Positions 1 to 64,000 of a stretch of 64,000 bases of DNA are shown here, piece after piece. Position numbers and translations under genes: made by a program. The notes beneath the pieces are model-generated. The model was not told the DNA's origin. It searched no databases and saw only the letters and a program-made list of their open reading frames with translations. Source of the stretch: Desertivirga arenae (lineage in GTDB: Bacteria > Bacteroidota > Bacteroidia > Sphingobacteriales > Sphingobacteriaceae). Numbering within the stretch: the first letter of the stretch is position 1; each line of letters begins with the position of its first letter. The stretch covers positions 186,001 to 250,000 of the forward strand of contig NZ_JAFEWE010000008.1 in the NCBI RefSeq assembly GCF_017355785.1, read 5' to 3'.

Positions 1-474
1 GAGAGGCACAATAACCTCGTCACCAAAGAAAGATAGTTTTCTAAAACCCAGCGAATCCAATTTTACCGCCAGCGGCATCGTCGAACTTGCAGTATATACT
101 TTACCTTCCACGTTTACTTCAAGTGAATATTTCGTTCCCGGAGCCCCTGCAAACCTCGGACTTTTATAAACCCCGGTTTCAGTTTCGGTAAACGTAATCT
201 TTTGTCCGCCAGGAGCGCTAAGAACCACCTGTGCTCCTGAAAGGCCATTAAACTTATTCGTTTCGGTAAAAGGAATTGTTTTAGATATCCTTACCACATG
301 GTTGGTATCCAGGTCACTCAGATCGGCCTCGATAACTAATTTCGGTTCCGAATCCTTCAGATCAAGATCTACCACTTTCTCACAACTTGCCAGGAGCATA
401 GCTCCAAGAAGGATCATGCAAAGTTTCGCTCCTGATTTTATATATTTCAATGCGTTTGTATAAGATGCTTTCAT
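1..474 (-). CDS. DUF4249-type lipoprotein, 3' part outside window
   Basis: The reading frame is open from ATG 474 to the window edge, giving 158 residues of an unfinished protein. The N-terminus has a hydrophobic stretch ending in the lipobox LASC (Cys about residue 31), so it is probably a lipoprotein. The following text (EKVVDLDL, then beta-rich segments) fits the DUF4249 family, which is usually encoded directly after a TonB-dependent receptor in Bacteroidota. Only 4 bases separate its start from the receptor stop upstream, so the two are almost certainly one operon. An outer-membrane partner role in uptake is inferred from context; no substrate can be named. Confidence 0.82.
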   Translation of the reverse strand, partial: MKASYTNALKYIKSGAKLCMILLGAMLLASCEKVVDLDLKDSEPKLVIEADLSDLDTNHVVRISKTIPFTETNKFNGLSGAQVVLSAPGGQKITFTETETGVYKSPRFAGAPGTKYSLEVNVEGKVYTASSTMPLAVKLDSLGFRKLSFFGDEVIVPL

Positions 475-478
475 TTTT

Positions 479-2806
479 TTAAAACTTAAAGTTCCAGGTA
501 ACGGATGGAATAATGCCAAAAAGAGTAGTTCTTACTGCCTGTGTTTTTGTGGCATCGTCAGGATCATCCCTGAAATCCATTGTATAAGTATTCTGGCGGT
601 TGTACAAATTGTAGATACCGAATGACCAGCTCGATTGAAGTTTCTTTCCGGGCTTAGCTTCCAAGGTAGCAGCCAGATCCAGACGGTGATAATCCGGTAA
701 GCGGTCGGCATTCCTTTCCGAATAATAGAAGACTGTTTTACCTTTCAGCTGATATTTACCATTGGGGAAAGTAACCGCATTCCCGGTGTTATAGACGAAG
801 GTCGATGATAATGTCCATCTCTTACTTGCTTTATAGATACCTACGATGGAAACATCATGGGTACGATCCTGCTTAGAAGGGAACCAGCTTCCGCCATTAA
901 TATCATTGAACTGACGTTCCGTGCGTGAAAGTGTATAACCAACCCAGCCATTTAGTTTACCAAAACGCTTCTTAAGAAATAGCTCTAATCCGTAGGCTCG
1001 GCCATCGCCATAAAGCAGATCTCCTTCCACATTATTGTTTCCACGCAAGTCTGTACCACTGCGGTACTCTATCTGGTTAGTCATCCCTTTATAGTAAACT
1101 TCAGCAGAAAACTCATAACGGTCATTATTAAAGTTCCTGAAATAACCCAGGGCCACCTGGTCTGCTACTTCCGGCTTTATGTTATTACTGTTCATTACAT
1201 AAAGATCAGTAGGAGAGGTAGATGTAGAATTGGACATCAAGTGCAGATTCTGCGTGTTCCTGGTATACGAAGCCTTAATGGAACTCGATTTTCTTAACTG
1301 ATAACTTGCCGAAATCCTCGGTTCTGGATTTATATATGTTTTAACGATATCTCCTCCGGCGTAGGTGCGGGTAGCAATGGTGTTCCCGTCCTGGTCGTAA
1401 GTCTTGAAATTACCGGGACCGAAAGCTGAGAATGCGCTACCGCGAAGACCGTAGGTAATGTTCAGCTTATCGTTAACCTTCCACTCATCCGAAATATAGA
1501 TGGCAGTTTCAAGGCCAGCCCGGTTCTCGATCTTATCATCATTTACAGAGGAAGCCTCGCTTGCGGTGATCTTACCAGGTCTTATCGTGTGATGGATTAC
1601 ATCAAGCCCGAAACGCAAGTTGTGCTGGTTCAAGGAGTATTGGAAATCCTGTTTGAAATTATAATCCTGTATAGCCGATTTTACCTTGAAATCACTCTGT
1701 TCAATAAAGCTTTGGATCACGTAATTGTAATTGCTATAAATGAGCGAGGTATTTGAAAACAGTCGGTTATTAAAGATGTGGTTCCAACGCAAAGTAGCCG
1801 TTGAGTTCCCCCAGTCGAAACCGAAAGTTTTATTTAATCCCAGCTCGTCCCTTCCAAAATATCCGGAGAGGTATAAGGTGTTATTCTGGTTAAGACGGTA
1901 ATTCAGTTTGGCATTCAGGTCATAAAAATAAAGCACATTATTCCTGATAGCGGTATCCGAAGCAAGTTTCAGGAATGCATCCGCGTAGGTCCTCCGGCCA
2001 CTAATAATAAATGAGCTTTTATCTTTAACTAATGGTCCTTCCACTTTCAATCGTGATGAAATCAAACCTAGACCACCTTCTACTCCAAAGTCATTCTGAT
2101 TACCATCATTCATACGGATATCCAAAACAGAAGCTAACCTTCCGCCATATTGAGATGGCATACCACCTTTATATACAGCCACATCCTTAATGGCATCTGA
2201 ATTAAAAGTAGAAAAGAAACCCAGAAGATGGGAGGCATTATAAACAGGGGCTTCGTCTAACAAGATCAGGTTATGATCAATGGAACCTCCACGCACGTAA
2301 AATCCACTGTTTCCCTCTCCAGCAGATTTAATTCCCGGAAGTAGTTGGAGTGTCTTGATGATATCACGTTCACCAAATAGAACCGGAACATTTTCCACTT
2401 CAGCCATATTCAGTTTCGCCAGTCCCATTTGCGGACTAGAAACATTCAGGTCTCTGCGCTCCGAAGTAATAACAACCTCTGCCAACGCATTATCTGCCTT
2501 AAGGGAAATATCCAAACGGGTGTTCTTATTCAGACTTAGAGTCCGGTTCAGACTTTGAAAACCCACATAACTAGCACTGAGCTTATACTCACCTTTGGGT
2601 ACGCTAATGGAATAGAAACCATAAGCATTGGTGGTGGTACCATGGTCCTTGACTCCCTTAAGTCTAATGGAAGCCCCGATTAAGGTCTCGCCTGATAGGG
2701 AATCCTTAACGACCCCTGAGATCGTCAAGTTATTTTGCGCGAAGCCATAGCCAGCAAAAGAAAGTATTGCCAGAATTATGACCCCAACTTTTCTAAATTG
2801 ATTCAT
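479..2806 (-). CDS. TonB-dependent outer-membrane receptor with carboxypeptidase-regulatory-like N-terminus
   Basis: This 775-residue protein starts with a signal peptide (about residues 1-23, ending GFAQ). Next is a carboxypeptidase D regulatory-like domain (about 26-112, 'ISGVVKDSLSGETLIGASI'), then a plug domain (about 120-230, with 'GGSIDHNLILLDEAPVYN'), and a long beta-barrel ending in an aromatic residue (WNFKF), as barrel proteins do. The family moves large or scarce ligands across the outer membrane using TonB energy. With the following DUF4249 gene it forms a typical two-gene uptake operon. There is no SusD-type partner or sugar enzyme nearby, so the ligand is unknown. Confidence 0.93.
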   Translation of the reverse strand: MNQFRKVGVIILAILSFAGYGFAQNNLTISGVVKDSLSGETLIGASIRLKGVKDHGTTTNAYGFYSISVPKGEYKLSASYVGFQSLNRTLSLNKNTRLDISLKADNALAEVVITSERRDLNVSSPQMGLAKLNMAEVENVPVLFGERDIIKTLQLLPGIKSAGEGNSGFYVRGGSIDHNLILLDEAPVYNASHLLGFFSTFNSDAIKDVAVYKGGMPSQYGGRLASVLDIRMNDGNQNDFGVEGGLGLISSRLKVEGPLVKDKSSFIISGRRTYADAFLKLASDTAIRNNVLYFYDLNAKLNYRLNQNNTLYLSGYFGRDELGLNKTFGFDWGNSTATLRWNHIFNNRLFSNTSLIYSNYNYVIQSFIEQSDFKVKSAIQDYNFKQDFQYSLNQHNLRFGLDVIHHTIRPGKITASEASSVNDDKIENRAGLETAIYISDEWKVNDKLNITYGLRGSAFSAFGPGNFKTYDQDGNTIATRTYAGGDIVKTYINPEPRISASYQLRKSSSIKASYTRNTQNLHLMSNSTSTSPTDLYVMNSNNIKPEVADQVALGYFRNFNNDRYEFSAEVYYKGMTNQIEYRSGTDLRGNNNVEGDLLYGDGRAYGLELFLKKRFGKLNGWVGYTLSRTERQFNDINGGSWFPSKQDRTHDVSIVGIYKASKRWTLSSTFVYNTGNAVTFPNGKYQLKGKTVFYYSERNADRLPDYHRLDLAATLEAKPGKKLQSSWSFGIYNLYNRQNTYTMDFRDDPDDATKTQAVRTTLFGIIPSVTWNFKF

Positions 2807-2969
2807 TAACCTTTATTTGTCGTATAAATTGTACCGCTAAGATGCGGCAAATTTCGAAATGTTACAGGATTTAAAGAATCGTGTCAGCCTAAACCCTGTG
2901 CGTTGGTGATTTCTGGTTTATTACAAGGACTTTTCGTATATTAGGTATCACACACTTAAATAATCATTT

Positions 2970-3230
2970 ATGAAAATCCAGCTAGACCTCAAATCCGCAG
3001 TAATAGGATTTGCTTTCGCACTTCTTTTTACAACCATTATTAGTTTTAAGAATTCAACTGATGCGCCCGACGGAAGATATCAAACTGCAATAGCCGAAAA
3101 TAAGATCATAATTCTTGATACTAGAACAGGAGCGTATATAATGCAAACTTATATCTCTTCTAAATTGACTTGGATTAGAGGCAACTTTGAAAGCACGCGG
3201 ATGGACGGAACAGAAACTAAAAAAGACTAA
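2970..3230 (+). CDS. Small membrane-anchored protein of unknown function
   Basis: This 86-residue protein has one hydrophobic segment near the N-terminus (about residues 9-26) followed by a short polar domain with 'ENKIIILDTRTGAYI'. That layout suggests an inner-membrane anchor or an uncleaved signal with the rest outside the cytoplasm. It is transcribed away from the TonB receptor, with 163 bases between them for divergent promoters. It meets the sua5 gene tail to tail with only 7 bases between the stop codons. Its family was not recognised. Confidence 0.65.
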   Translation: MKIQLDLKSAVIGFAFALLFTTIISFKNSTDAPDGRYQTAIAENKIIILDTRTGAYIMQTYISSKLTWIRGNFESTRMDGTETKKD

Positions 3231-3237
3231 AAGCAAC

Positions 3238-4197
3238 CTATTCTGCTGCAGCCCGGCGAAGTCGATCGTTTATTGCCAGCCCGAGGCCTTCTTCAGGAAA
3301 TACTTCAGCCAGGATAATGTCCAGTCCTTTAGCATCGAGCTCGTACAAAGCATTAAAGAGGCCTTGTGCGGCTTCTTCCAGTTTGCCTGAGGGCGATAAG
3401 GTAAGCTGATGTGCAATGTTAGGTTGGGAGTAATGAGTTCTGAAGGACAGCACACCCACCTGCTTTCCCTGCGCCTGATGCAGCTGTTGCTCCACATCTG
3501 TAGTGTGGATCAACTTTGCCCTGGGGGAGTAATGCTTTAACAGCATGCCCGGGGAAGCAGGACTGGCAGTTTCATTGGTCAGCGTTTGTACCTCCAAACC
3601 TTCAAGCGCTGTTTCTAAAGCTTCTTTGGTTATGGCACCATGGCGGTACAGGTAAACCCCATCCGACTTGAAACCCACTACAGTAGATTCGATTCCCTTT
3701 TCACAAGGCCCTCCATCCAAAATAAACGGAGCCCGGTCACCAAACCCTTTCCTAACGTTTTCTGCACTAGTCGGACTAATGTAATTGGATGGGTTAGCAC
3801 TTGGAGCAGCCAGCGGAAAACCCGTCTCTTGTAACAAAGCAAGGGCAATGGGGTGATTAGGCATCCGCACTGCCACAGTGCTACCTCCGGCTGTTATCAC
3901 GTCCAGAATAGTATCCTGCTTTTCCAACACGAGTGTAAGAGGACCCGGCCAAAAATGACGAGCCAGTTTTAATGCCGCTTCCGGAATGTTCTTTGCCACT
4001 TCCTGCAACACTTCAAATGATTTGATGTGTACAATAAGTGGATTGTTTGAGGGCCGTCCTTTCAACTCAAAAATTGCCCGTATTGCAGCAGCATCATAAA
4101 TGTTAGCAGCTAAACCATATACTGTTTCCGTTGGCATAACAACCACTTTACCTTCCTGCAATAGTTTCGCAGCTTTTAAAATATCCGGACTCGACAT
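3238..4197 (-). CDS. sua5: L-threonylcarbamoyladenylate synthase (Sua5/YrdC/YciO)
   Basis: The 319-residue protein makes threonylcarbamoyl-AMP from threonine, bicarbonate and ATP, the first step of the t6A37 tRNA modification. The N-terminal YrdC domain (about residues 8-190) has 'MPTETVYGLA' and 'KGRPSNNPL', the conserved substrate and nucleotide-binding regions. The extra C-terminal domain (about 205-319, with 'SPGMLLKHYSPRAKL') marks the long Sua5 form rather than the short TsaC form. It is a single gene read away from the downstream AraC regulator. Confidence 0.95.
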   Translation of the reverse strand: MSSPDILKAAKLLQEGKVVVMPTETVYGLAANIYDAAAIRAIFELKGRPSNNPLIVHIKSFEVLQEVAKNIPEAALKLARHFWPGPLTLVLEKQDTILDVITAGGSTVAVRMPNHPIALALLQETGFPLAAPSANPSNYISPTSAENVRKGFGDRAPFILDGGPCEKGIESTVVGFKSDGVYLYRHGAITKEALETALEGLEVQTLTNETASPASPGMLLKHYSPRAKLIHTTDVEQQLHQAQGKQVGVLSFRTHYSQPNIAHQLTLSPSGKLEEAAQGLFNALYELDAKGLDIILAEVFPEEGLGLAINDRLRRAAAE

Positions 4198-4296
4198 GCT
4201 GCAAATTTACTGAACGTTCCAATATTCCATAGAATAAACTGGATTCACGTATTTTAATTCATTAAATTGCTGCCTATCGCTTTCTTACCATAAAAA

Positions 4297-5214
4297 ATGA
4301 CGAACAATATTTTCGAGGCCAGCCTGAAAACAATTGGTTTACTTCATGTAAATGAGGATAGCCTGAAGCTTATCAACTCGGAGGAATACAAGTCCTACAT
4401 AAAGGCAATGTATCTACCAAAAGGATGTAGTATCAAAGTTGATTTTAATGTTTACCATACTGAAGAGCCTTCACTATTCTTCATAAGTCCCAATCAGGTA
4501 CTTAGTATCGAAGCCCTATGTACGGAGCAAGGCTATTTTATATTCTATAATCGTGATTTTTATTGTATTCAGATCCATGATGAGGAAGTGGCCTGCGACG
4601 GTCTTCTGTACAATAACATTAACAATATGCCAATGACAGTGGTGCCCGAACAGGATGGAGCCTTCATAAATCATCTGTTCACGCAAATCCAGATTGAGTT
4701 TGAGCTTAAAGATTCCTCGCAGGAAGAAATGCTCCGTACCTATCTGAAGCAATTGTTTATCAAATCTACACGATTATGGAAAAAGCAGCATTTAGAGGGA
4801 GTGCTTGCCGACCAAAACAATGATCCAGATGCGTTCCGGCAATTCACTCAATTAGTTGAAGCACATTATAAGCAAAAACATACAGTGGCCGACTATGCCG
4901 ATTTGATGTTGGTAGCACCTAAAACATTAACTCATAAGTTTAAACGAATGAATCTTCCCCCTCCTAATGAAATTATCAAGAATAGGATAATCCTCGAGGC
5001 GAAAAGACTTTTGGTGCATACCACAATGACTGCTAAAGAGATAGCTTATGAATTAGGATACGATGATCCGGCGTACTTCAGTCGTTTGTTCCTTATCAAA
5101 GCGGGAGAGTCCCCTTCGGGTTTCAAAGCAAAATACCTGGGACTTGAAAAATCCACCAGTGCTGCTTCTTTTCTTCCTTCAGACCTTGAAGTGCTAAGTG
5201 GTAGCAAAGCTTAA
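4297..5214 (+). CDS. AraC-family transcriptional regulator
   Basis: This 305-residue regulator has a C-terminal double helix-turn-helix (about residues 195-285). Key parts are 'TVADYADLMLVAPKTLTHKF' in the first HTH and 'MTAKEIAYELGYDDPAYFS' in the second, followed by the usual 'SPSGFKAKY' end. The N-terminal ~190 residues should bind an effector but show no recognisable motif. The next gene on the same strand encodes a secreted hydrolase after a 217-base gap that contains a direct repeat, so that hydrolase gene is a plausible target. This is inferred from position only. Confidence 0.9.
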   Translation: MTNNIFEASLKTIGLLHVNEDSLKLINSEEYKSYIKAMYLPKGCSIKVDFNVYHTEEPSLFFISPNQVLSIEALCTEQGYFIFYNRDFYCIQIHDEEVACDGLLYNNINNMPMTVVPEQDGAFINHLFTQIQIEFELKDSSQEEMLRTYLKQLFIKSTRLWKKQHLEGVLADQNNDPDAFRQFTQLVEAHYKQKHTVADYADLMLVAPKTLTHKFKRMNLPPPNEIIKNRIILEAKRLLVHTTMTAKEIAYELGYDDPAYFSRLFLIKAGESPSGFKAKYLGLEKSTSAASFLPSDLEVLSGSKA

Positions 5215-5338
5215 TACTCAACTGTTAAATTTATCCTATAATAAATCCGCAAAGGACATTCTTTTTTAGGGAATCAGCCGGCCCGCTTCAATTTTTGTGA
5301 TCATTATTTTGGCTACTGGGAAAAATCTACAAGACACT

Positions 5339-5376
5339 CAGCTATATGTCCATTCCCCAGCCTTATGTTTCTGCCC
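5339..5376 (+). promoter_or_regulatory. Possible regulator-binding direct repeat before the hydrolase gene
   Basis: Two 19-base segments beginning CAGC (5339 and 5358) match at 13 of 19 positions and lie head to tail just upstream of a TTTG that could be a -33 box (about 5381). AraC-family proteins often bind direct repeats in this place. The match is weak and the 19-base spacing differs from the classical 21. Confidence 0.25.
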
Positions 5377-5431
5377 ACCTTTGTACTGTTAACTGATAGC
5401 AATACAAAAAGAAACATAAATCGATACAAAA

Positions 5432-6340
5432 ATGAAAACACTTATTTTAACCATCAGTCTTTTAACAGGTTTAATCCTTAATCAAAACGTAAACGCTCAG
5501 GTAAATAGAACACCCGCGTCAGCAGGCAGAGCGGAGTACATCGAAGTAGAAAAGAATGTTAAGTTACATGTCACCGACCTTGGCGAAGGACAGCCGATTG
5601 TGTTAATCCATGGCTGGCCTTTAAATGACGCCATGTATGAATATCAATACCAATACCTGGTGAAAAAAGGATTCCGCGTGATCGGTATTTCATTAAGGGG
5701 GTTTGGTAAATCCGACAAGCCTTACGGTCTGTATAACTTTGATGTTTTTTCAGACGATATTAAAGTAGTTTTAGAGAAATTGAAGATAGAGAAAGCCGTT
5801 TTAGGAGGGTTTTCAATGGGAGGAGCGGTGGTAACGCACTACGCAGCAAAGTATAATGGGGCACATATCAGCAAACTTGCTTTGTTTGCTGCTGCTGCAC
5901 CTTCCTGGAAACAACGTGCTGATTTTCCTTACGGAGCCTCGGACGAAGCGGCAGCAGGCTTGATCAAGACTACAGAAACCAATAGACAGCAGCTTATTGT
6001 AGACTTTGGTAAAAGCTTTGGTGCTACTGAAAATAGCTTGTCAGCTCCTGTATCCAATTGGCTCGCTAGTATCAACTCTGATGCATCGCCGTATGCCACT
6101 ACGCAAGCCATAACTGCGCTAAGGGATCTTGATCTTCGTCCAGCACTAGCCAAGATTAAAGTACCTGTAGCTATTTTCCATGGCACCAAAGATAAACTGT
6201 GCGACTTCGAATTTGCCGTGCAACTACACAAAGGCCTCCAAAACTCCTACATCGTGAAGTTCGAGAACAGTGGACACGCATTATTCCTCGAAGAAATGGA
6301 CAAGTTCAACACAGAATTAGAAAAGTTCGCCAGATCATAA
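5432..6340 (+). CDS. Secreted alpha/beta-fold hydrolase
   Basis: The 302-residue protein begins with a signal peptide (about residues 1-22, ending NVNAQ), so it acts in the periplasm or outside the cell. The fold is shown by the oxyanion-hole region 'LIHGWPLND', the nucleophile elbow GFSMGG (catalytic Ser), an acid in 'FHGTKD', and the His in 'NSGHALFLEE'. The sequence is closest in style to the non-heme chloroperoxidase and esterase branch. The substrate cannot be read from sequence. A terminator-like hairpin follows the stop codon, so it looks monocistronic. Confidence 0.9.
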   Translation: MKTLILTISLLTGLILNQNVNAQVNRTPASAGRAEYIEVEKNVKLHVTDLGEGQPIVLIHGWPLNDAMYEYQYQYLVKKGFRVIGISLRGFGKSDKPYGLYNFDVFSDDIKVVLEKLKIEKAVLGGFSMGGAVVTHYAAKYNGAHISKLALFAAAAPSWKQRADFPYGASDEAAAGLIKTTETNRQQLIVDFGKSFGATENSLSAPVSNWLASINSDASPYATTQAITALRDLDLRPALAKIKVPVAIFHGTKDKLCDFEFAVQLHKGLQNSYIVKFENSGHALFLEEMDKFNTELEKFARS

Positions 6341-6377
6341 TAAGCATAAAACATTTAGATTTTAGAGCCCAATAAAG

Positions 6378-6426
6378 AAAGGGAATAGATGACGGAATAC
6401 CTGACTCTATTCCCTTTTTGTTTTTT
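6378..6426 (+). terminator. Rho-independent terminator after the hydrolase gene
   Basis: An 11-base perfect stem (AAAGGGAATAG at 6378-6388 pairing with CTATTCCCTTT at 6407-6417) is followed by a T-rich run to 6426. It lies 38 bases after the hydrolase stop. Confidence 0.8.
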
Positions 6427-6465
6427 AGGATAATTAATTTGCTACAAAGGGGTTTAAGGTGTAGT

Positions 6466-6704
6466 GGTCGTAGCGTGACGCTACAACCAGGGTGGGTACT
6501 ACTAAGGTCGTAGCGTGACGCTACAACCAGGGTGGGATAGTATTAGTGCTACTAAGGTCGTAGCGAGACGCTACAACCAGGAGGGTGCTATTAGGTCGTA
6601 GCGGGACGCTACAACCAGTACTGTGTGTGTAATGATCGTAGCGGGACGCTACGACCAGGGTGCAAATGTTGGTACTACTAAGATCGTAGCGAGACGCGTC
6701 AAAC
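6466..6704. repeat. Array of six interspersed palindromic repeats (REP-like)
   Basis: Six copies of a ~25-base unit start near 6466, 6506, 6556, 6594, 6634 and 6682. Each has the palindromic core GTAGCGnGACGCTAC (middle base T, A or G), flanked by GGTC or GATC on the left and AACCAG or GACCAG on the right. The last copy is degenerate (GACGCGTC). Spacers are 13 to 25 bases and differ, although GTACTACTAAG-like text recurs before copies 2, 3 and 6. No cas genes are present and the units are palindromic, so this is not CRISPR. It is better read as a REP or miniature mobile repeat cluster in the gap between the hydrolase and kinase genes. Confidence 0.75.
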
Positions 6705-6791
6705 TATCCCTTACTAAATCTTTATGAAACTCTTAATTTATAAGCAATCTAGCACAAATCTTGCTCTGATGTATTATTGGAAGGAGGCATT

Positions 6792-8189
6792 TTGGAAGTC
6801 TATTCTTTCTTGAAGCAGAAAAAATACAGCATCAGGGCGATAGTAATTATCCTGCTTGTCTTCTTCGCTATCACCGCAACCAATTATTATACCATTAAAA
6901 TCCTTTCCTCTATCCGTGCTTATGTGAATGGAGAGTCGCAATACTCGAAAGCGCAGAAGAACGCCACAGCTCATCTGGTCGATTATATCTATACCAGGAA
7001 CAAGCTGTCTTATAAGCACTTTAAGAAAGAGCTTGCTGTTCCAATTGCCGATAGCATTGCGCGTACGGGTATGCAGCAATCCCGTCCTTACACTGATATA
7101 GAGCAAGCACTTGTGCTGGGACGAAATCATTCCGATGATATACCAGGGATGATCTGGTTATTCATGACCTTCCAGAACTTCCCGTATTTTAAAGAGGCAA
7201 TACAAGAGTGGAAAAGCGCTGATTTCTTTGTCGGAGAATTAGACAGAATTGCCTTCAAAATAAAACAGCGGCAGCTGGACAACGAAGACACCACGCAGCT
7301 TATCGAAAGGATCAATAAGATCAATGAAAGATTGACCCACCATCAACAAGGCTTTTCAAGTGTTCTTAATGAGGCCAGCAGGGTGATTACCCAGTCACTG
7401 TATTATATAAACTTCATCTTTGTAATCCTTACCGTCGCCATTGGTAGTAGCTTCGGCTATCGCTTAATTAATAAGCTCCAGGTTACCAAAGAAGAATTGG
7501 CCCGGCAAAATCATGTAAAGGAAGAGTTTATGAGCATCGCTGCTCATGAACTTAAAACACCACTTACGTCTATGAAGGCAGGACTCCAGGTGCTCGACAA
7601 GTTTGCCCGTGTAACGCCGGAAGCCCACAAGGTTCAGCCCTTTATTTTTAATGCGAACAAACAGATTAATCGCCTTATTAATTTGGTCAATGAACTGTTA
7701 GATGTAACCAAAATAGAACAAGGAAAATTAACCATCACAAAGAAGAAGACAAATCTCGCTGAGCTTATAAACGATGCAGTTACCGAGGCTTCCGCTTTAT
7801 TTCCTCATCAGATAATTTATCTAAGACCGCTGGAGCAGACAGAGGTAATGGCCGATCAACAGAGAATGCTCCAGGTATTTATCAACCTCTTATCTAATGC
7901 TGCCAAATACTCACCAAAGGCAACAGAAATTCATCTATGGATGGAGCAGGAGAAGGAGGAGGTCAGGGTATACATCAGGGACTTTGGTGTTGGCATTCCC
8001 GAGGATAAGGTCCCGATCCTGTTCCAGAAATTCTATCGGGTATACGAAAATGAAACAGTGATCCAAGGCCTCGGACTTGGTCTTTTTATCTGCAGACAGA
8101 TCATTAAAGGTCATGATGGGGATATCGGCGTAACCAGTGATGTTGGGGAAGGAAGCATTTTTTGGGTTTGTCTCCCCGTAGCGGATTAA
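6792..8189 (+). CDS. Membrane sensor histidine kinase
   Basis: The protein has two transmembrane segments (about residues 13-35 and 200-225) enclosing a ~165-residue external sensor region rich in helices. A HisKA domain follows ('IAAHELKTPLTSMKAGLQ', phospho-accepting His), then an HATPase domain with 'NLLSNAAKYSP', 'DFGVGIPEDK' and 'GLGLGLFIC'. No receiver domain is attached and no response regulator is adjacent in the same operon. The TTG at 6792 is chosen because AAGGAGG lies 4 bases upstream; an in-frame TTG at 6777 would add five residues but has no such site. The stimulus is unknown. Confidence 0.88.
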   Translation: MEVYSFLKQKKYSIRAIVIILLVFFAITATNYYTIKILSSIRAYVNGESQYSKAQKNATAHLVDYIYTRNKLSYKHFKKELAVPIADSIARTGMQQSRPYTDIEQALVLGRNHSDDIPGMIWLFMTFQNFPYFKEAIQEWKSADFFVGELDRIAFKIKQRQLDNEDTTQLIERINKINERLTHHQQGFSSVLNEASRVITQSLYYINFIFVILTVAIGSSFGYRLINKLQVTKEELARQNHVKEEFMSIAAHELKTPLTSMKAGLQVLDKFARVTPEAHKVQPFIFNANKQINRLINLVNELLDVTKIEQGKLTITKKKTNLAELINDAVTEASALFPHQIIYLRPLEQTEVMADQQRMLQVFINLLSNAAKYSPKATEIHLWMEQEKEEVRVYIRDFGVGIPEDKVPILFQKFYRVYENETVIQGLGLGLFICRQIIKGHDGDIGVTSDVGEGSIFWVCLPVAD

Positions 8190-8289
8190 CAAGTTTTATT
8201 ATTATCGCTTCCTACCCAACACTATTGCCAGAATCAATTCTCTTGCGCAAATTATTTGGAGTTTTGATAGTATCTTGCGGCATAATCCA

Positions 8290-9147
8290 ATGAAAAAGTA
8301 TTTCACTCATAACGGGGTAAAAGAGGAAGGTCCGTTCACATTAGCCGAATTAAGTTCAAAGGGAATCAAAGCAGACACGCCGATATGGTTTGATGGTTTA
8401 ACTAATTGGACGGTGGCCTCGCTCATACCAGAGCTTGAACCGCTTCTGGCTCCTAAACCAAAACCTGCACCTATACCTCCACCTTTTAAGCAGCAAAAGG
8501 TAGCTCCGCCAGTAGTGAATCAGCCAAAAGTAGCCGCACCAGCTCCAAGGCAGCAAAAAGCTAAGCCAACAAGCAACCTCGCTGTTGAAGAGGAGAAGGA
8601 AGGAAAGACAAATTTCAAGGTTTACCTTTGGGTGCTCGGGCTTACTTTAGCCTTTTTTATATTTGTAATTACTAAATCAGACGATGCAAGGCTTCCGGCA
8701 ATGGCTCAGGAGCAAGTGGAGGAGGATACGGTGGCGGTTGAAAGAACCGAAGAGCAGGAGAGGGACCAGGCTTTAGAAAATGATAAGATGATTGCCAGGA
8801 ATGATTGGGCCAGTAACGTAAAAGCTACATCCAGCGATTTTGAAGTTGATGAGCTAGGAGGAATTTCCCGATTAGAGGTTACAGTCAGCAACAAACTAGA
8901 CTACCCTTTAGACGAAGTTAAGGTAGCTGTTAAGTATATAAAGGAAAACGGTGGTTTATTTAAGACAGAATACTTAAAGATCGAGGATGTCCCTGCGAAT
9001 GGAAAAGCATCCATGCCAGCTCCTGATAGCAATAGAGGCACGAGTGTGAAATTGGAAATTGTAGGAGCGAGATCAAAGGAACTTGAATTTTGCTACGATG
9101 CCGAAGTGGAATACACCAGTGCCGAAGATCCCTATCGCTGCAGATAG
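8290..9147 (+). CDS. GYF_2-domain membrane protein
   Basis: The N-terminal ~50 residues ('YFTHNGVKEEGPFTLAELSS', then 'TPIWFDGLTNW') form a GYF_2 (DUF4339) domain, a predicted peptide-binding module. A Pro/Lys/Ala-rich linker (about 55-100), one transmembrane helix (about 112-128) and an acidic stretch follow. The C-terminal domain (about 165-285) looks like a beta-sandwich. ATG 8290 is preferred over the in-frame TTG at 8275. The protein is probably inner-membrane with the GYF_2 domain in the cytoplasm. Its role is unknown; neighbours on both sides are signalling proteins. Confidence 0.8.
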   Translation: MKKYFTHNGVKEEGPFTLAELSSKGIKADTPIWFDGLTNWTVASLIPELEPLLAPKPKPAPIPPPFKQQKVAPPVVNQPKVAAPAPRQQKAKPTSNLAVEEEKEGKTNFKVYLWVLGLTLAFFIFVITKSDDARLPAMAQEQVEEDTVAVERTEEQERDQALENDKMIARNDWASNVKATSSDFEVDELGGISRLEVTVSNKLDYPLDEVKVAVKYIKENGGLFKTEYLKIEDVPANGKASMPAPDSNRGTSVKLEIVGARSKELEFCYDAEVEYTSAEDPYRCR

Positions 9148-9284
9148 CCCTGCTTATACTATCTATCCTGATATTAATAAGATATCCAGAACCGGTTTGC
9201 AAAGTAATTAGAAAGTTCCAGGAACTCTTTTTCCTAACGTGCGTACAATGCGTCAATAACGAAAGGATATTTAGAATAAAGGGA

Positions 9285-9701
9285 ATGGCGAGATTGATAC
9301 TTATTGATGATGATCCAACTTATCACTTTTTAGCAGAAAAACTACTTAGTCATTATAGGCACTTTCAAAATTATAAGTGCTATACCGATCCAAAGGCTGC
9401 CCTTACAGATTTAGTCGACGCCTATTATGGCACTGAAGCATTGCCCGACATGATCTTACTGGATTTGAATATGCCAGAGGTAAATGGCTGGGAATTTTTA
9501 GAGATGTTTGAAAATATGAGAGTACTGATAGGAAAACAGATCCCTATTTTTATCGTCACTTCTTCCATCGATCCTAATGACAAAGCCAGGGCTCTGCAGT
9601 ACCCGATGATAAAGGGCTTCTACTCCAAACCTTTATCTCCTGCTATATTAAATTCTGTGATCAACCATCGTGTTAAAATCAAGGATGATTGGGAAAGCTG
9701 A
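9285..9701 (+). CDS. Single-domain response regulator (receiver only)
   Basis: The 138-residue protein is a lone receiver domain: acidic pocket 'LIDDDP' at the N-terminus, phospho-acceptor Asp in 'MILLDLNMPEVNGWEF', conserved Ser in 'IVTSS' and Lys in 'GFYSKPL'. It has no DNA-binding output domain, so it probably acts by protein contact or phosphotransfer. ATG 9285 fits the family; the reading frame is open further upstream but that part overlaps the preceding gene. It faces the large PAS kinase gene tail to tail (47-base gap), which could be its partner. Confidence 0.9.
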   Translation: MARLILIDDDPTYHFLAEKLLSHYRHFQNYKCYTDPKAALTDLVDAYYGTEALPDMILLDLNMPEVNGWEFLEMFENMRVLIGKQIPIFIVTSSIDPNDKARALQYPMIKGFYSKPLSPAILNSVINHRVKIKDDWES

Positions 9702-9748
9702 GCACAAGCCAGTCAAAAATTGGTTAACTGACTATAACCAGTGAAATA

Positions 9749-12196
9749 CTAAGCTCCTGGGAACGGAATAGAAAACCAAAATGTCGACCCGGCTCCTCTC
9801 TTAGAAGTTAACCCAATTTCCCCCTGATGTAGTTGCATTATTTCGGCAGATATATAAAGTCCTAAACCCATTCCAGAGTATTGCAAACCTGAAACGTCTG
9901 CCCTGTAAAAGCGTCTAAACAAAAACGGCAGCTTTTCCTCCTCGATCCCGATCCCCTGATCTGTGACAGACAGTTTCAGCTTGCCATCGAATTGTTCAGT
10001 TAACACCCGTATTTCAGAAGACTTGGGAGAGAATTTAATAGCATTGCTGATGAAATTAACGATCACCTGCTCCAGGCGGTTTTCGTCTGCAAACACCTCC
10101 AAGTCCAAATCGCCCTCCACCACCAGTTGATGAGTATCCGAAACCGTAACATGTTGCGAACAATTTTCAATCAATCTTGAGAAATTAAACCAGGTTTTAT
10201 TCAGGCTCAACTGTCCTGCCTGAATAGCAGAGACACTGAGGAGATCCTTTACCAATGCTCCCAATTTGCTGGCACTTCTACTGGAGGCAGCAAGTAAATT
10301 ATGAATTCCATTTGTTTCCGGCTCTTTCTCCGATGCCCGCATTAACATCTGTAACGTAGCCATAAGTGTAGTAAGTGGTGTTTTAAGTTCATGTGATGCT
10401 ATCGACAAAAACTCGTCGCGACTACGAATAGCGTTCTTTAATTCCGTCACATCCTGGCAAATAACCACCCCTGCTATAATCTCACCAGAGCCATTTTTGA
10501 TGGGCGCCGAACTCATTCTTAATACAGCTGGCCTCCCATCTCCACGGATAATATCAATATCTTCATCCGTTACATATTCTCCTTTTTTAATCGCACGCAT
10601 CATTGGCCAATCCTGCTCTTCGAATTTCCTGCCGTCAGGATGAAAGCCGGTACGGTCATTATATTGCTCAATGTTCCCTGACTCCCTCACAGGGAAGCCC
10701 CACACAGCGTTTAGCTTCTCGTTAGCGAATACTATTTTTCCTGAAGGCGCCTCAGCGATGACTACGGCTCCAGGCATTTGTTTCATTACCGCTTCAAACC
10801 TGTTCCGTTCAAATTCCACCTCTCTAAGTAGTCGCTTGTTATGTTCCAGAGCTTCCTGTTGCTCCTCATATAATCGCGCGTTCTCCAGCGTAAGCGCTAT
10901 TCTCGTAGCGAAATCTTTGGCAAACTGCAGATCTTCTTCCCCAAAGTGTTTTCCATCTGTAGTGGATAGCAGATTAATGCACCCAGTAGTTCTATCCCTT
11001 ACGGAAAAGGGTACCAGGATGGAAGAACGCAGATTAAGGGTCTTAAGCAATTCTAATTGTTCCTTATCAGGGATAACTGCCTCCAAGATCTCATGGGTAA
11101 TCACCGGAATTAATGATGCCTGTCCGCTTCTAACAGTATTGGCTGTATAACTATTACCATGAAGATGGATCGGTTTTTTCTTCCGTAGTTCATAAGAAAG
11201 CTCCACATATTTGGGGTCCTGGTGCGCTACATACAATTGCTCTATAATATCATCCTTAATCACATTGATCGTGAAGAAATCGGCAAATTTCGGAACAATA
11301 AGTTTTGATATTTTCTCCAGAGCAGTTTTTGTATCTAAAGAAAGCGCCAGTTCATTACCCGCCTTATTCAGGTATTCCAATAGTGCCCCACGTTCCTGCG
11401 CTTTTTTCCTTTCAAGCACAAGATCTGTAACATCATATCCAATGGCAATAATTGAAGTGACCGCTCCGTTTTCGAAAACAGGTTGATAAACAAAGTTTGA
11501 GTAAACTAATTTGACGCTCTCTTCCTGAGTTATATTAAAGGGAACCTCAGTGCCATAAAAAGCTTTGCCAGTTTCAAAAACACCAGTCAGGATATCAAGG
11601 ATTCCCTGCTCGAGATATTCCGGGAATGCCTCTGCCATTCTTTTCCCTATTACACCCGGTCCCTTTTGCCACATTTCCAGGCTTTTCTCATTCGCCGTTT
11701 CAATAACGAAGTCAGCACCGCGCAGTAAGGCCATAGCAACTGGGGCCTGGGAAACGGTATTTCTAAACTTCAACTCAATATCTTCCGACCTTCTTTTAGC
11801 AATAACGCTAGCGGTAACATCATAATACATGCCCAGGATACCGATACTATTTCCAGTATCATCTTTAATAGGACTGAAAGTGGAGTCAAAGAAAGCATCT
11901 ACGGCTTTTCCGTCCTGCTGCATTGGCGTCCAGGCTTCCTTTTGATTAAGAGTGGTGCCTGTTTCAAATACTCTTTTAAGTATTAGCGTGAGTGGCTGGT
12001 ATACCGTTTTTGGTAAGGCCTCTGCAACAGAACTTCCAATCACTTCTTTAGTTTTACCCCATATAGAGAGTAAGGCATCATTAATATAAGTAATCCTGAA
12101 GTCAGTTCCCTCAAAAACAACAATGGGGTATGGCGCATTCAAAAGCGCATTTTGAAGAATTACCTGAGATTTTCCCTGGTTTAAAATACTATCCAT
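9749..12196 (-). CDS. Cytoplasmic multi-PAS/GAF sensor histidine kinase
   Basis: This 815-residue kinase has no transmembrane segment. In order it shows PAS (about residues 15-135), PAS (about 150-270), GAF (about 285-445), PAS (about 470-595), HisKA ('SIASHELKTPLTTLMATLQ') and HATPase ('VNFISNAIKFSP', 'DQGIGIEEEK', 'GMGLGLYIS'). Such kinases sense internal signals or diffusible small molecules. The output partner is not in the operon; the receiver-only protein encoded convergently is a candidate by position. Confidence 0.93.
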   Translation of the reverse strand: MDSILNQGKSQVILQNALLNAPYPIVVFEGTDFRITYINDALLSIWGKTKEVIGSSVAEALPKTVYQPLTLILKRVFETGTTLNQKEAWTPMQQDGKAVDAFFDSTFSPIKDDTGNSIGILGMYYDVTASVIAKRRSEDIELKFRNTVSQAPVAMALLRGADFVIETANEKSLEMWQKGPGVIGKRMAEAFPEYLEQGILDILTGVFETGKAFYGTEVPFNITQEESVKLVYSNFVYQPVFENGAVTSIIAIGYDVTDLVLERKKAQERGALLEYLNKAGNELALSLDTKTALEKISKLIVPKFADFFTINVIKDDIIEQLYVAHQDPKYVELSYELRKKKPIHLHGNSYTANTVRSGQASLIPVITHEILEAVIPDKEQLELLKTLNLRSSILVPFSVRDRTTGCINLLSTTDGKHFGEEDLQFAKDFATRIALTLENARLYEEQQEALEHNKRLLREVEFERNRFEAVMKQMPGAVVIAEAPSGKIVFANEKLNAVWGFPVRESGNIEQYNDRTGFHPDGRKFEEQDWPMMRAIKKGEYVTDEDIDIIRGDGRPAVLRMSSAPIKNGSGEIIAGVVICQDVTELKNAIRSRDEFLSIASHELKTPLTTLMATLQMLMRASEKEPETNGIHNLLAASSRSASKLGALVKDLLSVSAIQAGQLSLNKTWFNFSRLIENCSQHVTVSDTHQLVVEGDLDLEVFADENRLEQVIVNFISNAIKFSPKSSEIRVLTEQFDGKLKLSVTDQGIGIEEEKLPFLFRRFYRADVSGLQYSGMGLGLYISAEIMQLHQGEIGLTSKRGAGSTFWFSIPFPGA

Positions 12197-12421
12197 TATT
12201 GCTTTCCCTTAACATCGTGTGCAATATTAGGGTTTTGTTCATCAACTATTTTTCGATGCTTCTAAAAATATTATTATGTAGCTGGTAGGGGAAGAGGTTG
12301 TTTTAATTCAGGTATTGAAGTTCTTGGAGTATGACAATAAACTAGTGCTTCCTTAACCTGTGTCATAGTTTATCTTCTTATTATTAGGTAAATATCTTGA
12401 AAATTTGCATGGATTTTTAAT

Positions 12422-12461
12422 AAAAATAGTTACAACTTCTAACTGATTAGCACTATTTTTG
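12422..12461 (+). promoter_or_regulatory. Promoter with inverted repeat before the abiE locus
   Basis: A perfect 9-base inverted repeat (AAAAATAGT at 12422-12430, ACTATTTTT at 12452-12460) overlaps a Bacteroidota-type -7 box, TATTTTTG (12454-12461), 13 bases before the abiEi start codon. AbiEi antitoxins are known to repress their own promoter by binding inverted repeats, so this is a plausible operator. Confidence 0.5.
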
Positions 12462-12474
12462 TAATAAGGAATCA

Positions 12475-13059
12475 ATGAACAGACTTGAAGAATTAAAAAG
12501 ACATCTTAAAAGAGGTCAAGTGTATCGTCGGGATGATCTAGCCAAATGGTCTAAATCAATTGATCGTCACCTTGATGCTTTGGTTGAAGAAGATACCCTT
12601 CAAAAACTTTCTCATGGTTTATACTATTACCCGAAATTAGGTGCCTTCGGTAAAACTCCACCAGAGGAAGAGATCTTGATACGAAGCTTTCTTAAAGACG
12701 ATAGGTTTCTGCTTACTTCAGCAAATTCTTATAATAGTTTAGGAGTCGGTACTACCCAGTTGTATAATGAAAGAATTGTATACAATCATAAAAGGCACGG
12801 TGAATTCAAATTTGGAAACAGGAGGTTTTCATTCCGTATGAAGCCACATTTTCCAAGCAAAGTTACCAGTGAATTTCTGTTGGTTGACCTTTTGAACAAC
12901 CTTGAAACACTTGCCGAAGATTCTGCGGAGGTATTAAGGAACGTAGCTATTAAGGTTCAGGCTATGGATACCCGGAAATTGAAACGCTATGTATCTAAGT
13001 ACGGAACGGCAAAGGCAAAAAAACTACTAACTCCACTCTTGGAGTCGCCAACTAATTAA
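12475..13059 (+). CDS. abiEi: AbiEi-like antitoxin / transcriptional autorepressor
   Basis: The 194-residue protein has an N-terminal winged-helix region ('HLKRGQVYRRDDLAKWSKSI', then 'LSHGLYYYPK') followed by a C-terminal domain, the layout of AbiEi-type antitoxins from type IV toxin-antitoxin systems. It is followed after one base by a nucleotidyltransferase toxin gene, the standard order. The toxin frame is broken by a stop codon, so this antitoxin may be an orphan. An inverted repeat over its promoter supports self-repression. Confidence 0.85.
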   Translation: MNRLEELKRHLKRGQVYRRDDLAKWSKSIDRHLDALVEEDTLQKLSHGLYYYPKLGAFGKTPPEEEILIRSFLKDDRFLLTSANSYNSLGVGTTQLYNERIVYNHKRHGEFKFGNRRFSFRMKPHFPSKVTSEFLLVDLLNNLETLAEDSAEVLRNVAIKVQAMDTRKLKRYVSKYGTAKAKKLLTPLLESPTN

Positions 13060-13060
13060 G

Positions 13061-14017
13061 ATGCCTCTTAGCTATTTACATGATCGAAAAGATTTCCCCG
13101 AGCTCTTGCTAATTCTTGAGAATGAGACGGGCGTCCTGGCAAATCTAATTGAAAAAGATTACTGGCTGATGCATGTTTTATATGGGCTGAAAGCTCAGGG
13201 ATTTAAGTTTGAATTGAAAGGCGGCACTTCATTGTCAAAAGGATTTAAAGTAATAAATCGCTTTTCTGAAGATATTGATATTCACATCAGCCCTCCGGAA
13301 AGGTTCCGAATTAACGAAAACCCCAAAAACAACAAGCCAAATTATGTCAAAGCCCGGAAAGAATTCTATGACTGGCTTGCCGAAGCTATTAGGATAGATG
13401 GCATTGTTTCAGTTATAAGGGATCCTGTGTTTGATGATTCTGAGAATTACCGGAGTGGGGGCATTAGACTTTATTACCATTCCTTCACATCATCTATACC
13501 GGGCGTAAAAGATGGTATTTTACTTGAAGCAGGATTTGATACGGTAACTCCTAACAAGGGTATTACAATCAGTTCATGGGCGTTCGAGAGAGCATGTGAA
13601 ATAGAATCTATCAAGATTGTAGACAACCGAGCAATGGACGTAAGTTGCTATCATCCAGGCTAAACATTTGTAGAAAAGCTTCAAACCATTGCTACTAAAT
13701 TTCGTCAGGAACAGGAAGATGGAAGGCAAAAGCCCAACTACATGCGGCAATACTACGACATATATTGTCTATTAGAACATCCTCTTGTATTGGACTTCAT
13801 TGGCACTTCTGAGTATAGAGCACATAAAGAAAACCGCTTTCCAAAGAAAGATTTCGCAATTCCTATCGTGGAGAATGAAGCATTTTTACTTTCCAACGAA
13901 GATAAACGGGCAGCATTTAGGAAACGATACGAACTTACAAAGGCTCTATATTATAAAGGGCAACCAGATTTTGATGAGATATTTGGTCGAATAAAAGAGT
14001 TCGCTGAAAGACTGTAA
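13061..14017 (+). pseudogene. abiEii: AbiEii-type nucleotidyltransferase toxin broken by an in-frame TAA
   Basis: The frame encodes a nucleotidyltransferase of the AbiEii/AbiGii toxin family. The first part (200 codons) has the family core 'ELKGGTSLSKGF' and 'RFSEDIDIHI', where Gly-Ser and the two Asp residues form the catalytic site. A TAA at 13661-13663 stops it after '..CYHPG'. The same frame then continues with 'TFVEKLQTIATKF' and an intact C-terminus to the stop at 14015-14017. Read through, the product is 318 residues, close to family length, so one codon change explains the break. The truncated product keeps the catalytic half but loses the C-terminal helical region. Nonsense mutation and sequencing error cannot be separated here. 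Confidence 0.85.
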
Positions 14018-14226
14018 ATCGGCGAATAAGGTTTTTCTATATTTATGAAAGACGAAAAGGTGGAGAACATTTCTTAACCCTCGTAAATCAGAAAAAACTT
14101 CAATAAAAGGTCTAGCAGGAGGCATGTACGTGTAAAAATCCTGAGTAAATAGGCCTGGTATACACAGCCAATTTAATTCCAAAATTAGTTTCAATCAGGA
14201 TCCCACATCTGATACCTAACAAAACT

Positions 14227-14264
14227 GTAATTAGCCTACAAAGACCAGTAATTAGGCTACAAAA
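14227..14264 (+). promoter_or_regulatory. 21-base-spaced direct repeat, probable AraC-type operator
   Basis: Two 17-base segments, GTAATTAGCCTACAAAG (14227) and GTAATTAGGCTACAAAA (14248), match at 15 of 17 positions and start exactly 21 bases apart, two helical turns. They end 46 bases before the dehydrogenase start, just upstream of TTTG and TATAAAATTT promoter-like text. AraC-family proteins classically bind direct half-sites at 21-base spacing, and an AraC regulator is encoded right after the dehydrogenase. Confidence 0.6.
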
Positions 14265-14310
14265 GCTATGGAGTGTTTGCGGACTTTTGTTTCTATAAAA
14301 TTTAAATAAA

Positions 14311-15138
14311 ATGATAAATAGAAACGATAAAGTATGGTTCATTACGGGCGCTTCCCGTGGATTAGGACGCATCTGGACAGAGGCAGCATTAGAACGAGGC
14401 GACCGGGTAGCGGCCACCGCACGTAAAAAAGAAGATTTAAAGGCGCTCGAAGAAAAATATGGTGACAGGGTACTTATCCTTGAACTTGATGTGACTAATT
14501 CCGAACAGGTAAAGGAAGCTGTTACCAGTGCCCATAACTATTTCGGCCGATTAGACATTGTGTTGAATAACGCTGGTTACCCACTTGTAGGTACCATAGA
14601 AGATGGAAGCGCAGAAGATATTCGTGCCTTATACGAAACGAATGTTCTTGGTCCGGTAGCAGTAATTCAGGCCGCTTTGCCTCTTTTGAGGGAGCAGGGT
14701 TACGGCCATATCCTGGGTACTTCCAGCAATCTGGGTCATATGGCTTTGCCCATTCTGGGATATTATTGTTCCTCCAAGTGGGCATTTGAAGCGATCCACG
14801 AAAGCCTCGCAATGGAAGTTTCTCAATTCGGCATCAAAGTTACCATCATTGAACCGGGGGCGTATGCAACCGAATTTGGTAGTGACCAGATCGGGAAGCT
14901 GTTTTCGGGTAACGAAGTATACCATGAATTCAAAACGAAATTTTTGGAGGAATTGCAGGGGATCGAAAGGGGAAATCCTTCGGCTACACCGCAAGCCTTA
15001 TTTAAGGTTGTGGATGCAGAAAACCCTCCGCTGCGCTTCAACCTGGGAAGCCACAACCTGCCTGGTCTAAAAGCGGTGTACGCGGAACGACTAGCTACCT
15101 GGGAGGCTTGGGACGAGATTTCCCGTTCAGCGCAATGA
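14311..15138 (+). CDS. Short-chain dehydrogenase/reductase (SDR)
   Basis: The 275-residue enzyme is a classical SDR: cofactor motif TGASRGLGR near the N-terminus, NNAGY in the middle, catalytic Ser in 'GTSSNLG', and YCSSK as the YxxxK catalytic pair. The basic residues after the glycine motif ('TARKKEDLKAL') suggest NADP(H) preference, which is inference. The substrate is unknown. An AraC regulator follows on the same strand 59 bases later, and a 21-base-spaced direct repeat lies upstream. The two may form a regulator-target unit. Confidence 0.92.
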   Translation: MINRNDKVWFITGASRGLGRIWTEAALERGDRVAATARKKEDLKALEEKYGDRVLILELDVTNSEQVKEAVTSAHNYFGRLDIVLNNAGYPLVGTIEDGSAEDIRALYETNVLGPVAVIQAALPLLREQGYGHILGTSSNLGHMALPILGYYCSSKWAFEAIHESLAMEVSQFGIKVTIIEPGAYATEFGSDQIGKLFSGNEVYHEFKTKFLEELQGIERGNPSATPQALFKVVDAENPPLRFNLGSHNLPGLKAVYAERLATWEAWDEISRSAQ

Positions 15139-15151
15139 AATGACAAAAATT

Positions 15152-15186
15152 GGACACCTACCAACAAATAGTATGGATAGGTGTCC
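15152..15186 (+). terminator. Hairpin between the SDR and AraC genes (terminator or attenuator)
   Basis: A perfect 9-base inverted repeat (GGACACCTA at 15152-15160, TAGGTGTCC at 15178-15186) with a 17-base loop lies 13 bases after the SDR stop. It is followed by TTAAATTA, a weak U-tract, so termination may be partial. It could also be an operator for the next gene, which starts 11 bases later. Confidence 0.4.
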
Positions 15187-15197
15187 TTAAATTAGCT

Positions 15198-16118
15198 ATG
15201 ATGAAAAAGAATGATCAACAGCCATTAAAATTGGAGTCGCTCAGCGAAGCGCACCGGATGTTTGGTCTGCCACAGCCGAAACACCCGCTGATCAGTTTAA
15301 TCAACGGCGCGCATGCCACACTTGAAGGAAAACTTCCATCACCTCTTGTATTAGCTTATTATAAAATTGCTTACAAGCCAAAACTTGGCGGAAAGTTGAA
15401 ATATGGCCAGAGTTATTATGATTTTGACGAGGGAGGCTTACTATTCGCTGCTCCTGGCCAGATCATAGGAGGAAACGATCTGGATGGATCAGTATGTTCG
15501 AAATACACTCTCCTTGTTCATCCTGATTTCTTCCTGGGTTACCCGCTTGCTAAAAAGGTTAAAGAGTATGGCTTTTTTTCCTATAGCATCAATGAAACCC
15601 TGCATTTATCGGAAGAAGAAAAGAATACCATTATGGCTATTTTCGGTTTTGTGGAAAAGGAACTGGATAGCCGGATCGATAATTTTAGCCATGATGTCAT
15701 TATATCTCAGCTTGAGCTATTACTAAGCTACGCCAATCGTTTTTACAAACGACAGTTCCTGACCCGTAAAGCGTCCAGCACGGGTATATTGGAACGGATG
15801 GAAGAGCTATTGGATAATTATTTTATAAATGGGCTGAGTGTGAACATGGGTATCCCTACTGTAGCGTATTTGGCCCAAAATCTTAACCTTTCTCCCAACT
15901 ACCTGAGTGACATGTTGCGCTCGCTGACAGGCCAAAGTGCACAGCAGCATATTCATGAACGGCTGATTGAGATGGCAAAAGAGAAGCTTTCGACAACCAG
16001 TTTATCTGTTAGCGAGGTTGCGTATGCTTTAGGCTTTGAGCATTCACAATCCTTCAGCAGGTTATTTAAAACCAAAACCAAGCTTTCCCCCCTCGAGTTC
16101 AGAGCGTCGTTTAATTAA
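15198..16118 (+). CDS. AraC-family transcriptional regulator
   Basis: The protein (306 residues from ATG 15198) has a C-terminal AraC DNA-binding domain (about residues 225-305), with 'VAYLAQNLNLSPNYLSDML' as the first HTH and 'SVSEVAYALGFEHSQSFSR' as the second. The N-terminal region includes a cupin-like stretch ('KYGQSYYDFDEGGLLFAAPGQ') expected to bind the signal. ATG 15198 is preferred over the in-frame TTG at 15150 because the latter would put the intergenic hairpin inside the coding region. It probably controls the preceding SDR gene. Confidence 0.9.
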   Translation: MMKKNDQQPLKLESLSEAHRMFGLPQPKHPLISLINGAHATLEGKLPSPLVLAYYKIAYKPKLGGKLKYGQSYYDFDEGGLLFAAPGQIIGGNDLDGSVCSKYTLLVHPDFFLGYPLAKKVKEYGFFSYSINETLHLSEEEKNTIMAIFGFVEKELDSRIDNFSHDVIISQLELLLSYANRFYKRQFLTRKASSTGILERMEELLDNYFINGLSVNMGIPTVAYLAQNLNLSPNYLSDMLRSLTGQSAQQHIHERLIEMAKEKLSTTSLSVSEVAYALGFEHSQSFSRLFKTKTKLSPLEFRASFN

Positions 16119-16237
16119 GATTTCCTGTAAGAGGTTTTGAGAAAAACATGTATCTAAGAGGCATCGTTAGCTATAATAATAAGTAATTATGGAAACTAAC
16201 ATACCTGGGCCAGAAGCAGAATTACTAATTTTAGAGC

Positions 16238-16681
16238 ATGAAAACACAGAAAGCGCTGGTTGGATTAACTAAAGACGCAGGTTGGCAGTTTGGGCTTAGA
16301 AAAACATTTTCTTATTCTAAGGAATATCTATGGGACTTCATGTTTTCAAAAAGCGGACTCGTAATTTGGCTTGGAGAAATAGAGGATGAATTGGAAATCA
16401 AAAAAGCCTATCTTACAGGTGATGGCATTGAAGGGACTGTTACCACTCTTACTCCGTATTCTCACGTCAGGATGAGTTGGAAAAAGAAAGAATGGAATAA
16501 TTTTTCAGCACTTCAAGTTCGCATTATTGGAGATCGCGAAAAAGCAACGATCAGTTTTCATCAGGATAAGCTCTTAAGTAACGACCAAAGAGAGGAAATG
16601 AAGTTGTATTGGAACCAGAAATTAGCTGAAATAGAACTTGGGTTAAGAACAAAAGGTTACAGTGAGGAACGCAGATTGTAG
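16238..16681 (+). CDS. SRPBCC (START/AHSA1-like) domain protein
   Basis: The 147-residue protein resembles the SRPBCC fold: an N-terminal beta strand with 'LRKTFSYSKEYLWDFMFS', a 'GLVIWLGEIEDELEIKK' segment, strands around 'PYSHVRMSWKKKEW' and a long C-terminal helix. These proteins bind hydrophobic ligands or act as co-chaperone-like partners; no specific role can be assigned. It is a single gene 119 bases after the AraC gene, convergent with a lipoprotein gene. Confidence 0.7.
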   Translation: MKTQKALVGLTKDAGWQFGLRKTFSYSKEYLWDFMFSKSGLVIWLGEIEDELEIKKAYLTGDGIEGTVTTLTPYSHVRMSWKKKEWNNFSALQVRIIGDREKATISFHQDKLLSNDQREEMKLYWNQKLAEIELGLRTKGYSEERRL

Positions 16682-16725
16682 ACCATAATAATTAAGAACG
16701 GTAGGAGAGGCTATTAATCTCCATT

Positions 16726-17121
16726 TTATTTAGTCACCGTAACTGTATGGGTGATGAAAGTCTTATCAGCCTTAACAAATTTTAATTCGTATTTTCCAGT
16801 AGCGGAGGCTTTGAAGTTGTAACTTTTAGTGATAGCTTTCAAAGCCTGATAGCATGCTTCGCCTGTGTATATTACGCTTCCTTTTATTACGCGTGTATTA
16901 CCGTCACCTGTTTCCTGGAATTCACCGGAACTAGCACAACCATTAATACCTTGTAGTGTTACCTCCAGGCTTATTTCCTGACCCACTTGTACAGAAGTTG
17001 GACCTTCCACTTTAATTATAACTGAGTTCTCTAAACTAAAATCTGATCGTTCACCTTTATCACAACTGCCTAGGGTTAATACACCTGAAATAATCAGCAT
17101 AAAAACGAGAATCTTTCTCAT
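16726..17121 (-). CDS. Small predicted lipoprotein
   Basis: The 131-residue protein has a signal sequence with lipobox LGSC (Cys about residue 20). The mature part is beta-rich ('VIIKVEGPTSVQVGQEISLEV' style strands), suggesting an immunoglobulin-like fold, and it contains three further Cys residues. It is likely anchored in the outer or inner membrane. The next lipoprotein gene upstream on the same strand is 116 bases away. No function is known. Confidence 0.7.
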   Translation of the reverse strand: MRKILVFMLIISGVLTLGSCDKGERSDFSLENSVIIKVEGPTSVQVGQEISLEVTLQGINGCASSGEFQETGDGNTRVIKGSVIYTGEACYQALKAITKSYNFKASATGKYELKFVKADKTFITHTVTVTK

Positions 17122-17237
17122 AATACTATTTTTACTAGTACGTAATAGCCTTAGTTTACGCTACAGGAAGCTACAGAAATAATGCCCGCCGACAAGCGAA
17201 AGTTTGCGGAGAATGAAAATACGTAACCTAAACAGCC

Positions 17238-17951
17238 TTAATAATCCAAAGAACCTTCAAAATTTATCCAGCAAGGCCCATTTGAAACTTGGGTTTCACC
17301 AGTTATAAGGTTGATTGTGGATGTCATGCATTCGTTATAGCCGTTCACATAACTGGCACCGGCGCGCAACATAAAATGTCCGGACGCTCTGCTAATTATC
17401 GTTCCCGAATTACAAAGGTTATCTACATGAGCCGCCTTCTTCATCCTTTTTAATGCTTCTTCCTTAGATGGTATATTCAAGGTACTTTCGCCTGAAAGTT
17501 TAGTTACACGTGAATTAAAAGCTTTGCTATCTACGATTGTTCTTATATCCTCTTTCGTTAGATAGACATATCGCGGGACAGGAAGAGCTGGGTAATAAGT
17601 ATTATCTTTATTTATTTTTATAATAAAGCTATCACCCACATAAGTGGATGCCCAGCCAACCGTTACTCGCATCGTAACCCAAAATACGATGCCATCCTGA
17701 AATTCATTGATCGAAGTTCGTACTATCTCAATATGATTCCTAAAGTACTCTTCATCAAGTCCATTTTTCTCCAGGAGAATACTTTTCCAAATAGCTTCAT
17801 ATTTCTTACAAGTCTCTGAAACACAAATGTCTTTAGTGAAATTGGGATTAGAGCTCTGTGGAATTTCTGTACAAGTGGTATTATGAGTTCGGGTTTCCTT
17901 CTTGCATGAAGTCATGATCATCGGAAGGATTAATAAAAGCCAGCACTTCAT
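17238..17951 (-). CDS. Predicted lipoprotein of unknown function
   Basis: From ATG 17951 the product has 237 residues. It begins with a lipoprotein signal ('KCWLLLILPMIMTSC', lipobox MTSC). The frame is open further upstream to 18143, but that extension lacks signal character and overlaps the divergent gene at 18084, so the later start is chosen. Several Cys residues in the mature part ('CTEIPQ', 'CVSETCKKYE', 'CNSG', 'CMTS', 'GPCWINFEG') suggest disulfide bonds. The family was not recognised. Confidence 0.7.
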   Translation of the reverse strand: MKCWLLLILPMIMTSCKKETRTHNTTCTEIPQSSNPNFTKDICVSETCKKYEAIWKSILLEKNGLDEEYFRNHIEIVRTSINEFQDGIVFWVTMRVTVGWASTYVGDSFIIKINKDNTYYPALPVPRYVYLTKEDIRTIVDSKAFNSRVTKLSGESTLNIPSKEEALKRMKKAAHVDNLCNSGTIISRASGHFMLRAGASYVNGYNECMTSTINLITGETQVSNGPCWINFEGSLDY

Positions 17952-18083
17952 AAGTCGGTTATATTTAAGTGAATACGAGTACAGATTCAATAATGAAACA
18001 CTTTGGCGAAAAGAGTTGGTAAAAGGGATAAATGAAACGTAGATGCCTACAATTCTTTTTACTAAAATCCATAAATTTACAAC

Positions 18084-18662
18084 ATGTCTTGCCACCTTAG
18101 GATAACCTTTATTACAATCACTCTCGTTATTGGCATAATGCAAACTAAAGCTCAGAACCTTCAGGAGAAAATGTTTGAGTTTGCATCAGTTGAAGACAGC
18201 CTTGAAGCAAAAGCGGAACTTTTCCTGTTAGAAGATGGGAAATTCTGTAGTATTAGGTACACCAGAAAATCCAATAAAGTAACAGGGGGACTTTATCACA
18301 TCAATAATGATTCTCTTTATTTAACTTTTATCCCACGGGTCGTTACTTTAGGGGTACATGGCAAGATGAACTTTTACCTTCATCAAAAGAAGCTTAAGTT
18401 ACCTCCACTAAGTTTCAAGTTAGTTAATGAAAACCTGGAATCATTATATGGATTTTTACATGAAGAGGCTTTGCCTGTAGGCAAACGAATCTCTGATCGC
18501 GAGGAAGAACAGCTCCGTTTGAAGTCTTTGCGGGAGGGTTCTGACTGGCAGGTATTGCAGGGAAAAAAGAAAGGTGATTTAAAAAAGGAATACAAAGAAG
18601 AGAAAAGAAAGAACCAGAGAGACTCAAATAGGCAATCTAAAAGCAATGACCAACTCTATTAA
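18084..18662 (+). CDS. Secreted basic protein of unknown function
   Basis: The 192-residue protein has a signal peptide (about residues 1-24, ending TKAQ). A beta-rich middle with 'GGLYHINNDSLYLTFIPRVV' is followed by a very charged Lys/Arg/Glu tail (about 145-192). It overlaps the next gene by 17 bases, so the pair is probably translated together. It is divergent from the lipoprotein gene. No known family was recognised. Confidence 0.6.
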   Translation: MSCHLRITFITITLVIGIMQTKAQNLQEKMFEFASVEDSLEAKAELFLLEDGKFCSIRYTRKSNKVTGGLYHINNDSLYLTFIPRVVTLGVHGKMNFYLHQKKLKLPPLSFKLVNENLESLYGFLHEEALPVGKRISDREEEQLRLKSLREGSDWQVLQGKKKGDLKKEYKEEKRKNQRDSNRQSKSNDQLY

Positions 18663-19281
18663 TTTTAATACCCAAACCCTAACAATTACCGCCGGTAACT
18701 TCATGGTAACTCTAGATTATCAGGCAAGGGGACATAGTGGTATTGATCCAGTTACGAGGCTTCTCGTTTTGGATAAAGATAATGTTGGTCAGGGCTCCAT
18801 AATGATAGCAATAAGCGATAAGGATGGTGGAGAAAAACGGTTTCTTATTTCAGGTATTACCGGGGGATTATATCTTCATACCACAGAAGAGTATTGTAAA
18901 GCCTGTTCTGTAAAGCTGATTGACGATACATTGATAATGAGTCTTGGAATTAAGTTCCTTGCCTTTGATCTCACAACGGGAGATGTTAAATGGATTCTTC
19001 AGCCCGATCCTGCATCACTGTTTGAATTCTATGAGTTAGAAGACGATTTTTTGCTTCGTGGAGAAATGGAAATCCATCGTATCGATATTAATGGCAGTTT
19101 ACTATGGAGCTTCAGCGGCAAGGATATTTGGGTTAATATAGACGGGGAGAAAGAAGTACGTATAGGAGACAATTGTATTTTCCTGACGGATTTTCAAGGG
19201 AACAAATACACGATTGATTTTAATGGCGAAACTATCCCTCCAAACCAGACATTGGCAGACAACGACGAAAAAAGTTCCTGA
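18646..19281 (+). CDS. Hypothetical cytoplasmic protein, possibly beta-propeller-like
   Basis: The 211-residue protein has no signal peptide. It is beta-rich and contains 'FLAFDLTTGDVKWILQPD' and 'IHRIDINGSLLWSFSGKDI', which resemble PQQ or WD-like propeller blades, although there are too few for a full propeller. Its start lies inside the end of the preceding secreted-protein gene, so the two share a transcript. The function is not known. Confidence 0.6.
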   Translation: MTNSINFNTQTLTITAGNFMVTLDYQARGHSGIDPVTRLLVLDKDNVGQGSIMIAISDKDGGEKRFLISGITGGLYLHTTEEYCKACSVKLIDDTLIMSLGIKFLAFDLTTGDVKWILQPDPASLFEFYELEDDFLLRGEMEIHRIDINGSLLWSFSGKDIWVNIDGEKEVRIGDNCIFLTDFQGNKYTIDFNGETIPPNQTLADNDEKSS

Positions 19282-19328
19282 GGCAAAAGATGCGGATTCC
19301 TGCAGCGTTCACTACGACCAGTTGCAAC

Positions 19329-19988
19329 TTACAGTCCCACTTTTCCGTTTGCCCAGAAAGCCTGAGTTATTATTTGCTTGGGCTTTACACCGAAACATTT
19401 TAATTCCTTAACGATGACTTGAATTGACTGTGCATTTCCTGTAACGTAAAAAGCTGCATCTCTCCATAACGCTGGGGATTCTAATTCCCAGGATTTCAAT
19501 CGTTTCGTTAGGAATTCTGCTGGTTGGGTTCCTTTTTTAACTACTTGTAATTGCAATCCCAACTGCTCAGGAATTGAATCTAAATCACTTAGCTCTATGA
19601 TTCCATCATAAGTTTGATTGTTTGATTCAATTACTGATGCAAGACTACAGTAAAGGCTTATTGTAGTTTCATCGCCGAAGAGGAAATGACGGCTTGCTTC
19701 GGGATGATACATTTGCTTTCCTCTTGGCTCAATAAGCCGTACAATGTCTCCCGTCTTGAGTTCTTCAGCAAAACGGCTACCCGGGCCTTTTCCGTGAAGA
19801 TGAAATATAACCTCACACATACCCTTTTCACTATCGAAGAAATTAGGCGAATAGTTTCTAAAATCCCTTTCTGTAACGCGAAAGGCTATAGCGAAACCAA
19901 CTTTGAAGATGATACCAGAGAAATCTCCAGTAAAAGTTACCTGCTTCAGCTTCGGGTGTAAGTACTCAACTCTTGAAACTGTTGCCAT
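19329..19988 (-). CDS. Siderophore-interacting protein (FAD-binding), cut from its own start by IS21
   Basis: The 219-residue frame matches the siderophore-interacting/ViuB family, cytoplasmic flavoproteins that reduce ferric siderophores with NAD(P)H. It shows the FAD-binding barrel start 'VEYLHPKLKQVTFTG', 'RNYSPNFFD' (RxYT-like flavin motif) and 'GPGSRFAEEL', and a C-terminal NAD(P)-binding half. In the same frame upstream of Met 19988 the sequence reads LPKWLGDVVETAFSSKIH, then runs into the IS21 element. The missing start is on the far side of the element at 22721-22723. The original protein would have been 240 residues. A shorter product from Met22 would keep the whole flavin domain, but the native promoter is gone. 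Confidence 0.88.
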   Translation of the reverse strand: MATVSRVEYLHPKLKQVTFTGDFSGIIFKVGFAIAFRVTERDFRNYSPNFFDSEKGMCEVIFHLHGKGPGSRFAEELKTGDIVRLIEPRGKQMYHPEASRHFLFGDETTISLYCSLASVIESNNQTYDGIIELSDLDSIPEQLGLQLQVVKKGTQPAEFLTKRLKSWELESPALWRDAAFYVTGNAQSIQVIVKELKCFGVKPKQIITQAFWANGKVGL

Positions 19989-20041
19989 ATGAATTTTGCT
20001 GCTAAAAGCTGTCTCAACAACATCTCCCAGCCATTTTGGTA

Positions 20042-20046
20042 AAGTA
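20042..20046. repeat. 5-base target-site duplication, left copy
   Basis: AAGTA lies directly outside the TG end of the IS21 element and is repeated at 22714-22718 directly outside its CA end. The length is within the 4-8 bases usual for IS21. Confidence 0.8.
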
Positions 20047-20091
20047 TGGAGATTCCGGAGATGCTGACCCCGTACCGGGCATACTGACCCC
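20047..20091. repeat. IS21 left-end transposase-binding repeats
   Basis: Two inverted-orientation copies of the element's terminal repeat lie at 20048-20071 and 20075-20091, each ending ACTGACCCC or GCTGACCCC. They match the five copies at the other end on the opposite strand. Confidence 0.75.
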
Positions 20092-20133
20092 TCTAATTAG
20101 GTTTTAGCTTTCAATTCTGAAGGCCTGACAATT

Positions 20134-20850
20134 TTACCTCTTTTTTCTTAGACTTTCACCTTTAAGCTCAATTCTATAAGCGGTGTGTACAAGCCTGTCC
20201 AGAATTGCGTCAGCAATCGTTTCTTCTCCAATCACATCGTACCAACTTGCTACAGGTAGTTGACTAGCAATAATGGTTGAGCGGCGAGAGTGCCGATCTT
20301 CAATGATCTCCATCAGGTCCATGCGCTGTTGTTGTTCCAGATGAGTGAGTCCAAAGTCATCCAGGATAAGCAATTCTATTTTGGATAACTTCTCCATCAG
20401 CTTGTAGATGGAACCGTCAATCCGACTCATTTTAGTTCTCAGTAAGAGCTTTTGAAGGTTGTAGTAGGCCACTCTATATCCCTGGGCACACGCCTGGTGT
20501 CCTAAGGCTGAAGCTAGAAAGCTTTTGCCTGCTCCCGAGGCTCCGCTGATCAAGACAGCCTCTCCCTTTGACAGATAATTACCCAAAGAAAGCTCAGCAA
20601 TCAGGGAGCGATCAATGCCACGTGAAGGATCTGTATTAAGTTCTTCAATAGAGGCTTTATAACGAAAGCTAGCATTCTTTAGCAGCCGATCAAAGCGTTT
20701 CCCGCTTCGTTGGTCCTGCTCTGCTCCAAGCAACAGCTCGAGTCCTTCTGATAGGTTTAGCTCATGATGTTTACGGGTTTCCTGAAGGATTTGCCAGCTA
20801 CGCGCCATTCCGTGCAGGCGCAGCTCTTTTAGTTGTGTTTCTATTTGCAT
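20134..20850 (-). CDS. istB: IstB-like ATP-binding transposition helper
   Basis: The 238-residue AAA+ protein has Walker A 'GASGAGKSFLASALG', Walker B 'LLILDDFGL', and 'IIASQLPVASWYD' typical of IstB. In IS21 elements it works with IstA in target choice and strand transfer. It starts 2 bases after the istA stop, so the two are translated as a pair. The length is normal and no frame damage is seen. Confidence 0.95.
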   Translation of the reverse strand: MQIETQLKELRLHGMARSWQILQETRKHHELNLSEGLELLLGAEQDQRSGKRFDRLLKNASFRYKASIEELNTDPSRGIDRSLIAELSLGNYLSKGEAVLISGASGAGKSFLASALGHQACAQGYRVAYYNLQKLLLRTKMSRIDGSIYKLMEKLSKIELLILDDFGLTHLEQQQRMDLMEIIEDRHSRRSTIIASQLPVASWYDVIGEETIADAILDRLVHTAYRIELKGESLRKKR

Positions 20851-20852
20851 GA

Positions 20853-22388
20853 TTAAAAGTTTATTGTGTATTGCATATAATAGTTCTTGCCCCTTATATT
20901 ATTGTGCACGGGTAGAGGCTTTTCTATCTGATCTTCTTCCAGATAGAAAGCCAGATTATTTTCGAGTATCTTCTGAATGGATTTATAGGAACAGATCCGG
21001 TGCTCAATAGCGATGCGACATACTTTGGAGAACTTCTCGCTGTCGGTATTGCGCCACAAGCGCAATAAGCCATCACAGGTACGGTAAAGCTGCTCGGGAT
21101 ATCGGTCCTGCTGAAAGATTAGCTCAAAAAGCTGATGCAGCTCATCAGACTTGTGCTTTGCCCGCTCCAGATAATGCTCCGGGCTCCTGTTTAGCCAGGC
21201 TAGGTTCTGCGAACTGAGATGTTCTTTAGTCGAGGTATAACCTCCGCTATAGCTTCTCAAATGGACTGCAACCTGCTTTCCCTGAGCGTAGATATACACC
21301 ATAGTCCGGGTATAAATCACCTTAACTCTGCTTCCGATTAAAGCATATGGTACGCTGTAGAAGTGCCTTTGAAGACTTATATGGCCATTAGCTGCAACTT
21401 TTGCCTCTGCATAATACTTAAGTTGGAAAGGTTCCTGTGGTAAGAGGGATAGCTGGTGCTTCTCAGCAGCCAGGAAGCGCTCCTCCCGGCAATAGTCTTT
21501 GCCCTGCATGCGCGTTTGATTATGCTCGCGTATCTTTTGCGAAATAGCCTCATTCAAAGAGGCAAGATCAAGGAAAGTGCGATTACGTAGTTTGGCGTAA
21601 ACACGGGTATAGAGCATCTTTACCTGATTTTCAACCAGACTTTTATCTTTGGGTTTCCTTACCCTTGCAGGGAGAACAGTCATCCCATAGTGATTGGCAA
21701 AGTCTTCCATAGTTCGGTTTACTTCAGGCTCGTAGCGGTCTGCTTTAACAATAGCAGCTTTCAGGTTATCTGGAACTACAGCTTTGGGAACTCCTCCTAT
21801 AGCTTCAAGGCAACGAGCTAAAGCATATAGAAAGTCGCTGGTAGATTGTGAGGGTACGACTATTGCAAAAGCATAGTCTGAGAATGGAAGACAAGCCACA
21901 AAGAGCTGGCATTGGATAACTTCCCCGGTTTCCATATCCGTATAGCTGATTTGTTTTCCTGCAAAGTCTACAAAAAGCTTGTCTGCAGGTTCATGGGTGA
22001 GTACAGAAGAGGGCTTGCGAGCAACCAGCTGCTGGTGCAGGTGAAAGCAGAATTGCGAATAGGCATAGCCTTGCGGAAAGCTCGCAATATATTCTTCCCA
22101 AAGCAATTTTTTAGTTACTCCTGTCTTCTTTAGCTCCTTAGAGAAGTACTCCAGATTACCTTTGAAATGAACATAACGTGGATCTTTATAAGCCGGATTA
22201 CCTGAATGAAATCGGCTTTCTAATACCGGATCTTCCAGGATAAGCAATTCTTCTGCGTTAAGGGAAGCAGAAGCGAGTTTAGCAAGATAAGACTTAACCG
22301 TGTTCTTGCTGATAGATAATGTGCGGGCTATAGCTTTAATAGAGCTGCCCTGAAGATGTAAGCGTAACAGTTGTTTTATCTGACTCAT
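20853..22388 (-). CDS. istA: IS21-family transposase IstA
   Basis: The 511-residue protein starts with a helix-turn-helix region ('GSSIKAIARTLSISKNTVKSY'-type). It carries an integrase-like catalytic core with the DDE residues in 'FVDFAGK', 'VVPDNLKAAI' and 'KDKSLVENQVK'. It cuts and joins the ends of its own element. The frame is intact and at the usual length, so the element may still be active. Confidence 0.95.
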   Translation of the reverse strand: MSQIKQLLRLHLQGSSIKAIARTLSISKNTVKSYLAKLASASLNAEELLILEDPVLESRFHSGNPAYKDPRYVHFKGNLEYFSKELKKTGVTKKLLWEEYIASFPQGYAYSQFCFHLHQQLVARKPSSVLTHEPADKLFVDFAGKQISYTDMETGEVIQCQLFVACLPFSDYAFAIVVPSQSTSDFLYALARCLEAIGGVPKAVVPDNLKAAIVKADRYEPEVNRTMEDFANHYGMTVLPARVRKPKDKSLVENQVKMLYTRVYAKLRNRTFLDLASLNEAISQKIREHNQTRMQGKDYCREERFLAAEKHQLSLLPQEPFQLKYYAEAKVAANGHISLQRHFYSVPYALIGSRVKVIYTRTMVYIYAQGKQVAVHLRSYSGGYTSTKEHLSSQNLAWLNRSPEHYLERAKHKSDELHQLFELIFQQDRYPEQLYRTCDGLLRLWRNTDSEKFSKVCRIAIEHRICSYKSIQKILENNLAFYLEEDQIEKPLPVHNNIRGKNYYMQYTINF

Positions 22389-22468
22389 TGGTCGTGGTTT
22401 TCCGGCAATCAGTGTTCGTTCTTAGTAACAAATAGGTCACTAAGTTCAGCCAAAACCAAATGTTCAGA

Positions 22469-22713
22469 GGGGTCAGCATGCTCCGGTACGTTTTTTCGGT
22501 AGCACTTCTTATGGCCCAATGACCACCGTTTTGAGGGGTCAACATGCTCCAGTAGAAACCGAGCCGGGGTCAATATGCTCCATTACAACGAGCATTTATC
22601 TCTGAAGAGGGGTCAGTATCCGCCGGAATGGCATGCGTTTAAGCGCTGCAAATGCATTTTGCTACTTCTAAAATGCCCGGCAAAAGTGGGGTCAGTATGG
22701 TCCGGAATATCCA
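22469..22713. repeat. IS21 right-end transposase-binding repeats (five copies)
   Basis: Five same-orientation copies of GGGGTCAnnATGnTCCnG-like sequence start at 22469, 22535, 22566, 22609 and 22688. The last runs into the terminal repeat. Unequal spacing (66, 31, 43, 79 bases) upstream of istA is typical of the multiple transposase-binding sites of IS21 ends. Confidence 0.8.
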
Positions 22714-22723
22714 AAGTAGGCAT
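22714..22723 (-). other. 5' stub of the siderophore-interacting-protein gene
   Basis: On the minus strand this reads ATG CCT ACT T, the start codon and first codons of the gene whose remainder ends at 20046. Joining the two through one AAGTA copy gives an N-terminus MPTLPKWLGDVVETAFSSKI, as expected for this family. The old promoter must lie beyond 22723. Confidence 0.85.
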
Positions 22724-23158
22724 GATTGTATTTTAACTCCTCAACGGACACAAACTTTGATTACTCCAAAACTAATTTGAATCCTTACCCAATGGGATTG
22801 CAAAAGTCAATCACTGATATGTTCGCCTTGAAAATGCCTACCCGGAATTAAGCAATTGCTAAGAGTATTTTGAAAAAGGAGGGAGTTGCTAAAAATTAAG
22901 TTATTTCCGTTTTGGAAACAACTGCCGGGGGCTGGCTAGGGAGGTTATGATATTAGTTATTTGAAAAATATTACCTGGTTTTCAGCCTCAGCGCATTATT
23001 TAGTGGGGGGGATCAATGAGCACGGTTTCCAGATTTTGCACCCAGCTTCGCTCTTATTTTCCCAAGACTAAAAGCATTATGCGCTATTGTTGGTTGTCAA
23101 GATTACAAGTTTCAGTAACACGTAGGTCCTCCGTGAAATTGCTTCCCGCTCCCTATCT
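22724..23158. other. Noncoding stretch, former promoter of the disrupted gene
   Basis: No credible coding frame is seen. The part next to 22723 should contain the stranded promoter of the siderophore-interacting-protein gene. The rest shows no clear hairpin or repeat. Confidence 0.5.
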
Positions 23159-23947
23159 CTAAAATCCAAGTTTCAGACTTTGTCCCTCTACAAATTTGCC
23201 TTCTGATAAACTGATCTCTATTTTTTCTTCAGCGCTTGGTCCTAATGTTTCGCCATCCTTAAGGGTTACATCAGCAGTAAGAACATAGTGACAAATATTA
23301 AGTAAGAATTCATAGAGGTATTCAATATCCCTAGGGGAATCAATAATCTCCATTTCCATTTTGCCAAACTCTTTCAGCCCATAGGTATAAAGGCTCGTTT
23401 TATCACCTGATTTCCTTACGCCCAGGTAGATCCAGAGAGAAACAGGGAAAGTATCGTCCTTAAGTGATTCTGCTGCTGCCTGGTAATCGGCATTCGAAAT
23501 AAGTAAAGAATGGGCACCTTTGTACACACCTACAGCATTACTTGTAGTAAGTATAGAGGCAATGACTTTTGTTAATGTTACTGCTCGTTGCTGTCCGGAA
23601 CTGGCACTACCAAAAGCTGAGACGATAACATGGCTATTATGGTCCTTAAGGTCTGTTGCTGCTGTTTCCCAGTTATAGGCATATTGCGCTGTTCCTTCAA
23701 TATCATCCCAGGGAATCTGAGAAGGAATAGTGGCAAGCATAATTTTTTGTCCGTCCACTTCTAAAATGCCGGCTTCTTCGTCCCCATTTATATCATCCAC
23801 TTTGCATTGCCAATGAACCCTTAGCTGCTCTATCAACTTATCCAGTTGATAGGTCTCACTAGAATTATACATTAACATTGCCAGAAAGCTATTATGCTCG
23901 TCGTTGTTATTCAGCTTTTTTTTCTTAAAAATATTGAAGAGACCCAT
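23159..23947 (-). CDS. DUF4261 family protein
   Basis: The 262-residue protein begins with a short basic segment ('GLFNIFKKKKLNNN') and then matches the DUF4261 style: 'FLAMLMYNSSETYQLDKLI', a middle with 'HVIVSAFGSASSGQQRAVTL', and 'PVSLWIYLGVR' near the C-terminal third. No catalytic motif is evident and no membrane segment is seen. In Bacteroidota such genes often sit among immunity-type genes, as here. The biochemical role is unknown. Confidence 0.75.
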   Translation of the reverse strand: MGLFNIFKKKKLNNNDEHNSFLAMLMYNSSETYQLDKLIEQLRVHWQCKVDDINGDEEAGILEVDGQKIMLATIPSQIPWDDIEGTAQYAYNWETAATDLKDHNSHVIVSAFGSASSGQQRAVTLTKVIASILTTSNAVGVYKGAHSLLISNADYQAAAESLKDDTFPVSLWIYLGVRKSGDKTSLYTYGLKEFGKMEMEIIDSPRDIEYLYEFLLNICHYVLTADVTLKDGETLGPSAEEKIEISLSEGKFVEGQSLKLGF

Positions 23948-24065
23948 GTGATAATAGTCTAAGTTTCGTCCTGTTTAATAGGGAAAACTACAAAACAGAG
24001 TTTATTAATTCAAAATATCTATGTTTGAAAAGGGTGAGTTTGGTAAAATAAAACGCTTACCATGT

Positions 24066-24677
24066 CTATTCGCAATCCCAAATGGTAACTATCTTCTCAG
24101 AATTTAAGCTTTTAAAAACATAGAAAAGAGTCGACATTTCATTGCTGTCATTATAATCTTTCACCTCTTCATCGGGTAAAACATCTTGCCACAGGTAATC
24201 AATGTCAGAATCATCCTTCAGGTTATAGTAAAAAGAGTTCCGGAAGAGCTCTTCTCCTGAAGTTGTCGTTGCCAGGGAATTATACAAGGGACGGGAACCA
24301 AACCCGATAAATCTACAATAGTCTCCGTCGGCGCATGGCCAGTCCCATTCTTGCCAGGTAACCAAATAGGGTGTTGTCTTTTCTAATTCGTTAGTTTTTT
24401 CTTCCGCAATTTTTTCAATTTCTGAATCAGTAAGGGAAGGATGCAATTCTTTTAACTGACGTATCAGTTCGGTCATATCTCCACTACATGAAAAAATATG
24501 TTTGTCCAGAAGCTTCCCACTTCCAAGGCACTCCGGGCAGATGGAGCTTATGTCTTCAGTTCCACTAAAAAAATTCGCGTCGAAGCAATACTTCTCTTGC
24601 AAACAGCAGTCGCAGGTTGTCGCTTCTGTTTTAAGTCCTGAAAAAACCTCTGGGCGGTCGAAATATTTGAACATCAT
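24066..24677 (-). CDS. CbrC family (UPF0167) protein
   Basis: The 203-residue protein matches the CbrC family: 'YFDRPEVFSGLKTEATTCDCC' at the N-terminus, paired cysteines (CDCC, CFDA, CPEC) that may bind zinc, and the family text 'VTWQEWDWPCADGDYCRFIGF'. The E. coli family member is linked to colicin tolerance. The biochemical action is not established. It is a single gene 118 bases from the DUF4261 gene on the same strand. Confidence 0.82.
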   Translation of the reverse strand: MMFKYFDRPEVFSGLKTEATTCDCCLQEKYCFDANFFSGTEDISSICPECLGSGKLLDKHIFSCSGDMTELIRQLKELHPSLTDSEIEKIAEEKTNELEKTTPYLVTWQEWDWPCADGDYCRFIGFGSRPLYNSLATTTSGEELFRNSFYYNLKDDSDIDYLWQDVLPDEEVKDYNDSNEMSTLFYVFKSLNSEKIVTIWDCE

Positions 24678-24830
24678 ATGTCTATCGGTCTAGCTAGTGC
24701 TCATAAAGTTGTAAAAATAACTCAAGTCCTTAATAATTGCTATCACTTCGGCGAAAAGAGTTGGAAAAAGGGAGGACCGAATTTATTACCTTAGTCCGAG
24801 CCAATATCAATAGCAACTGAGGCCTTTACA

Positions 24831-25289
24831 ATGAAGACAATTAAATGCCCCGAATTCTCCTCTTTAAGAAAAGCTTATATCGAAGTGAAAACCTTTATAG
24901 AGGCTAAAGTTGGAGCAGATGTGGAATCTATAAATACCCGGAACGAAGAAGATCTTGGATGGACCGGCGATGATAGCTATGAACTGATTGCCGACTTTGT
25001 AGCTAAATATCATCTCGACGTTTCCGGCTTTGACTTTTCAAAACACTTTTTGAACGAAGGCGAACTCTTTCAACCCCTGGAGAGTCTTGTGTTACTTTTT
25101 TTTGCTCCTATCCACCTGATTGTATGGCTGATCTCATTTGGGCAATATAGGCCACAAATACCGCATTCAGATTTCTTAGCAGCCAGAAAAACCGAAGATC
25201 TTACATTTGGTGATATGCTTGCATGGTATGTTAAAGGTGGAAGTTTTTCAACCAGGGATCAGGTGTATGTTCAATTGAAAAAAAATTAA
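24831..25289 (+). CDS. DUF1493 (acyl-carrier-like) family protein
   Basis: The 152-residue protein fits DUF1493: 'EDLGWTGDDSYELIADFVAK' followed by 'LDVSGFDFSKHF', the acidic segment resembling an acyl-carrier fold. It then has a hydrophobic segment ('LVLLFFAPIHLIVWLISFG'), and a C-terminal 'FLAARKTEDLTFGDMLAWYV'. The serine that would carry a phosphopantetheine arm is not evident, so carrier activity is doubtful. It lies among immunity-like genes and its role is unknown. Confidence 0.7.
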   Translation: MKTIKCPEFSSLRKAYIEVKTFIEAKVGADVESINTRNEEDLGWTGDDSYELIADFVAKYHLDVSGFDFSKHFLNEGELFQPLESLVLLFFAPIHLIVWLISFGQYRPQIPHSDFLAARKTEDLTFGDMLAWYVKGGSFSTRDQVYVQLKKN

Positions 25290-25473
25290 AAAGATTAGCT
25301 AACGTTATGACAATACGATATCAAATGATTTTGAAGCTACTACCTAAGTTGATTAACTATGGCTTGTTGGTAGCCTATCGTTATTGTTTGTCAGGAGTAA
25401 GTTGGTATTAACAAGTTATATCTAAGGATATTGCCCAAGTAGACACAAAAAAGGTAGGTATGTCTAAGAAACG

Positions 25474-25875
25474 ATGAAATTTAAACAAATATTTATCCCA
25501 ATAACTATAGTTGCTTTTCTATGTTCAGCTATACTGGTCGCATACTTGTCCAATTACGTATTTCCATGGCAGTATCAAGAATCAATAAAAGCAACCCTTG
25601 CAATGGGAGGTCTTTCGAGTTTACCAGATTACGCAGAAGACATTGAAATTGAAAAGAGAGGTAGTCCGTTTACAAGACAGTTTATCATAGAGTTTCGATC
25701 AACCCCCATTGAGATCGAAAAATGGATTAAGAATAGTAAGAGATTGAAAACTAATAAACCCAGGATTGTCGGTGAAACAAAGGTGTATGAGATTCTCCCG
25801 GGAGAAAATGGAGCGGCCGGGGGGAGAGTTGAAGTTACAGGGAATAAAGTTTTGATAAATATGAGCTGGAGCTGA
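25474..25875 (+). CDS. Membrane-anchored hypothetical protein
   Basis: The 133-residue protein has one N-terminal transmembrane segment (about residues 7-30) and a small mixed alpha/beta domain outside the cytoplasm, with 'FIIEFRSTPIEIEKWIKNSK' and a Gly-rich 'GENGAAGGRVEVTGNKV' near the end. The family was not recognised. Similar single-TM proteins occur in immunity gene arrays, but this is only context. Confidence 0.6.
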   Translation: MKFKQIFIPITIVAFLCSAILVAYLSNYVFPWQYQESIKATLAMGGLSSLPDYAEDIEIEKRGSPFTRQFIIEFRSTPIEIEKWIKNSKRLKTNKPRIVGETKVYEILPGENGAAGGRVEVTGNKVLINMSWS

Positions 25876-26198
25876 GAAAAAATCTGCAAATCGAGGATCT
25901 ATTCCAATCAGTTGACATCCAATTCCAAGTACAACTGAACACTATTCTCTTATGAAACCATCGCTGCCGAATTTGTTAAAGGAAGAATAGTAGCTTTATC
26001 GGCTTGAATGGATAGAAATATTGGAGGTATTGAAGGATGCTGAGGCTACGGCGCTTCGCTTCATGGCCCCAAAGTCACGAATGGGGTGATATGTATTGAG
26101 ATCAAGCAAGCCTCGACCAATCCTACCGTTATGCAACTTAAAAAACGATTATTTGAAGGGCATAAATAAATGGATAATGAACTTTTGATGGCGTTAAG
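25876..26198. other. Intergenic stretch with possible gene debris
   Basis: No full gene is seen. Short in-frame pieces such as 'EWIEILEVLKDAEATALRF' (about 26009-26065) and 'GVICIEIKQASTNPTV' (about 26084-26131) read like protein but lie in different frames with stops between. They may be the remains of a decayed gene. This is a weak call. Confidence 0.3.
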
Positions 26199-26660
26199 AT
26201 GAATATGGACCAAAAGAAACAAGAATACTTCGAAAGAGTTGATGACAATATTGCAAAAACGGGATACCATATAACGGCAGTTCTGGAAGAGGCGAACTTT
26301 ACGCCCTTTGCATATTCGACAGGCGTATTTGATAACTTCAAAGTTCCCGAGCTATTTATTTCTGGATTAGGACCTAACCTTTCAGGTGAACTGATAAAAA
26401 ACTATGTTGAAAAATATAAGTTCAATGATGTTCCCATAAATCAAAAATTAAGAGACCTTACAGATAGATTTCCAGTAGTCTTTATTGAGCTTAAAAACGA
26501 CCAGCTTTCCGACTACGTGCTTTCTTCAATTAGACACTACGATAAACGTAATTATAATTATCTTCAGTTAGTTTTTCCAGACTTGAAAGGCAAATTTCCT
26601 AATGAAAATGGGTATGACTATGATCAAAAGATTTTGGGAGACTTTAGGACAGAAAAATGA
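26199..26660 (+). CDS. DUF4262 family protein
   Basis: The 153-residue protein matches DUF4262: 'NIAKTGYHITAVLEEA', 'PFAYSTGVFDNFKVPELFISG', and 'YNYLQLVFPDLKGKFPNENGYD' near the C-terminus. The family is small, cytoplasmic and of unknown biochemistry, and it often appears in toxin-immunity neighbourhoods. It stands alone with over 200 bases on either side. The ATG at 26205 is an alternative start two codons later. Confidence 0.78.
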   Translation: MNMDQKKQEYFERVDDNIAKTGYHITAVLEEANFTPFAYSTGVFDNFKVPELFISGLGPNLSGELIKNYVEKYKFNDVPINQKLRDLTDRFPVVFIELKNDQLSDYVLSSIRHYDKRNYNYLQLVFPDLKGKFPNENGYDYDQKILGDFRTEK

Positions 26661-26892
26661 TTTATATTGCGGTTAGGTTTAACTGGTCGTTTTGTTTGTT
26701 TTAACTAGTATACAAGCTATTAGCATGTGCTTACCGATATACTTTATTTACTGTCCTTGCTTAGCTTTGGATGACAAGTATAAGCTGGGACTTACTACAT
26801 TCTAGTGATTGCAATTTCACCATGCACGAATTTCAATTAGCAACCCTTCCTCATGGAATAATGGCCAGCTTTAATCAATCTTAAAACAACTT

Positions 26893-27528
26893 ATGGCATC
26901 ATTTGATATTTCCAAATCAATAAAGATCACAGAAGCCATGGTAGAAGAAAGCAAAAAAAGCACTACCAGGGACAAGTATACAAGAATGCTTCCTGACGAA
27001 TCATTCGTAAAGAATGAATATGGGAAGATTTTTGAAATTGAAACCACTAATACATACCAAAGAATAAAAGTAGCTGCTGATGACGATCAAATTGCCTTGC
27101 TGCTCAAATTAGGCGAAAACCTACAGCCCCCGTATTTTATTCTCTACGTTCTGCTTATCCCAAGGCAGGGAAATGAAAAGGGAAGGTACCAATCAGAAAT
27201 AATTGAAGATATTATTGATCTAGGATTATTCCTGCATAAATTCAAAGATTTCCTCGAGACGGATGGAAGGCACCATATTTGGATCGGTACAGTAGACAAC
27301 TCGGGGCTACTGATTTACGATCAGCATAATGTGATCTATTCATACGGGCAATTGAACAACCAATTAGCGACCTTAAGGAAAGAAGGCTTTCAAGAGCAAG
27401 CTTTTTCCTTTCCGGTACCTCATGCTCATCATTATTATTCCGAGAACGATAGTTATGAAGACGAGCTTTTAGGCTATTGGGAATGGGAAATCTTTCCACT
27501 AACGGATCAGGATACCTATGAGAATTGA
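26893..27528 (+). CDS. Hypothetical protein, immunity-like context
   Basis: This 211-residue acidic cytoplasmic protein has no recognised domain. Notable parts are a middle hydrophobic strand 'PYFILYVLLIPRQ', a predicted helix 'EIIEDIIDLGLFLHKFKDFL', and a His-rich 'VPHAHHYY' before an acidic, Trp-containing C-terminus ('YWEWEIFPL'). Size, solubility and neighbours resemble polymorphic-toxin immunity proteins, but this is inference from position. Confidence 0.6.
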   Translation: MASFDISKSIKITEAMVEESKKSTTRDKYTRMLPDESFVKNEYGKIFEIETTNTYQRIKVAADDDQIALLLKLGENLQPPYFILYVLLIPRQGNEKGRYQSEIIEDIIDLGLFLHKFKDFLETDGRHHIWIGTVDNSGLLIYDQHNVIYSYGQLNNQLATLRKEGFQEQAFSFPVPHAHHYYSENDSYEDELLGYWEWEIFPLTDQDTYEN

Positions 27529-27639
27529 AAGTCGAAGACTAATAAGGAGGCGGAAAGAACTTCTTCATTAAAACGTCCCTGATAGTCTAGAAGGATTGGC
27601 GCGAAAGAAAAAACAAAAGGCTAATCACACCATGATAAA

Positions 27640-28158
27640 ATGAAAGAACTCCTTATTAAAATATCTCAATTAGCAATACGCCGGGCAGATCCCAATATCA
27701 TAATCAAAGAAGAACAAAAACAAACAGGTTGGCTTGGAAATGCTCCTGCAACTATAGAAGAAATTGACGAACTCGAAACCCGTTTGAATGTTAGATTTCC
27801 GGAAGATTATAAAGAGTTCCTTAATTTATGTAATGGATTTTCCGCTCCAAATCATATCGAACCATCTTTCCTGCCTGCACAAGAAGTCACGTGGTTAAAA
27901 GATGTTGATCCCTCTTTGGTGGAGATTTGGAATACTGAAGAGCTACGGGATATTGGACAACAATTAGAGCGAAGTATAATTATCGCAGGGATAGAGGAGG
28001 AGCAATATTTATTGTTGATTCCTCCATTTGAACACGTAGGTTGGAGTTACTGGAAGTTTGCAAATTGGCATCCCGGGGAGCATGCGTATGGAGGGTTGGA
28101 AGAATACTTTAAGGATGTACTAACTTTTATGGAGGATCTAGAAAATAAAGAGAACTAA
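27640..28158 (+). CDS. SMI1/KNR4 (SUKH) family protein
   Basis: The 172-residue protein shows the SUKH core: 'TIEEIDELETRLNVRFPEDY' followed by 'FLNLCNGF', then 'WNTEELRDIGQQLERSIIIAG' and 'WKFANWHPGEHAYGGLEEYF' toward the end. SUKH proteins in bacteria are often immunity proteins against contact-delivered nuclease or other toxins. No toxin gene is adjacent, so its partner may lie elsewhere or on a competitor. Confidence 0.88.
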   Translation: MKELLIKISQLAIRRADPNIIIKEEQKQTGWLGNAPATIEEIDELETRLNVRFPEDYKEFLNLCNGFSAPNHIEPSFLPAQEVTWLKDVDPSLVEIWNTEELRDIGQQLERSIIIAGIEEEQYLLLIPPFEHVGWSYWKFANWHPGEHAYGGLEEYFKDVLTFMEDLENKEN

Positions 28159-28222
28159 ATGGGCTGCTAAAGAATCAATATTTAATGCTGTACTGCTTGG
28201 ACCTAATTAAACTTATTTTAAA

Positions 28223-28381
28223 ATGAAAGGCCTCTTACTTACAATCTTAGCTTCCTTCTTCATTCAGCTTACAAATGCGCGTAACTTTCCTTATAATAGC
28301 GAGTTTAATTCAAGCCATTGCCTAATAAGTAGTAGAGAATGCTTAACCCAACCAATAAAACAACCTTTTTTAAGCTGCTAA
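28223..28381 (+). CDS. Short signal-peptide ORF, probably a gene stub
   Basis: This 52-codon frame encodes a clear signal peptide ('GLLLTILASFFIQLTNA') and then loses protein character where it runs into the next gene in another frame. It may be the 5' stub of a secreted-protein gene lost by a deletion, or a small secreted peptide. The overlap with the real gene at 28339 favours the stub reading. Confidence 0.35.
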   Translation: MKGLLLTILASFFIQLTNARNFPYNSEFNSSHCLISSRECLTQPIKQPFLSC

Positions 28382-28851
28382 ACCGTGACTTGTCGCTATC
28401 AGAATTTGAAACCTGGATTTATAAGCATGAAGCCATCCTCGAATCTGAATTACCAGCGGAACAATACTTTACCTTAATCTCGTTTAATTATAACCAGAGA
28501 GACGCTCGCGCAGAACTGCAAACAGTAATAGAATCATATATTAATACTGAAGAATTCAATATCTGGAGAACCAAAGAATTACTATCCCGGATCGTAAATG
28601 AGCAAATAGACTTAGTTCTTGCTACAAGAAGGCTTAGGGCTCCATATTATGAAATGGCTGAAAAGTACCTTCCTGAAAAGCTTGCGATTGGTTACGAAAG
28701 CGTTCTGGACGACATTCCTATTCCGGAAGAGTATCATCAATGGGATCCAGTTGCCTTAAAAATGAAATTGAAAGTCGTAGAGTCTTACAAAGAGGACCTG
28801 CTAAAAGATGCCAGGGAAACGTATGACTTTCTATCCGGGAAGGAACATTAA
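28339..28851 (+). CDS. Hypothetical protein, paralogue of the gene at 35568
   Basis: The 170-residue, mostly helical acidic protein has no recognised domain. Its first ~75 residues parallel the protein at 35568-36158: 'LSLSEFETWIYKHEAILESE' here aligns with 'CTLPDFEKWVYATRELEEEL' there, followed in both by LPA..Y..LIS.NYN. The C-terminal halves differ more. Two diverged copies 7 kb apart inside a region of immunity-like genes suggest a small immunity-type family. Function is unknown. Confidence 0.65.
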   Translation: MLNPTNKTTFFKLLNRDLSLSEFETWIYKHEAILESELPAEQYFTLISFNYNQRDARAELQTVIESYINTEEFNIWRTKELLSRIVNEQIDLVLATRRLRAPYYEMAEKYLPEKLAIGYESVLDDIPIPEEYHQWDPVALKMKLKVVESYKEDLLKDARETYDFLSGKEH

Positions 28852-29177
28852 TTTTCTCCCCATTAATCTATCTACTCTCTTTAGCCACTCCAAACTTATT
28901 AGGCTGCAAATCCTCTTGGAGTCTTCCTTCGTTGTATCTATTTACTTATAAGCTCCTGGCCAACTAAGAAAATTAATACAACTACCTATATAAAACGGAT
29001 ATAAATTCGAAATTTTTATCTTATATTTATATTCAACAATTGTTATATAAAACACTGTAATCTAATAATCTATGAGCATTTAATTAACGCTTTTTTGCGT
29101 ACTCTTTACCCATAATGATCATCCGATCATGTACATTCAATTCTACTATTCTAAAACCTATTAAACCCATTGTAGCG
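28852..29177. other. AT-rich intergenic region before the HTH gene
   Basis: No gene is seen. The part from about 28970 to 29095 is very AT-rich and likely holds the promoter of the HTH gene. A short inverted repeat, TGATC-ATCC-GATCA, lies at about 29116-29129, shortly before that gene. Confidence 0.4.
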
Positions 29178-29600
29178 ATGAAAAGAAACAACGCTAAGCA
29201 AAGCCCTGCAATAAGTATAAGAACAAAGAAACGCATGATCAGAGTATGTAGAGCTCTTGATGCCCTGGAAATTAATACTGGATCGATAGCTGAAAACCTG
29301 ATTGCTATTTTCTCCAAGCTTGATGAAAAACACGAAAGGGAGGAGACTCAAAATAGAGAAGTACAAGTTCTTATGTTAAGTAAGAAGAAGCAGCAGGAGT
29401 TTCGGGAAAGCTGGCTGGACAGGCAAGAGGTGATGCAACTGATGCCTATAAGTGATCGCAGCTTGTATGATTTGACCAAGAGAGGTGATTTACCTTCTTA
29501 TACCTTTAAAGGCAAGTTATTTTTTAAACTCTCGGATGTTGAAGCACTAATGAAAAGGAGAGGTGGAGGTGATGGAGGCGAGAGAAGAATTGCGGTTTGA
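29178..29600 (+). CDS. Excisionase-like helix-turn-helix protein
   Basis: From ATG 29178 the protein has 140 residues. The C-terminal half has a MerR/excisionase-type HTH: 'LDRQEVMQLMPISDRSLYDL', 'RGDLPSYTFKGKLFF' and 'LSDVEALMKRR'. The N-terminal half is helical. Such proteins are common in Bacteroidota mobile elements, where they regulate excision or element genes. The longer frame from 29115 adds 21 residues without conserved character. A 28-base stretch from its middle recurs at 36811. Confidence 0.8.
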   Translation: MKRNNAKQSPAISIRTKKRMIRVCRALDALEINTGSIAENLIAIFSKLDEKHEREETQNREVQVLMLSKKKQQEFRESWLDRQEVMQLMPISDRSLYDLTKRGDLPSYTFKGKLFFKLSDVEALMKRRGGGDGGERRIAV

Positions 29601-29621
29601 TATTGTTAACTGCCTCAAGAA

Positions 29622-29656
29622 AGCAAAGGTCTGGGTTGTTGCCCGGACCTTTTGCT
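29622..29656 (+). terminator. Hairpin after the HTH gene
   Basis: AAAGGTCTGGG (about 29624-29634) pairs with CCCGGACCTTT with one G-T pair, and the stem extends with GC on both sides. It lies 21 bases after the stop. There is no T-run behind it, so it may be an RNA-stability hairpin rather than a strong terminator. Confidence 0.45.
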
Positions 29657-29717
29657 GTTATGTCCGTGTCAAGGATCATCTCCTTTTGTTTCAGGACATT
29701 CTTCCTTCTCGACATCG

Positions 29718-29765
29718 ATGAATGAGTGAATGAGTGAATGAATGAATGAATTAGTGAATGAGTGG
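29718..29765. repeat. Imperfect tetranucleotide repeat (GAAT/GAGT)
   Basis: About twelve tandem units alternate between GAAT, GAGT and one ATTA-like variant. It lies between the HTH gene and the broken DUF6266 gene and is in no credible coding frame. Confidence 0.7.
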
Positions 29766-29823
29766 TACAATTCTAACCCTTTATATGAAGAAGGGGCTGT
29801 CTACTTCCAAACAGCCCAGTTCC

Positions 29824-30471
29824 TTAGGCAAGTATGGTCACTTTGCCTCCGTAATAGGTACGGGTCACTTCTTTTCCATTCACAGACACCAGGAATAGAT
29901 ATGTTTCTACGTCCTTGCTTTCCCATTCTGCAGGAAGTGGCATGCTCAGTGCTGCATTCTCTCGAGTAGCATCGCCAAGAGTATATTCCACTTCATCCAG
30001 CTCAGGGCAGAAGGCCATAGTGAACACCTTATCTGTTTTATCGGACTTTCCCTTGCCAGAGTTATCGGTCCAGCTAAAATCTACTTTCAAACCAGCTGCT
30101 GCAGCTACCGCCAGGTTGGACGGCAAAGGCAATACTCCGCTGCTCAAGCTAACCGACGGAAAGTCGACCGTAAAGTCCGGAAAGCTACCGGTGATGGCAT
30201 TCTTCAAGTTTTCCGACAAAGCTACGTTGTGCCCCGTTGCCTTCACTGCCAGGTTCTAATAGCCCACTGTAGTTAGGGGTCGCAAAGGATTCATAAAAGC
30301 TGTCATGAGTGCAAAGCGCACTTGCTGCTCCAGCTGAGCCTGTGTAGGCACCCTGTTCTTGTTGATCTTTGGCAAGCTTTTCAGGTAGTCAATACCGCGC
30401 CAGCTGCTTCCTACTACATTACCAATCTTTCCGTAAAAGTTTCCAAAAATTCCATTGCTAAATTTTCCCAT
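29824..30471 (-). pseudogene. DUF6266 family gene broken by an in-frame TAG
   Basis: The first 71 codons ('GKFSNGIFGNFYGKIGNVVG', 'RGIDYLKSLPKINKNRVPTQ') match the start of DUF6266 proteins, which are common in Pedobacter-like genomes. A TAG at 30256-30258 stops the frame after 'TTVGY'. The same frame continues with 'NLAVKATGHNVALSENLKNA' to the natural C-terminus 'YYGGKVTILA'. Read through, the product is 215 residues, the usual size. The family function is unknown. Confidence 0.82.
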
Positions 30472-30588
30472 GATGTTAAAAAATAAAAGTTAAACAATCT
30501 GTTAATTGGCCTCAATTACCGGTAATCTTCGAAAGCCTGAGACAAAAGTAGAGAGGGTTTTTGAGGTTTTTACCATGCTCAGAAGCCC

Positions 30589-30634
30589 TTGCGGCCTTTT
30601 GCGGCTATTTGCGGGCTTTTGCGGAGAATTGCGG
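30589..30634. repeat. Five TTGCGG motifs at exact 10-base spacing
   Basis: TTGCGG starts at 30589, 30599, 30609, 30619 and 30629, each followed by four variable bases. Only the hexamer is conserved, so this is a row of like sites on about one face of the helix, not a simple copied tandem repeat. Confidence 0.8.
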
Positions 30635-30650
30635 AAGGATGGGTGATTTC

Positions 30651-30720
30651 TTCGAGACTTGTTCGAGAAAAGGGGGTACCTTGTTCGAAAATCTTCGAAG
30701 CCCTTTCGAAGTTGCCTCGA
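30651..30720. repeat. TTCGA motifs spaced by helical turns
   Basis: TTCGA starts at 30651, 30662, 30684, 30694 and 30705, with CTCGA at 30716. Gaps are 11, 22, 10, 11 and 11 bases. Three of the copies are TTCGAA, a palindrome. Confidence 0.7.
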
Positions 30721-30761
30721 ACCTGTCCCGAAGGTGACCCTAATTTGGTACCTCGTGTCTA

Positions 30762-30830
30762 GTCCTAGTATAGCTTTACACTCGTCCTGGATTAATTTGA
30801 CATCGTCCTGAATAGGACTTAACATATCCT
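30762..30830. repeat. GTCCT/ATCCT motifs at ~21-base spacing
   Basis: GTCCT starts at 30762, 30784 and 30805, and ATCCT at 30826; the gaps are 22, 21 and 21 bases. The middle two share the longer text TCGTCCTG. Confidence 0.5.
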
Positions 30831-31120
30831 GATCAAGGATTACATCGATCTTTCCTTGACTACCTTCTTAATCTCTGATTTTAGTATAAAAAAATGCCCT
30901 TTATTTCTTACTGACAACCTCAGTTCATCCCTTGTACGAAACCCTTGCGCACGCGTGGATATTAAGGAAACCAGGTCTAAACTACCATGACATATAGCAG
31001 GCTTTTAAGTGTTGTATTTCAGTTAAATAGATGGCTTTATGGTTCCCTTTTTTATTGGAAATGAATTAGTTTCGACACCTGAATAATTTAAATTTTTATC
31101 ACCAATTAAATTCTGGTCTT

Positions 31121-32341
31121 ATGAACCTTCTCTTACAATTAGAAGTGGAAGTGGAGCACTTCCGCAAAAACCTTGACCGCTGCATCAGCAATAACCTGCC
31201 CTACGCGGAAATCATTCATGAGGCAGAGCGTTTAAAGGCTCAACTGAAAGATTGCTATTTCCAACCGGGGTCTAAATTGGAGTTTCGCAAATTCACCGAA
31301 TTTCACTTGATTAAGCTTTCTGAACTATTGGAAACCATTAGGGAAGCGCCCAGCGCTATGGCTGCCCAATCCGATCCATCAGCGCAACTTCATTGGGAAG
31401 AGATCATACCCGATATTTTAGTGGTCTATCACAAGCTTCGGGCACTATTGGCCTTCGTTTATGAAGTCTTCGGAAAGTATCTCCCCAAGGATCACTATAT
31501 TCCTGAAGTAAGCCAGCAGCTTTTTATTAAGGAAGTATTGGGTAATAAGGAGGAGATCAGGAAAAGACTGCAGCACTCAGATTCACAATTAACATCATTG
31601 CTATTACAACCCTTTGTAGACTTTGTGCATCATAAAGAGCTGCGAACCTGGCACCAAATCAATTATTGCCGAGCTCTTTACTTGGAATTTCAAGAATTTG
31701 GACCTGAAGAACCTACTAAAAGTCGAGAGGAAATTATCCGCTTTCTGGTAAAATTGAATTACAATTCCCCTGATTATTATAGCTTTTGTATAGGCCTGAT
31801 CAAGAAGGAGGAGGTGTATCCTTCTATCACCCGTCTGGAACACCTCAGGAAGGAAGTGGGTCAGATTCAGGTTAAAAGGGGTATGCAGTATCGACGAGAT
31901 ATGAAGAGCATTAAAAAGCAAATTCAGCGCTGGATAGATGAAGAAATTGAGTTTCTTAAGTGTACTAATCCTCATGACTTATTCGGAGGAATAAATCAGG
32001 AAAACAAGAAAACTCCAGTGATTGCAGAATTGGAAAAAATTTTAAGCTTTATGTCGGTAGATGAAATGGCTGCAAAGGCCTTTGTGGAAGTTAAAATTGG
32101 TTTGTATCGCTATCAGGATCATGAAGAAGCATTTTTTTCGAATATGGTTAGTGCTTACCATACTTCCTACGCTAAAAACATATCGAAAGATAGCTTTGCA
32201 AATAAATTCTATAAACCTGAACCTACCCAATTGATCAAAGTAAAAAACAACTATTTTAAAGGAATTAAATTTATAAATAAATACCTCGCAAGTCGCAGAC
32301 AATCAGTGGGGGTTGTTCAGCCTCAGCAACCCCTTCTATAG
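31121..32341 (+). CDS. RteC-like mobile-element regulator
   Basis: The 406-residue protein resembles RteC, which controls excision of Bacteroides conjugative transposons. Similar parts are 'FLVKLNYNSPDYYSFCIGLI', a long basic helix ('YRRDMKSIKKQIQRWIDEEI'), and the C-terminal 'NISKDSFANKFYKPEPTQLI' and 'NYFKGIKFINKYL'. The N-terminal ~200 residues are helical. The neighbours (HTH protein, replication-type genes) fit an integrative element, but no integrase or transfer genes are in the window. Confidence 0.75.
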   Translation: MNLLLQLEVEVEHFRKNLDRCISNNLPYAEIIHEAERLKAQLKDCYFQPGSKLEFRKFTEFHLIKLSELLETIREAPSAMAAQSDPSAQLHWEEIIPDILVVYHKLRALLAFVYEVFGKYLPKDHYIPEVSQQLFIKEVLGNKEEIRKRLQHSDSQLTSLLLQPFVDFVHHKELRTWHQINYCRALYLEFQEFGPEEPTKSREEIIRFLVKLNYNSPDYYSFCIGLIKKEEVYPSITRLEHLRKEVGQIQVKRGMQYRRDMKSIKKQIQRWIDEEIEFLKCTNPHDLFGGINQENKKTPVIAELEKILSFMSVDEMAAKAFVEVKIGLYRYQDHEEAFFSNMVSAYHTSYAKNISKDSFANKFYKPEPTQLIKVKNNYFKGIKFINKYLASRRQSVGVVQPQQPLL

Positions 32342-32390
32342 TTTTTTTTCTAACTTTTTTTTACCTCTGCTTTTGAAAATTAACAAAAGT

Positions 32391-32537
32391 ATGATGAGAA
32401 AATTCAAAGGCGACCGCCTGGCGCGAGTTTTTCCTGAGTTGCAGCGAAAACCTCACAATCAATTTAAAAGAGAATTACAAATCCACCGTAATCTGGTTTG
32501 CCAGAAGCAGAAACTTAAAAGAGCACAACACTTATGA
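32391..32537 (+). CDS. Small basic protein coupled to the DnaD-like gene
   Basis: This 48-residue protein is rich in Arg, Lys and Gln ('RKFKGDRLARVFPELQRKPH'). Its TGA overlaps the next gene's start in an ATGA, which favours translational coupling and supports it being real. The longer frame from 32313 starts inside the RteC-like gene and adds a hydrophobic, low-complexity stretch, so ATG 32391 is preferred. Function is unknown. Confidence 0.5.
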   Translation: MMRKFKGDRLARVFPELQRKPHNQFKRELQIHRNLVCQKQKLKRAQHL

Positions 32538-33202
32538 ATTACATTCTGCACCTGAATGGCTTTTTTAAAAAAGCTAATGCTGATCCGCGGATGACGGCCT
32601 ATCACATTAGTTTATACATGGCCATCTTCCAACTTTGGAATGCTGTTCACTTCAAAAACCTTTTTTATGTAAACCGGCAGGAGTTAATGGAACTGTCGAA
32701 AATAGGTTCTACTACGACCTATCACCATCACCTGAAAGATCTGGACACCTGGAAATACATCCAATATTTCCCTTCCAAAAACATCTCCTTAGGAAGTCGC
32801 ATTCGTTGCCTCACATTTACTACAAGCAGTCGCACAAGTAAAGCTACATGCGATGATACCAATGCTGAAGCAAGCGGTGTTCTACGACTGGTATCTTCTA
32901 ATAAACAAGTTGAAACAGTAGAAAACTGTACAAACACCTTTTCATTAAAAATTATTAAAAAGTTTTTCGAGGATAATGGTTCAAGCAGCAGGGAGGCCAA
33001 GAAGTTCTTTGACTATTACCAGGCTCAGGATTGGAAAATTAACCATGAGCCTATCAGCAATTGGGAAGCTCCAGCACTCAGCTGGATTGCCAGGCAAAAG
33101 GAATTTTCGAAGAAGTCTGGCCGTAAGTCAGTACCCTCCGCAAAGAGAACTTTAAAACTTGAATCCACCACGCAAACTAAACAATATGACGAACCTTTGT
33201 AA
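32534..33202 (+). CDS. DnaD-like replication protein of a mobile element
   Basis: The 222-residue protein has an N-terminal winged-helix-like part ('YHISLYMAIFQLWNAVHFKN', 'LMELSKIGSTTTYHHHLKDL'). Its C-terminal segment ('IIKKFFEDNGSSSREAKKFF', 'INHEPISNWEAPALSWIARQ') resembles DnaD-type replication initiators. The next gene, overlapping by 17 bases, encodes a DnaC-like ATPase. The pair looks like a helicase-loading module used by a plasmid, phage or integrative element. The assignment is by layout and motif style. Confidence 0.7.
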   Translation: MNYILHLNGFFKKANADPRMTAYHISLYMAIFQLWNAVHFKNLFYVNRQELMELSKIGSTTTYHHHLKDLDTWKYIQYFPSKNISLGSRIRCLTFTTSSRTSKATCDDTNAEASGVLRLVSSNKQVETVENCTNTFSLKIIKKFFEDNGSSSREAKKFFDYYQAQDWKINHEPISNWEAPALSWIARQKEFSKKSGRKSVPSAKRTLKLESTTQTKQYDEPL

Positions 33203-33875
33203 TCAAAATATTCCAGGCCAAGTTGCTACCAAACTTGCTGAGGATAAAGGCTGCAACCCTGTAACAGCCGTAAAATACCTCAACTTCAACGACATCATCG
33301 AAGATTTTAACAGGAACGGCAGTAATCTATTTCGCAAAGTATATCAGTTCGATAAAAAAGATTATAGTGCGATATACAAAACGGCGGTCTATGCTTATCA
33401 AGACCAGGAGCACGCCAAAGAACTGGGAATAGATCTTGGGAAGGGTTTGTTCATCGTGGGACCGATTGGCTGCGGTAAAACTTCCCTGATGCAATTGCTG
33501 CAGTACATGAAGATCCTTCCTTCCCCTTACCACATCGTGTCTGTTCGTGATATATGCCTGCAGTTTTCAGAAAAGGGGGTTAAGGTGATCAAAGAGTACG
33601 GAGCGACAAATCAGAAACAACCACCGATCTTCTGCTTCGATGACTTAGGTGGTGAGCCCATCACCCGCCATTATGGATCACAAACTAACGTGATGCAAGA
33701 GATCCTGCTGTCTCGCTATGATCTTTTTGTCCAAAAGAGAATTCCTACACACGTTACCACCAATCTTTCAGCCTCTGAACTGGAAAGCAAGTACGGCAGC
33801 CGGGTGCGATCACGCCTGAGAGAAATGTTCAACCTTATTTCCTTTCCGGCGGACTCTTACGATAAACGGCGATAG
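33186..33875 (+). CDS. DnaC/IstB-like AAA+ ATPase (putative helicase loader)
   Basis: The 229-residue protein has Walker A 'IVGPIGCGKTSLMQLLQ', Walker B 'PPIFCFDDLGGEP', a sensor-like 'THVTTNLSASELESKYG' and the arginine-rich 'SRVRSRLREMFNLISFP' typical of DnaC-type loaders. ATG 33186 is chosen; the frame from TTG 33159 lies deeper in the preceding gene. It should load a replicative helicase with the DnaD-like partner, an inference from gene order. Confidence 0.82.
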   Translation: MTNLCNQNIPGQVATKLAEDKGCNPVTAVKYLNFNDIIEDFNRNGSNLFRKVYQFDKKDYSAIYKTAVYAYQDQEHAKELGIDLGKGLFIVGPIGCGKTSLMQLLQYMKILPSPYHIVSVRDICLQFSEKGVKVIKEYGATNQKQPPIFCFDDLGGEPITRHYGSQTNVMQEILLSRYDLFVQKRIPTHVTTNLSASELESKYGSRVRSRLREMFNLISFPADSYDKRR

Positions 33876-33889
33876 GAGTCACGTGTCAG

Positions 33890-33914
33890 CCTTTCTCCCG
33901 CTATGGGAGAGAGG
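33890..33914. repeat. Inverted repeat after the ATPase gene
   Basis: CCTTTCTCCC pairs with GGGAGAGAGG across a 5-base loop (nine pairs plus one G-T). It lies 14 bases after the ATPase stop and may be a processing or termination hairpin. Confidence 0.5.
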
Positions 33915-33965
33915 CCCGAGGCAGTGAGCGTAAATAACTACTTAATAAACAAATCCTTAGTATAC

Positions 33966-34583
33966 ATGGAAAACCTTATGTCAGAAACAATTCAGCCCAT
34001 TTTAAAACTTCAGCATCGTTTAAACATTACCATTAGCAACCTTTACTACATGGCCTTTAGCGTGGGGCTGCAGTGGGAATGGCAGGAACTTAAGAGCGAG
34101 ATCAAAGGCCGGGGATGGTTACCCTTAGATATGGCCCATTTAAAGGTAATAGAACACCCGGCAGTTCCGGGGATTATCCAGATGATAGAAATCCTGGAGG
34201 AAGCCAGGGAAAAGCTTCCTGAAAATGATACCGCCAGTAACATAGAGGGTACATCTTCTCTTGATGATGGTCCCGTTCAAGAGGGATGGCTATCGGAAGA
34301 TTACAGTGAGGAAGAAAATATGGATATGTGGCAACAGAATCTGTTTGTTGATCTGCTTTCGGTTTTTGAAGCCTGTTGGTACCTGGAAAATGGAAGCCAT
34401 CCCAGCATTCCTGTTTACGACCAGTTTGACAAGATGTATTTCAACGCAAAACTTCAGATTTACAGTGATACCGATATCGTAGCAATGGTGATTGCTGCTT
34501 TGAATAGCCTATTAAGGGTTAACTGGAAGTCGGTATATGTAGAGAAAGAAATGAATTTGGTAAAAGAAAAATATATTCTATAA
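33966..34583 (+). CDS. Hypothetical mobile-element protein
   Basis: The protein (205 residues from ATG 33966) is helical and acidic, with 'FSVGLQWEWQELKSEIKGRG' near the N-terminus and 'FVDLLSVFEACWYLENG' in the second half. There are no signal peptide, membrane segment or known motif. It follows the DnaC-like gene and is probably part of the same element. The frame is open from 33903, but that start lies in a hairpin and adds no conserved sequence. Confidence 0.6.
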   Translation: MENLMSETIQPILKLQHRLNITISNLYYMAFSVGLQWEWQELKSEIKGRGWLPLDMAHLKVIEHPAVPGIIQMIEILEEAREKLPENDTASNIEGTSSLDDGPVQEGWLSEDYSEEENMDMWQQNLFVDLLSVFEACWYLENGSHPSIPVYDQFDKMYFNAKLQIYSDTDIVAMVIAALNSLLRVNWKSVYVEKEMNLVKEKYIL

Positions 34584-35053
34584 AGTGATGAAGATCATTG
34601 TTAAAAGTCTAGCTTATCAGGAGCTTTAGGTAAATCAAAAAATCTTAACAACTTATGTTTTTAATCGCAAGCAATCATCCTAAGCTACTTATTCAGATCC
34701 TTAAGCACGTTTTCAATTCTCTTTTAAACAATCATACTATCAGTTCTATAAACGCTCTACATCTAAATTATGCAAGGGTTCCTGTGTGAAATTTGTGTGG
34801 GAGGGGAATCCTTGCATTGCTTAGTAACCGGCTTTCCATAAACGACACCACTTAGAAATCATCTGGAGGTTCATAAGATACGGGAGTATGAGATTTAATT
34901 GCCTGACGTGAAGTACGGTTATTTATGTTAAGTAGGATCTTTTTAAGGGGAATTGGAAATCTGGGATACAATGAAATAATATTTTCAGAGAGGCTCTTGC
35001 ATTAATCAATTCTCTTACGCATTTTTAAAAAAGAGTTTAGAATATCACAATTC
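34584..35053. other. Gap with an imperfect inverted repeat at 34772-34815
   Basis: No gene is seen. GCAAGGGTTCC (34772-34782) and GGAATCCTTGC (34805-34815) form an imperfect inverted repeat (10 of 11) around GTGTGAAATTTGTGTG-like text. It could be a recombination site, an operator or a transcript hairpin; no second copy was found in the window. Confidence 0.4.
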
Positions 35054-35484
35054 ATGGAAACACCAGAAAACCTAATCGCTGTAGAAACAGAGGAAGCAGA
35101 ATACCCTTTGCTGCTCAAACGATTTCAATCTACTTTTATCGACACCTTTTTTATCCTTGTGATAATGGTTGTATTTAGCCAGGTGCTCGACTTTTCAGCA
35201 ACCCACCGGATTGGTTAAGAGTTTGTCTTTTTATTAGCATCTGGTTTTTATATGAGCCACTATGTACCGCCTTTGGTTGTACCATCGGCAATTACATGAA
35301 GGGGATCAGAGTTAGGAATAGGGAAGATCATTCGCAGCGGATCAACGTATTTCAAGCATTTCTAAGATATACCTTTAAACTTGGCCTGGGTACAATTTCC
35401 TTTTTTGTTATTCATTCCAATGATGAGAAAAGAGCGTTGCATGATATGGTGTCCGGGAGTGTGGTATTGAAGAAGCAGGGGTAA
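35054..35484 (+). pseudogene. RDD family membrane protein gene with a one-base frameshift
   Basis: The frame from ATG 35054 reads 'PLLLKRFQSTFIDTFFILVI', the typical RDD start with one membrane segment, then stops at TAA 35216-35218. Shifting frame at about 35200-35204 restores 'PPDWLRVCLFISIWFLYEPL', 'FGCTIGNYMKGIRVR' and 'KRALHDMVSGSVVL', the rest of an RDD protein, to the stop at 35482-35484. One missing base in the CAACCC stretch explains it. The repaired protein would have about 143 residues. Confidence 0.82.
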
Positions 35485-35567
35485 ACAATTTATAAACTAT
35501 AGTAAATTCGTAGTCATGTTTAATAATTGGGATAAGAATCTGGTGTAAATTGAAAGGAAATCCAACG

Positions 35568-36158
35568 ATGGGTATATCAGAAAGTCTACAACAGAAATTT
35601 TATCAGGTATTGAAACATCAATGCACTTTACCTGACTTTGAAAAATGGGTTTATGCTACAAGGGAGCTAGAAGAAGAGCTACCGGCGGACGTCTATCTGG
35701 AGTTGATCTCCTTAAATTACAATGACAAGTTTGCCTACAACAAGCTGGAGAAGATCTTAAATCCTTTTATCGAATATGGGAAGTTTGAAATGCGACGGAT
35801 TGTTGCTATCCTTAATTCAATTATAAACAGAGATGAAAATTGTGCCGATTCAATTCGGATGACCTATGAGTTGTATTGGTCCGGTTATAACTTCTTGCAG
35901 CTCCTGGGACTGAAATACGGTTTATCAGTTTCATGCCCAGCAGCAGGAAACTACCAGAAGTTATGGGAAGAAATTAGCAGAGAGGAGCAAGAGGAGTTGT
36001 TGAATGAACTTTATCCCGAAATTGTGCAGGACGCGCAGCAAGTAATAAGCTGGATTGAGGATGGTAAAGTAGTAATCAAGGAGACCGTTGATGAACGAGG
36101 AAGGTTTGATTACGAAGACCTGAGAAGCGCCGAGGAAATTAAAATGGGAGAATTTTAA
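35568..36158 (+). CDS. Hypothetical protein, paralogue of the gene at 28339
   Basis: From ATG 35568 the protein has 196 residues, acidic and helical. The first ~70 residues parallel the protein encoded at 28339-28851, sharing the pattern F-E-x-W-x-Y, then ELPAD/E..Y..LIS.NYN. The middle ('ELYWSGYNFLQLLGLKYGLS') and end ('YPEIVQDAQQVISWIEDGK') have weaker counterparts. It is followed after 46 bases by another small-protein gene. No known domain is recognised. Confidence 0.65.
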   Translation: MGISESLQQKFYQVLKHQCTLPDFEKWVYATRELEEELPADVYLELISLNYNDKFAYNKLEKILNPFIEYGKFEMRRIVAILNSIINRDENCADSIRMTYELYWSGYNFLQLLGLKYGLSVSCPAAGNYQKLWEEISREEQEELLNELYPEIVQDAQQVISWIEDGKVVIKETVDERGRFDYEDLRSAEEIKMGEF

Positions 36159-36204
36159 TAACCTTTTATTATTCCAATCATAAAAGATCAAATCGATAAA
36201 AACA

Positions 36205-36774
36205 ATGGGATTAGATATTCATGTAAATACCGATAAGGACGAGGAGTTATTTCCTTCTGACTACTTCAGAGAGGGAGGCCTTTCTGATCAGCATAGCCTG
36301 AGCAGAACTTTCTGCAATTTTATGGCGGCGAGACAAATAGACCATAAGCCAGATTTTGAATCCATACGAGAAATCACTGGCGTAGATATTTCTCCGCTTT
36401 ACCAGATGGAAGACTTTCCAGTTGAAGAAGAGTTGGATTATCGACTCAGCACTGCAGAAAGCGAAGCCGAAAGGCAAGCGCTTATAGCTGAAGCACAGCT
36501 GAAGAAACAGGCACTGGAAGGTAATATTGACAAAGTTTTAGGAACTATTGAAGCATTAATCTCGCGACTGGGAGCAGTAGATAATCTCAAAGATATTTTA
36601 CTAAAGGAAGCAATGGATCCGGAAACGGTAAGCTATTACTTTTCTGACTTCAACCAAGATAAAGGAAAGGGCTACATTGATAATAATTTCGGCCACGATC
36701 TGCGGAACTTTAAGAGATTCTTGAACTATGCCAAAGAAAGAGGAGCAAAGACGGTCTGGTTCTGGTATGGCTAG
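36205..36774 (+). CDS. Hypothetical 'MGLDI' family protein
   Basis: The 189-residue protein starts MGLDIHV, a conserved beginning seen in a family of small uncharacterised bacterial proteins. It continues with a helical, acidic middle (about residues 75-130, 'LSTAESEAERQALIAEAQLK') and ends in 'FLNYAKERGAKTVWFWYG'. No motif suggests an enzyme. It probably shares a transcript with the preceding gene. Confidence 0.6.
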   Translation: MGLDIHVNTDKDEELFPSDYFREGGLSDQHSLSRTFCNFMAARQIDHKPDFESIREITGVDISPLYQMEDFPVEEELDYRLSTAESEAERQALIAEAQLKKQALEGNIDKVLGTIEALISRLGAVDNLKDILLKEAMDPETVSYYFSDFNQDKGKGYIDNNFGHDLRNFKRFLNYAKERGAKTVWFWYG

Positions 36775-36810
36775 AAGGGGTTTGGTGCTTTAAGAGATAA
36801 TGAGATTAGT

Positions 36811-36838
36811 AGAAGTACAAATACTTATGTTAAGTAAG
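36811..36838 (+). repeat. 28-base remnant copy of the HTH gene
   Basis: This matches 29357-29384 inside the HTH gene at 26 of 28 bases and in one frame encodes EVQILMLSK against EVQVLMLSK there. Nothing else of the gene is recognisable, so it is a gene remnant or a recombination scar. Confidence 0.7.
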
Positions 36839-37012
36839 GTAGGACATGTTTTCGAAGTATTGTTTATCTCTTAGATCGTCGTACAAATACATCTTAGTAA
36901 TCTTACCCCGTTTTAATTTTACTAGTTCCTCCCAGTTAAGTTTAACAGGGGTAGGGTATATCTCACGTTTTCCCTGCTTGCTCTCAATAGTGACGATATT
37001 TATATTAATCAT
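36830..37012 (-). CDS. Possible small protein
   Basis: This 60-residue frame has reasonable protein character ('REIYPTPVKLNWEELVKLKR'), no signal peptide and no known family. Its 3' end overlaps the HTH-gene remnant. It is given low confidence because no promoter, coupling or homologue supports it. Confidence 0.3.
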   Translation of the reverse strand: MININIVTIESKQGKREIYPTPVKLNWEELVKLKRGKITKMYLYDDLRDKQYFENMSYLT

Positions 37013-37164
37013 TCAGGCCCCTTTCCCCCAAATTTTGCTGCATTGCGATTTGATTTAACTGGTTATGAAGTTAGGAAATTTTTGGAATTCAAAAGGCCCC
37101 TAACCTGCAGCACTCTTTATTTTTCCTAAAAGCCTTTGGTAGATTAATCACATTAGCCTGATTC

Positions 37165-37205
37165 GAGTAGAACAGTATTTAAATAAAGTTTCCGATGTTC
37201 TACTC
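37165..37205. repeat. Perfect inverted repeat upstream of the 37326 gene
   Basis: GAGTAGAAC (37165-37173) and GTTCTACTC (37197-37205) form a perfect 9-base inverted repeat with a 23-base spacer. A second, wider inverted pair (TTACCCA / TGGGTAA) lies between it and the start codon at 37326. They may be operator or leader-RNA structure. Confidence 0.45.
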
Positions 37206-37325
37206 TTCCTAGCACTTCAAGCAGAGTAAATTACCCAGCTTAAACTCTGAGATACAACCTAAAAGAGTAGGTTACGCTCCAGACGTTGGGTAACTTGCCT
37301 CTACCTCAATAATAAAAGTTTAAAA

Positions 37326-37973
37326 ATGAGCATCTATTCCCGCAATATCACGCCTTGGGATCAACAACCCAAATTTCTACGCTTTAGTGAAATCCTAAAT
37401 CCTATGAAAGCAGTTGAAGATTTCTTCGCTGTCAATTGGCCATGGGAGCATAAACGAGAATTGAAGAGCTGGCAGTATTGTGTGATCAATGAAGATTGTT
37501 TCAAAGACCAGCACGAGGCAGGTTCTCTTTTGCTTTTTTATGATATTAATCTCCGGCTGATGGAGGCGCTGGACTTGTTGCTGGTCATAAATAATGATAA
37601 ATGGCCAACTCCTAAGGATGCGACCAAAGAACAGATCGAGCAGGAAAAACGGGACTGGGTATATTTCCCGAAGAATTTATCCGCCAAAGAGGAGGCTAAC
37701 CCATATATAGCGGTTAGAAAATGCTTTAAAAGGATTAGTCCGTACGAGTATCGCGAGCATTTACATAACTGGCTACATTTTGCCTTGTCGGATTGTTGTT
37801 CAGAGGAGACCTTGACAACTTATGAAATTTTTCAGCTTTCTAAAAATCTTCGTAAACTCTATGCTGCCGCCTGGCTTATCTATATGCGCGAAAGTGAATT
37901 ACCACCGGTAAGAGGGATTAAAAGTAAGGGTAATCTGGAAGATAAAACGGATGAACTCCAGGAGGAGGTTTAA
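37326..37973 (+). CDS. Hypothetical protein
   Basis: The 215-residue soluble protein is helical and Trp-rich, with 'VEDFFAVNWPWEHKRELKSW', 'LLLFYDINLRLMEALDLLLV' and 'HLHNWLHFALSDCCSEETLT'. No catalytic motif is seen. The long leader (about 300 bases with inverted repeats) is unusual for the region. Its place at the edge of the mobile-type module suggests an accessory gene, without further support. Confidence 0.65.
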   Translation: MSIYSRNITPWDQQPKFLRFSEILNPMKAVEDFFAVNWPWEHKRELKSWQYCVINEDCFKDQHEAGSLLLFYDINLRLMEALDLLLVINNDKWPTPKDATKEQIEQEKRDWVYFPKNLSAKEEANPYIAVRKCFKRISPYEYREHLHNWLHFALSDCCSEETLTTYEIFQLSKNLRKLYAAAWLIYMRESELPPVRGIKSKGNLEDKTDELQEEV

Positions 37974-38020
37974 CCAAAATTTCTATATTTAGCATTCAAT
38001 TACCTTATTACATTTTTACG
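37974..38020 (+). promoter_or_regulatory. Promoter-like segment shared with 41300-41340
   Basis: This segment has CCAAAATTTCTATATTTA followed 11 bases later by CCTTATTACA. A very similar arrangement (9-base gap) is at 41300-41340, upstream of the exonuclease-RecQ-UvrD gene. TATATTTA resembles the Bacteroidota -7 box. Confidence 0.4.
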
Positions 38021-38068
38021 TGTGATATAAGCTGTAAATTTTGATTCTATGATCGAATATAGACAATT

Positions 38069-40051
38069 ATGAAAAAGCTATTCCAGCTGCTTATAGCCCT
38101 GCTCTTACCATTAACCGTATTAGGACAAAAGGAGTATTTGTCAAGATTGACCATTAGCGGCGCAGTCTCCGAACTTGGAATCTCGCCCTCGGAAGAAATA
38201 TGGGTGGCAACACGGGCAGGCAATGTCTATTATACTGAGGAGCTTGGCGGCTTATGGAAAATAGGACCCTTTGGCACATTAGATTCCTATAATTCAGATC
38301 CTGGCCAGTCTTTCGAGAGACTAAATTTTTTCTCTGAAGATACATTGATGATTTCTGGCTTTATTCAGGAAGGCGGGAAGCAAGACTTCGTTATATGGTC
38401 AGGCAATCACGGTAAAACTTGGGAAAAGGTGGTGTTTGGAAAAAGCAGTTGGATTGATGCAGCATGCATCAATGGTAATGGCAAGGCGTGGATGAGTGGA
38501 AGCTCTCAGTTAATCTACTATACTGAAGATAGAGGCAAAACATGGACCTCCTTTAATAAGGTGGAACCAACCGGTAACTTACGTTTTTCGACAATTCATT
38601 TTGCAGAGGACGAGCGAACAGGTTTGTTCGGCTCAGGATGGAATGTATTGTATCGAACGGTTGACAATTGTAAGCATTGGGAAAAGTTGGCCACTCCATT
38701 GAGCCAAAAAAAATATGAACGGCTTTCGAAAAATGAACGTCTCGAGATTCGTAAAGCAAGAATTTTTGGTGATCATTATATTCTTAGTCAGCAAGGAAGA
38801 GTATTTATTACAAAATCCGATTCTATTGCATGGCAATACTTGCCGGAAGCCTCCGATTTTGAAGTGTCTGAAAATGAAGATTTGTATGTGGTCAATAAGG
38901 ATTTGAGTATAAGCATTTATGACAAGGCTTTTTCTAAAATCTGGAACTCAAGCGAAAGGATTGAGGCTCCTCACAGAGCCATTGGAATAAGAAACAACAG
39001 CCTCTTTGTATTAACCGGGGAGAGTATCTATAAAATAAGACCAGGAAATTTTAGAGCGGAACAATTGTTCACGGACGAGAAGCCAATCGATGAACCGGAT
39101 TTGAAGCTAGGGTATAAAGGTGAAGTATATGGATTTAGCAATAGAGATATCTTAAGGTTTGATACCAATAAAGGCAGATGGTTTCGCTTTATGACGCTTA
39201 ATTTCTCTATTGGAAATGCTTGTGTATTTGAAGATAAGGTATTATTGGCCGACGGAGGCTTGAACAAACAGTATGTAGTGGACTTAAAGCAGCGAGATGT
39301 AACCGAATATTCTCTCCCAGCAGAGCTATTCAGTGGTCTAACCGTAGACAAAGTATATTTTGAAAAAGGTAGTCAGGGCTGCTTTCATAATTCCAGTGCG
39401 GTAAAAGTATTCAAGAACTATGGAGACATGTTTAGTGCTGAAAAGAAAATTCCTTCTACCGAAGACCTGCCAATTCCTAACAGAAAGATTGAAACTAGTA
39501 AAATTGAACAGATTATTAGTGAACTTGACAGATCGAGGAATTCAAAAATTTCCCTACACGATTTAAAGATTACGAATACTGATATTATAGGCTATAAAAG
39601 GTTCATAGATAACGAGGAACAACGTATTAAGAAGTCGGGAATTGACCGTTTTGATTTTGAAAACCTTTACAATTTCCCTGGTGAAAACACGGATTTTAAC
39701 TTCTACAAAAGTATCGCCGATTCACTCTCTTCTATAAGTGAAGAAAATATCAATAATGCTTTTTCGCAATCCTATGGAAACTGGAGTACATCTACTGATT
39801 GGACTAGGATCACATTCCTTTTCCAAAATGGGAAAAAACTGGTGGTTCAAAACGCTGATGATAAGCCGAATTACCTGTACACCCCTTGGATTGTTGATTT
39901 TGACGGGCTTAAGTTTAAAAGTAACAGCATCAATTTTGGGCGTCAGCTAGATGAGATAACCGCTGGCCAATTTTTTAATAAGACTATCCGTGATAAGAAT
40001 TATGCTCTCTTTAAAATTGCAGATTATTTCTATAAAAGTCACCTTCATTAA
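38069..40051 (+). CDS. Secreted Ycf48/BNR-type beta-propeller protein
   Basis: The 660-residue protein has a signal peptide (about residues 1-19, ending LGQ). Its first half contains BNR/Ycf48-type repeats with the Asp-box style motif: 'NHGKTWEKV', 'EDRGKTWTSF' and 'VDNCKHWEKL'. Such repeats form a propeller. The last ~200 residues ('KISLHDLKITNTDIIGYKRF' onward) are a separate domain of unknown fold. It is exported, but binding partner and role are unknown. Function cannot be inferred from the small neighbouring genes. Confidence 0.78.
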   Translation: MKKLFQLLIALLLPLTVLGQKEYLSRLTISGAVSELGISPSEEIWVATRAGNVYYTEELGGLWKIGPFGTLDSYNSDPGQSFERLNFFSEDTLMISGFIQEGGKQDFVIWSGNHGKTWEKVVFGKSSWIDAACINGNGKAWMSGSSQLIYYTEDRGKTWTSFNKVEPTGNLRFSTIHFAEDERTGLFGSGWNVLYRTVDNCKHWEKLATPLSQKKYERLSKNERLEIRKARIFGDHYILSQQGRVFITKSDSIAWQYLPEASDFEVSENEDLYVVNKDLSISIYDKAFSKIWNSSERIEAPHRAIGIRNNSLFVLTGESIYKIRPGNFRAEQLFTDEKPIDEPDLKLGYKGEVYGFSNRDILRFDTNKGRWFRFMTLNFSIGNACVFEDKVLLADGGLNKQYVVDLKQRDVTEYSLPAELFSGLTVDKVYFEKGSQGCFHNSSAVKVFKNYGDMFSAEKKIPSTEDLPIPNRKIETSKIEQIISELDRSRNSKISLHDLKITNTDIIGYKRFIDNEEQRIKKSGIDRFDFENLYNFPGENTDFNFYKSIADSLSSISEENINNAFSQSYGNWSTSTDWTRITFLFQNGKKLVVQNADDKPNYLYTPWIVDFDGLKFKSNSINFGRQLDEITAGQFFNKTIRDKNYALFKIADYFYKSHLH

Positions 40052-40152
40052 TTACTTTAACGCAAATACAAGTTGTTTGCTGTGACATGGGCTAGTGTAA
40101 CGATGCATATATGCACCTTTACTATCATTTTTATTGACAAAAGACAGAATTA

Positions 40153-40470
40153 ATGACAACAGACTTATCTCAGGAAGAATTCCAACAGACCTTTGGAATT
40201 TCCATGGTTGATGTGACTGGAACCGCAGAACCAGCCACTGACATTTGGCCTTATGTTGAGGTTCTTAAAGATGATGGAGTAGTACAGGATTTTGTATATG
40301 CACAAGGACTTGTTAAGACAGTCTATAGAAACCTTGAGAATATGTATGATCATGTTCTGTTGCCAACAGAATACATGAACAAATTTATTGTAATTGTAGT
40401 TGATCTGGTTGCAAGAGATATCAAAGGACATTTCATACTCGACCTTGAACGGGAATATGGATTGAAATAG
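40153..40470 (+). CDS. Small hypothetical protein, immunity-like context
   Basis: The 105-residue acidic soluble protein has the segments 'PATDIWPYVEVLKDDGVVQD' and 'MNKFIVIVVDLVARDIKGHF'. The pattern of a small acidic single-domain protein is common among immunity proteins, but no family was recognised. It is a single gene 101 bases after the propeller gene. Confidence 0.55.
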   Translation: MTTDLSQEEFQQTFGISMVDVTGTAEPATDIWPYVEVLKDDGVVQDFVYAQGLVKTVYRNLENMYDHVLLPTEYMNKFIVIVVDLVARDIKGHFILDLEREYGLK

Positions 40471-40610
40471 GTTGAAATACCATTGTAGAGCACATTAGGA
40501 AGCCTACCCTCAGGTAATTAGCCGAATAAAACGGTTTTGTCTGAAGACAGTAAATGTGTCTATGCGAACCCAAACTATACCGTGTAACTCGCTAAGCAAA
40601 CACGCTTCTC

Positions 40611-41024
40611 TTAATCACTTTCCAATTTAAACGTCAAACAACTTATTACAACGGTGAACACGTACGATATACAAAGCCGGACTTGTTCCCACCAAGCAGC
40701 CCCCGACGCTACCAGCTCCAGAAGTGCTACAGTAAGGAAAGTAGACGTTAGAGCAAGAACGATTTTCTTTAGCCTTTTTGAAACCTTTAATGTTACGGCT
40801 CTTTTTGATAAATATATTAGAACAATCCAATTCGGTATTGAAAGTAGCGCGCCAGTAAGCACCGTTAGAATGTATAAAGCAAATACAGCTTTCAAACTCC
40901 ATTCTCTGTTATCAGCTAAGATCGTATAGGTGTAAAAAAACAGTGGAGAGACTAAAACAGAAGTAATCCAAACATTTAGAGAATAGTGGAACGGGTCAGA
41001 TGAGAGCTTCATTTCAATTCCCAT
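40611..41024 (-). CDS. Four-helix membrane protein of unknown function
   Basis: The 137-residue protein has four predicted transmembrane segments (about residues 17-36, 46-72, 87-108 and 112-132) with a basic loop ('KRAVTLKVSKRLKKI') between the second and third. No known family was recognised. It starts 5 bases after the stop of another small membrane protein on the same strand, so the two are probably a unit. Confidence 0.65.
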   Translation of the reverse strand: MGIEMKLSSDPFHYSLNVWITSVLVSPLFFYTYTILADNREWSLKAVFALYILTVLTGALLSIPNWIVLIYLSKRAVTLKVSKRLKKIVLALTSTFLTVALLELVASGAAWWEQVRLCISYVFTVVISCLTFKLESD

Positions 41025-41029
41025 AACTT

Positions 41030-41215
41030 TTACAAGTAGGTGTTAAGCAATAAAATTATGGCAATTCCTCCAATCATTCCCGTTATATACGTATCAGCCT
41101 GGAATAACTCTTTAAAAGGTATAGTAAATCCTGACATTACCCAAATTACAATAGCTCCGGGATATTTAAGTATGGCGTAGATTAGAATCTCGACTATGAT
41201 TTCAAGTAGGAACAT
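41030..41215 (-). CDS. Small two-helix membrane protein
   Basis: The 61-residue protein is almost entirely hydrophobic, with two membrane segments (about residues 4-28 and 42-60). It lies 5 bases upstream of the four-helix membrane protein gene. Family and function are unknown. Confidence 0.55.
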   Translation of the reverse strand: MFLLEIIVEILIYAILKYPGAIVIWVMSGFTIPFKELFQADTYITGMIGGIAIILLLNTYL

Positions 41216-41441
41216 ATATGTTGTAAGGCATAGCCAAAATATAGATAAATGATTATATATGAAAATTTGTATTTCGGGAGGGTGGAGATGGATTCTTTAC
41301 CCAAATTTTCTATATTTAAAAATCTTTCCTTATTACAATTATGATGAGTACAAGCTATTTGATATTGGAGTTGATGAACTGCGTTTTTAAATTCACGACT
41401 GGAAACACTAGAAAAAAGGGATATCCTAAGGTGCTTGATTA

Positions 41442-44400
41442 ATGAATTCCATAGCATTCATTGATACTGAAATAGATCCGAAAACTTTCAAGATACTCGA
41501 TATCGGAGGTTTAAAGGCTGATGGCAGTACCTTTCATAAAGCATCGGTTCCAGACTTTATTCAATTCCTAAACGGAACCATGTACGTTTGCGGGCATAAC
41601 ATTATAAATCATGATATTAAGTATATAGGACGGGCACTTAATGAAGCCAAGATTTCTATCTATAGCGCCATTGATACCTTATTTCTCTCACCCCTGTTAT
41701 TTCCGTCCAGACCCTATCATGCCCTTCTGAAGGACGATAAACTGCAGACTGAAGACGCTAATAATCCCCTGAACGATGCGATTAAAGCAAGGGACTTGTT
41801 CTATGATGAAGTAGCGGCATTTCGTCAATTAGACGATAAACTTAAACGGATCTATTATTCTCTCTTGAATGACCAGAAAGAGTTTCGCTCGTTTTTTTCT
41901 TTCCTGGGGTATGTAAGTGAACCTATTGATACAGAGTTTCTCATCCGGCTGAAATTTGGAAACGAAATCTGTGAGCAGGTAGACCTGAAGATAATCATTT
42001 CAGAACATCCGGTAGAGTTATCCTACTGCTTGTCCCTTCTCAATTCCTTCATTACGAACAAGAAAACCTACTCCATCACCCCTCCATGGGTATTGAAGAA
42101 TTACCCAGAGGTGGAACGGATCATGTTTCGACTGCGGAATAAACCCTGTCTGAGGGGATGTTGGTATTGTGATCAGGCGCTGGACGTACATAAAGCGCTG
42201 AAACGTTTTTTCGGCTATGATGCTTACAGAAGCTACGGGGGAGAGCCTTTGCAGGAGAAGGCAGTAAAGGCTGCCGTTAACAATAAGTCCATTCTGGCAG
42301 TTTTTCCCACCGGTGGAGGAAAGTCGATCACCTTTCAGGTTCCTGCATTGATAGGTGGCGATAGTTCCAGAGGATTAACAGTGGTTATTTCTCCATTGCA
42401 ATCACTGATGAAGGATCAGGTGGATAATCTGGAGAGAGCTGGAATTACAGAAGCGGTAACCATCAATGGTTTGCTCGACCCAATAGAAAGGGCCAAATCG
42501 ATCGAGCGGGTTGAAGACGGCTCTGCTTGTATTCTTTACATTTCACCTGAATCACTACGCTCCAGGACAATAGAACGCTTATTGCTCGGGCGAAAGATCG
42601 TACGATTTGTGATAGATGAGGCGCACTGCTTTTCATCTTGGGGACAGGATTTCAGGGTTGACTACCTCTATATAGGCGACTTTATAAAATCGCTTCAGGA
42701 AAAGAAGAACCTCGAGGATGTTATTCCTGTGTCCTGCTTTACAGCAACTGCGAAGCAAAAAGTAATTGAAGATATCCGTGAATATTTTAAGGAGAAGCTT
42801 TCCCTTGAACTAGAACTGTTCACATCCAAGGCCTCACGGACAAACCTTCATTATAACGTTTTTGAGAAAGACAATGAAGATGAAAAGTATCAGGCTGTAA
42901 GAGACCTGATAGAAGAAAAGAACTGCCCCACCATCATTTATGTATCCAGAACACGGAAGGCATACTCTCTTGCTGAACGATTAAGCAGCGACGGCTTCAA
43001 CGCCAAACCTTACCACGGCAAAATGGAGGCTAAGGAAAAAACCGCCAATCAGAATGCTTTTATAGCTGGCGAAGTACCCATTATTGTGGCTACCTCAGCC
43101 TTCGGTATGGGGGTAGACAAGAAGGATGTTGGGCTGGTGATTCATTTCGAAATTTCCGACTCGCTGGAGAACTATGTGCAGGAAGCAGGCAGAGCCGGAC
43201 GTGATGAGAAGATGATAGCGGATTGTTTTGTGTTGTTTAACGAGGAAGACCTTAGCAAGCATTTCATACTTCTGAATCAAACCAAGCTTTCCCTTAAGGA
43301 AATTCAGCAAGTTTGGAAAGCGATCAAAGACATTACAAGACTTCGCTCTATAGTATCCAACTCGGCCTTAGAGATAGCGAGACAAGCGGGTTGGGATGAT
43401 AGCGTAGCAGAAATAGAGACAAGAGTAAAAACGGCAATTGCTGCTTTGGAAGATGCAGGGTATCTAAAGCGGGGCCAGAACATGCCTCGTGTTTTTGCTA
43501 ATAGTATTTTATCGAAGACCGCACAGGAAGCAATTGATAAGATCACCGCTTCGAAACGCTTTGACGAGAAGCAAAAGGAAAAAGCAATTAGAATTATCAA
43601 GAAGCTCTTTTCCAGTAAAAGCAGGAAGCAAGCAAGTGAGGAGTCTGCCGAGTCCAGGATCGATTATATCAGCGATCACCTCGGAATCGTAAAAGAAGAA
43701 GTGATTAAAATTGTAAATCTCCTTCGTGAAGAGAAGATTTTAGCAGATGCAAAAGATCTTACTGCTTTCATTAGGAGAGGTGAAAACAAAAACAAGTCCC
43801 TGAGCATCCTTGAGGCATTCGTCAAGGTCGAAAACTTTCTGCTTCCCTATATTCAGGATCAGGAAAAGGTCCTCCATATCAAAGAATTGAACGAGGACGC
43901 AGAGGCAGAAGGTTTTGGAGAGGTAAGCACGAACAGGATAAAAACCATCCTTAATTTCTGGACAATAAAGAATTGGATTAAGCGAAGGAACCTCGAACAC
44001 CATAAAAACCATATCGCTGTACTTTCTCTTCACCCAGAGGAAACACTGAAGAAAAAGCTGGAGAAAAGGCATGAGCTGGCTACGTTCCTGGTGGGGTATC
44101 TCTATGAAAAAAGTCGCCTGGGTTTATCAGAGGAGGATAAAAACAAGGAAGAGGTTCTGGTTGAGTTTTCGGTGCATGAATTAAAGGCAGCATTCGAACG
44201 TGAATTAAGACTTTTTGAAGTGCAGGTATCGGTGGAGGATATTGAAGATGCGCTTTTCTACCTCTCAAAAATTGAAGCCCTTAAAATTGAGGGTGGTTTT
44301 CTGGTAGTTTATAACAGCCTCACCATCGAACGACTGGAACAGGACAACAAGGTACGTTACAAGGTAGAGGATTATAAAAAGCTCAACCAATTTTACGAAA

Positions 44401-46256
44401 GCAAGGTTCAGCAGATCCATATAGTAGGGGAGTATGCTAAGCAGATGATCAGCGACTACAAAAACGCGCTGCAGTTTGTGGAAGATTATTTCCAGTTAAA
44501 TTACCAGGCCTTCCTTAGTAAATACTTTAAAGGCAGTCGCCAGGATGAAATCCGCCGCAATGTTACTCCCGCTAAGTTCAAACAGCTTTTCGGTGAACTA
44601 TCTCCCACTCAATTAAAGATCATCAACGATAACAATTCCAGGTACATTGTGGTAGCAGCAGGACCTGGGAGCGGAAAAACAAGAGTGCTGGTGCACAAGC
44701 TTGCGTCATTACTTTTAATGGAAGATGTAAAGCATGAACAATTGCTGATGCTCACCTTTTCCCGGGCCGCAGTAACCGAATTCAAGAAGCGCTTACTAAA
44801 GTTCATCGGCAACGCGGCAAATTTCATCGAGATAAAAACATTTCATTCCTACTGCTTTGATCTGCTGGGTAAGGTGGGGAGCCTGCAAAAGTCGGATGTG
44901 ATATTGAAAAAGACGATCGAGATGATCAGAAATAAAGAGGTGGAAGCAAGCCGGATTACAAAAACCGTGTTAGTGATCGACGAAGCACAGGACATGGATG
45001 AGGATGAGTTCCATCTCGTGAAGGCCCTGATGGAGCAGAATGAAGAGATGAGGGTAATTGCCGTAGGGGACGATGACCAGAACATCTACGAATTCAGAGG
45101 CGCCAGCTCCCAGTTTCTGGAACTGTTCCTCAAGAGTAAGCAGTCGGTTAAATACGAGCTTGTTGAGAATTACAGAAGTAAGAGCAATCTCGTTGAGTTT
45201 ACCAATCAGTTTGTCAGCAGGATACAGCACCGCCTTAAAGAGACGCCAGTGATCGCAAAACAAAACGATCTTGGGACAATAAAAGTGGTGCAGCATCATG
45301 GCGGAAACCTAATTACACCACTAGTTCGAGACTTGGTAGGTGCCGAGTTAAAAGGCACAACCTGTGTCCTTACCAAGACCAACGAAGAGGCCCTGCAAAT
45401 CGCGGGACTGCTTCTTAAAAATAACATCCCTGCGAAACTGATCCAGTCGAACGATAGCTTTAGTTTATACAATCTCCTGGAGGTCCGGTCCTTCCTGCAA
45501 TCGTTAAACCTTGACGACGAAACTTATATTATCCCGGATGAGGACTGGGAACGTGCGAAGCGGGAGTTGGTGAACCGGTATCAAAACAGCTCTAAGTTGG
45601 AAGTCTGCAAGAATATCATCAAGGATTTTGAAGCAACCAATCCGAAGAGAAAGTACAAAACAGACCTGGAGGTTTTTATCCGGGAATCGAGGTTGGAAGA
45701 TTTCTTTAATGAGAAGGGAGATACGGTCTTTGTTTCAACCATTCATAAAGCGAAGGGGAAAGAATTTGATCAGGTGTTCCTGATGCTCGAGAATTTCGGT
45801 GTAACAACCGACGCTGCTAAACGGCAGTTATATGTTGCCATGACTCGTGCGAAACAGAATCTTAGTATTCACCTTAATGGACGTTTCCTTGATAACCTTA
45901 CAGTTGATAACCTGGAGAGGGTAGATGATAGGGAAAGGTATTCACCGCCTGTTGAACTAACCATGCAGCTTGGCTTTAAAGATATCTGGCTGGATTACTT
46001 TATTAATAGACAGAAACTTGTTTCTCAGCTGACTAGTGGGGAGTTATTGACGGTAAGCGGCAATGAGTGTTTTAATTCAATAGGGGAGTGTGTTTTGAAA
46101 TTCTCTCAAAAGTTCCTGGAGCAAATGGAGGGAATGAAAGAGAAGAATTACGTTCTCAAAAGTGCCAGGGTGAATTTTATTGTTTATTGGCTGAAGGAGG
46201 GGGCGGAGAAGGAGGTGAAGGTGGTTTTGCCTGAGTTGGGGTTTGAGAAGGGGTAG
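41442..46256 (+). CDS. Exonuclease-RecQ-UvrD triple-fusion helicase/nuclease
   Basis: This 1604-residue protein joins three nucleic-acid enzymes. Residues about 1-130 are a DnaQ-like 3'-5' exonuclease (D8 and E10 in 'FIDTEID', then 'CGHNIINHD' and 'NPLNDAIKARDLF'). In the last motif the usual His appears replaced by Asn. Residues about 265-640 are a RecQ helicase: Walker A 'FPTGGGKS' (about 288), DEAH 'VIDEAHCFSSWGQDFR' (about 390), 'GMGVDKKDVGLVIHF' and 'QEAGRAGRDE'. Residues about 650-1050 are helical and winged-helix-like. Residues about 1060-1500 are a UvrD/Rep helicase: 'AAGPGSGKTRVLVHKL' (about 1074), 'VIDEAQDMDEDEF', 'VGDDDQNIYEFRGA' and 'YVAMTRAKQNL'. It sits directly before hsdR on the same strand (132-base gap), so a role in DNA defence or repair linked to restriction is likely. 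Confidence 0.93.
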   Translation: MNSIAFIDTEIDPKTFKILDIGGLKADGSTFHKASVPDFIQFLNGTMYVCGHNIINHDIKYIGRALNEAKISIYSAIDTLFLSPLLFPSRPYHALLKDDKLQTEDANNPLNDAIKARDLFYDEVAAFRQLDDKLKRIYYSLLNDQKEFRSFFSFLGYVSEPIDTEFLIRLKFGNEICEQVDLKIIISEHPVELSYCLSLLNSFITNKKTYSITPPWVLKNYPEVERIMFRLRNKPCLRGCWYCDQALDVHKALKRFFGYDAYRSYGGEPLQEKAVKAAVNNKSILAVFPTGGGKSITFQVPALIGGDSSRGLTVVISPLQSLMKDQVDNLERAGITEAVTINGLLDPIERAKSIERVEDGSACILYISPESLRSRTIERLLLGRKIVRFVIDEAHCFSSWGQDFRVDYLYIGDFIKSLQEKKNLEDVIPVSCFTATAKQKVIEDIREYFKEKLSLELELFTSKASRTNLHYNVFEKDNEDEKYQAVRDLIEEKNCPTIIYVSRTRKAYSLAERLSSDGFNAKPYHGKMEAKEKTANQNAFIAGEVPIIVATSAFGMGVDKKDVGLVIHFEISDSLENYVQEAGRAGRDEKMIADCFVLFNEEDLSKHFILLNQTKLSLKEIQQVWKAIKDITRLRSIVSNSALEIARQAGWDDSVAEIETRVKTAIAALEDAGYLKRGQNMPRVFANSILSKTAQEAIDKITASKRFDEKQKEKAIRIIKKLFSSKSRKQASEESAESRIDYISDHLGIVKEEVIKIVNLLREEKILADAKDLTAFIRRGENKNKSLSILEAFVKVENFLLPYIQDQEKVLHIKELNEDAEAEGFGEVSTNRIKTILNFWTIKNWIKRRNLEHHKNHIAVLSLHPEETLKKKLEKRHELATFLVGYLYEKSRLGLSEEDKNKEEVLVEFSVHELKAAFERELRLFEVQVSVEDIEDALFYLSKIEALKIEGGFLVVYNSLTIERLEQDNKVRYKVEDYKKLNQFYESKVQQIHIVGEYAKQMISDYKNALQFVEDYFQLNYQAFLSKYFKGSRQDEIRRNVTPAKFKQLFGELSPTQLKIINDNNSRYIVVAAGPGSGKTRVLVHKLASLLLMEDVKHEQLLMLTFSRAAVTEFKKRLLKFIGNAANFIEIKTFHSYCFDLLGKVGSLQKSDVILKKTIEMIRNKEVEASRITKTVLVIDEAQDMDEDEFHLVKALMEQNEEMRVIAVGDDDQNIYEFRGASSQFLELFLKSKQSVKYELVENYRSKSNLVEFTNQFVSRIQHRLKETPVIAKQNDLGTIKVVQHHGGNLITPLVRDLVGAELKGTTCVLTKTNEEALQIAGLLLKNNIPAKLIQSNDSFSLYNLLEVRSFLQSLNLDDETYIIPDEDWERAKRELVNRYQNSSKLEVCKNIIKDFEATNPKRKYKTDLEVFIRESRLEDFFNEKGDTVFVSTIHKAKGKEFDQVFLMLENFGVTTDAAKRQLYVAMTRAKQNLSIHLNGRFLDNLTVDNLERVDDRERYSPPVELTMQLGFKDIWLDYFINRQKLVSQLTSGELLTVSGNECFNSIGECVLKFSQKFLEQMEGMKEKNYVLKSARVNFIVYWLKEGAEKEVKVVLPELGFEKG

Positions 46257-46348
46257 GGGTCCTGGATTAAGAGAACGCAAAAATAATTACTCTGAAAAGA
46301 AATAGCCTTTTATTATTAAAACCTTTCTGAATTACTACTGAAATGGCT

Positions 46349-46364
46349 ATTTTAGCGCTAAAAT
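46349..46364. promoter_or_regulatory. Perfect 16-base palindrome before hsdR
   Basis: ATTTTAGCGCTAAAAT is a perfect palindrome 24 bases before the hsdR start. It is also part of a larger inverted pair (AAATAGCC near 46303 and GGCTATTTT at 46345). It may be an operator controlling the restriction operon. Confidence 0.45.
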
Positions 46365-46388
46365 GAGTTTCTAAACCCTATACATTCG

Positions 46389-49300
46389 ATGGCATTTAAT
46401 GAAGATTCCCGGGTTAAGATTCCTGCTTTATTGCACTTAGTCAGGCTTGGCTACACCTATATATCTAGAAAACAGCAGATAAGAAATGCTGATACCAATA
46501 TCTTTCCTGAGATTTTTATTGATAGTATTCAAAGAATCAACAAAGGAATCTCTGAGCCAGAGAGCAAAAGACTGTTGGAAGAGGTCTCACTTAAACTTGA
46601 TTTTGAAGATTTAGGAAAAGATTTCTATAAGTCCTTAGTGAGCCAGTCTGGTGTAAGGTTGATTGACTTTACTGATTTTAGCAAAAATAGTTTTCACGTT
46701 ACGACAGAATTAAGTTGTATCAATGGCGATGAGGAGTTCCGTCCGGATATTACAATTCTGATTAACGGAATGCCTTTGGTCTTTATCGAGGTTAAAAAGC
46801 CAAACAACAAGGAGGGGATTTTAGCAGAGCGCAATCGCATCAACGACCGTTATAAAAACAGAAAGTTCAGGCGTTTTGCCAATATCACGCAGTTGATGTT
46901 GTTCTCTAACAATATGCCTTATGAGGACGGTGTAATTGAACCACTACAAGGCGCCTATTATGCAACATCTGCATACAATGATTTGCAGTTTAATTATTTC
47001 AGAGAAGAGGAAAACCTTAATTTATCCTATTTGCTGGCTCCGGAAAGCGATGAAGTAGAAAACCTGATTTTAAAGGATAACAATATCATCGCAATTAAAC
47101 ATTCACCCGAGTTTATTACTAACAAGCATTTCCTTACACCCACCAATACCATTTTAACTTCTTTGCTTAGCAAGGATAGGTTAGCGTTTCTTTTAAAGTA
47201 CGCTATTGCATATGTTGATGAAGAGGTAAAAGGTAAAATAGTAAGGCAGAAACATATCATGCGTTATCCGCAAATCTTTGCTACAAAGGCCATTGAAAAT
47301 AAACTCAACGAAGGCATTAATAAAGGAATTATTTGGCATACACAGGGGAGTGGTAAAACGGCGCTGGCTTACTATAACGTTAAGTTTTTGACCGACTATT
47401 ACCAGAAGCGTAACATTATCCCTAAGTTCTATTTTATTGTCGACCGTATTGATTTGGCGATTCAGGCCAGTACAGAATTTGGCAATAGAGGTCTTGTGGT
47501 AAACCGGGTAGATTCCCGAACTGACTTTCTAGAAGATATCAAAAAGGTTAGTGTAGTACATAACAGTTCAGGCGACAGGGAAATTTCGGTAGTAAACATT
47601 CAAAAATTTACTGAAGAAACCGTAGCCATAAAAGATCTGGCCTACGACATCAATATCCAACGGATTTATTTTATCGATGAAGCGCACCGTGGATATAATC
47701 CCAAAGGAACGGCTTTAGTTAATCTGTTGCGCTCTGATAATGATGCTATAAAGATTGCATTGACCGGTACACCTTTACTGAGAGAGGTTGCGAAGGAATA
47801 CGATAGTAAGGCCTTATTTGGCGAGTATATCCACAAGTATTATTATAACATGTCCATCGCAGATGGATACACTTTACGTTTGATCAGGGAAGGTATTGAT
47901 ACCACGTACAAGATGCAAATGAAGGAAGTGCTGGAACAGATTAAACTGTTGCAGGGTGACATTCCTAAAAGTCAGGTATTTGCACACCCCAAATTTGCAA
48001 GACCTATGCTGGATTATATCATCAAGGATTTACTTCAGTTTAGAAAGGCTGAGGGAGATGCTAGTCTTGGTGCTATGGTGGTTTGTGATACCAGCGATCA
48101 GGCCAAAACTCTGTTCGATTATTTCGAGGAATTGTATGGTGTGCAGGAAGTAAAGTCATTAAACATAGCTGCAGAGCCCGAAGGAAAATATCAAAAGATA
48201 AGCTCTCAGCTGACAGGCGCATTGATACTTCATGATGTTAATTCTAAACATGACCGTAAAGAGCAGGTAAAACAGTTTAAAGCCGGAGAGATAGATATTC
48301 TTTTCGTTTTTAATATGCTTCTTACCGGTTTTGATGCTAAGCGTTTAAAGAAATTGTATTTGGCAAGGGTTGTAAAAGATCATAACCTTTTGCAGACCTT
48401 AACCCGCGTAAACCGCCCGTATAAAAAATACAAATACGGCTATGTGGTCGACTTTGCCGACATTACCAGTGCCTTCAGGGACACCAACGATAATTACTTT
48501 AAAGAATTACAGGGCGAATTGGGCGATGAAATGGCCAATTACACCAACCTATTTAAATCCGCCGAGGAAATTGATGGGGAGATTCAGGAGATTAAAGAAA
48601 AGCTCTTCCATTTTGATGCCATTAACGCCGAGATATTTAGTCAGCAGGTAAGCGAGATTAAAGATAAAATGGATTTGCTGGAGCTGATTAAAGTGCTAAG
48701 CAGTGCCAAGGAGCTCAAGAACATTATCCGCCTGAAAGGATTGGACGAGCAATTAGACAAGCTGAATTTCTTTAAGCTCAATCAACTATTAAGTGTTGCA
48801 CAAGCCCAGCTGGATAAACTCAATCTAATTGACAATATCAATAGCGAGGCGGATAGCACTAATCTACTCAATGCAGCTTTGGAAGATGTTATTTTCCTGT
48901 TTACTAAGGTATCCGAGGAAGAATTGATCCTCGCCGACCAGCTTCGCGGGCAGTTGAAACGCACAAGGGAAGCCTTGCTTTATAATTTCGACCAAAAAGA
49001 TCCCGAGTTTATTTCCTTGCGGGAAGAGTTGGAGCGCATATTTAAGGAGAAGAATCTGGGCGAAGTTGACCAAGAAGATATGCGGGATAATATTCTCCTG
49101 CTGCAGTCCATTTACGACCGGGTAACCGAGCTGAACCGTAAAAATAACTTGCTGAAAGCGAAGTACGATCACGACGAAAAATATGCCCGCCTACACAAGC
49201 GCTTGGAAGAGAATAAAGGCATTTCTGCTAATAAAATACAGCTCCATGCAGCACTGATGAATGTTAAACAGCAAACAGACGAGCAATTAACAAACAATAA

Positions 49301-49463
49301 AAATATTCTGGATAACGAAGCCTTTTTCAACCGTTACTTGATGAATTTGGTAGCTAACGAATTTGTAAAGAACCAGAAACTTAAGTTAGATTTTAATACC
49401 ACAAAAAGCATCAACACTCTTATTGCAGGCGAATACTTGCAACAGTATAATAATTATTTATAA
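46389..49463 (+). CDS. hsdR: Type I restriction enzyme, R subunit
   Basis: The 1024-residue protein is the motor and nuclease subunit. The N-terminal nuclease has the PD-(D/E)xK motif in 'FRPDITILINGMPLVFIEVK' (about residues 117-136). The SF2 motor has Walker A 'HTQGSGKTALAYY' (about 316), DEAH 'IYFIDEAHRGYNP', 'LTGTPLL' and 'LTRVNRPYKKYKYGYVVDFA'. The C-terminal part (about 750-1024) is helical and should contact the methylase. The first base of hsdM follows its stop codon directly, showing an R-M-S operon. Confidence 0.96.
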   Translation: MAFNEDSRVKIPALLHLVRLGYTYISRKQQIRNADTNIFPEIFIDSIQRINKGISEPESKRLLEEVSLKLDFEDLGKDFYKSLVSQSGVRLIDFTDFSKNSFHVTTELSCINGDEEFRPDITILINGMPLVFIEVKKPNNKEGILAERNRINDRYKNRKFRRFANITQLMLFSNNMPYEDGVIEPLQGAYYATSAYNDLQFNYFREEENLNLSYLLAPESDEVENLILKDNNIIAIKHSPEFITNKHFLTPTNTILTSLLSKDRLAFLLKYAIAYVDEEVKGKIVRQKHIMRYPQIFATKAIENKLNEGINKGIIWHTQGSGKTALAYYNVKFLTDYYQKRNIIPKFYFIVDRIDLAIQASTEFGNRGLVVNRVDSRTDFLEDIKKVSVVHNSSGDREISVVNIQKFTEETVAIKDLAYDINIQRIYFIDEAHRGYNPKGTALVNLLRSDNDAIKIALTGTPLLREVAKEYDSKALFGEYIHKYYYNMSIADGYTLRLIREGIDTTYKMQMKEVLEQIKLLQGDIPKSQVFAHPKFARPMLDYIIKDLLQFRKAEGDASLGAMVVCDTSDQAKTLFDYFEELYGVQEVKSLNIAAEPEGKYQKISSQLTGALILHDVNSKHDRKEQVKQFKAGEIDILFVFNMLLTGFDAKRLKKLYLARVVKDHNLLQTLTRVNRPYKKYKYGYVVDFADITSAFRDTNDNYFKELQGELGDEMANYTNLFKSAEEIDGEIQEIKEKLFHFDAINAEIFSQQVSEIKDKMDLLELIKVLSSAKELKNIIRLKGLDEQLDKLNFFKLNQLLSVAQAQLDKLNLIDNINSEADSTNLLNAALEDVIFLFTKVSEEELILADQLRGQLKRTREALLYNFDQKDPEFISLREELERIFKEKNLGEVDQEDMRDNILLLQSIYDRVTELNRKNNLLKAKYDHDEKYARLHKRLEENKGISANKIQLHAALMNVKQQTDEQLTNNKNILDNEAFFNRYLMNLVANEFVKNQKLKLDFNTTKSINTLIAGEYLQQYNNYL

Positions 49464-51086
49464 ATGACCGATCTAACATTCATTCAAAAAACCAAGCAGC
49501 TAATTGATAGCCTAAAAAGCGTGTGTGCAAACTATGGTTTAGGTAATGATGGCAACGAGTTCAAAATTATTACGCAGGTTTTTCTGTATAAGTTTATGAA
49601 TGATAAATTTGCCTACGAAGCCAAAAAGCTGGAAGACTTTGACTTAGCTGTAGCGGATAATTTTCAGGAAGCATTAGAAGCACTTGATGATGAAAAATAT
49701 AATTTCCTGCTTGCTTTTATAAATGCCAATACCCCTCAATTATATCCACACCAGACGATTACTTATTTACACAACAAGCAGAATACAAATGATTTCGCCA
49801 AGCTCTTTGATGATACACTTCGCGAGATAAGCATCAATAACGCAGAGATCTACTCAGTTAAATCGGCTACGGGTGCAAAAGATAAAATGTTTGATGAACT
49901 TAGCCAGTTTATCAGTGATGCATCGCAACGCGATGCTTTTTGTAAAGCACTTATTAGCAAGCTTTTCGAGTTTAGTTTTGAAGGAATGTTTGGCGAGAAA
50001 TACGATTTCTTCGCCACCATTTTCGAATACCTGATTAAAGATTACAATACCGATAGTGGTGGCAAATATGCCGAATACTATACGCCCCATGCCGTAGCTC
50101 GTATTATGGCTTCCATTATGGTTAACGATAAACCGAAAGGGGTTAAAGTGTATGACCCCAGTGCAGGTTCTGGCACTCTATTGATGAACATTGCTCATGC
50201 TATCGGCGAAGATAATTGCAGTATTTATAGTGAAGATATTTCGCAGAAGTCCAGCAATATGCTACGCTTAAACTTAGTGCTGAATAACTTAAGTCATAGT
50301 ATTCCACATATTATTAAAGGCAATACCATTTTAGAGCCTTATTACCGCGAGGAGAAATTTGACTATATCGTATCCAATCCTCCCTTCAAGCTTGATTTCT
50401 CTGATTTTAGCGCTGCCCTCGATAAAGACATTAATAAAACACGCTTTTTTGCCGGCATACCGAATGTTCCTAAAGCTAAGAAAGAGAGCATGGCTATTTA
50501 CCTGCTGTTCATACAGCACATCATGTACAGCTTAAGTGCAAAAGGCAAAGCAGCTATTGTAGTACCGACTGGTTTTATCACAGCGCAAAGTGGTATTGAG
50601 CGTAAAATACGGGAAGCTATGATTGAGCGAAAGCTGTTGCGGGGAGTGGTAAGTATGCCAAGTAACATTTTTGCGAGTACGGGTACAAACGTGAGCGTTC
50701 TGTTTTTGGATAATCGGGCAGATGCTGAGCATATCGTATTGGTTGATGCCAGTAAGTTGGGCACTACTGTAAAGGAAGGTAAAAACCAACGTACGGTGTT
50801 GACCTCAGCAGAAGAGCAACGTATTATTGATGCAATGAACGATAAGTTGGCGGTCGATGAGTTTAGTGTAGTGGTTTCTGCTGAAGATGTTAAAAAAAAG
50901 AATTATTCTTTTTCGGCGGGGCAGTACTTTGAGGTGAAGATTGATTATGTGGATATTACAGAGGAGGAGTTTAAGGAGAAGATGGAAAGCTTTGAGGAAA
51001 GACTTGGTAAACTATTTACTAAAGGGCAGCTTTTGGATCGTGAAATTGAGAATCACTTGAAGTATCTGACTTATGAAGCTAATTAA
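49464..51086 (+). CDS. hsdM: Type I restriction-modification methylase, M subunit
   Basis: The 540-residue subunit has an N-terminal helical HsdM domain (about residues 1-170). An N6-adenine methyltransferase domain follows, with the AdoMet site 'VYDPSAGSGTLLMN' (about 230) and the catalytic NPPF in 'VSNPPFKLDF'. With HsdS it methylates the target sequence and with HsdR forms the restriction complex. It starts immediately after hsdR and overlaps hsdS by 14 bases. The length and motifs are normal. Confidence 0.97.
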   Translation: MTDLTFIQKTKQLIDSLKSVCANYGLGNDGNEFKIITQVFLYKFMNDKFAYEAKKLEDFDLAVADNFQEALEALDDEKYNFLLAFINANTPQLYPHQTITYLHNKQNTNDFAKLFDDTLREISINNAEIYSVKSATGAKDKMFDELSQFISDASQRDAFCKALISKLFEFSFEGMFGEKYDFFATIFEYLIKDYNTDSGGKYAEYYTPHAVARIMASIMVNDKPKGVKVYDPSAGSGTLLMNIAHAIGEDNCSIYSEDISQKSSNMLRLNLVLNNLSHSIPHIIKGNTILEPYYREEKFDYIVSNPPFKLDFSDFSAALDKDINKTRFFAGIPNVPKAKKESMAIYLLFIQHIMYSLSAKGKAAIVVPTGFITAQSGIERKIREAMIERKLLRGVVSMPSNIFASTGTNVSVLFLDNRADAEHIVLVDASKLGTTVKEGKNQRTVLTSAEEQRIIDAMNDKLAVDEFSVVVSAEDVKKKNYSFSAGQYFEVKIDYVDITEEEFKEKMESFEERLGKLFTKGQLLDREIENHLKYLTYEAN

Positions 51087-52410
51087 ATTAAGTAAAATAG
51101 CTGATGTTATTACTGGCTTTCCATTTAAAGGAGAACTATATTCTGATGTTGGAATTAGAACCGTAAGGGGAGAAAATGTAACTGAAGGTAGCTTAAGATG
51201 GGATACAATTAAATGTTGGAATCAGAAATTTGACAAACAGTCGCATTATTTGTTGCAAAATAATGATGTCGTTATTGGAATGGACGGCTCCAAAGTTGGT
51301 AAAAACAAAGCGAGAATTAAATCAGGAGATTTACCATTACTTTTAGCCCAACGGGTTGCATGTGTTAGGGCTAAAAACGGTAACGACCAAATATTTTTAT
51401 ATTATCTTATAAATAATCCACGGTTTGAAGAATATGTTTTTAAAACTCAAACAGGCTCATCTGTTCCCCATATTAGCAAAACTCAAATTGAAGATTTTAA
51501 GGTAGTTGATTTCGATCCAAAAACTCAACACAAAATTGCAAACGTTCTTTCCGCTTTAGACGATAAAATAGAACTAAACAACAAAATCAATGCAGAGTTA
51601 GAGGCAATGGCCAAAACGCGCTATGATTATTGGTTTGTGCAGTTTGATTTTCCTAATGCAGAAGGTAAGCCATATAAATCTTCCGGTGGTGAAATGGTTT
51701 ATAATGAGGTGTTGAAAAGGGAGATTCCGAAGGGGTGGGAGGTGAAAAGTTTGGAACAATGTCTGGAGAACATCATCGATTACAGGGGAAAAACTCCAAA
51801 GAAGTTAGGAGGAGACTGGTCTGAAAACAGGAACGATATCATTGCCCTGTCAGCAAAACACGTGAAAAAAGGTAAGCTTGTTAACTTAGATGATGCAAAT
51901 AGACTAGACGAGAATTTGTATAAACTATGGATGAAACAGCCGCTTAGAGAAGGCGACATATTACTAACATCGGAAGCGCCTTGCGGAGAGTTTTTTTACA
52001 TGATAGGTAATACAAAATATTGTCTAAGTCAACGGTTGTTTGCCTTAAGAGCTGATGCTCTAATAATCAAGCATTCGGTATTGTATTATGAGCTGTCTTC
52101 TGGTACAGGCTATTCTCAAATTTTAGGAAAAGTTAGTGGAAGTACTGTTTTTGGGATCAGACAAGACGAGCTTCGAACAGTAAATATTCAAGTCCCGTCC
52201 TCTGAAACTCAAAATGCATTCCACGAATTTGTAATGCCGATATATAAGAAGATTAGAAACAACGATTATCAAAATCAAGAACTGGCAGCCTTAAGAGATT
52301 GGTTATTGCCTATGCTAATGAATGGACAGGTAAAGGTTTCTGAGGTTTATAAAGAAGTGGAGGAGAAGTTGGCGATGGTTGCGGAGGGAGAAGTAGCATA
52401 TGAAAAATAG
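51073..52410 (+). CDS. hsdS: Type I restriction-modification specificity subunit
   Basis: The 445-residue subunit has two target-recognition domains. The first (about residues 1-150) ends in the conserved helix 'VLSALDDKIELNNKINAELE'. The second (about 210-385) ends with 'ELAALRDWLLPMLMNGQVKV'. The halves read different parts of a split target and set the specificity of both methylase and nuclease. The two domains look dissimilar, so the target should be asymmetric. It overlaps the hsdM end. Confidence 0.95.
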   Translation: MKLIKLSKIADVITGFPFKGELYSDVGIRTVRGENVTEGSLRWDTIKCWNQKFDKQSHYLLQNNDVVIGMDGSKVGKNKARIKSGDLPLLLAQRVACVRAKNGNDQIFLYYLINNPRFEEYVFKTQTGSSVPHISKTQIEDFKVVDFDPKTQHKIANVLSALDDKIELNNKINAELEAMAKTRYDYWFVQFDFPNAEGKPYKSSGGEMVYNEVLKREIPKGWEVKSLEQCLENIIDYRGKTPKKLGGDWSENRNDIIALSAKHVKKGKLVNLDDANRLDENLYKLWMKQPLREGDILLTSEAPCGEFFYMIGNTKYCLSQRLFALRADALIIKHSVLYYELSSGTGYSQILGKVSGSTVFGIRQDELRTVNIQVPSSETQNAFHEFVMPIYKKIRNNDYQNQELAALRDWLLPMLMNGQVKVSEVYKEVEEKLAMVAEGEVAYEK

Positions 52411-52414
52411 TTAA

Positions 52415-52570
52415 ATGAATTATAAGAAAACTAAACCAGAAATCACTCTTGAGGAATTTTTAGTTTTAATTAAAGAATTAAAGGAGTTTAAAAGCCTCAA
52501 AGGAAATCAATATGAGATAGTTTCTATCAATGATTTAATTCTCAGCTTTATTCGAAAGTCGACAGGTTAA
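52415..52570 (+). CDS. Small ORF after hsdS
   Basis: This 51-residue frame encodes an acidic/basic helical peptide ('ITLEEFLVLIKELKEFKSLK') and starts 4 bases after the hsdS stop. The amphipathic character and tight spacing suggest it is translated, but no family is recognised. It may be a remnant. Confidence 0.4.
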   Translation: MNYKKTKPEITLEEFLVLIKELKEFKSLKGNQYEIVSINDLILSFIRKSTG

Positions 52571-52579
52571 AGCTGGAGA

Positions 52580-52714
52580 ATGGATTTGAGAGGTGTTTTA
52601 AAAGCCTATAAAGACTTGACGGATTTTAAAACGGAAAATTTTAGACCATATTTGCCTCGTAAGCACTCGCCTGCATTGGGACTATTGTTTCATTTGGGTT
52701 TATTAGAAAAGTAG
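52580..52714 (+). CDS. Second small ORF, possibly a gene remnant
   Basis: The 44-residue frame ends 'RKHSPALGLLFHLGLLEK', which reads like the C-terminal winged-helix piece of a larger protein. It starts 9 bases after the previous small ORF and ends 11 bases before the HEPN-like gene. It could be a short accessory protein or a fragment. Confidence 0.35.
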   Translation: MDLRGVLKAYKDLTDFKTENFRPYLPRKHSPALGLLFHLGLLEK

Positions 52715-52725
52715 ATTAATTGCTT

Positions 52726-53424
52726 ATGGAAGATTTTTATATTGGCCTTAATCGCGAAATCCAAAGGGTTTCAGATGAATTTAATATAAAAAACCTGATT
52801 TCTATTCAGGACTATTATAACGAAAATGATTATTGGCCGTGTTTAGCGAACTTTAGTTTTTTCAACAAACTATTTGATGTACATCATTACCACTTTCTTT
52901 ATGAAATCCAGGGTTTAAGTAGCCAAATTCATTTTGGTTTAGCAAATTGTTTTCTGTTAAGAGATAAAATAAGTCAGAGAAGAGGTAGACCCAATATTTT
53001 CAATCATCGATATACTTTCATGATTGAGTCTACCATTCATTGCGTCTACGCTTATTGGAATAGGGTAGGGCTCGTTTTGAATACTTACTTAATAAAACCT
53101 AAGGATCTTAAAAGAGTCTATTTTTCCGGCGTCGTTCATCAACTCCTTACAGATTATCCTCAATTAGCTGAAAATGAAGATTTCGTTTGGATTACTAATG
53201 TGAAAAATAGCCTGGAAGCTCTAAATAGAAATGAATTTGCTCACAATAATTCTCTGATTATGCAAGATTTCCTGCCGGAATACAAGGAGGACGAAGGACA
53301 AATGGATTTACTGGCCTTCCCTGAATTGTTATTAACGCATAATAGATATATTGTGGATGACATTTTTAATCTCGTCGAACTTATTGGCGAACTTGAACAA
53401 ATAATATCAATACCTAAAGTTTAA
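52726..53424 (+). CDS. HEPN-like protein (Cthe_2314-type), putative RNase
   Basis: The 232-residue, mainly helical protein contains the HEPN motif Rx4H as RNEFAH (R168 and H173). Earlier helices ('IESTIHCVYAYWNRVGLVLN', 'VYFSGVVHQLL') have the pattern of Cthe_2314-type HEPN proteins. Many HEPN proteins are RNases used in defence or toxin systems. Its stop overlaps the McrB start by one base, and it follows hsdS, so it is embedded between two restriction systems. An RNase role is an inference. Confidence 0.72.
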   Translation: MEDFYIGLNREIQRVSDEFNIKNLISIQDYYNENDYWPCLANFSFFNKLFDVHHYHFLYEIQGLSSQIHFGLANCFLLRDKISQRRGRPNIFNHRYTFMIESTIHCVYAYWNRVGLVLNTYLIKPKDLKRVYFSGVVHQLLTDYPQLAENEDFVWITNVKNSLEALNRNEFAHNNSLIMQDFLPEYKEDEGQMDLLAFPELLLTHNRYIVDDIFNLVELIGELEQIISIPKV

Positions 53425-55361
53425 TGGCAAACTGGCATATACAACTACATCCGAATGATATTGAAAATTGGAGTAAGGATGATATTAAAAATATAGTTGA
53501 AAAAACAGGTTATATAGGAATTGGAAATTGGGATAAAGGGAAAAATTTAATAACACAATTCAAAAATAGCTTAGTAAAAGGCGATTATGTGGTTATCAGA
53601 CACAAAGGTCCTTTGGGTATCGTGAAGATTATTGGAGAATTAGAAGAAGTAGCTGAAGCAAACTTAAATTGGGATTTGGATTGGTTTGCCTTTAGAAGAA
53701 AAGTTGAACTTATTGAATGGTTTGATAAAGATGTTGAACGAGAAATAGGGGCATCTATCGACGGTATATATCAGACCACAGCACTAGCAAACGCTCGCAA
53801 AAGTAATTTTATTAACAGTTGGGTAAAAAGAACTCACAGAAGAATGGAAGAGAAAAAAAAGTCAGAAATTCAGAGGCTTCTTGAATACAAAAAGCAAATT
53901 ATTTTGCAGGGGCCTCCCGGGACAGGTAAAACAAGGCTAGCGAAGGAGATTTCAGAAGCATTGACAAGTCCTAAAAATTCAATTTATACAAAGGCTTTTA
54001 TCAAAGAAAGAATCAAAGTTGGCGATATTGTTAATGGAAGAAAAAATACCACAGCGTATCCCGTATTAGAAATTAAGGATAATACAATTCTTCTTGGAAC
54101 ATCCGGCGATGAAAGAGAACCCACTTATGATCAAATAATAGAATCACTAATTGGTAAGTTATGGACTAAGTCAAGTGGAGATCGAAAAAGTAATACCCTT
54201 TCTTATGCTGATTCAATTGCTAAGTTTATTTATGCAAATGAGAACAGCGAGGGTTTTGATTACTCATTGATAAAATTAGTTCAATTCCATCCTTCTTATA
54301 CATATGAAGATTTTGTGAGGGGAATTGTTTCTGTTCCAAATGAAAGCGGGGAAGGTATTCTGTATAAAGCTGAAGATAAAACACTAGGAGAATTTGCTAA
54401 TCTTGCATTAGATAATTATTTACGTAGCAAGGGGCAAAGTAAGCATGATTCAACTTTTCAAAATAAGCTTGCTGAATTAATTGAGACTGTGCGCATTAAA
54501 ATGGACGCTGGTGAAGAATACTCTTTTGGAGAGAAAAGCACTGCCCAAATTATTGCAATAAAAGAAGATGGCTTTCTGTATAATTTCCCCCTAAGGCAGG
54601 AAATTAAATACAAGTTGCTTTTTGATGATATTGAAAAAGTATATAGCGCAAGGCAGAAAATAAATAAGCCAATTGATTTAAGAGATATTGAGTCGCAAAT
54701 TGGGCTCACCATGAAAGGTAAATATCCATATTACTACATGATTTTGCGCAAATTGGAGAAGCTAAATGTGGAGAATGTAACTCTTGCAAAATCATCAGAG
54801 CTTAAGAATTTTGTGATAATTATTGACGAAATTAATCGGGCTAATCTCTCTTCAGTGCTGGGAGAACTGATTTATGCTTTGGAATATCGTGGAGAGGAGG
54901 TTGAAAGTGTGTATAAGGTGGGTGGAGATGGTAAACTAACCCTTCCCCCGAATTTATATATTATCGGCACCATGAATACCGCCGATAGGAGCGTTGGACA
55001 CATAGATTATGCAATTAGAAGAAGATTCGCTTTTGTAGATGTATTGCCAGAAGACCTAAGCAACAAATTAGGAGAAGATTTTAAAACTGAGCTATTTAAT
55101 AAAGTTGCGGAGTTATTTACAGAGGCACATATTTCCCCGGAGTTCAAACCTAAAGACGTTCAGTTAGGGCATAGCTATTTTATACAGCAATACGAAAAGG
55201 ATGATGCCGGAGAAAACATAAAGGAGAAACCATATGATTTTAAACTTCGCTTAAAATATGAGATTGTTCCAATTTTGAATGAATATTTGAATGATGGAGT
55301 ATTTAAAAACGATCCTGTGACCATAGAAAAGATCAAGGCAATAGAAGATTTTAAGCTATAA
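53424..55361 (+). CDS. mcrB: McrB-like AAA+ GTPase with an N-terminal DNA-reader-like domain
   Basis: The 645-residue protein has an AAA+ motor of the McrB type: Walker A 'LQGPPGTGKTRLAKEI' (about 162), Walker B 'FVIIIDEINRAN', and the McrB signature 'GTMNTADRSVGHIDYAIRRR'. Residues about 1-105 form a small beta-rich domain ('WHIQLHPNDIENW', 'GYIGIGNWDKG', 'VKGDYVVIRHKGPLGIVKII') that looks like an EVE/PUA-type reader of modified bases. With McrC it would cut DNA bearing modified or foreign marks. McrC follows after 7 bases. Confidence 0.9.
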   Translation: MANWHIQLHPNDIENWSKDDIKNIVEKTGYIGIGNWDKGKNLITQFKNSLVKGDYVVIRHKGPLGIVKIIGELEEVAEANLNWDLDWFAFRRKVELIEWFDKDVEREIGASIDGIYQTTALANARKSNFINSWVKRTHRRMEEKKKSEIQRLLEYKKQIILQGPPGTGKTRLAKEISEALTSPKNSIYTKAFIKERIKVGDIVNGRKNTTAYPVLEIKDNTILLGTSGDEREPTYDQIIESLIGKLWTKSSGDRKSNTLSYADSIAKFIYANENSEGFDYSLIKLVQFHPSYTYEDFVRGIVSVPNESGEGILYKAEDKTLGEFANLALDNYLRSKGQSKHDSTFQNKLAELIETVRIKMDAGEEYSFGEKSTAQIIAIKEDGFLYNFPLRQEIKYKLLFDDIEKVYSARQKINKPIDLRDIESQIGLTMKGKYPYYYMILRKLEKLNVENVTLAKSSELKNFVIIIDEINRANLSSVLGELIYALEYRGEEVESVYKVGGDGKLTLPPNLYIIGTMNTADRSVGHIDYAIRRRFAFVDVLPEDLSNKLGEDFKTELFNKVAELFTEAHISPEFKPKDVQLGHSYFIQQYEKDDAGENIKEKPYDFKLRLKYEIVPILNEYLNDGVFKNDPVTIEKIKAIEDFKL

Positions 55362-55368
55362 AAGCATA

Positions 55369-56748
55369 ATGGGAATTGTTTTATCAGAACATTGTGAAGT
55401 TGACCTTTTTCTGAAGATAAAGGACTTCAAACGAGCTTCATTGGCTTCTCCACGGCAATTTCCATCGAAGAAAGGAATTAAATATTGCTATGTCATTTCT
55501 GAAAGCAATACTTCTTGCTGGCTTAAAGCAGACTACTACATAGGTGTAGATTGGATTATCAAAGGAGAGCATTTTATACAGGTAAAACCAAAGCTGAATA
55601 CCAAGATCATTGAACGATTTGAGGAAGAAGTAACAAAAGATGACGATGTTTTATCTGGTAATGAAGTTGAGGACGAACCTACCTTTGACGAGATAAAAGA
55701 TTTTAAAGAGTTAAACTTCCTTAAAATTTTACTTGATGCGTTTCAACATTCTGAGATAACAAGTTATACCGACAATCTTGTGCTTATTGATTGGGAAGCA
55801 CCGCAAATCGAAATCAAGCAAAGAGATGATGCATTAACGCCTTTTCTGGTGGTGAAATTTTTAAATACACTGAAGCATTTGGTTAGAAAGGGATTAAAAA
55901 AGTCGTACTATAAAGTTCAGGAGAATTTAAACAACCGAGTGAAAGGGAAGATTTTAGTCGGTGCGAATATTAAACAGAATGTCTTAAAAAATCGCTTAAC
56001 CAAAACCTACTGTGAGTACCAGCCGTTTGGCATAGATCATCAGGAAAACCGGTTTTTAAAGAAGGTGCTTTATTTTTGCAGCAACTACGTGCACCAATAT
56101 GTGGGCATTTGGGGTGCTGAGCAAAAGCAAAGTTTAGAACATCTCATCAGTTACTGCAAACCCGCATTTGAATTAGTTAGTGATGATATTGAAAACACTA
56201 CTTTGAAAAACATCAAGCATAATCCTTTTTTTCAAGAATATAAAGAGGCCATAAAAATTGGAGGTTATATTTTAAAGCGCTTTGCTTATAACATCAGCAA
56301 CACTTCAGAAAGTGAAACGATCAAAACTCCTCCGTTTTGGATAGATATGCCGAAATTGTTTGAGCTGTATGTTTACCATCATTTGCATAAGTCATTTCCG
56401 AATAATGTGGAATTTCAATTCGCCACCTATGGGAACGTGCTGGATTTTTTGATTACTGCAAAAGATTACGAGATGGTGGTGGATGCGAAATACAAAATGC
56501 ACTATCGATCAAGCCATATTCATGAGGATATTCGGCAGGTGGCTGGGTACGCCAGGTTGAATAAGGTGTATGAGGCCTTGAAAAAACCTTTGGACTCAAG
56601 GGATATGATTAAGTGTTTGATTATTTATCCGTGTACTAATGATGTTAAGAAGGATGAGGAAATTTGTTTAGATCTAACGAAGAAGTTGCCTATTCAGGCG
56701 TACAGGAAAGTTTTTAAAATAGGAATTCCGATGCCTTTTATAACTTAA
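55369..56748 (+). CDS. mcrC: McrC-like restriction nuclease subunit
   Basis: The 459-residue protein is the nuclease partner of McrB. The C-terminal PD-(D/E)xK core is seen in 'NVLDFLITAKDYEMVVDAKY' (about residues 360-380, Asp and DxK) followed by 'HEDIRQVAGYARL'. The N-terminal ~150 residues are typical of McrC proteins that contact the McrB ring ('SCWLKADYYIGVDWIIKGEH'). There is no intact gene for the next 1.1 kb, so it closes this operon. Confidence 0.9.
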   Translation: MGIVLSEHCEVDLFLKIKDFKRASLASPRQFPSKKGIKYCYVISESNTSCWLKADYYIGVDWIIKGEHFIQVKPKLNTKIIERFEEEVTKDDDVLSGNEVEDEPTFDEIKDFKELNFLKILLDAFQHSEITSYTDNLVLIDWEAPQIEIKQRDDALTPFLVVKFLNTLKHLVRKGLKKSYYKVQENLNNRVKGKILVGANIKQNVLKNRLTKTYCEYQPFGIDHQENRFLKKVLYFCSNYVHQYVGIWGAEQKQSLEHLISYCKPAFELVSDDIENTTLKNIKHNPFFQEYKEAIKIGGYILKRFAYNISNTSESETIKTPPFWIDMPKLFELYVYHHLHKSFPNNVEFQFATYGNVLDFLITAKDYEMVVDAKYKMHYRSSHIHEDIRQVAGYARLNKVYEALKKPLDSRDMIKCLIIYPCTNDVKKDEEICLDLTKKLPIQAYRKVFKIGIPMPFIT

Positions 56749-57861
56749 TTAATTTAAAAATAATCTCTCATTAGATCCGAGAGCGATGTAAACAGAAGGT
56801 TTTGTAGAAATTGTAGTAATTTATTTTAAAATGTTGGCAATATGCTAGAAACGTATTATAATTAAAACATTTCAGAAGATAAAGTTGATGTGCTGATGCA
56901 TGCATTATGTGAGCGTAATATTAGAATTCACATTATTAGAGAAAGGGTTCGAAACATATGCTTATGGATACTGGGCCGTTATAGGAACTGCTATTCAGTG
57001 GATGGAAGTCCAATACTTTTTCTTCCCTAATTAAATCTTTCTAAACTGGAAGTTTTTCTGTCTTTCGATTGTTATAGCTTCATTTGTTACCTAGCATATA
57101 TAGAATAATTTATGGAAACTCTAATTTGATGCTTATGAGATAACCAAGGCTTATAGTGATAACTTTATGAAAGAGTTGAAGGTTTTTGAAAACGACCACC
57201 TAACTAACGTAATAACCGGAGTTCCCAATGACCCTAACATGCTGAAAGATATCAGGAATACTTTTCAACACGCTCTCAAAAGAAAATGCAATCCATATTA
57301 ATTGATTTAAAGGACCTCAGGTCAAATAAAAAGCATTTTTTTTATACAAAAATCAATAAGTTGTTAAGACTTATTTCGCAATCGATATATAGAAAGATGC
57401 GTAGGAATGAAGATATGGGTTGAGGATCGATAAAAATAATGCCGTATTGCTCAGAAATTTACCTACCAATGGAATGAAAATTTTTTAATTGGTAAATTTT
57501 TATTTCTATATTCGACTAGTTTCTGCACTGTTTTCAAAGTTTATTATAATTCTGTTCTTGATAAACATATATTTATTTTAATAACAGGAATTGTACTTTA
57601 TTTAATTTGTGTAGATATAATAATGATGAGGTTGCGTGTTTTTACCTAAACAAAAGTGAGTTTAAAAAGGATAAGTATTGTCCTCAACTTAATTTTATCA
57701 GGTTTATAGCATTAATTTTCGGGTAACTTACCGCTGTACAAAGACTGGTAGATAAAGACCATTAATCTGGACGAAATCTGTCAGCCCAAATTGTTTATAC
57801 GCGCCAGAAGGTAATATCTTCTTACGCTAAACAAATACTAAAGTTTAAATCACATAATGAT
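56749..57861. other. 1.1-kb AT-rich gap with possible gene remnants
   Basis: No intact gene is found. A short frame at 57167-57301 (44 codons, 'KELKVFENDHLTNVITGVPN' then 'DIRNTFQHALKRK') reads like the end of a protein, and other fragments lie in mixed frames. The region may be decayed sequence or hold a long promoter for the membrane/VWA-like pair. Confidence 0.45.
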
Positions 57862-59088
57862 ATGCCTAACAACGCAGTTTTAGATGCCTCGCCACACTCG
57901 ACCGGTAGTAGTGGCAACATTTCTTTTCATCAATTTGGATTTCGTTCAGCAGAGAGCTCCCAGTCTCACCCAGATGCTATTGATGGATTCTTGGATAGAG
58001 TTTACGAAAAAATCCTTGACGATCAAAAACTTGATGAGAAAGGGCTCAAAGATAGGATTTCTAGATTACGAGGTGAGCTACAGCAGGAAAAGAGTAAGAA
58101 AAATGACCTCGTAGCTCAACTTGCAACTAGCAAATTGCATAAAGAAGCGAAAGAAAAAGAAATCGAAGACCTAGAGTTGGAGAAAATTGATATTAGGAAT
58201 GGAGATGGAGAAACTGGGGATACTACTCCATTTGTAATAGGAGCTTTTATTACGATACTACTAACTCTTTATCTCTTCGTGTTTTACTCGTCTTCTGGTT
58301 ATTCGGCTTTCTACGGGATCAAACCCGGAAGTTTAGGCTTTATTAATCCTAATGTATTTGCAGATGCCATGAATAGAGGAGGGGGGGTAATTGCTTTAAT
58401 TATTCTATTCCCAGTAATATTTCTAGGATTAGGCTTTTTAATTCACGATTCATTAGAGTCTAATAAAAAACTTGTTGCAGACGGAAAAAAACAGTCTTAC
58501 CTTTTAATCTCAGCTCTTCTTTTAATTACCTTGCTTACCGACGCCTTTATCGGCTACAAAATTTCTCAAGGAGTTTATGTTAACGAATTCAATGCTGGAG
58601 TAGTTGATAGGCCTTGGGTGTTTTCCATGGTATTCTCGGACATTAACTTTTATCTCGTTTTAGTTTTAGGATTTGTTGTGTATGTTATCTGGGGGTTTCT
58701 TTTAAATTATGTACTGGCACATCCATACTTGAAAACTGAAAGCGAGAAAGTGAAGCTATTAGTTGAAAATATTAATAATAAATTGGGGGAAAAGCGAAAA
58801 GACCTGACTGATTTGATTTCAAAACTCCATAAAATTGAGAGTGATATTTTAACAAGCGAAACTGTTATTCAAGAAAAGGAAAACGATATTATCGGATATG
58901 AAAATGGTGTAATACCTATTAATGTTGCAGCCCTAAGAGGGTGTGTTGGCGAATTTATGGGAGGTTGGCAGGCTTATACTAATGGTTCCTTAGGTAGTAC
59001 AGCAGCCTTAAGTAAAATTAACGAGGCCATTAAAGCTCAAACTAGCTGGCTGGATAACAAATTAAGTACACTTAAAACCGATAATTAA
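57862..59088 (+). CDS. Four-helix membrane protein with coiled-coil ends
   Basis: The 408-residue protein has a soluble N-terminus with a coiled coil (about residues 65-112, 'LKDRISRLRGELQQEKSKKN'). Four membrane segments follow (about 121-143, 170-195, 210-232 and 255-285), then a second coiled coil (about 295-350) and a short C-terminal domain ('RGCVGEFMGGWQAYTNGS'). No known family was recognised. The next gene, overlapping by one base, encodes a membrane-anchored VWA-like protein. The two are probably a membrane complex. Confidence 0.7.
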   Translation: MPNNAVLDASPHSTGSSGNISFHQFGFRSAESSQSHPDAIDGFLDRVYEKILDDQKLDEKGLKDRISRLRGELQQEKSKKNDLVAQLATSKLHKEAKEKEIEDLELEKIDIRNGDGETGDTTPFVIGAFITILLTLYLFVFYSSSGYSAFYGIKPGSLGFINPNVFADAMNRGGGVIALIILFPVIFLGLGFLIHDSLESNKKLVADGKKQSYLLISALLLITLLTDAFIGYKISQGVYVNEFNAGVVDRPWVFSMVFSDINFYLVLVLGFVVYVIWGFLLNYVLAHPYLKTESEKVKLLVENINNKLGEKRKDLTDLISKLHKIESDILTSETVIQEKENDIIGYENGVIPINVAALRGCVGEFMGGWQAYTNGSLGSTAALSKINEAIKAQTSWLDNKLSTLKTDN

Positions 59089-60173
59089 TGCAGGTCACAA
59101 ATGATAGAAGGGGTAAAAAGACAAAAGACAAAAAACCTCTATATATCCTGTTAGCTTTTCTGATATTTTTTTGCTTTTTCATCTTTCTAATTACTCGGCC
59201 CTCTGCTCAAAGTAAGGCTTTGAAAGAGTTGGAGACAAGCTTTAATAAAAAAGATGTAGAAATGGTTTGGTACAAATACAAAAGTGAACTGTACCAGGAT
59301 GAAGAGTTCTTACTAGAAACAAGAAAAAAGTTAAGTAAATTAAACCTTTCAGAGGATGATCTGAAGGAGTGTAAAGAATGGCTGCCCCCAGCTCCAAGTA
59401 GCGTAAATCTTATTGTTGTTCCTGACTTATCTCGAAGGGTCAAAGATCCCGTCAGTAATCCAAATCAGATTGCTAATGATATTTTCGTCTTAAAATCCAT
59501 TTGGACTTCCTTTGTTGAAAGAACAAAGCTGAAACAAAATTCTCATGACAGGCTAATCATTGATGTAACAGATATTGACCAAGCTAGGGGACAATTTGCA
59601 CTGGTGGCTGATAGATTGCAATTTGATTTATCAGATCATAAAGGTAAAAGTAACCGATTGTTCTTCACGAAAGATAAAGATGTGCAGTTTGAGAGGAACA
59701 TTAAGGAGATGTATGCGCTTGCTGAAGTAAACCCATTAGGAGCTGATTACCGTCTATATGTCCGGAGATACTTGGCAAATCATTTAAAAAAATCCACTCT
59801 TTTCGAAAACTACATTAACAAAGTTATTTTTATAACCGATGGGTACTTGGAAGCTGAGAATAAACCCCACGACACGAAAATATATGGATATGAGCCTGAA
59901 CTCTTCCGCGCAGTGAACATGGGCAATATTCTTCAAGTGATAACAGGTAAGGGTCTCAATATCCCAAAGGAGAACATTGATTTGGCAGACACAGAAGTGC
60001 TTATTTGTGAGGTAAACGAACGTAAGTCAGGAAAAGGATATCACTTTGAAATTCTTCGTACATACTGGCAGGATTGGATGGAGAGAATGAACATCAAAAA
60101 ATTTGAGTTTATAGCCCGGGAACAGGCTAACGAACTTACAGGAAAAAGGATAAAGGAGTTCATTTTAAAATAA
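59088..60173 (+). CDS. Membrane-anchored VWA-like protein
   Basis: The 361-residue protein has one transmembrane segment near the N-terminus (about residues 17-37) and a soluble domain with a von Willebrand A-like layout. The segments are a strand ending in a metal-site-like Asp ('LIVVPDLSRRV', about 110), a helix, a strand 'DRLIIDVTD', and a later strand 'KVIFITDGY' (about 248) with the expected second Asp. The MIDAS pattern DxSxS is incomplete because Arg replaces the second Ser. It overlaps the coiled-coil membrane protein gene by one base. Confidence 0.68.
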   Translation: MQVTNDRRGKKTKDKKPLYILLAFLIFFCFFIFLITRPSAQSKALKELETSFNKKDVEMVWYKYKSELYQDEEFLLETRKKLSKLNLSEDDLKECKEWLPPAPSSVNLIVVPDLSRRVKDPVSNPNQIANDIFVLKSIWTSFVERTKLKQNSHDRLIIDVTDIDQARGQFALVADRLQFDLSDHKGKSNRLFFTKDKDVQFERNIKEMYALAEVNPLGADYRLYVRRYLANHLKKSTLFENYINKVIFITDGYLEAENKPHDTKIYGYEPELFRAVNMGNILQVITGKGLNIPKENIDLADTEVLICEVNERKSGKGYHFEILRTYWQDWMERMNIKKFEFIAREQANELTGKRIKEFILK

Positions 60174-60214
60174 CTTTTTGTTTTTATATAACAAGAGAAT
60201 GAAATTAAGAGTAA

Positions 60215-60868
60215 ATGCCCTGTAATCACAAATTTCAAGCAGATTTAATACTTAACCGTCTTAGCTTTATCCCTACAACCTTGATCATTGGCACGTTTAA
60301 TCCAAGTTGGCCAGAAACAAATAATGCCTCATGGTTTTACGGAAGAACACATGACGATCATGGCAATCGTAATAATAGTTTTTGGGATGTTCTTCCTCGA
60401 CTTTACGGTGAACCTTCATTAATAGATGCTGACACCTCTGATTGGAAGAATTTCTGTATAAGAAATCAAATTGCAATAACAGATCTTATAACAAGTATAA
60501 TCGATGCAGATGAAGGTAATGAATTACATGCAAAGTTTTTAGGTGGTTATGCGGATAATGTAATTGCAGAAAAATTTGAACACCATCTTATTACTGATAT
60601 TATTCAGATTCTTCAAAATAATCAGACTCTTACTAATATTTATATAACAAACGGAGTTAATGGGAGCTTCTGGACTAAAATCTGGAGGCCGATTGAGAAA
60701 TACTGTGATCTACATGGGAAACGCTGTAATACGCTTCTAACTCCATCAAAAAATGCCAGGTTTAGCATGTTTTCTTATAACCGAGATAATATGAATTCAA
60801 ACTTTACAATGGCTAATTTAAATGATTTTATTCTTATGAAGTGGCAGGAGCAATGGCATTTTAGGTAG
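60215..60868 (+). CDS. Uracil-DNA-glycosylase-superfamily-like protein
   Basis: The 217-residue protein has a motif resembling the active site of the UDG superfamily: 'TLIIGTFNPSWPE' near the N-terminus (the Asn-Pro of the GxNP loop), then 'WFYGRTHDD' and 'NNSFWDVLPRLYG'. The C-terminal part has 'NIYITNGVNGSF'. These proteins remove damaged or modified bases from DNA. The exact base is unknown. It lies 41 bases after the VWA-like gene on the same strand, so it may belong to the defence island. Confidence 0.7.
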   Translation: MPCNHKFQADLILNRLSFIPTTLIIGTFNPSWPETNNASWFYGRTHDDHGNRNNSFWDVLPRLYGEPSLIDADTSDWKNFCIRNQIAITDLITSIIDADEGNELHAKFLGGYADNVIAEKFEHHLITDIIQILQNNQTLTNIYITNGVNGSFWTKIWRPIEKYCDLHGKRCNTLLTPSKNARFSMFSYNRDNMNSNFTMANLNDFILMKWQEQWHFR

Positions 60869-60937
60869 AACACAATACACTAAAAGCAATTATTTAAACA
60901 TTAAAAGTAGTCGAAGTAATAACAATGGCTAAACCTG

Positions 60938-61705
60938 ATGAGCAAATTATCTATAATTATTCCTGCCTATAATGAGGGGAAAACAATTCACTTGGTGTTA
61001 GAAAAAGTGGAAGAAGTGGAGTTCGAGGCATTTGTTGAAAAAGAAATTATTGTGGTTGACGACTGCTCAACTGATGATACGGAACTAATTGTAACTTCTT
61101 ATTCCACAACAATAGCAAGATGTGACATCCGGTATCTTAAACACAAGCAAAATTTTGGAAAAGGGGCAGCATTACATACTGGAATTAAAGAGGCTATGGG
61201 AGATTTTATTATAGTACAGGACGCCGATTTAGAATACGACCCGAAAGACTACCCTACATTATTGCAACCCATTTTAGATGGATATGCCGATGTTGTTTAT
61301 GGGAGTCGTTTTATGGGAGGAAAACCCCATAGAATTTTATTTTTTTGGCACACTATCGGAAATAGGTTCCTTACTTTTCTTTCAAATATTCTTACAAATT
61401 TAAATTTAACGGACATGGAGTCCGGTTACAAAATCTTCAGATCAGAAGCGTTAAAGACAATTTCACTTCAAGAAAAAAGATTTGGATTTGAGCCGGAGGT
61501 GACAGCAAAGATTTCCCGTATCCCTGGAATCCGGATTTATGAGGTCGGCATAGCCTATTATGGCAGAACCTATGAAGAAGGCAAAAAGATTAATTGGAAA
61601 GACGGCGTAAGGGCAATCTATTGCATTATTAAATATAATCTATTTGACAAGCAGAAAGTGAACAGCTTGAAAGCTGTTCAAAAGGAAAAAGTCTTAACGG
61701 TGTAA
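60938..61705 (+). CDS. Family-2 glycosyltransferase (dolichol-phosphate-sugar synthase type)
   Basis: The 255-residue enzyme has the GT2 fold motifs 'SIIIPAYNEGKTI', 'VVDDCSTDDTELI' and 'QDADLEYDPKDYP' (DxD-like metal site), and ends without extra membrane helices. It resembles enzymes that transfer a sugar to a polyprenyl phosphate. It begins the polysaccharide cluster at the right edge and is followed by two epimerases on the same strand. Confidence 0.92.
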   Translation: MSKLSIIIPAYNEGKTIHLVLEKVEEVEFEAFVEKEIIVVDDCSTDDTELIVTSYSTTIARCDIRYLKHKQNFGKGAALHTGIKEAMGDFIIVQDADLEYDPKDYPTLLQPILDGYADVVYGSRFMGGKPHRILFFWHTIGNRFLTFLSNILTNLNLTDMESGYKIFRSEALKTISLQEKRFGFEPEVTAKISRIPGIRIYEVGIAYYGRTYEEGKKINWKDGVRAIYCIIKYNLFDKQKVNSLKAVQKEKVLTV

Positions 61706-61765
61706 ACTAATTTAGAAGTGTCCGATCTGGCAAAAAACTAATAATTAATCTTAAAAAAATATTCC

Positions 61766-62848
61766 TTGAAAAAGCTTTTGGTTACCGGTTCTTCTGGTTT
61801 AATTGGTTCTGAAGTATGTGAATTTTTTGCCCAAAGGGGTTGGCTTGTTCATGGAATTGATAATAACATGCGTGCAAGTTTCTTCGGACCAACTGGCGAC
61901 ACTCGTTGGATACAGCGAAGATTGGAACAAAAATATCCACACTTTATCCATCATGAAGTCGATATACGAAATAGAAGTGCAATATTTGAAACAATTTCAG
62001 CCATAAAACCTGATGCTATAGTTCATACTGCAGCGCAACCTAGTCATGATAAGGCCGCCTCTATTGCATTGGATGATTTCGACATTAATGCAGGAGGTAC
62101 ACTTAATTTGCTTGAAGGCTTACGTCTTTTTAGTACTGAAATCCCATTTATTCATATGTCTACAAATAAGGTATATGGCGATAGTCCCAATTTGCTTAAA
62201 ATGAAGGAAGAGCATTTCCGTTGGGACTATGATGACAAAGAATTCTCCAATGGTATTTCTGAGAATTTTTCTATTGATCAGAGTTTGCATTCTTTATTTG
62301 GAGCTTCTAAGGTAGCAGCAGATATTCTCGTTCAGGAGTACGGTAAGTATTTTGGGATGCCTACTTGTTGCTTGAGAGGGGGCTGTTTAACTGGGCCGAA
62401 TCATTCCGGAGTGGAACTACATGGATTTCTTAATTATCTTATAAAATCCAATGTCGAGCAACGAGAGTATATAGTTTATGGATACAAAGGAAAACAAGTC
62501 CGCGACAATATTCATTCCTACGATGTTGCCAACTTCTGTTATGCTTTTATTAAGAACCCTAGAAAAGGAGAGGTATATAATATTGGAGGAGGAAAGGAAA
62601 ATACAGTTTCGGTATTGGAAGCCTTTGCCAGAATTGAGAAGATTTCGGGGATACCTATGCGATTTAAATATGTAGAACAAAATAGGCTAGGTGATCATAT
62701 CTGTTATTACAGCGACTTATCTAAAATCAAGTCACACTACCCTGAATGGGAGGTAACGAAATCTTTGGATGACATCTTTTATGAAATCTATTCTTCAGTT
62801 ACAATTAATTCACATTCCGAAAGAGTTCCATACATAGAAAACATATGA
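61766..62848 (+). CDS. NAD-dependent epimerase/dehydratase (CDP-paratose epimerase type)
   Basis: The 360-residue short-chain epimerase has the cofactor motif TGSSGLIG at the N-terminus and resembles CDP-paratose 2-epimerase-like enzymes. The position of the usual YxxxK tyrosine reads SLFGASK, so Tyr is replaced by Phe. Other conserved parts are '[12 protein letters not shown]' and '[16 protein letters not shown]'. It starts with TTG (61766). It overlaps the next epimerase gene by four bases (ATGA). Confidence 0.88.
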
Positions 62849-63879
62849 AAATATTAGTAACAGGAGGAGCTGGCTTTATCGGTTATAACATCTTGTCGTA
62901 TCTCAATGATCATTATCCTAGCTTCAGCTTGATAGCATTTGATAATTTAAAAAGATTAGGGAGTGAAAGCAACGTTGCAAAACTAAAATTAAAAGGCGTA
63001 ACCTTTATTCACGGTGATATACGCAACGCAATTGAATTAAAGCTGGTAGGGCAAGTGGATTTCGTAGTACATTGTGCCTCGGATGCTTCGGTATTATCTG
63101 GAATTACGTCATCATCAGACGTTATTATTCAAAATAATTTATTAGGAAGTATAAATATTTTTGAATTTGCTGCCAAACAGAAGGCTGCGGTAATTTTCTT
63201 CTCAACTAACCGGGTTTATGGCTGTAGCTTACTTAATAATTTAAAGTATTCAGAACTTGATACGAGGTTCTCGTTATCAAGCGAACAAGTTATACCAGGG
63301 GTGTCAGAATTTGGTATTGCTGAGGATTTTCCAGTATATTCAGAAAAGACATTTTATGGAGCAACAAAGTATTGTAGCGAAGTTCTCTTACAGGAATACG
63401 CTGCTTTTGCCGGATTGAAATATGTCATAAACCGGTTTGGGGTGGTTGCTGGCAGGGGCCAGTTTGGAATGCAGGACCAGGGAGTGGTTTCCTTTTGGTT
63501 AAAGCAACATTTAATGAACGGGAATTTAGGATATTTCGGATATGGAGGGAAGGGAAAACAAGTAAGAGATGCGTTGCATGTTTTAGATCTGTGTAGAGTA
63601 ATAGATTTGCAAATCAGCAACTTTTCAATTATCAATGGAGAAACATTCAATATAGGTGGAGGAAAGGAAAATAGTTTTTCATTAAAAGAGCTCACAGAAC
63701 TCTGCAAGGCCTTGACTGGAAATTCGCCTTTTATTGAAAGTGTGATCGATAATAGAGTGGGGGACATACCAATATACTTTACAGATAATAGAAAAGTTGA
63801 AAATAAGCTAAGATGGACTCCTTCTTTTACCGTAAACCAAATCTTAAAAGATCTATATGATTGGTACCAGAACTCATAA
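62845..63879 (+). CDS. NAD-dependent epimerase/dehydratase, second copy
   Basis: The 344-residue enzyme has the cofactor motif [10 protein letters not shown] and the intact YxxxK in '[16 protein letters not shown]'. It also has 'FFSTNRVYG' and '[18 protein letters not shown]', parallel to the preceding gene, so the two are distant paralogues. It probably acts on a nucleotide-activated sugar for surface polysaccharide. It is translationally coupled to the preceding gene. Confidence 0.9.
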
Positions 63880-63929
63880 TCTATCGATACAACTAATTCC
63901 TTAACCTCTGACCACACATATTTAAGTAG

Positions 63930-64000
63930 ATGTATAACGGGAAAAAAATAATTGTAGTAATGCCCGCCTACAATGCAGAAAAAACACTTGAACGCACATA
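63930..64000 (+). CDS. Family-2 glycosyltransferase, 5' part only
   Basis: The frame begins MYNGKKIIVVMPAYNAEKTL, the start of a GT2 glycosyltransferase, and leaves the window. It continues the polysaccharide cluster on the same strand. Confidence 0.8.
   Translation, partial: MYNGKKIIVVMPAYNAEKTLERT

Follow-up and report, generated by a model that had tools for sequence, protein, structure and literature searches.

A patchily distributed gene fusing a DEDD-type exonuclease domain with RecQ- and UvrD-type helicases, found beside a type I restriction operon in Desertivirga arenae

The window analysed here, a stretch of 64,000 nucleotides from Desertivirga arenae, encodes on its plus strand a single protein of 1604 amino acids (41442..46256; ATG at 41442, stop at 46256, frame uninterrupted) in which a predicted exonuclease domain is followed by two helicases of different superfamilies. 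A DEDD-type exonuclease domain with added helices is assigned to residues 1–245 (41442..42176), a RecQ-type SF2 helicase core to residues 251–620 (42192..43301), a winged-helix-like stretch to residues 621–1046 (43302..44579), a UvrD/Rep-type SF1 helicase core to residues 1047–1490 (44580..45911), and a C-terminal tail, where no best Pfam stretch falls, to residues 1491–1604 (45912..46253). Upstream of the fusion lies a gene for a 660-aa protein with VPS10/BNR-type repeats (38069–40051). Flank synteny was compared among three genomes of the genus, the source genome included; at E ≤ 1e-60 neither of the other two yielded a match to this gene, nor more generally to either of the two flanking genes tried. 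Downstream, also on the plus strand, one unit encodes hsdR, hsdM and hsdS (46389..52410; recognized by Pfam, NCBIfam and PADLOC) and another encodes McrB-like and McrC proteins (53424..56748; profile matches). Between hsdS and the McrB-like gene there is a 234-aa frame (52720–53424) that has no Pfam or PADLOC match.

The RecQ-type core was recognized by Pfam DEAD (best stretch 269–444) and Helicase_C (481–587), both above the curated cut-offs, by matches to solved RecQ chains and by the NCBIfam RecQ family model (recQ_fam, TIGR00614) with 273.4 bits against a cut-off of 219.8. Membership in the canonical RecQ group (TIGR01389) was rejected, as this model scored 313.6 bits against an equivalog cut-off of 640.2, with model positions 3–349 of 591 aligned. 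Neither RQC nor HRDC gave a Pfam match in the fusion at E ≤ 1. The model of residues 600–1060 (pLDDT 82, pTM 0.52) shows a number of helical units that resemble winged helices, and a fold search with this middle region returned weak winged-helix-type matches, none of them at E ≤ 0.001. The second motor belongs to the UvrD/Rep (SF1A) helicases, with UvrD-helicase matching from residue 1054 and UvrD_C to residue 1477, and with PF00580 at 113.5 bits and PF13361 at 81.1 bits, all over the curated cut-offs. The triple fusion of a DnaQ-like exonuclease, RecQ and UvrD proposed in the first-pass annotation is thus borne out, by Pfam and NCBIfam for the motors and by a structural model and profile–profile comparison for the N-terminal domain. 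Its reading of the helicase motifs as intact also holds: in an alignment of 101 sequences (less than 95% identical, duplicates dropped, the window's copy included; 40 positions tallied), the tallied motif residues of each motor are kept in 100–101 of 101 rows.

Residues 1–250 of the window's protein gave no match to any Pfam family at E ≤ 1. When the N-terminal domains of 44 members were scanned singly, nine matched DNA_pol_B_exo1 (best E 5e-4) and two matched RNase_T (best E 0.018). An AlphaFold2 model of the domain, made from a 44-sequence alignment, had a mean pLDDT of 92. In a Foldseek search, two solved structures matched at E ≤ 0.001, both of them Staphylococcus aureus DinG (E 1.6e-4 and 2.6e-4), with low TM-scores of 0.40–0.43 and an rmsd of about 7; exonucleases of polymerases and oligoribonucleases followed with weaker E values. 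A viral fold library gave two matches at E ≤ 0.001, which were phage DNA polymerases with low TM-scores. In one single hhalign comparison, the domain was aligned to an RNase_T profile of 11 proteins (11 of 13 matches found in the source genome and four related genomes) with a probability of 95% and an E value of 2e-8. The register of this alignment places D8-x-E10, GHN..D58 and D112 on the canonical motifs and N107 opposite the His, and a weak profile match to solved chains named 'exodeoxyribonuclease III' (best E 0.018) gave the same register. Judged from the predicted ribonuclease-H-like fold and the metal site (D-x-E, ..N....D, ...D), residues 1–245 are a DEDD exonuclease domain of the DnaQ-like group, with Exo I at D8-x-E10 (41463..41471), Exo II at G51-H-N...D58 (41592..41615) and Exo III at N107-N-P-x-x-D112 (41760..41777).

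The residues of this site are nearly invariant. D8, E10, G51, H52, N53, D58, D78, H93 and K97 are unchanged in all 99 rows that have the position, and D112 is Asp in 99 of 100. N107 stands five residues before D112, the last catalytic Asp, at the place of the catalytic His of DEDDh enzymes, and is Asn in 97 of 100 members (Ser in two, Lys in one). The domain falls into neither the DEDDh subclass, which has His at –5 from the last Asp, nor the DEDDy subclass, which has Tyr at –4: it has Asn at –5 in 97/100 and Asn or Asp at –4 in 100/100. An Asn where a catalytic His is usual had been remarked on in the window's own copy; alignment of the third motif across homologues confirms it and indicates that Asn at the DnaQ catalytic-His position is a trait of the family. 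Since the acidic residues are kept and the replacement of His by Asn is family-wide, the family has retained the metal site and lost the general-base His, a loss that could leave the nuclease weak or dead. H93 lies near N107 in a segment with poor model quality (residues 91–110, pLDDT 55–67) and may be a displaced catalytic His, a candidate that, given the poor modelling of this segment, could be either within or beyond reach of the active site.

The loss of the general-base His in 97 of 100 members would also be explained if the N-terminal domain were no longer a nuclease and acted as a sensor of 3' ends or single strands that gates the two motors. A precedent is pExoDinG, a helicase that carries an inactivated exonuclease domain (PMC11981726), and for this pseudo-exonuclease domain such a role has been proposed. 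However, pExoDinG, according to the same paper, has lost two of the acidic residues, whereas the fusion keeps D8, E10 and D58 in 99/99 rows and D112 in 99/100, and the invariant His93 and Lys97 could stand in for the missing His. We consider it quite unlikely that the domain has given up catalysis altogether. One copy, on a contig labelled viral (L119:10001-14860), has Lys for N107, Cys for D112 and a longer loop before the motif. These changes may have inactivated its nuclease, while both its motors are intact at the tallied motif residues.

Between the exonuclease and RecQ parts lie three cysteines, C236, C240 and C243 (42147..42170), each of which is kept in 99 of 101 rows; a Scytonema copy has none of the three and an Aliarcobacter copy does not have the last two. 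It is possible that this linker binds a metal. A profile of the exonuclease domain, run against 296 genomes of the phylum, gave 13 strong frames, every one of them a fusion of 1600–1731 aa, and three weak matches (E 7e-7 to 5e-5) in frames of 709–722 aa, which we took for putative polymerases. With strong matches confined to fusions, no free-standing close relative of the domain was seen in these 296 genomes.

The fusion is neither a sequencing error nor a local accident, as full-length relatives exist at 85% down to 28% identity. A full-length frame of 1463–1791 aa is present in 102 of the 116 loci examined (L009–L124). Of the 14 others, nine stop at or near a contig end and five are interrupted (L022 and L023 being one gene, and L040 also reaching a contig end). 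A conserved split into two genes was rejected for the interrupted copies G130, L040, L064 and L070, which are broken at differing places and are accordingly read as products of decay or error. Full-length frames occur in Bacteroidota, Bacillota, Spirochaetota, Fibrobacterota, Aminicenantes, Pseudomonadota, Campylobacterota and Cyanobacteriota, on genome contigs, plasmids and contigs labelled viral, and the architecture is retained across phyla at 28–36% identity. The near-invariance of the acidic set and of the motif residues of both motors suggests that all three parts are under selection. The family is real, old and widespread, and it is unnamed: public records label its members 'RecQ family ATP-dependent DNA helicase'.

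At the same time, the gene is accessory and patchily distributed. Including the source genome, it was found in 15 of 201 genomes of the Sphingobacteriaceae (protein search, E ≤ 1e-100; one of the 15 copies is in two pieces) and in 15 of 392 genomes of the phylum (profile search, E ≤ 1e-250). A genome collection yielded at least 580 stretches whose products are related to some part of the query, a number that does not count fusions because other RecQ or UvrD proteins are included; the best 80 of them (L031–L110), a set biased to close relatives, come from Bacteroidota, Bacillota, Spirochaetota, Fibrobacterota and Aminicenantes. Among plasmids, 11 of the 436 matching records have one place that covers at least 80% of the query, and the hosts include Bacteroides, Aliarcobacter, Rhizobium, Thiothrix, Cereibacter, Allochromatium and Scytonema. 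None of the 109 matching phage records has a place covering 80% of the query. Twelve contigs labelled viral carry a full-length frame, and integrases, invertases, methyltransferases and ParB-like proteins lead the best 25 of 138 PHROGs families matched by their neighbours (146 of 154 neighbour frames used). As terminase appears just once among these best 25, we do not call these contigs phages. A quick tree, the details of which are unsafe owing to long branches, has two large groups, one made up of the plasmid and viral-contig copies of Pseudomonadota and cyanobacteria and the other of the remainder, with Bacteroidota and Bacillota partly intermixed.

The fusion ends 132 bases before hsdR, which has the same orientation, and the plus strand of this gap contains no terminator-like site, so the earlier remark that it runs straight into hsdR is correct. 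The cassette that follows (46389–56748) has the order hsdR-hsdM-hsdS-ORF-McrB-McrC. The same hsdRMS-mcrBC cassette was identified in a genome of another genus (G070), where it is located 0.93 Mb from that genome's own fusion. Identity to the window is 82.5% for hsdR, 89.1% for hsdM, 33% for the hsdS-like gene, 44% for McrB and 47% for McrC; an hsdS merely 33% identical next to R and M genes at 82–89% is as expected for swapped specificity. In the place of the 234-aa frame, G070 has a frame of 368 aa with no detectable similarity to it at E 1e-8. The G070 fusion is 73.8% identical to that of the window and has other neighbours. The closest copy found, 85% identical (G031, locus L086, a Pedobacter record), is in a genome with no HSDR_N match at E ≤ 1e-5, and none of the window's other genes beyond 30 kb gave a match at E 1e-8 in the 10 kb around this copy.

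These comparisons bear on the proposal of the first-pass annotation that the fusion processes DNA ends made by the adjacent restriction enzyme, that is, that it is a partner of the type I system which finishes off HsdR-cut DNA. In addition to the short, terminator-free gap in the window, two further genomes show comparable arrangements. In G232 (L243:9436-16740) a 780-aa hsdM-type gene of another lineage follows the fusion by about 160 bases on the same strand, a second case of a fusion heading a type I cluster, and in G533 an hsdR gene lies 5 kb downstream. However, a fixed tie is rejected by G070, which carries the same cassette far from its fusion, and is further contradicted by the lack of an HSDR_N match in G031 and by the 24 of 29 genomes in which no hsdR/M or McrBC match was seen within 20 kb of the fusion. 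The conserved hsd linkage expected of an accessory subunit of a type I system was not found. Nor did another constant neighbour emerge when 1233 frames around 89 loci (70 genome contigs, 7 plasmids and 12 contigs labelled viral) were clustered: the largest cluster spans 7 loci and the next one 6, an ABC-type ATPase and HipA, respectively, from one tested member of each. A dedicated partnership with the restriction system is thus very improbable, and the place of the fusion beside it in the window looks incidental.

Genes of this kind are nonetheless more frequent near the fusion than near other RecQ genes. Of 29 fusions, 5 have restriction, modification or McrBC domains within 20 kb, compared with none of the 66 other RecQ loci in the same 29 genomes (Fisher p 0.002; 4/28, p 0.007 without the window's own copy). 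The corresponding counts were 3/29 and 0/66 within 5 kb (p 0.026; 0.086 without the own copy), 4/29 and 0/66 within 10 kb (p 0.007; 0.024) and 6/29 and 0/66 within 35 kb (p 0.0005; 0.002), all these p values being optimistic because the genomes are related. For HSDR_N alone, matches to which include short proteins other than HsdR, 4 cases were observed within 20 kb against 0.5 expected from a rate estimate (p 0.002), or 3 without the own copy (p 0.014). The other 24 copies had no hsdR/M or McrBC match within 20 kb, although nearby genes may have been missed, since in at least 8 of the 29 cases the contig begins no more than 20 kb before the copy. Among the flanks of the 89 loci, many of them limited by contig ends, annotation, BLAST or clustering revealed hsd-type genes at L029, L071 and L099 and McrB-type genes at L045, L087 and L099; HsdR assignments from clustering at L062 and L082 were rejected because Pfam identified these proteins as PLD/ResIII helicases. 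According to annotation, the Allochromatium plasmid copy has hsdRMS alongside. The Scytonema plasmid copy (L030:1-11224) is accompanied by a DISARM-like run of annotated helicase-like, hypothetical and phospholipase D genes. Immediate neighbours of the fusion matched 51 PADLOC models (130 of 131 frames used, one 2844-aa frame left out) as opposed to 26 for 130 of 138 control frames from hand-chosen regions of eight genomes (E ≤ 1e-20), a tally that shows little since it counts models and not proteins. A Pfam tally of immediate neighbours, again by models and for the leading 25 families, was no more telling.

The association with restriction genes is thus modest. The absence of a fixed partner, combined with restriction genes being commoner nearby, suggests that the fusion favours the same regions and is not part of one system. 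For the other proposal of the first-pass annotation, an independent anti-phage enzyme, the outcome is mixed: the link to defence is weakened by a survey in which 24 of 29 homologues lie away from restriction genes, while the excess over other RecQ loci (5/29 against 0/66) still stands.

A somewhat unlikely alternative is that the fusion is a DNA-repair or replication-restart enzyme for the upkeep of plasmids and islands, a WRN-like protein whose UvrD motor clears protein or rescues forks. WRN, too, combines an exonuclease and a RecQ helicase in a single chain, and it is among the solved relatives of the RecQ part; one plasmid copy adjoins parAB near rep, and other copies lie near HipA-type toxin genes; and no widespread defence partner was seen. 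With such neighbours, plasmid upkeep fits as well as defence. However, the fusion was not found in more than 90% of the relatives searched, restriction genes lie closer to it than to other RecQ genes, and the source genome is already equipped with three further genes of the RecQ family (E ≤ 1e-60).

Our main reading, to which we assign a probability of about 0.5, is that the fusion is a mobile accessory enzyme, a single-gene helicase-exonuclease that acts on DNA ends, gaps or forks, probably against foreign DNA. Its accessory spread, its carriage on plasmids and its being closer to restriction genes than other RecQ loci support a role in conflict; the 24 of 29 copies without restriction genes within 20 kb and the weak excess at 5 kb (p 0.09 without the own copy) count against it. 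As to whether such an enzyme defends against foreign DNA or repairs DNA for the benefit of the element that carries it, we prefer defence, at about even odds.

The catalysis, polarity, substrate and conflict role that we infer for the fusion can be outlined as follows. Two ATP-driven motors, RecQ (SF2) and UvrD (SF1A), strung on one chain via the winged-helix-like stretch, would open DNA or travel along it, starting at an end, a gap or a fork. The DEDD domain at the N-terminus would trim the exposed 3' strand by means of its four acidic residues and metal ions, with the Asn, or the invariant His93 from a displaced position, replacing the usual general-base His. RecQ motors move in the 3'-to-5' direction. 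The same direction is reported for UvrD motors (PMC10568477) and for DEDD nucleases (PMC11981726), and it is from these directions that trimming or sensing of a freed 3' end by the N-terminal domain is deduced. The enzyme would probably be used against incoming or competing DNA, phage or plasmid, and not in housekeeping repair. A bolder version, which we put forward tentatively, holds that the fusion is an unnamed one-gene immune enzyme found in many phyla, a RecBCD-like end processor assembled from unrelated parts, with a new subclass of exonuclease, DEDDn, that senses or trims foreign 3' ends.

A full-text literature search, judged mainly by titles and the beginnings of abstracts and with subscription journals mostly outside its range, found no description of the fusion and no paper using the term DEDDn together with exonuclease. 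The generic 'RecQ family' label in the records makes its spread on plasmids and islands easy to overlook. A chain that unites two helicase engines of different superfamilies with a nuclease, and is conserved at less than 30% identity across phyla, is unusual among designs for processing DNA ends. With the near-invariant Asn one can test cleanly either how a DEDD nuclease acts when it has no general-base His or whether a nuclease has become a sensor.

Several known systems resemble the fusion in part. The RecQ-type core is shared with DpdF of the Dpd 7-deazaguanine defence system, the best PADLOC model for the fusion, although DpdF membership is rejected at 217.8 bits against a cut-off of 550 (NF041063), with the RecQ part alone matching. 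The UvrD-like core matches the models of GajB and of the DRT-associated UvrD helicases (RTasHel). In Gabija, GajB is paired with GajA (PMC10568477). The window's copy is not a Gabija system, as its adjacent genes encode the BNR/VPS10-type protein and HsdR, with no GajA. RecBCD and AddAB combine motors with a nuclease to process DNA ends, and the resemblance is one of working principle: their nuclease has another fold, and the fusion has RecQ instead of RecD and consists of one chain. In WRN, as in the fusion, a DEDD exonuclease precedes a RecQ helicase on one chain, and WRN chains match the fusion from residue 252 to residues 614–621. The WRN exonuclease is of the DEDDy type, and WRN is not known to have a second, UvrD motor; the fusion has neither the Tyr nor, at E ≤ 1, a Pfam match to RQC or HRDC, and is thus not a WRN-type RecQ. 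In ExoDinG, likewise, a helicase is preceded by a DEDD exonuclease at the N-terminus, and S. aureus DinG is the best solved-structure match of the fusion's N-terminal domain; ExoDinG is not known to have an SF1 motor. Its helicase is of the DinG type and its exonuclease a DEDDh enzyme with the His present (PMC11981726), in contrast to the RecQ and UvrD motors and the Asn of the fusion. By virtue of joining an exonuclease and a helicase on one chain, WRN and ExoDinG are the nearest working analogues of the fusion.
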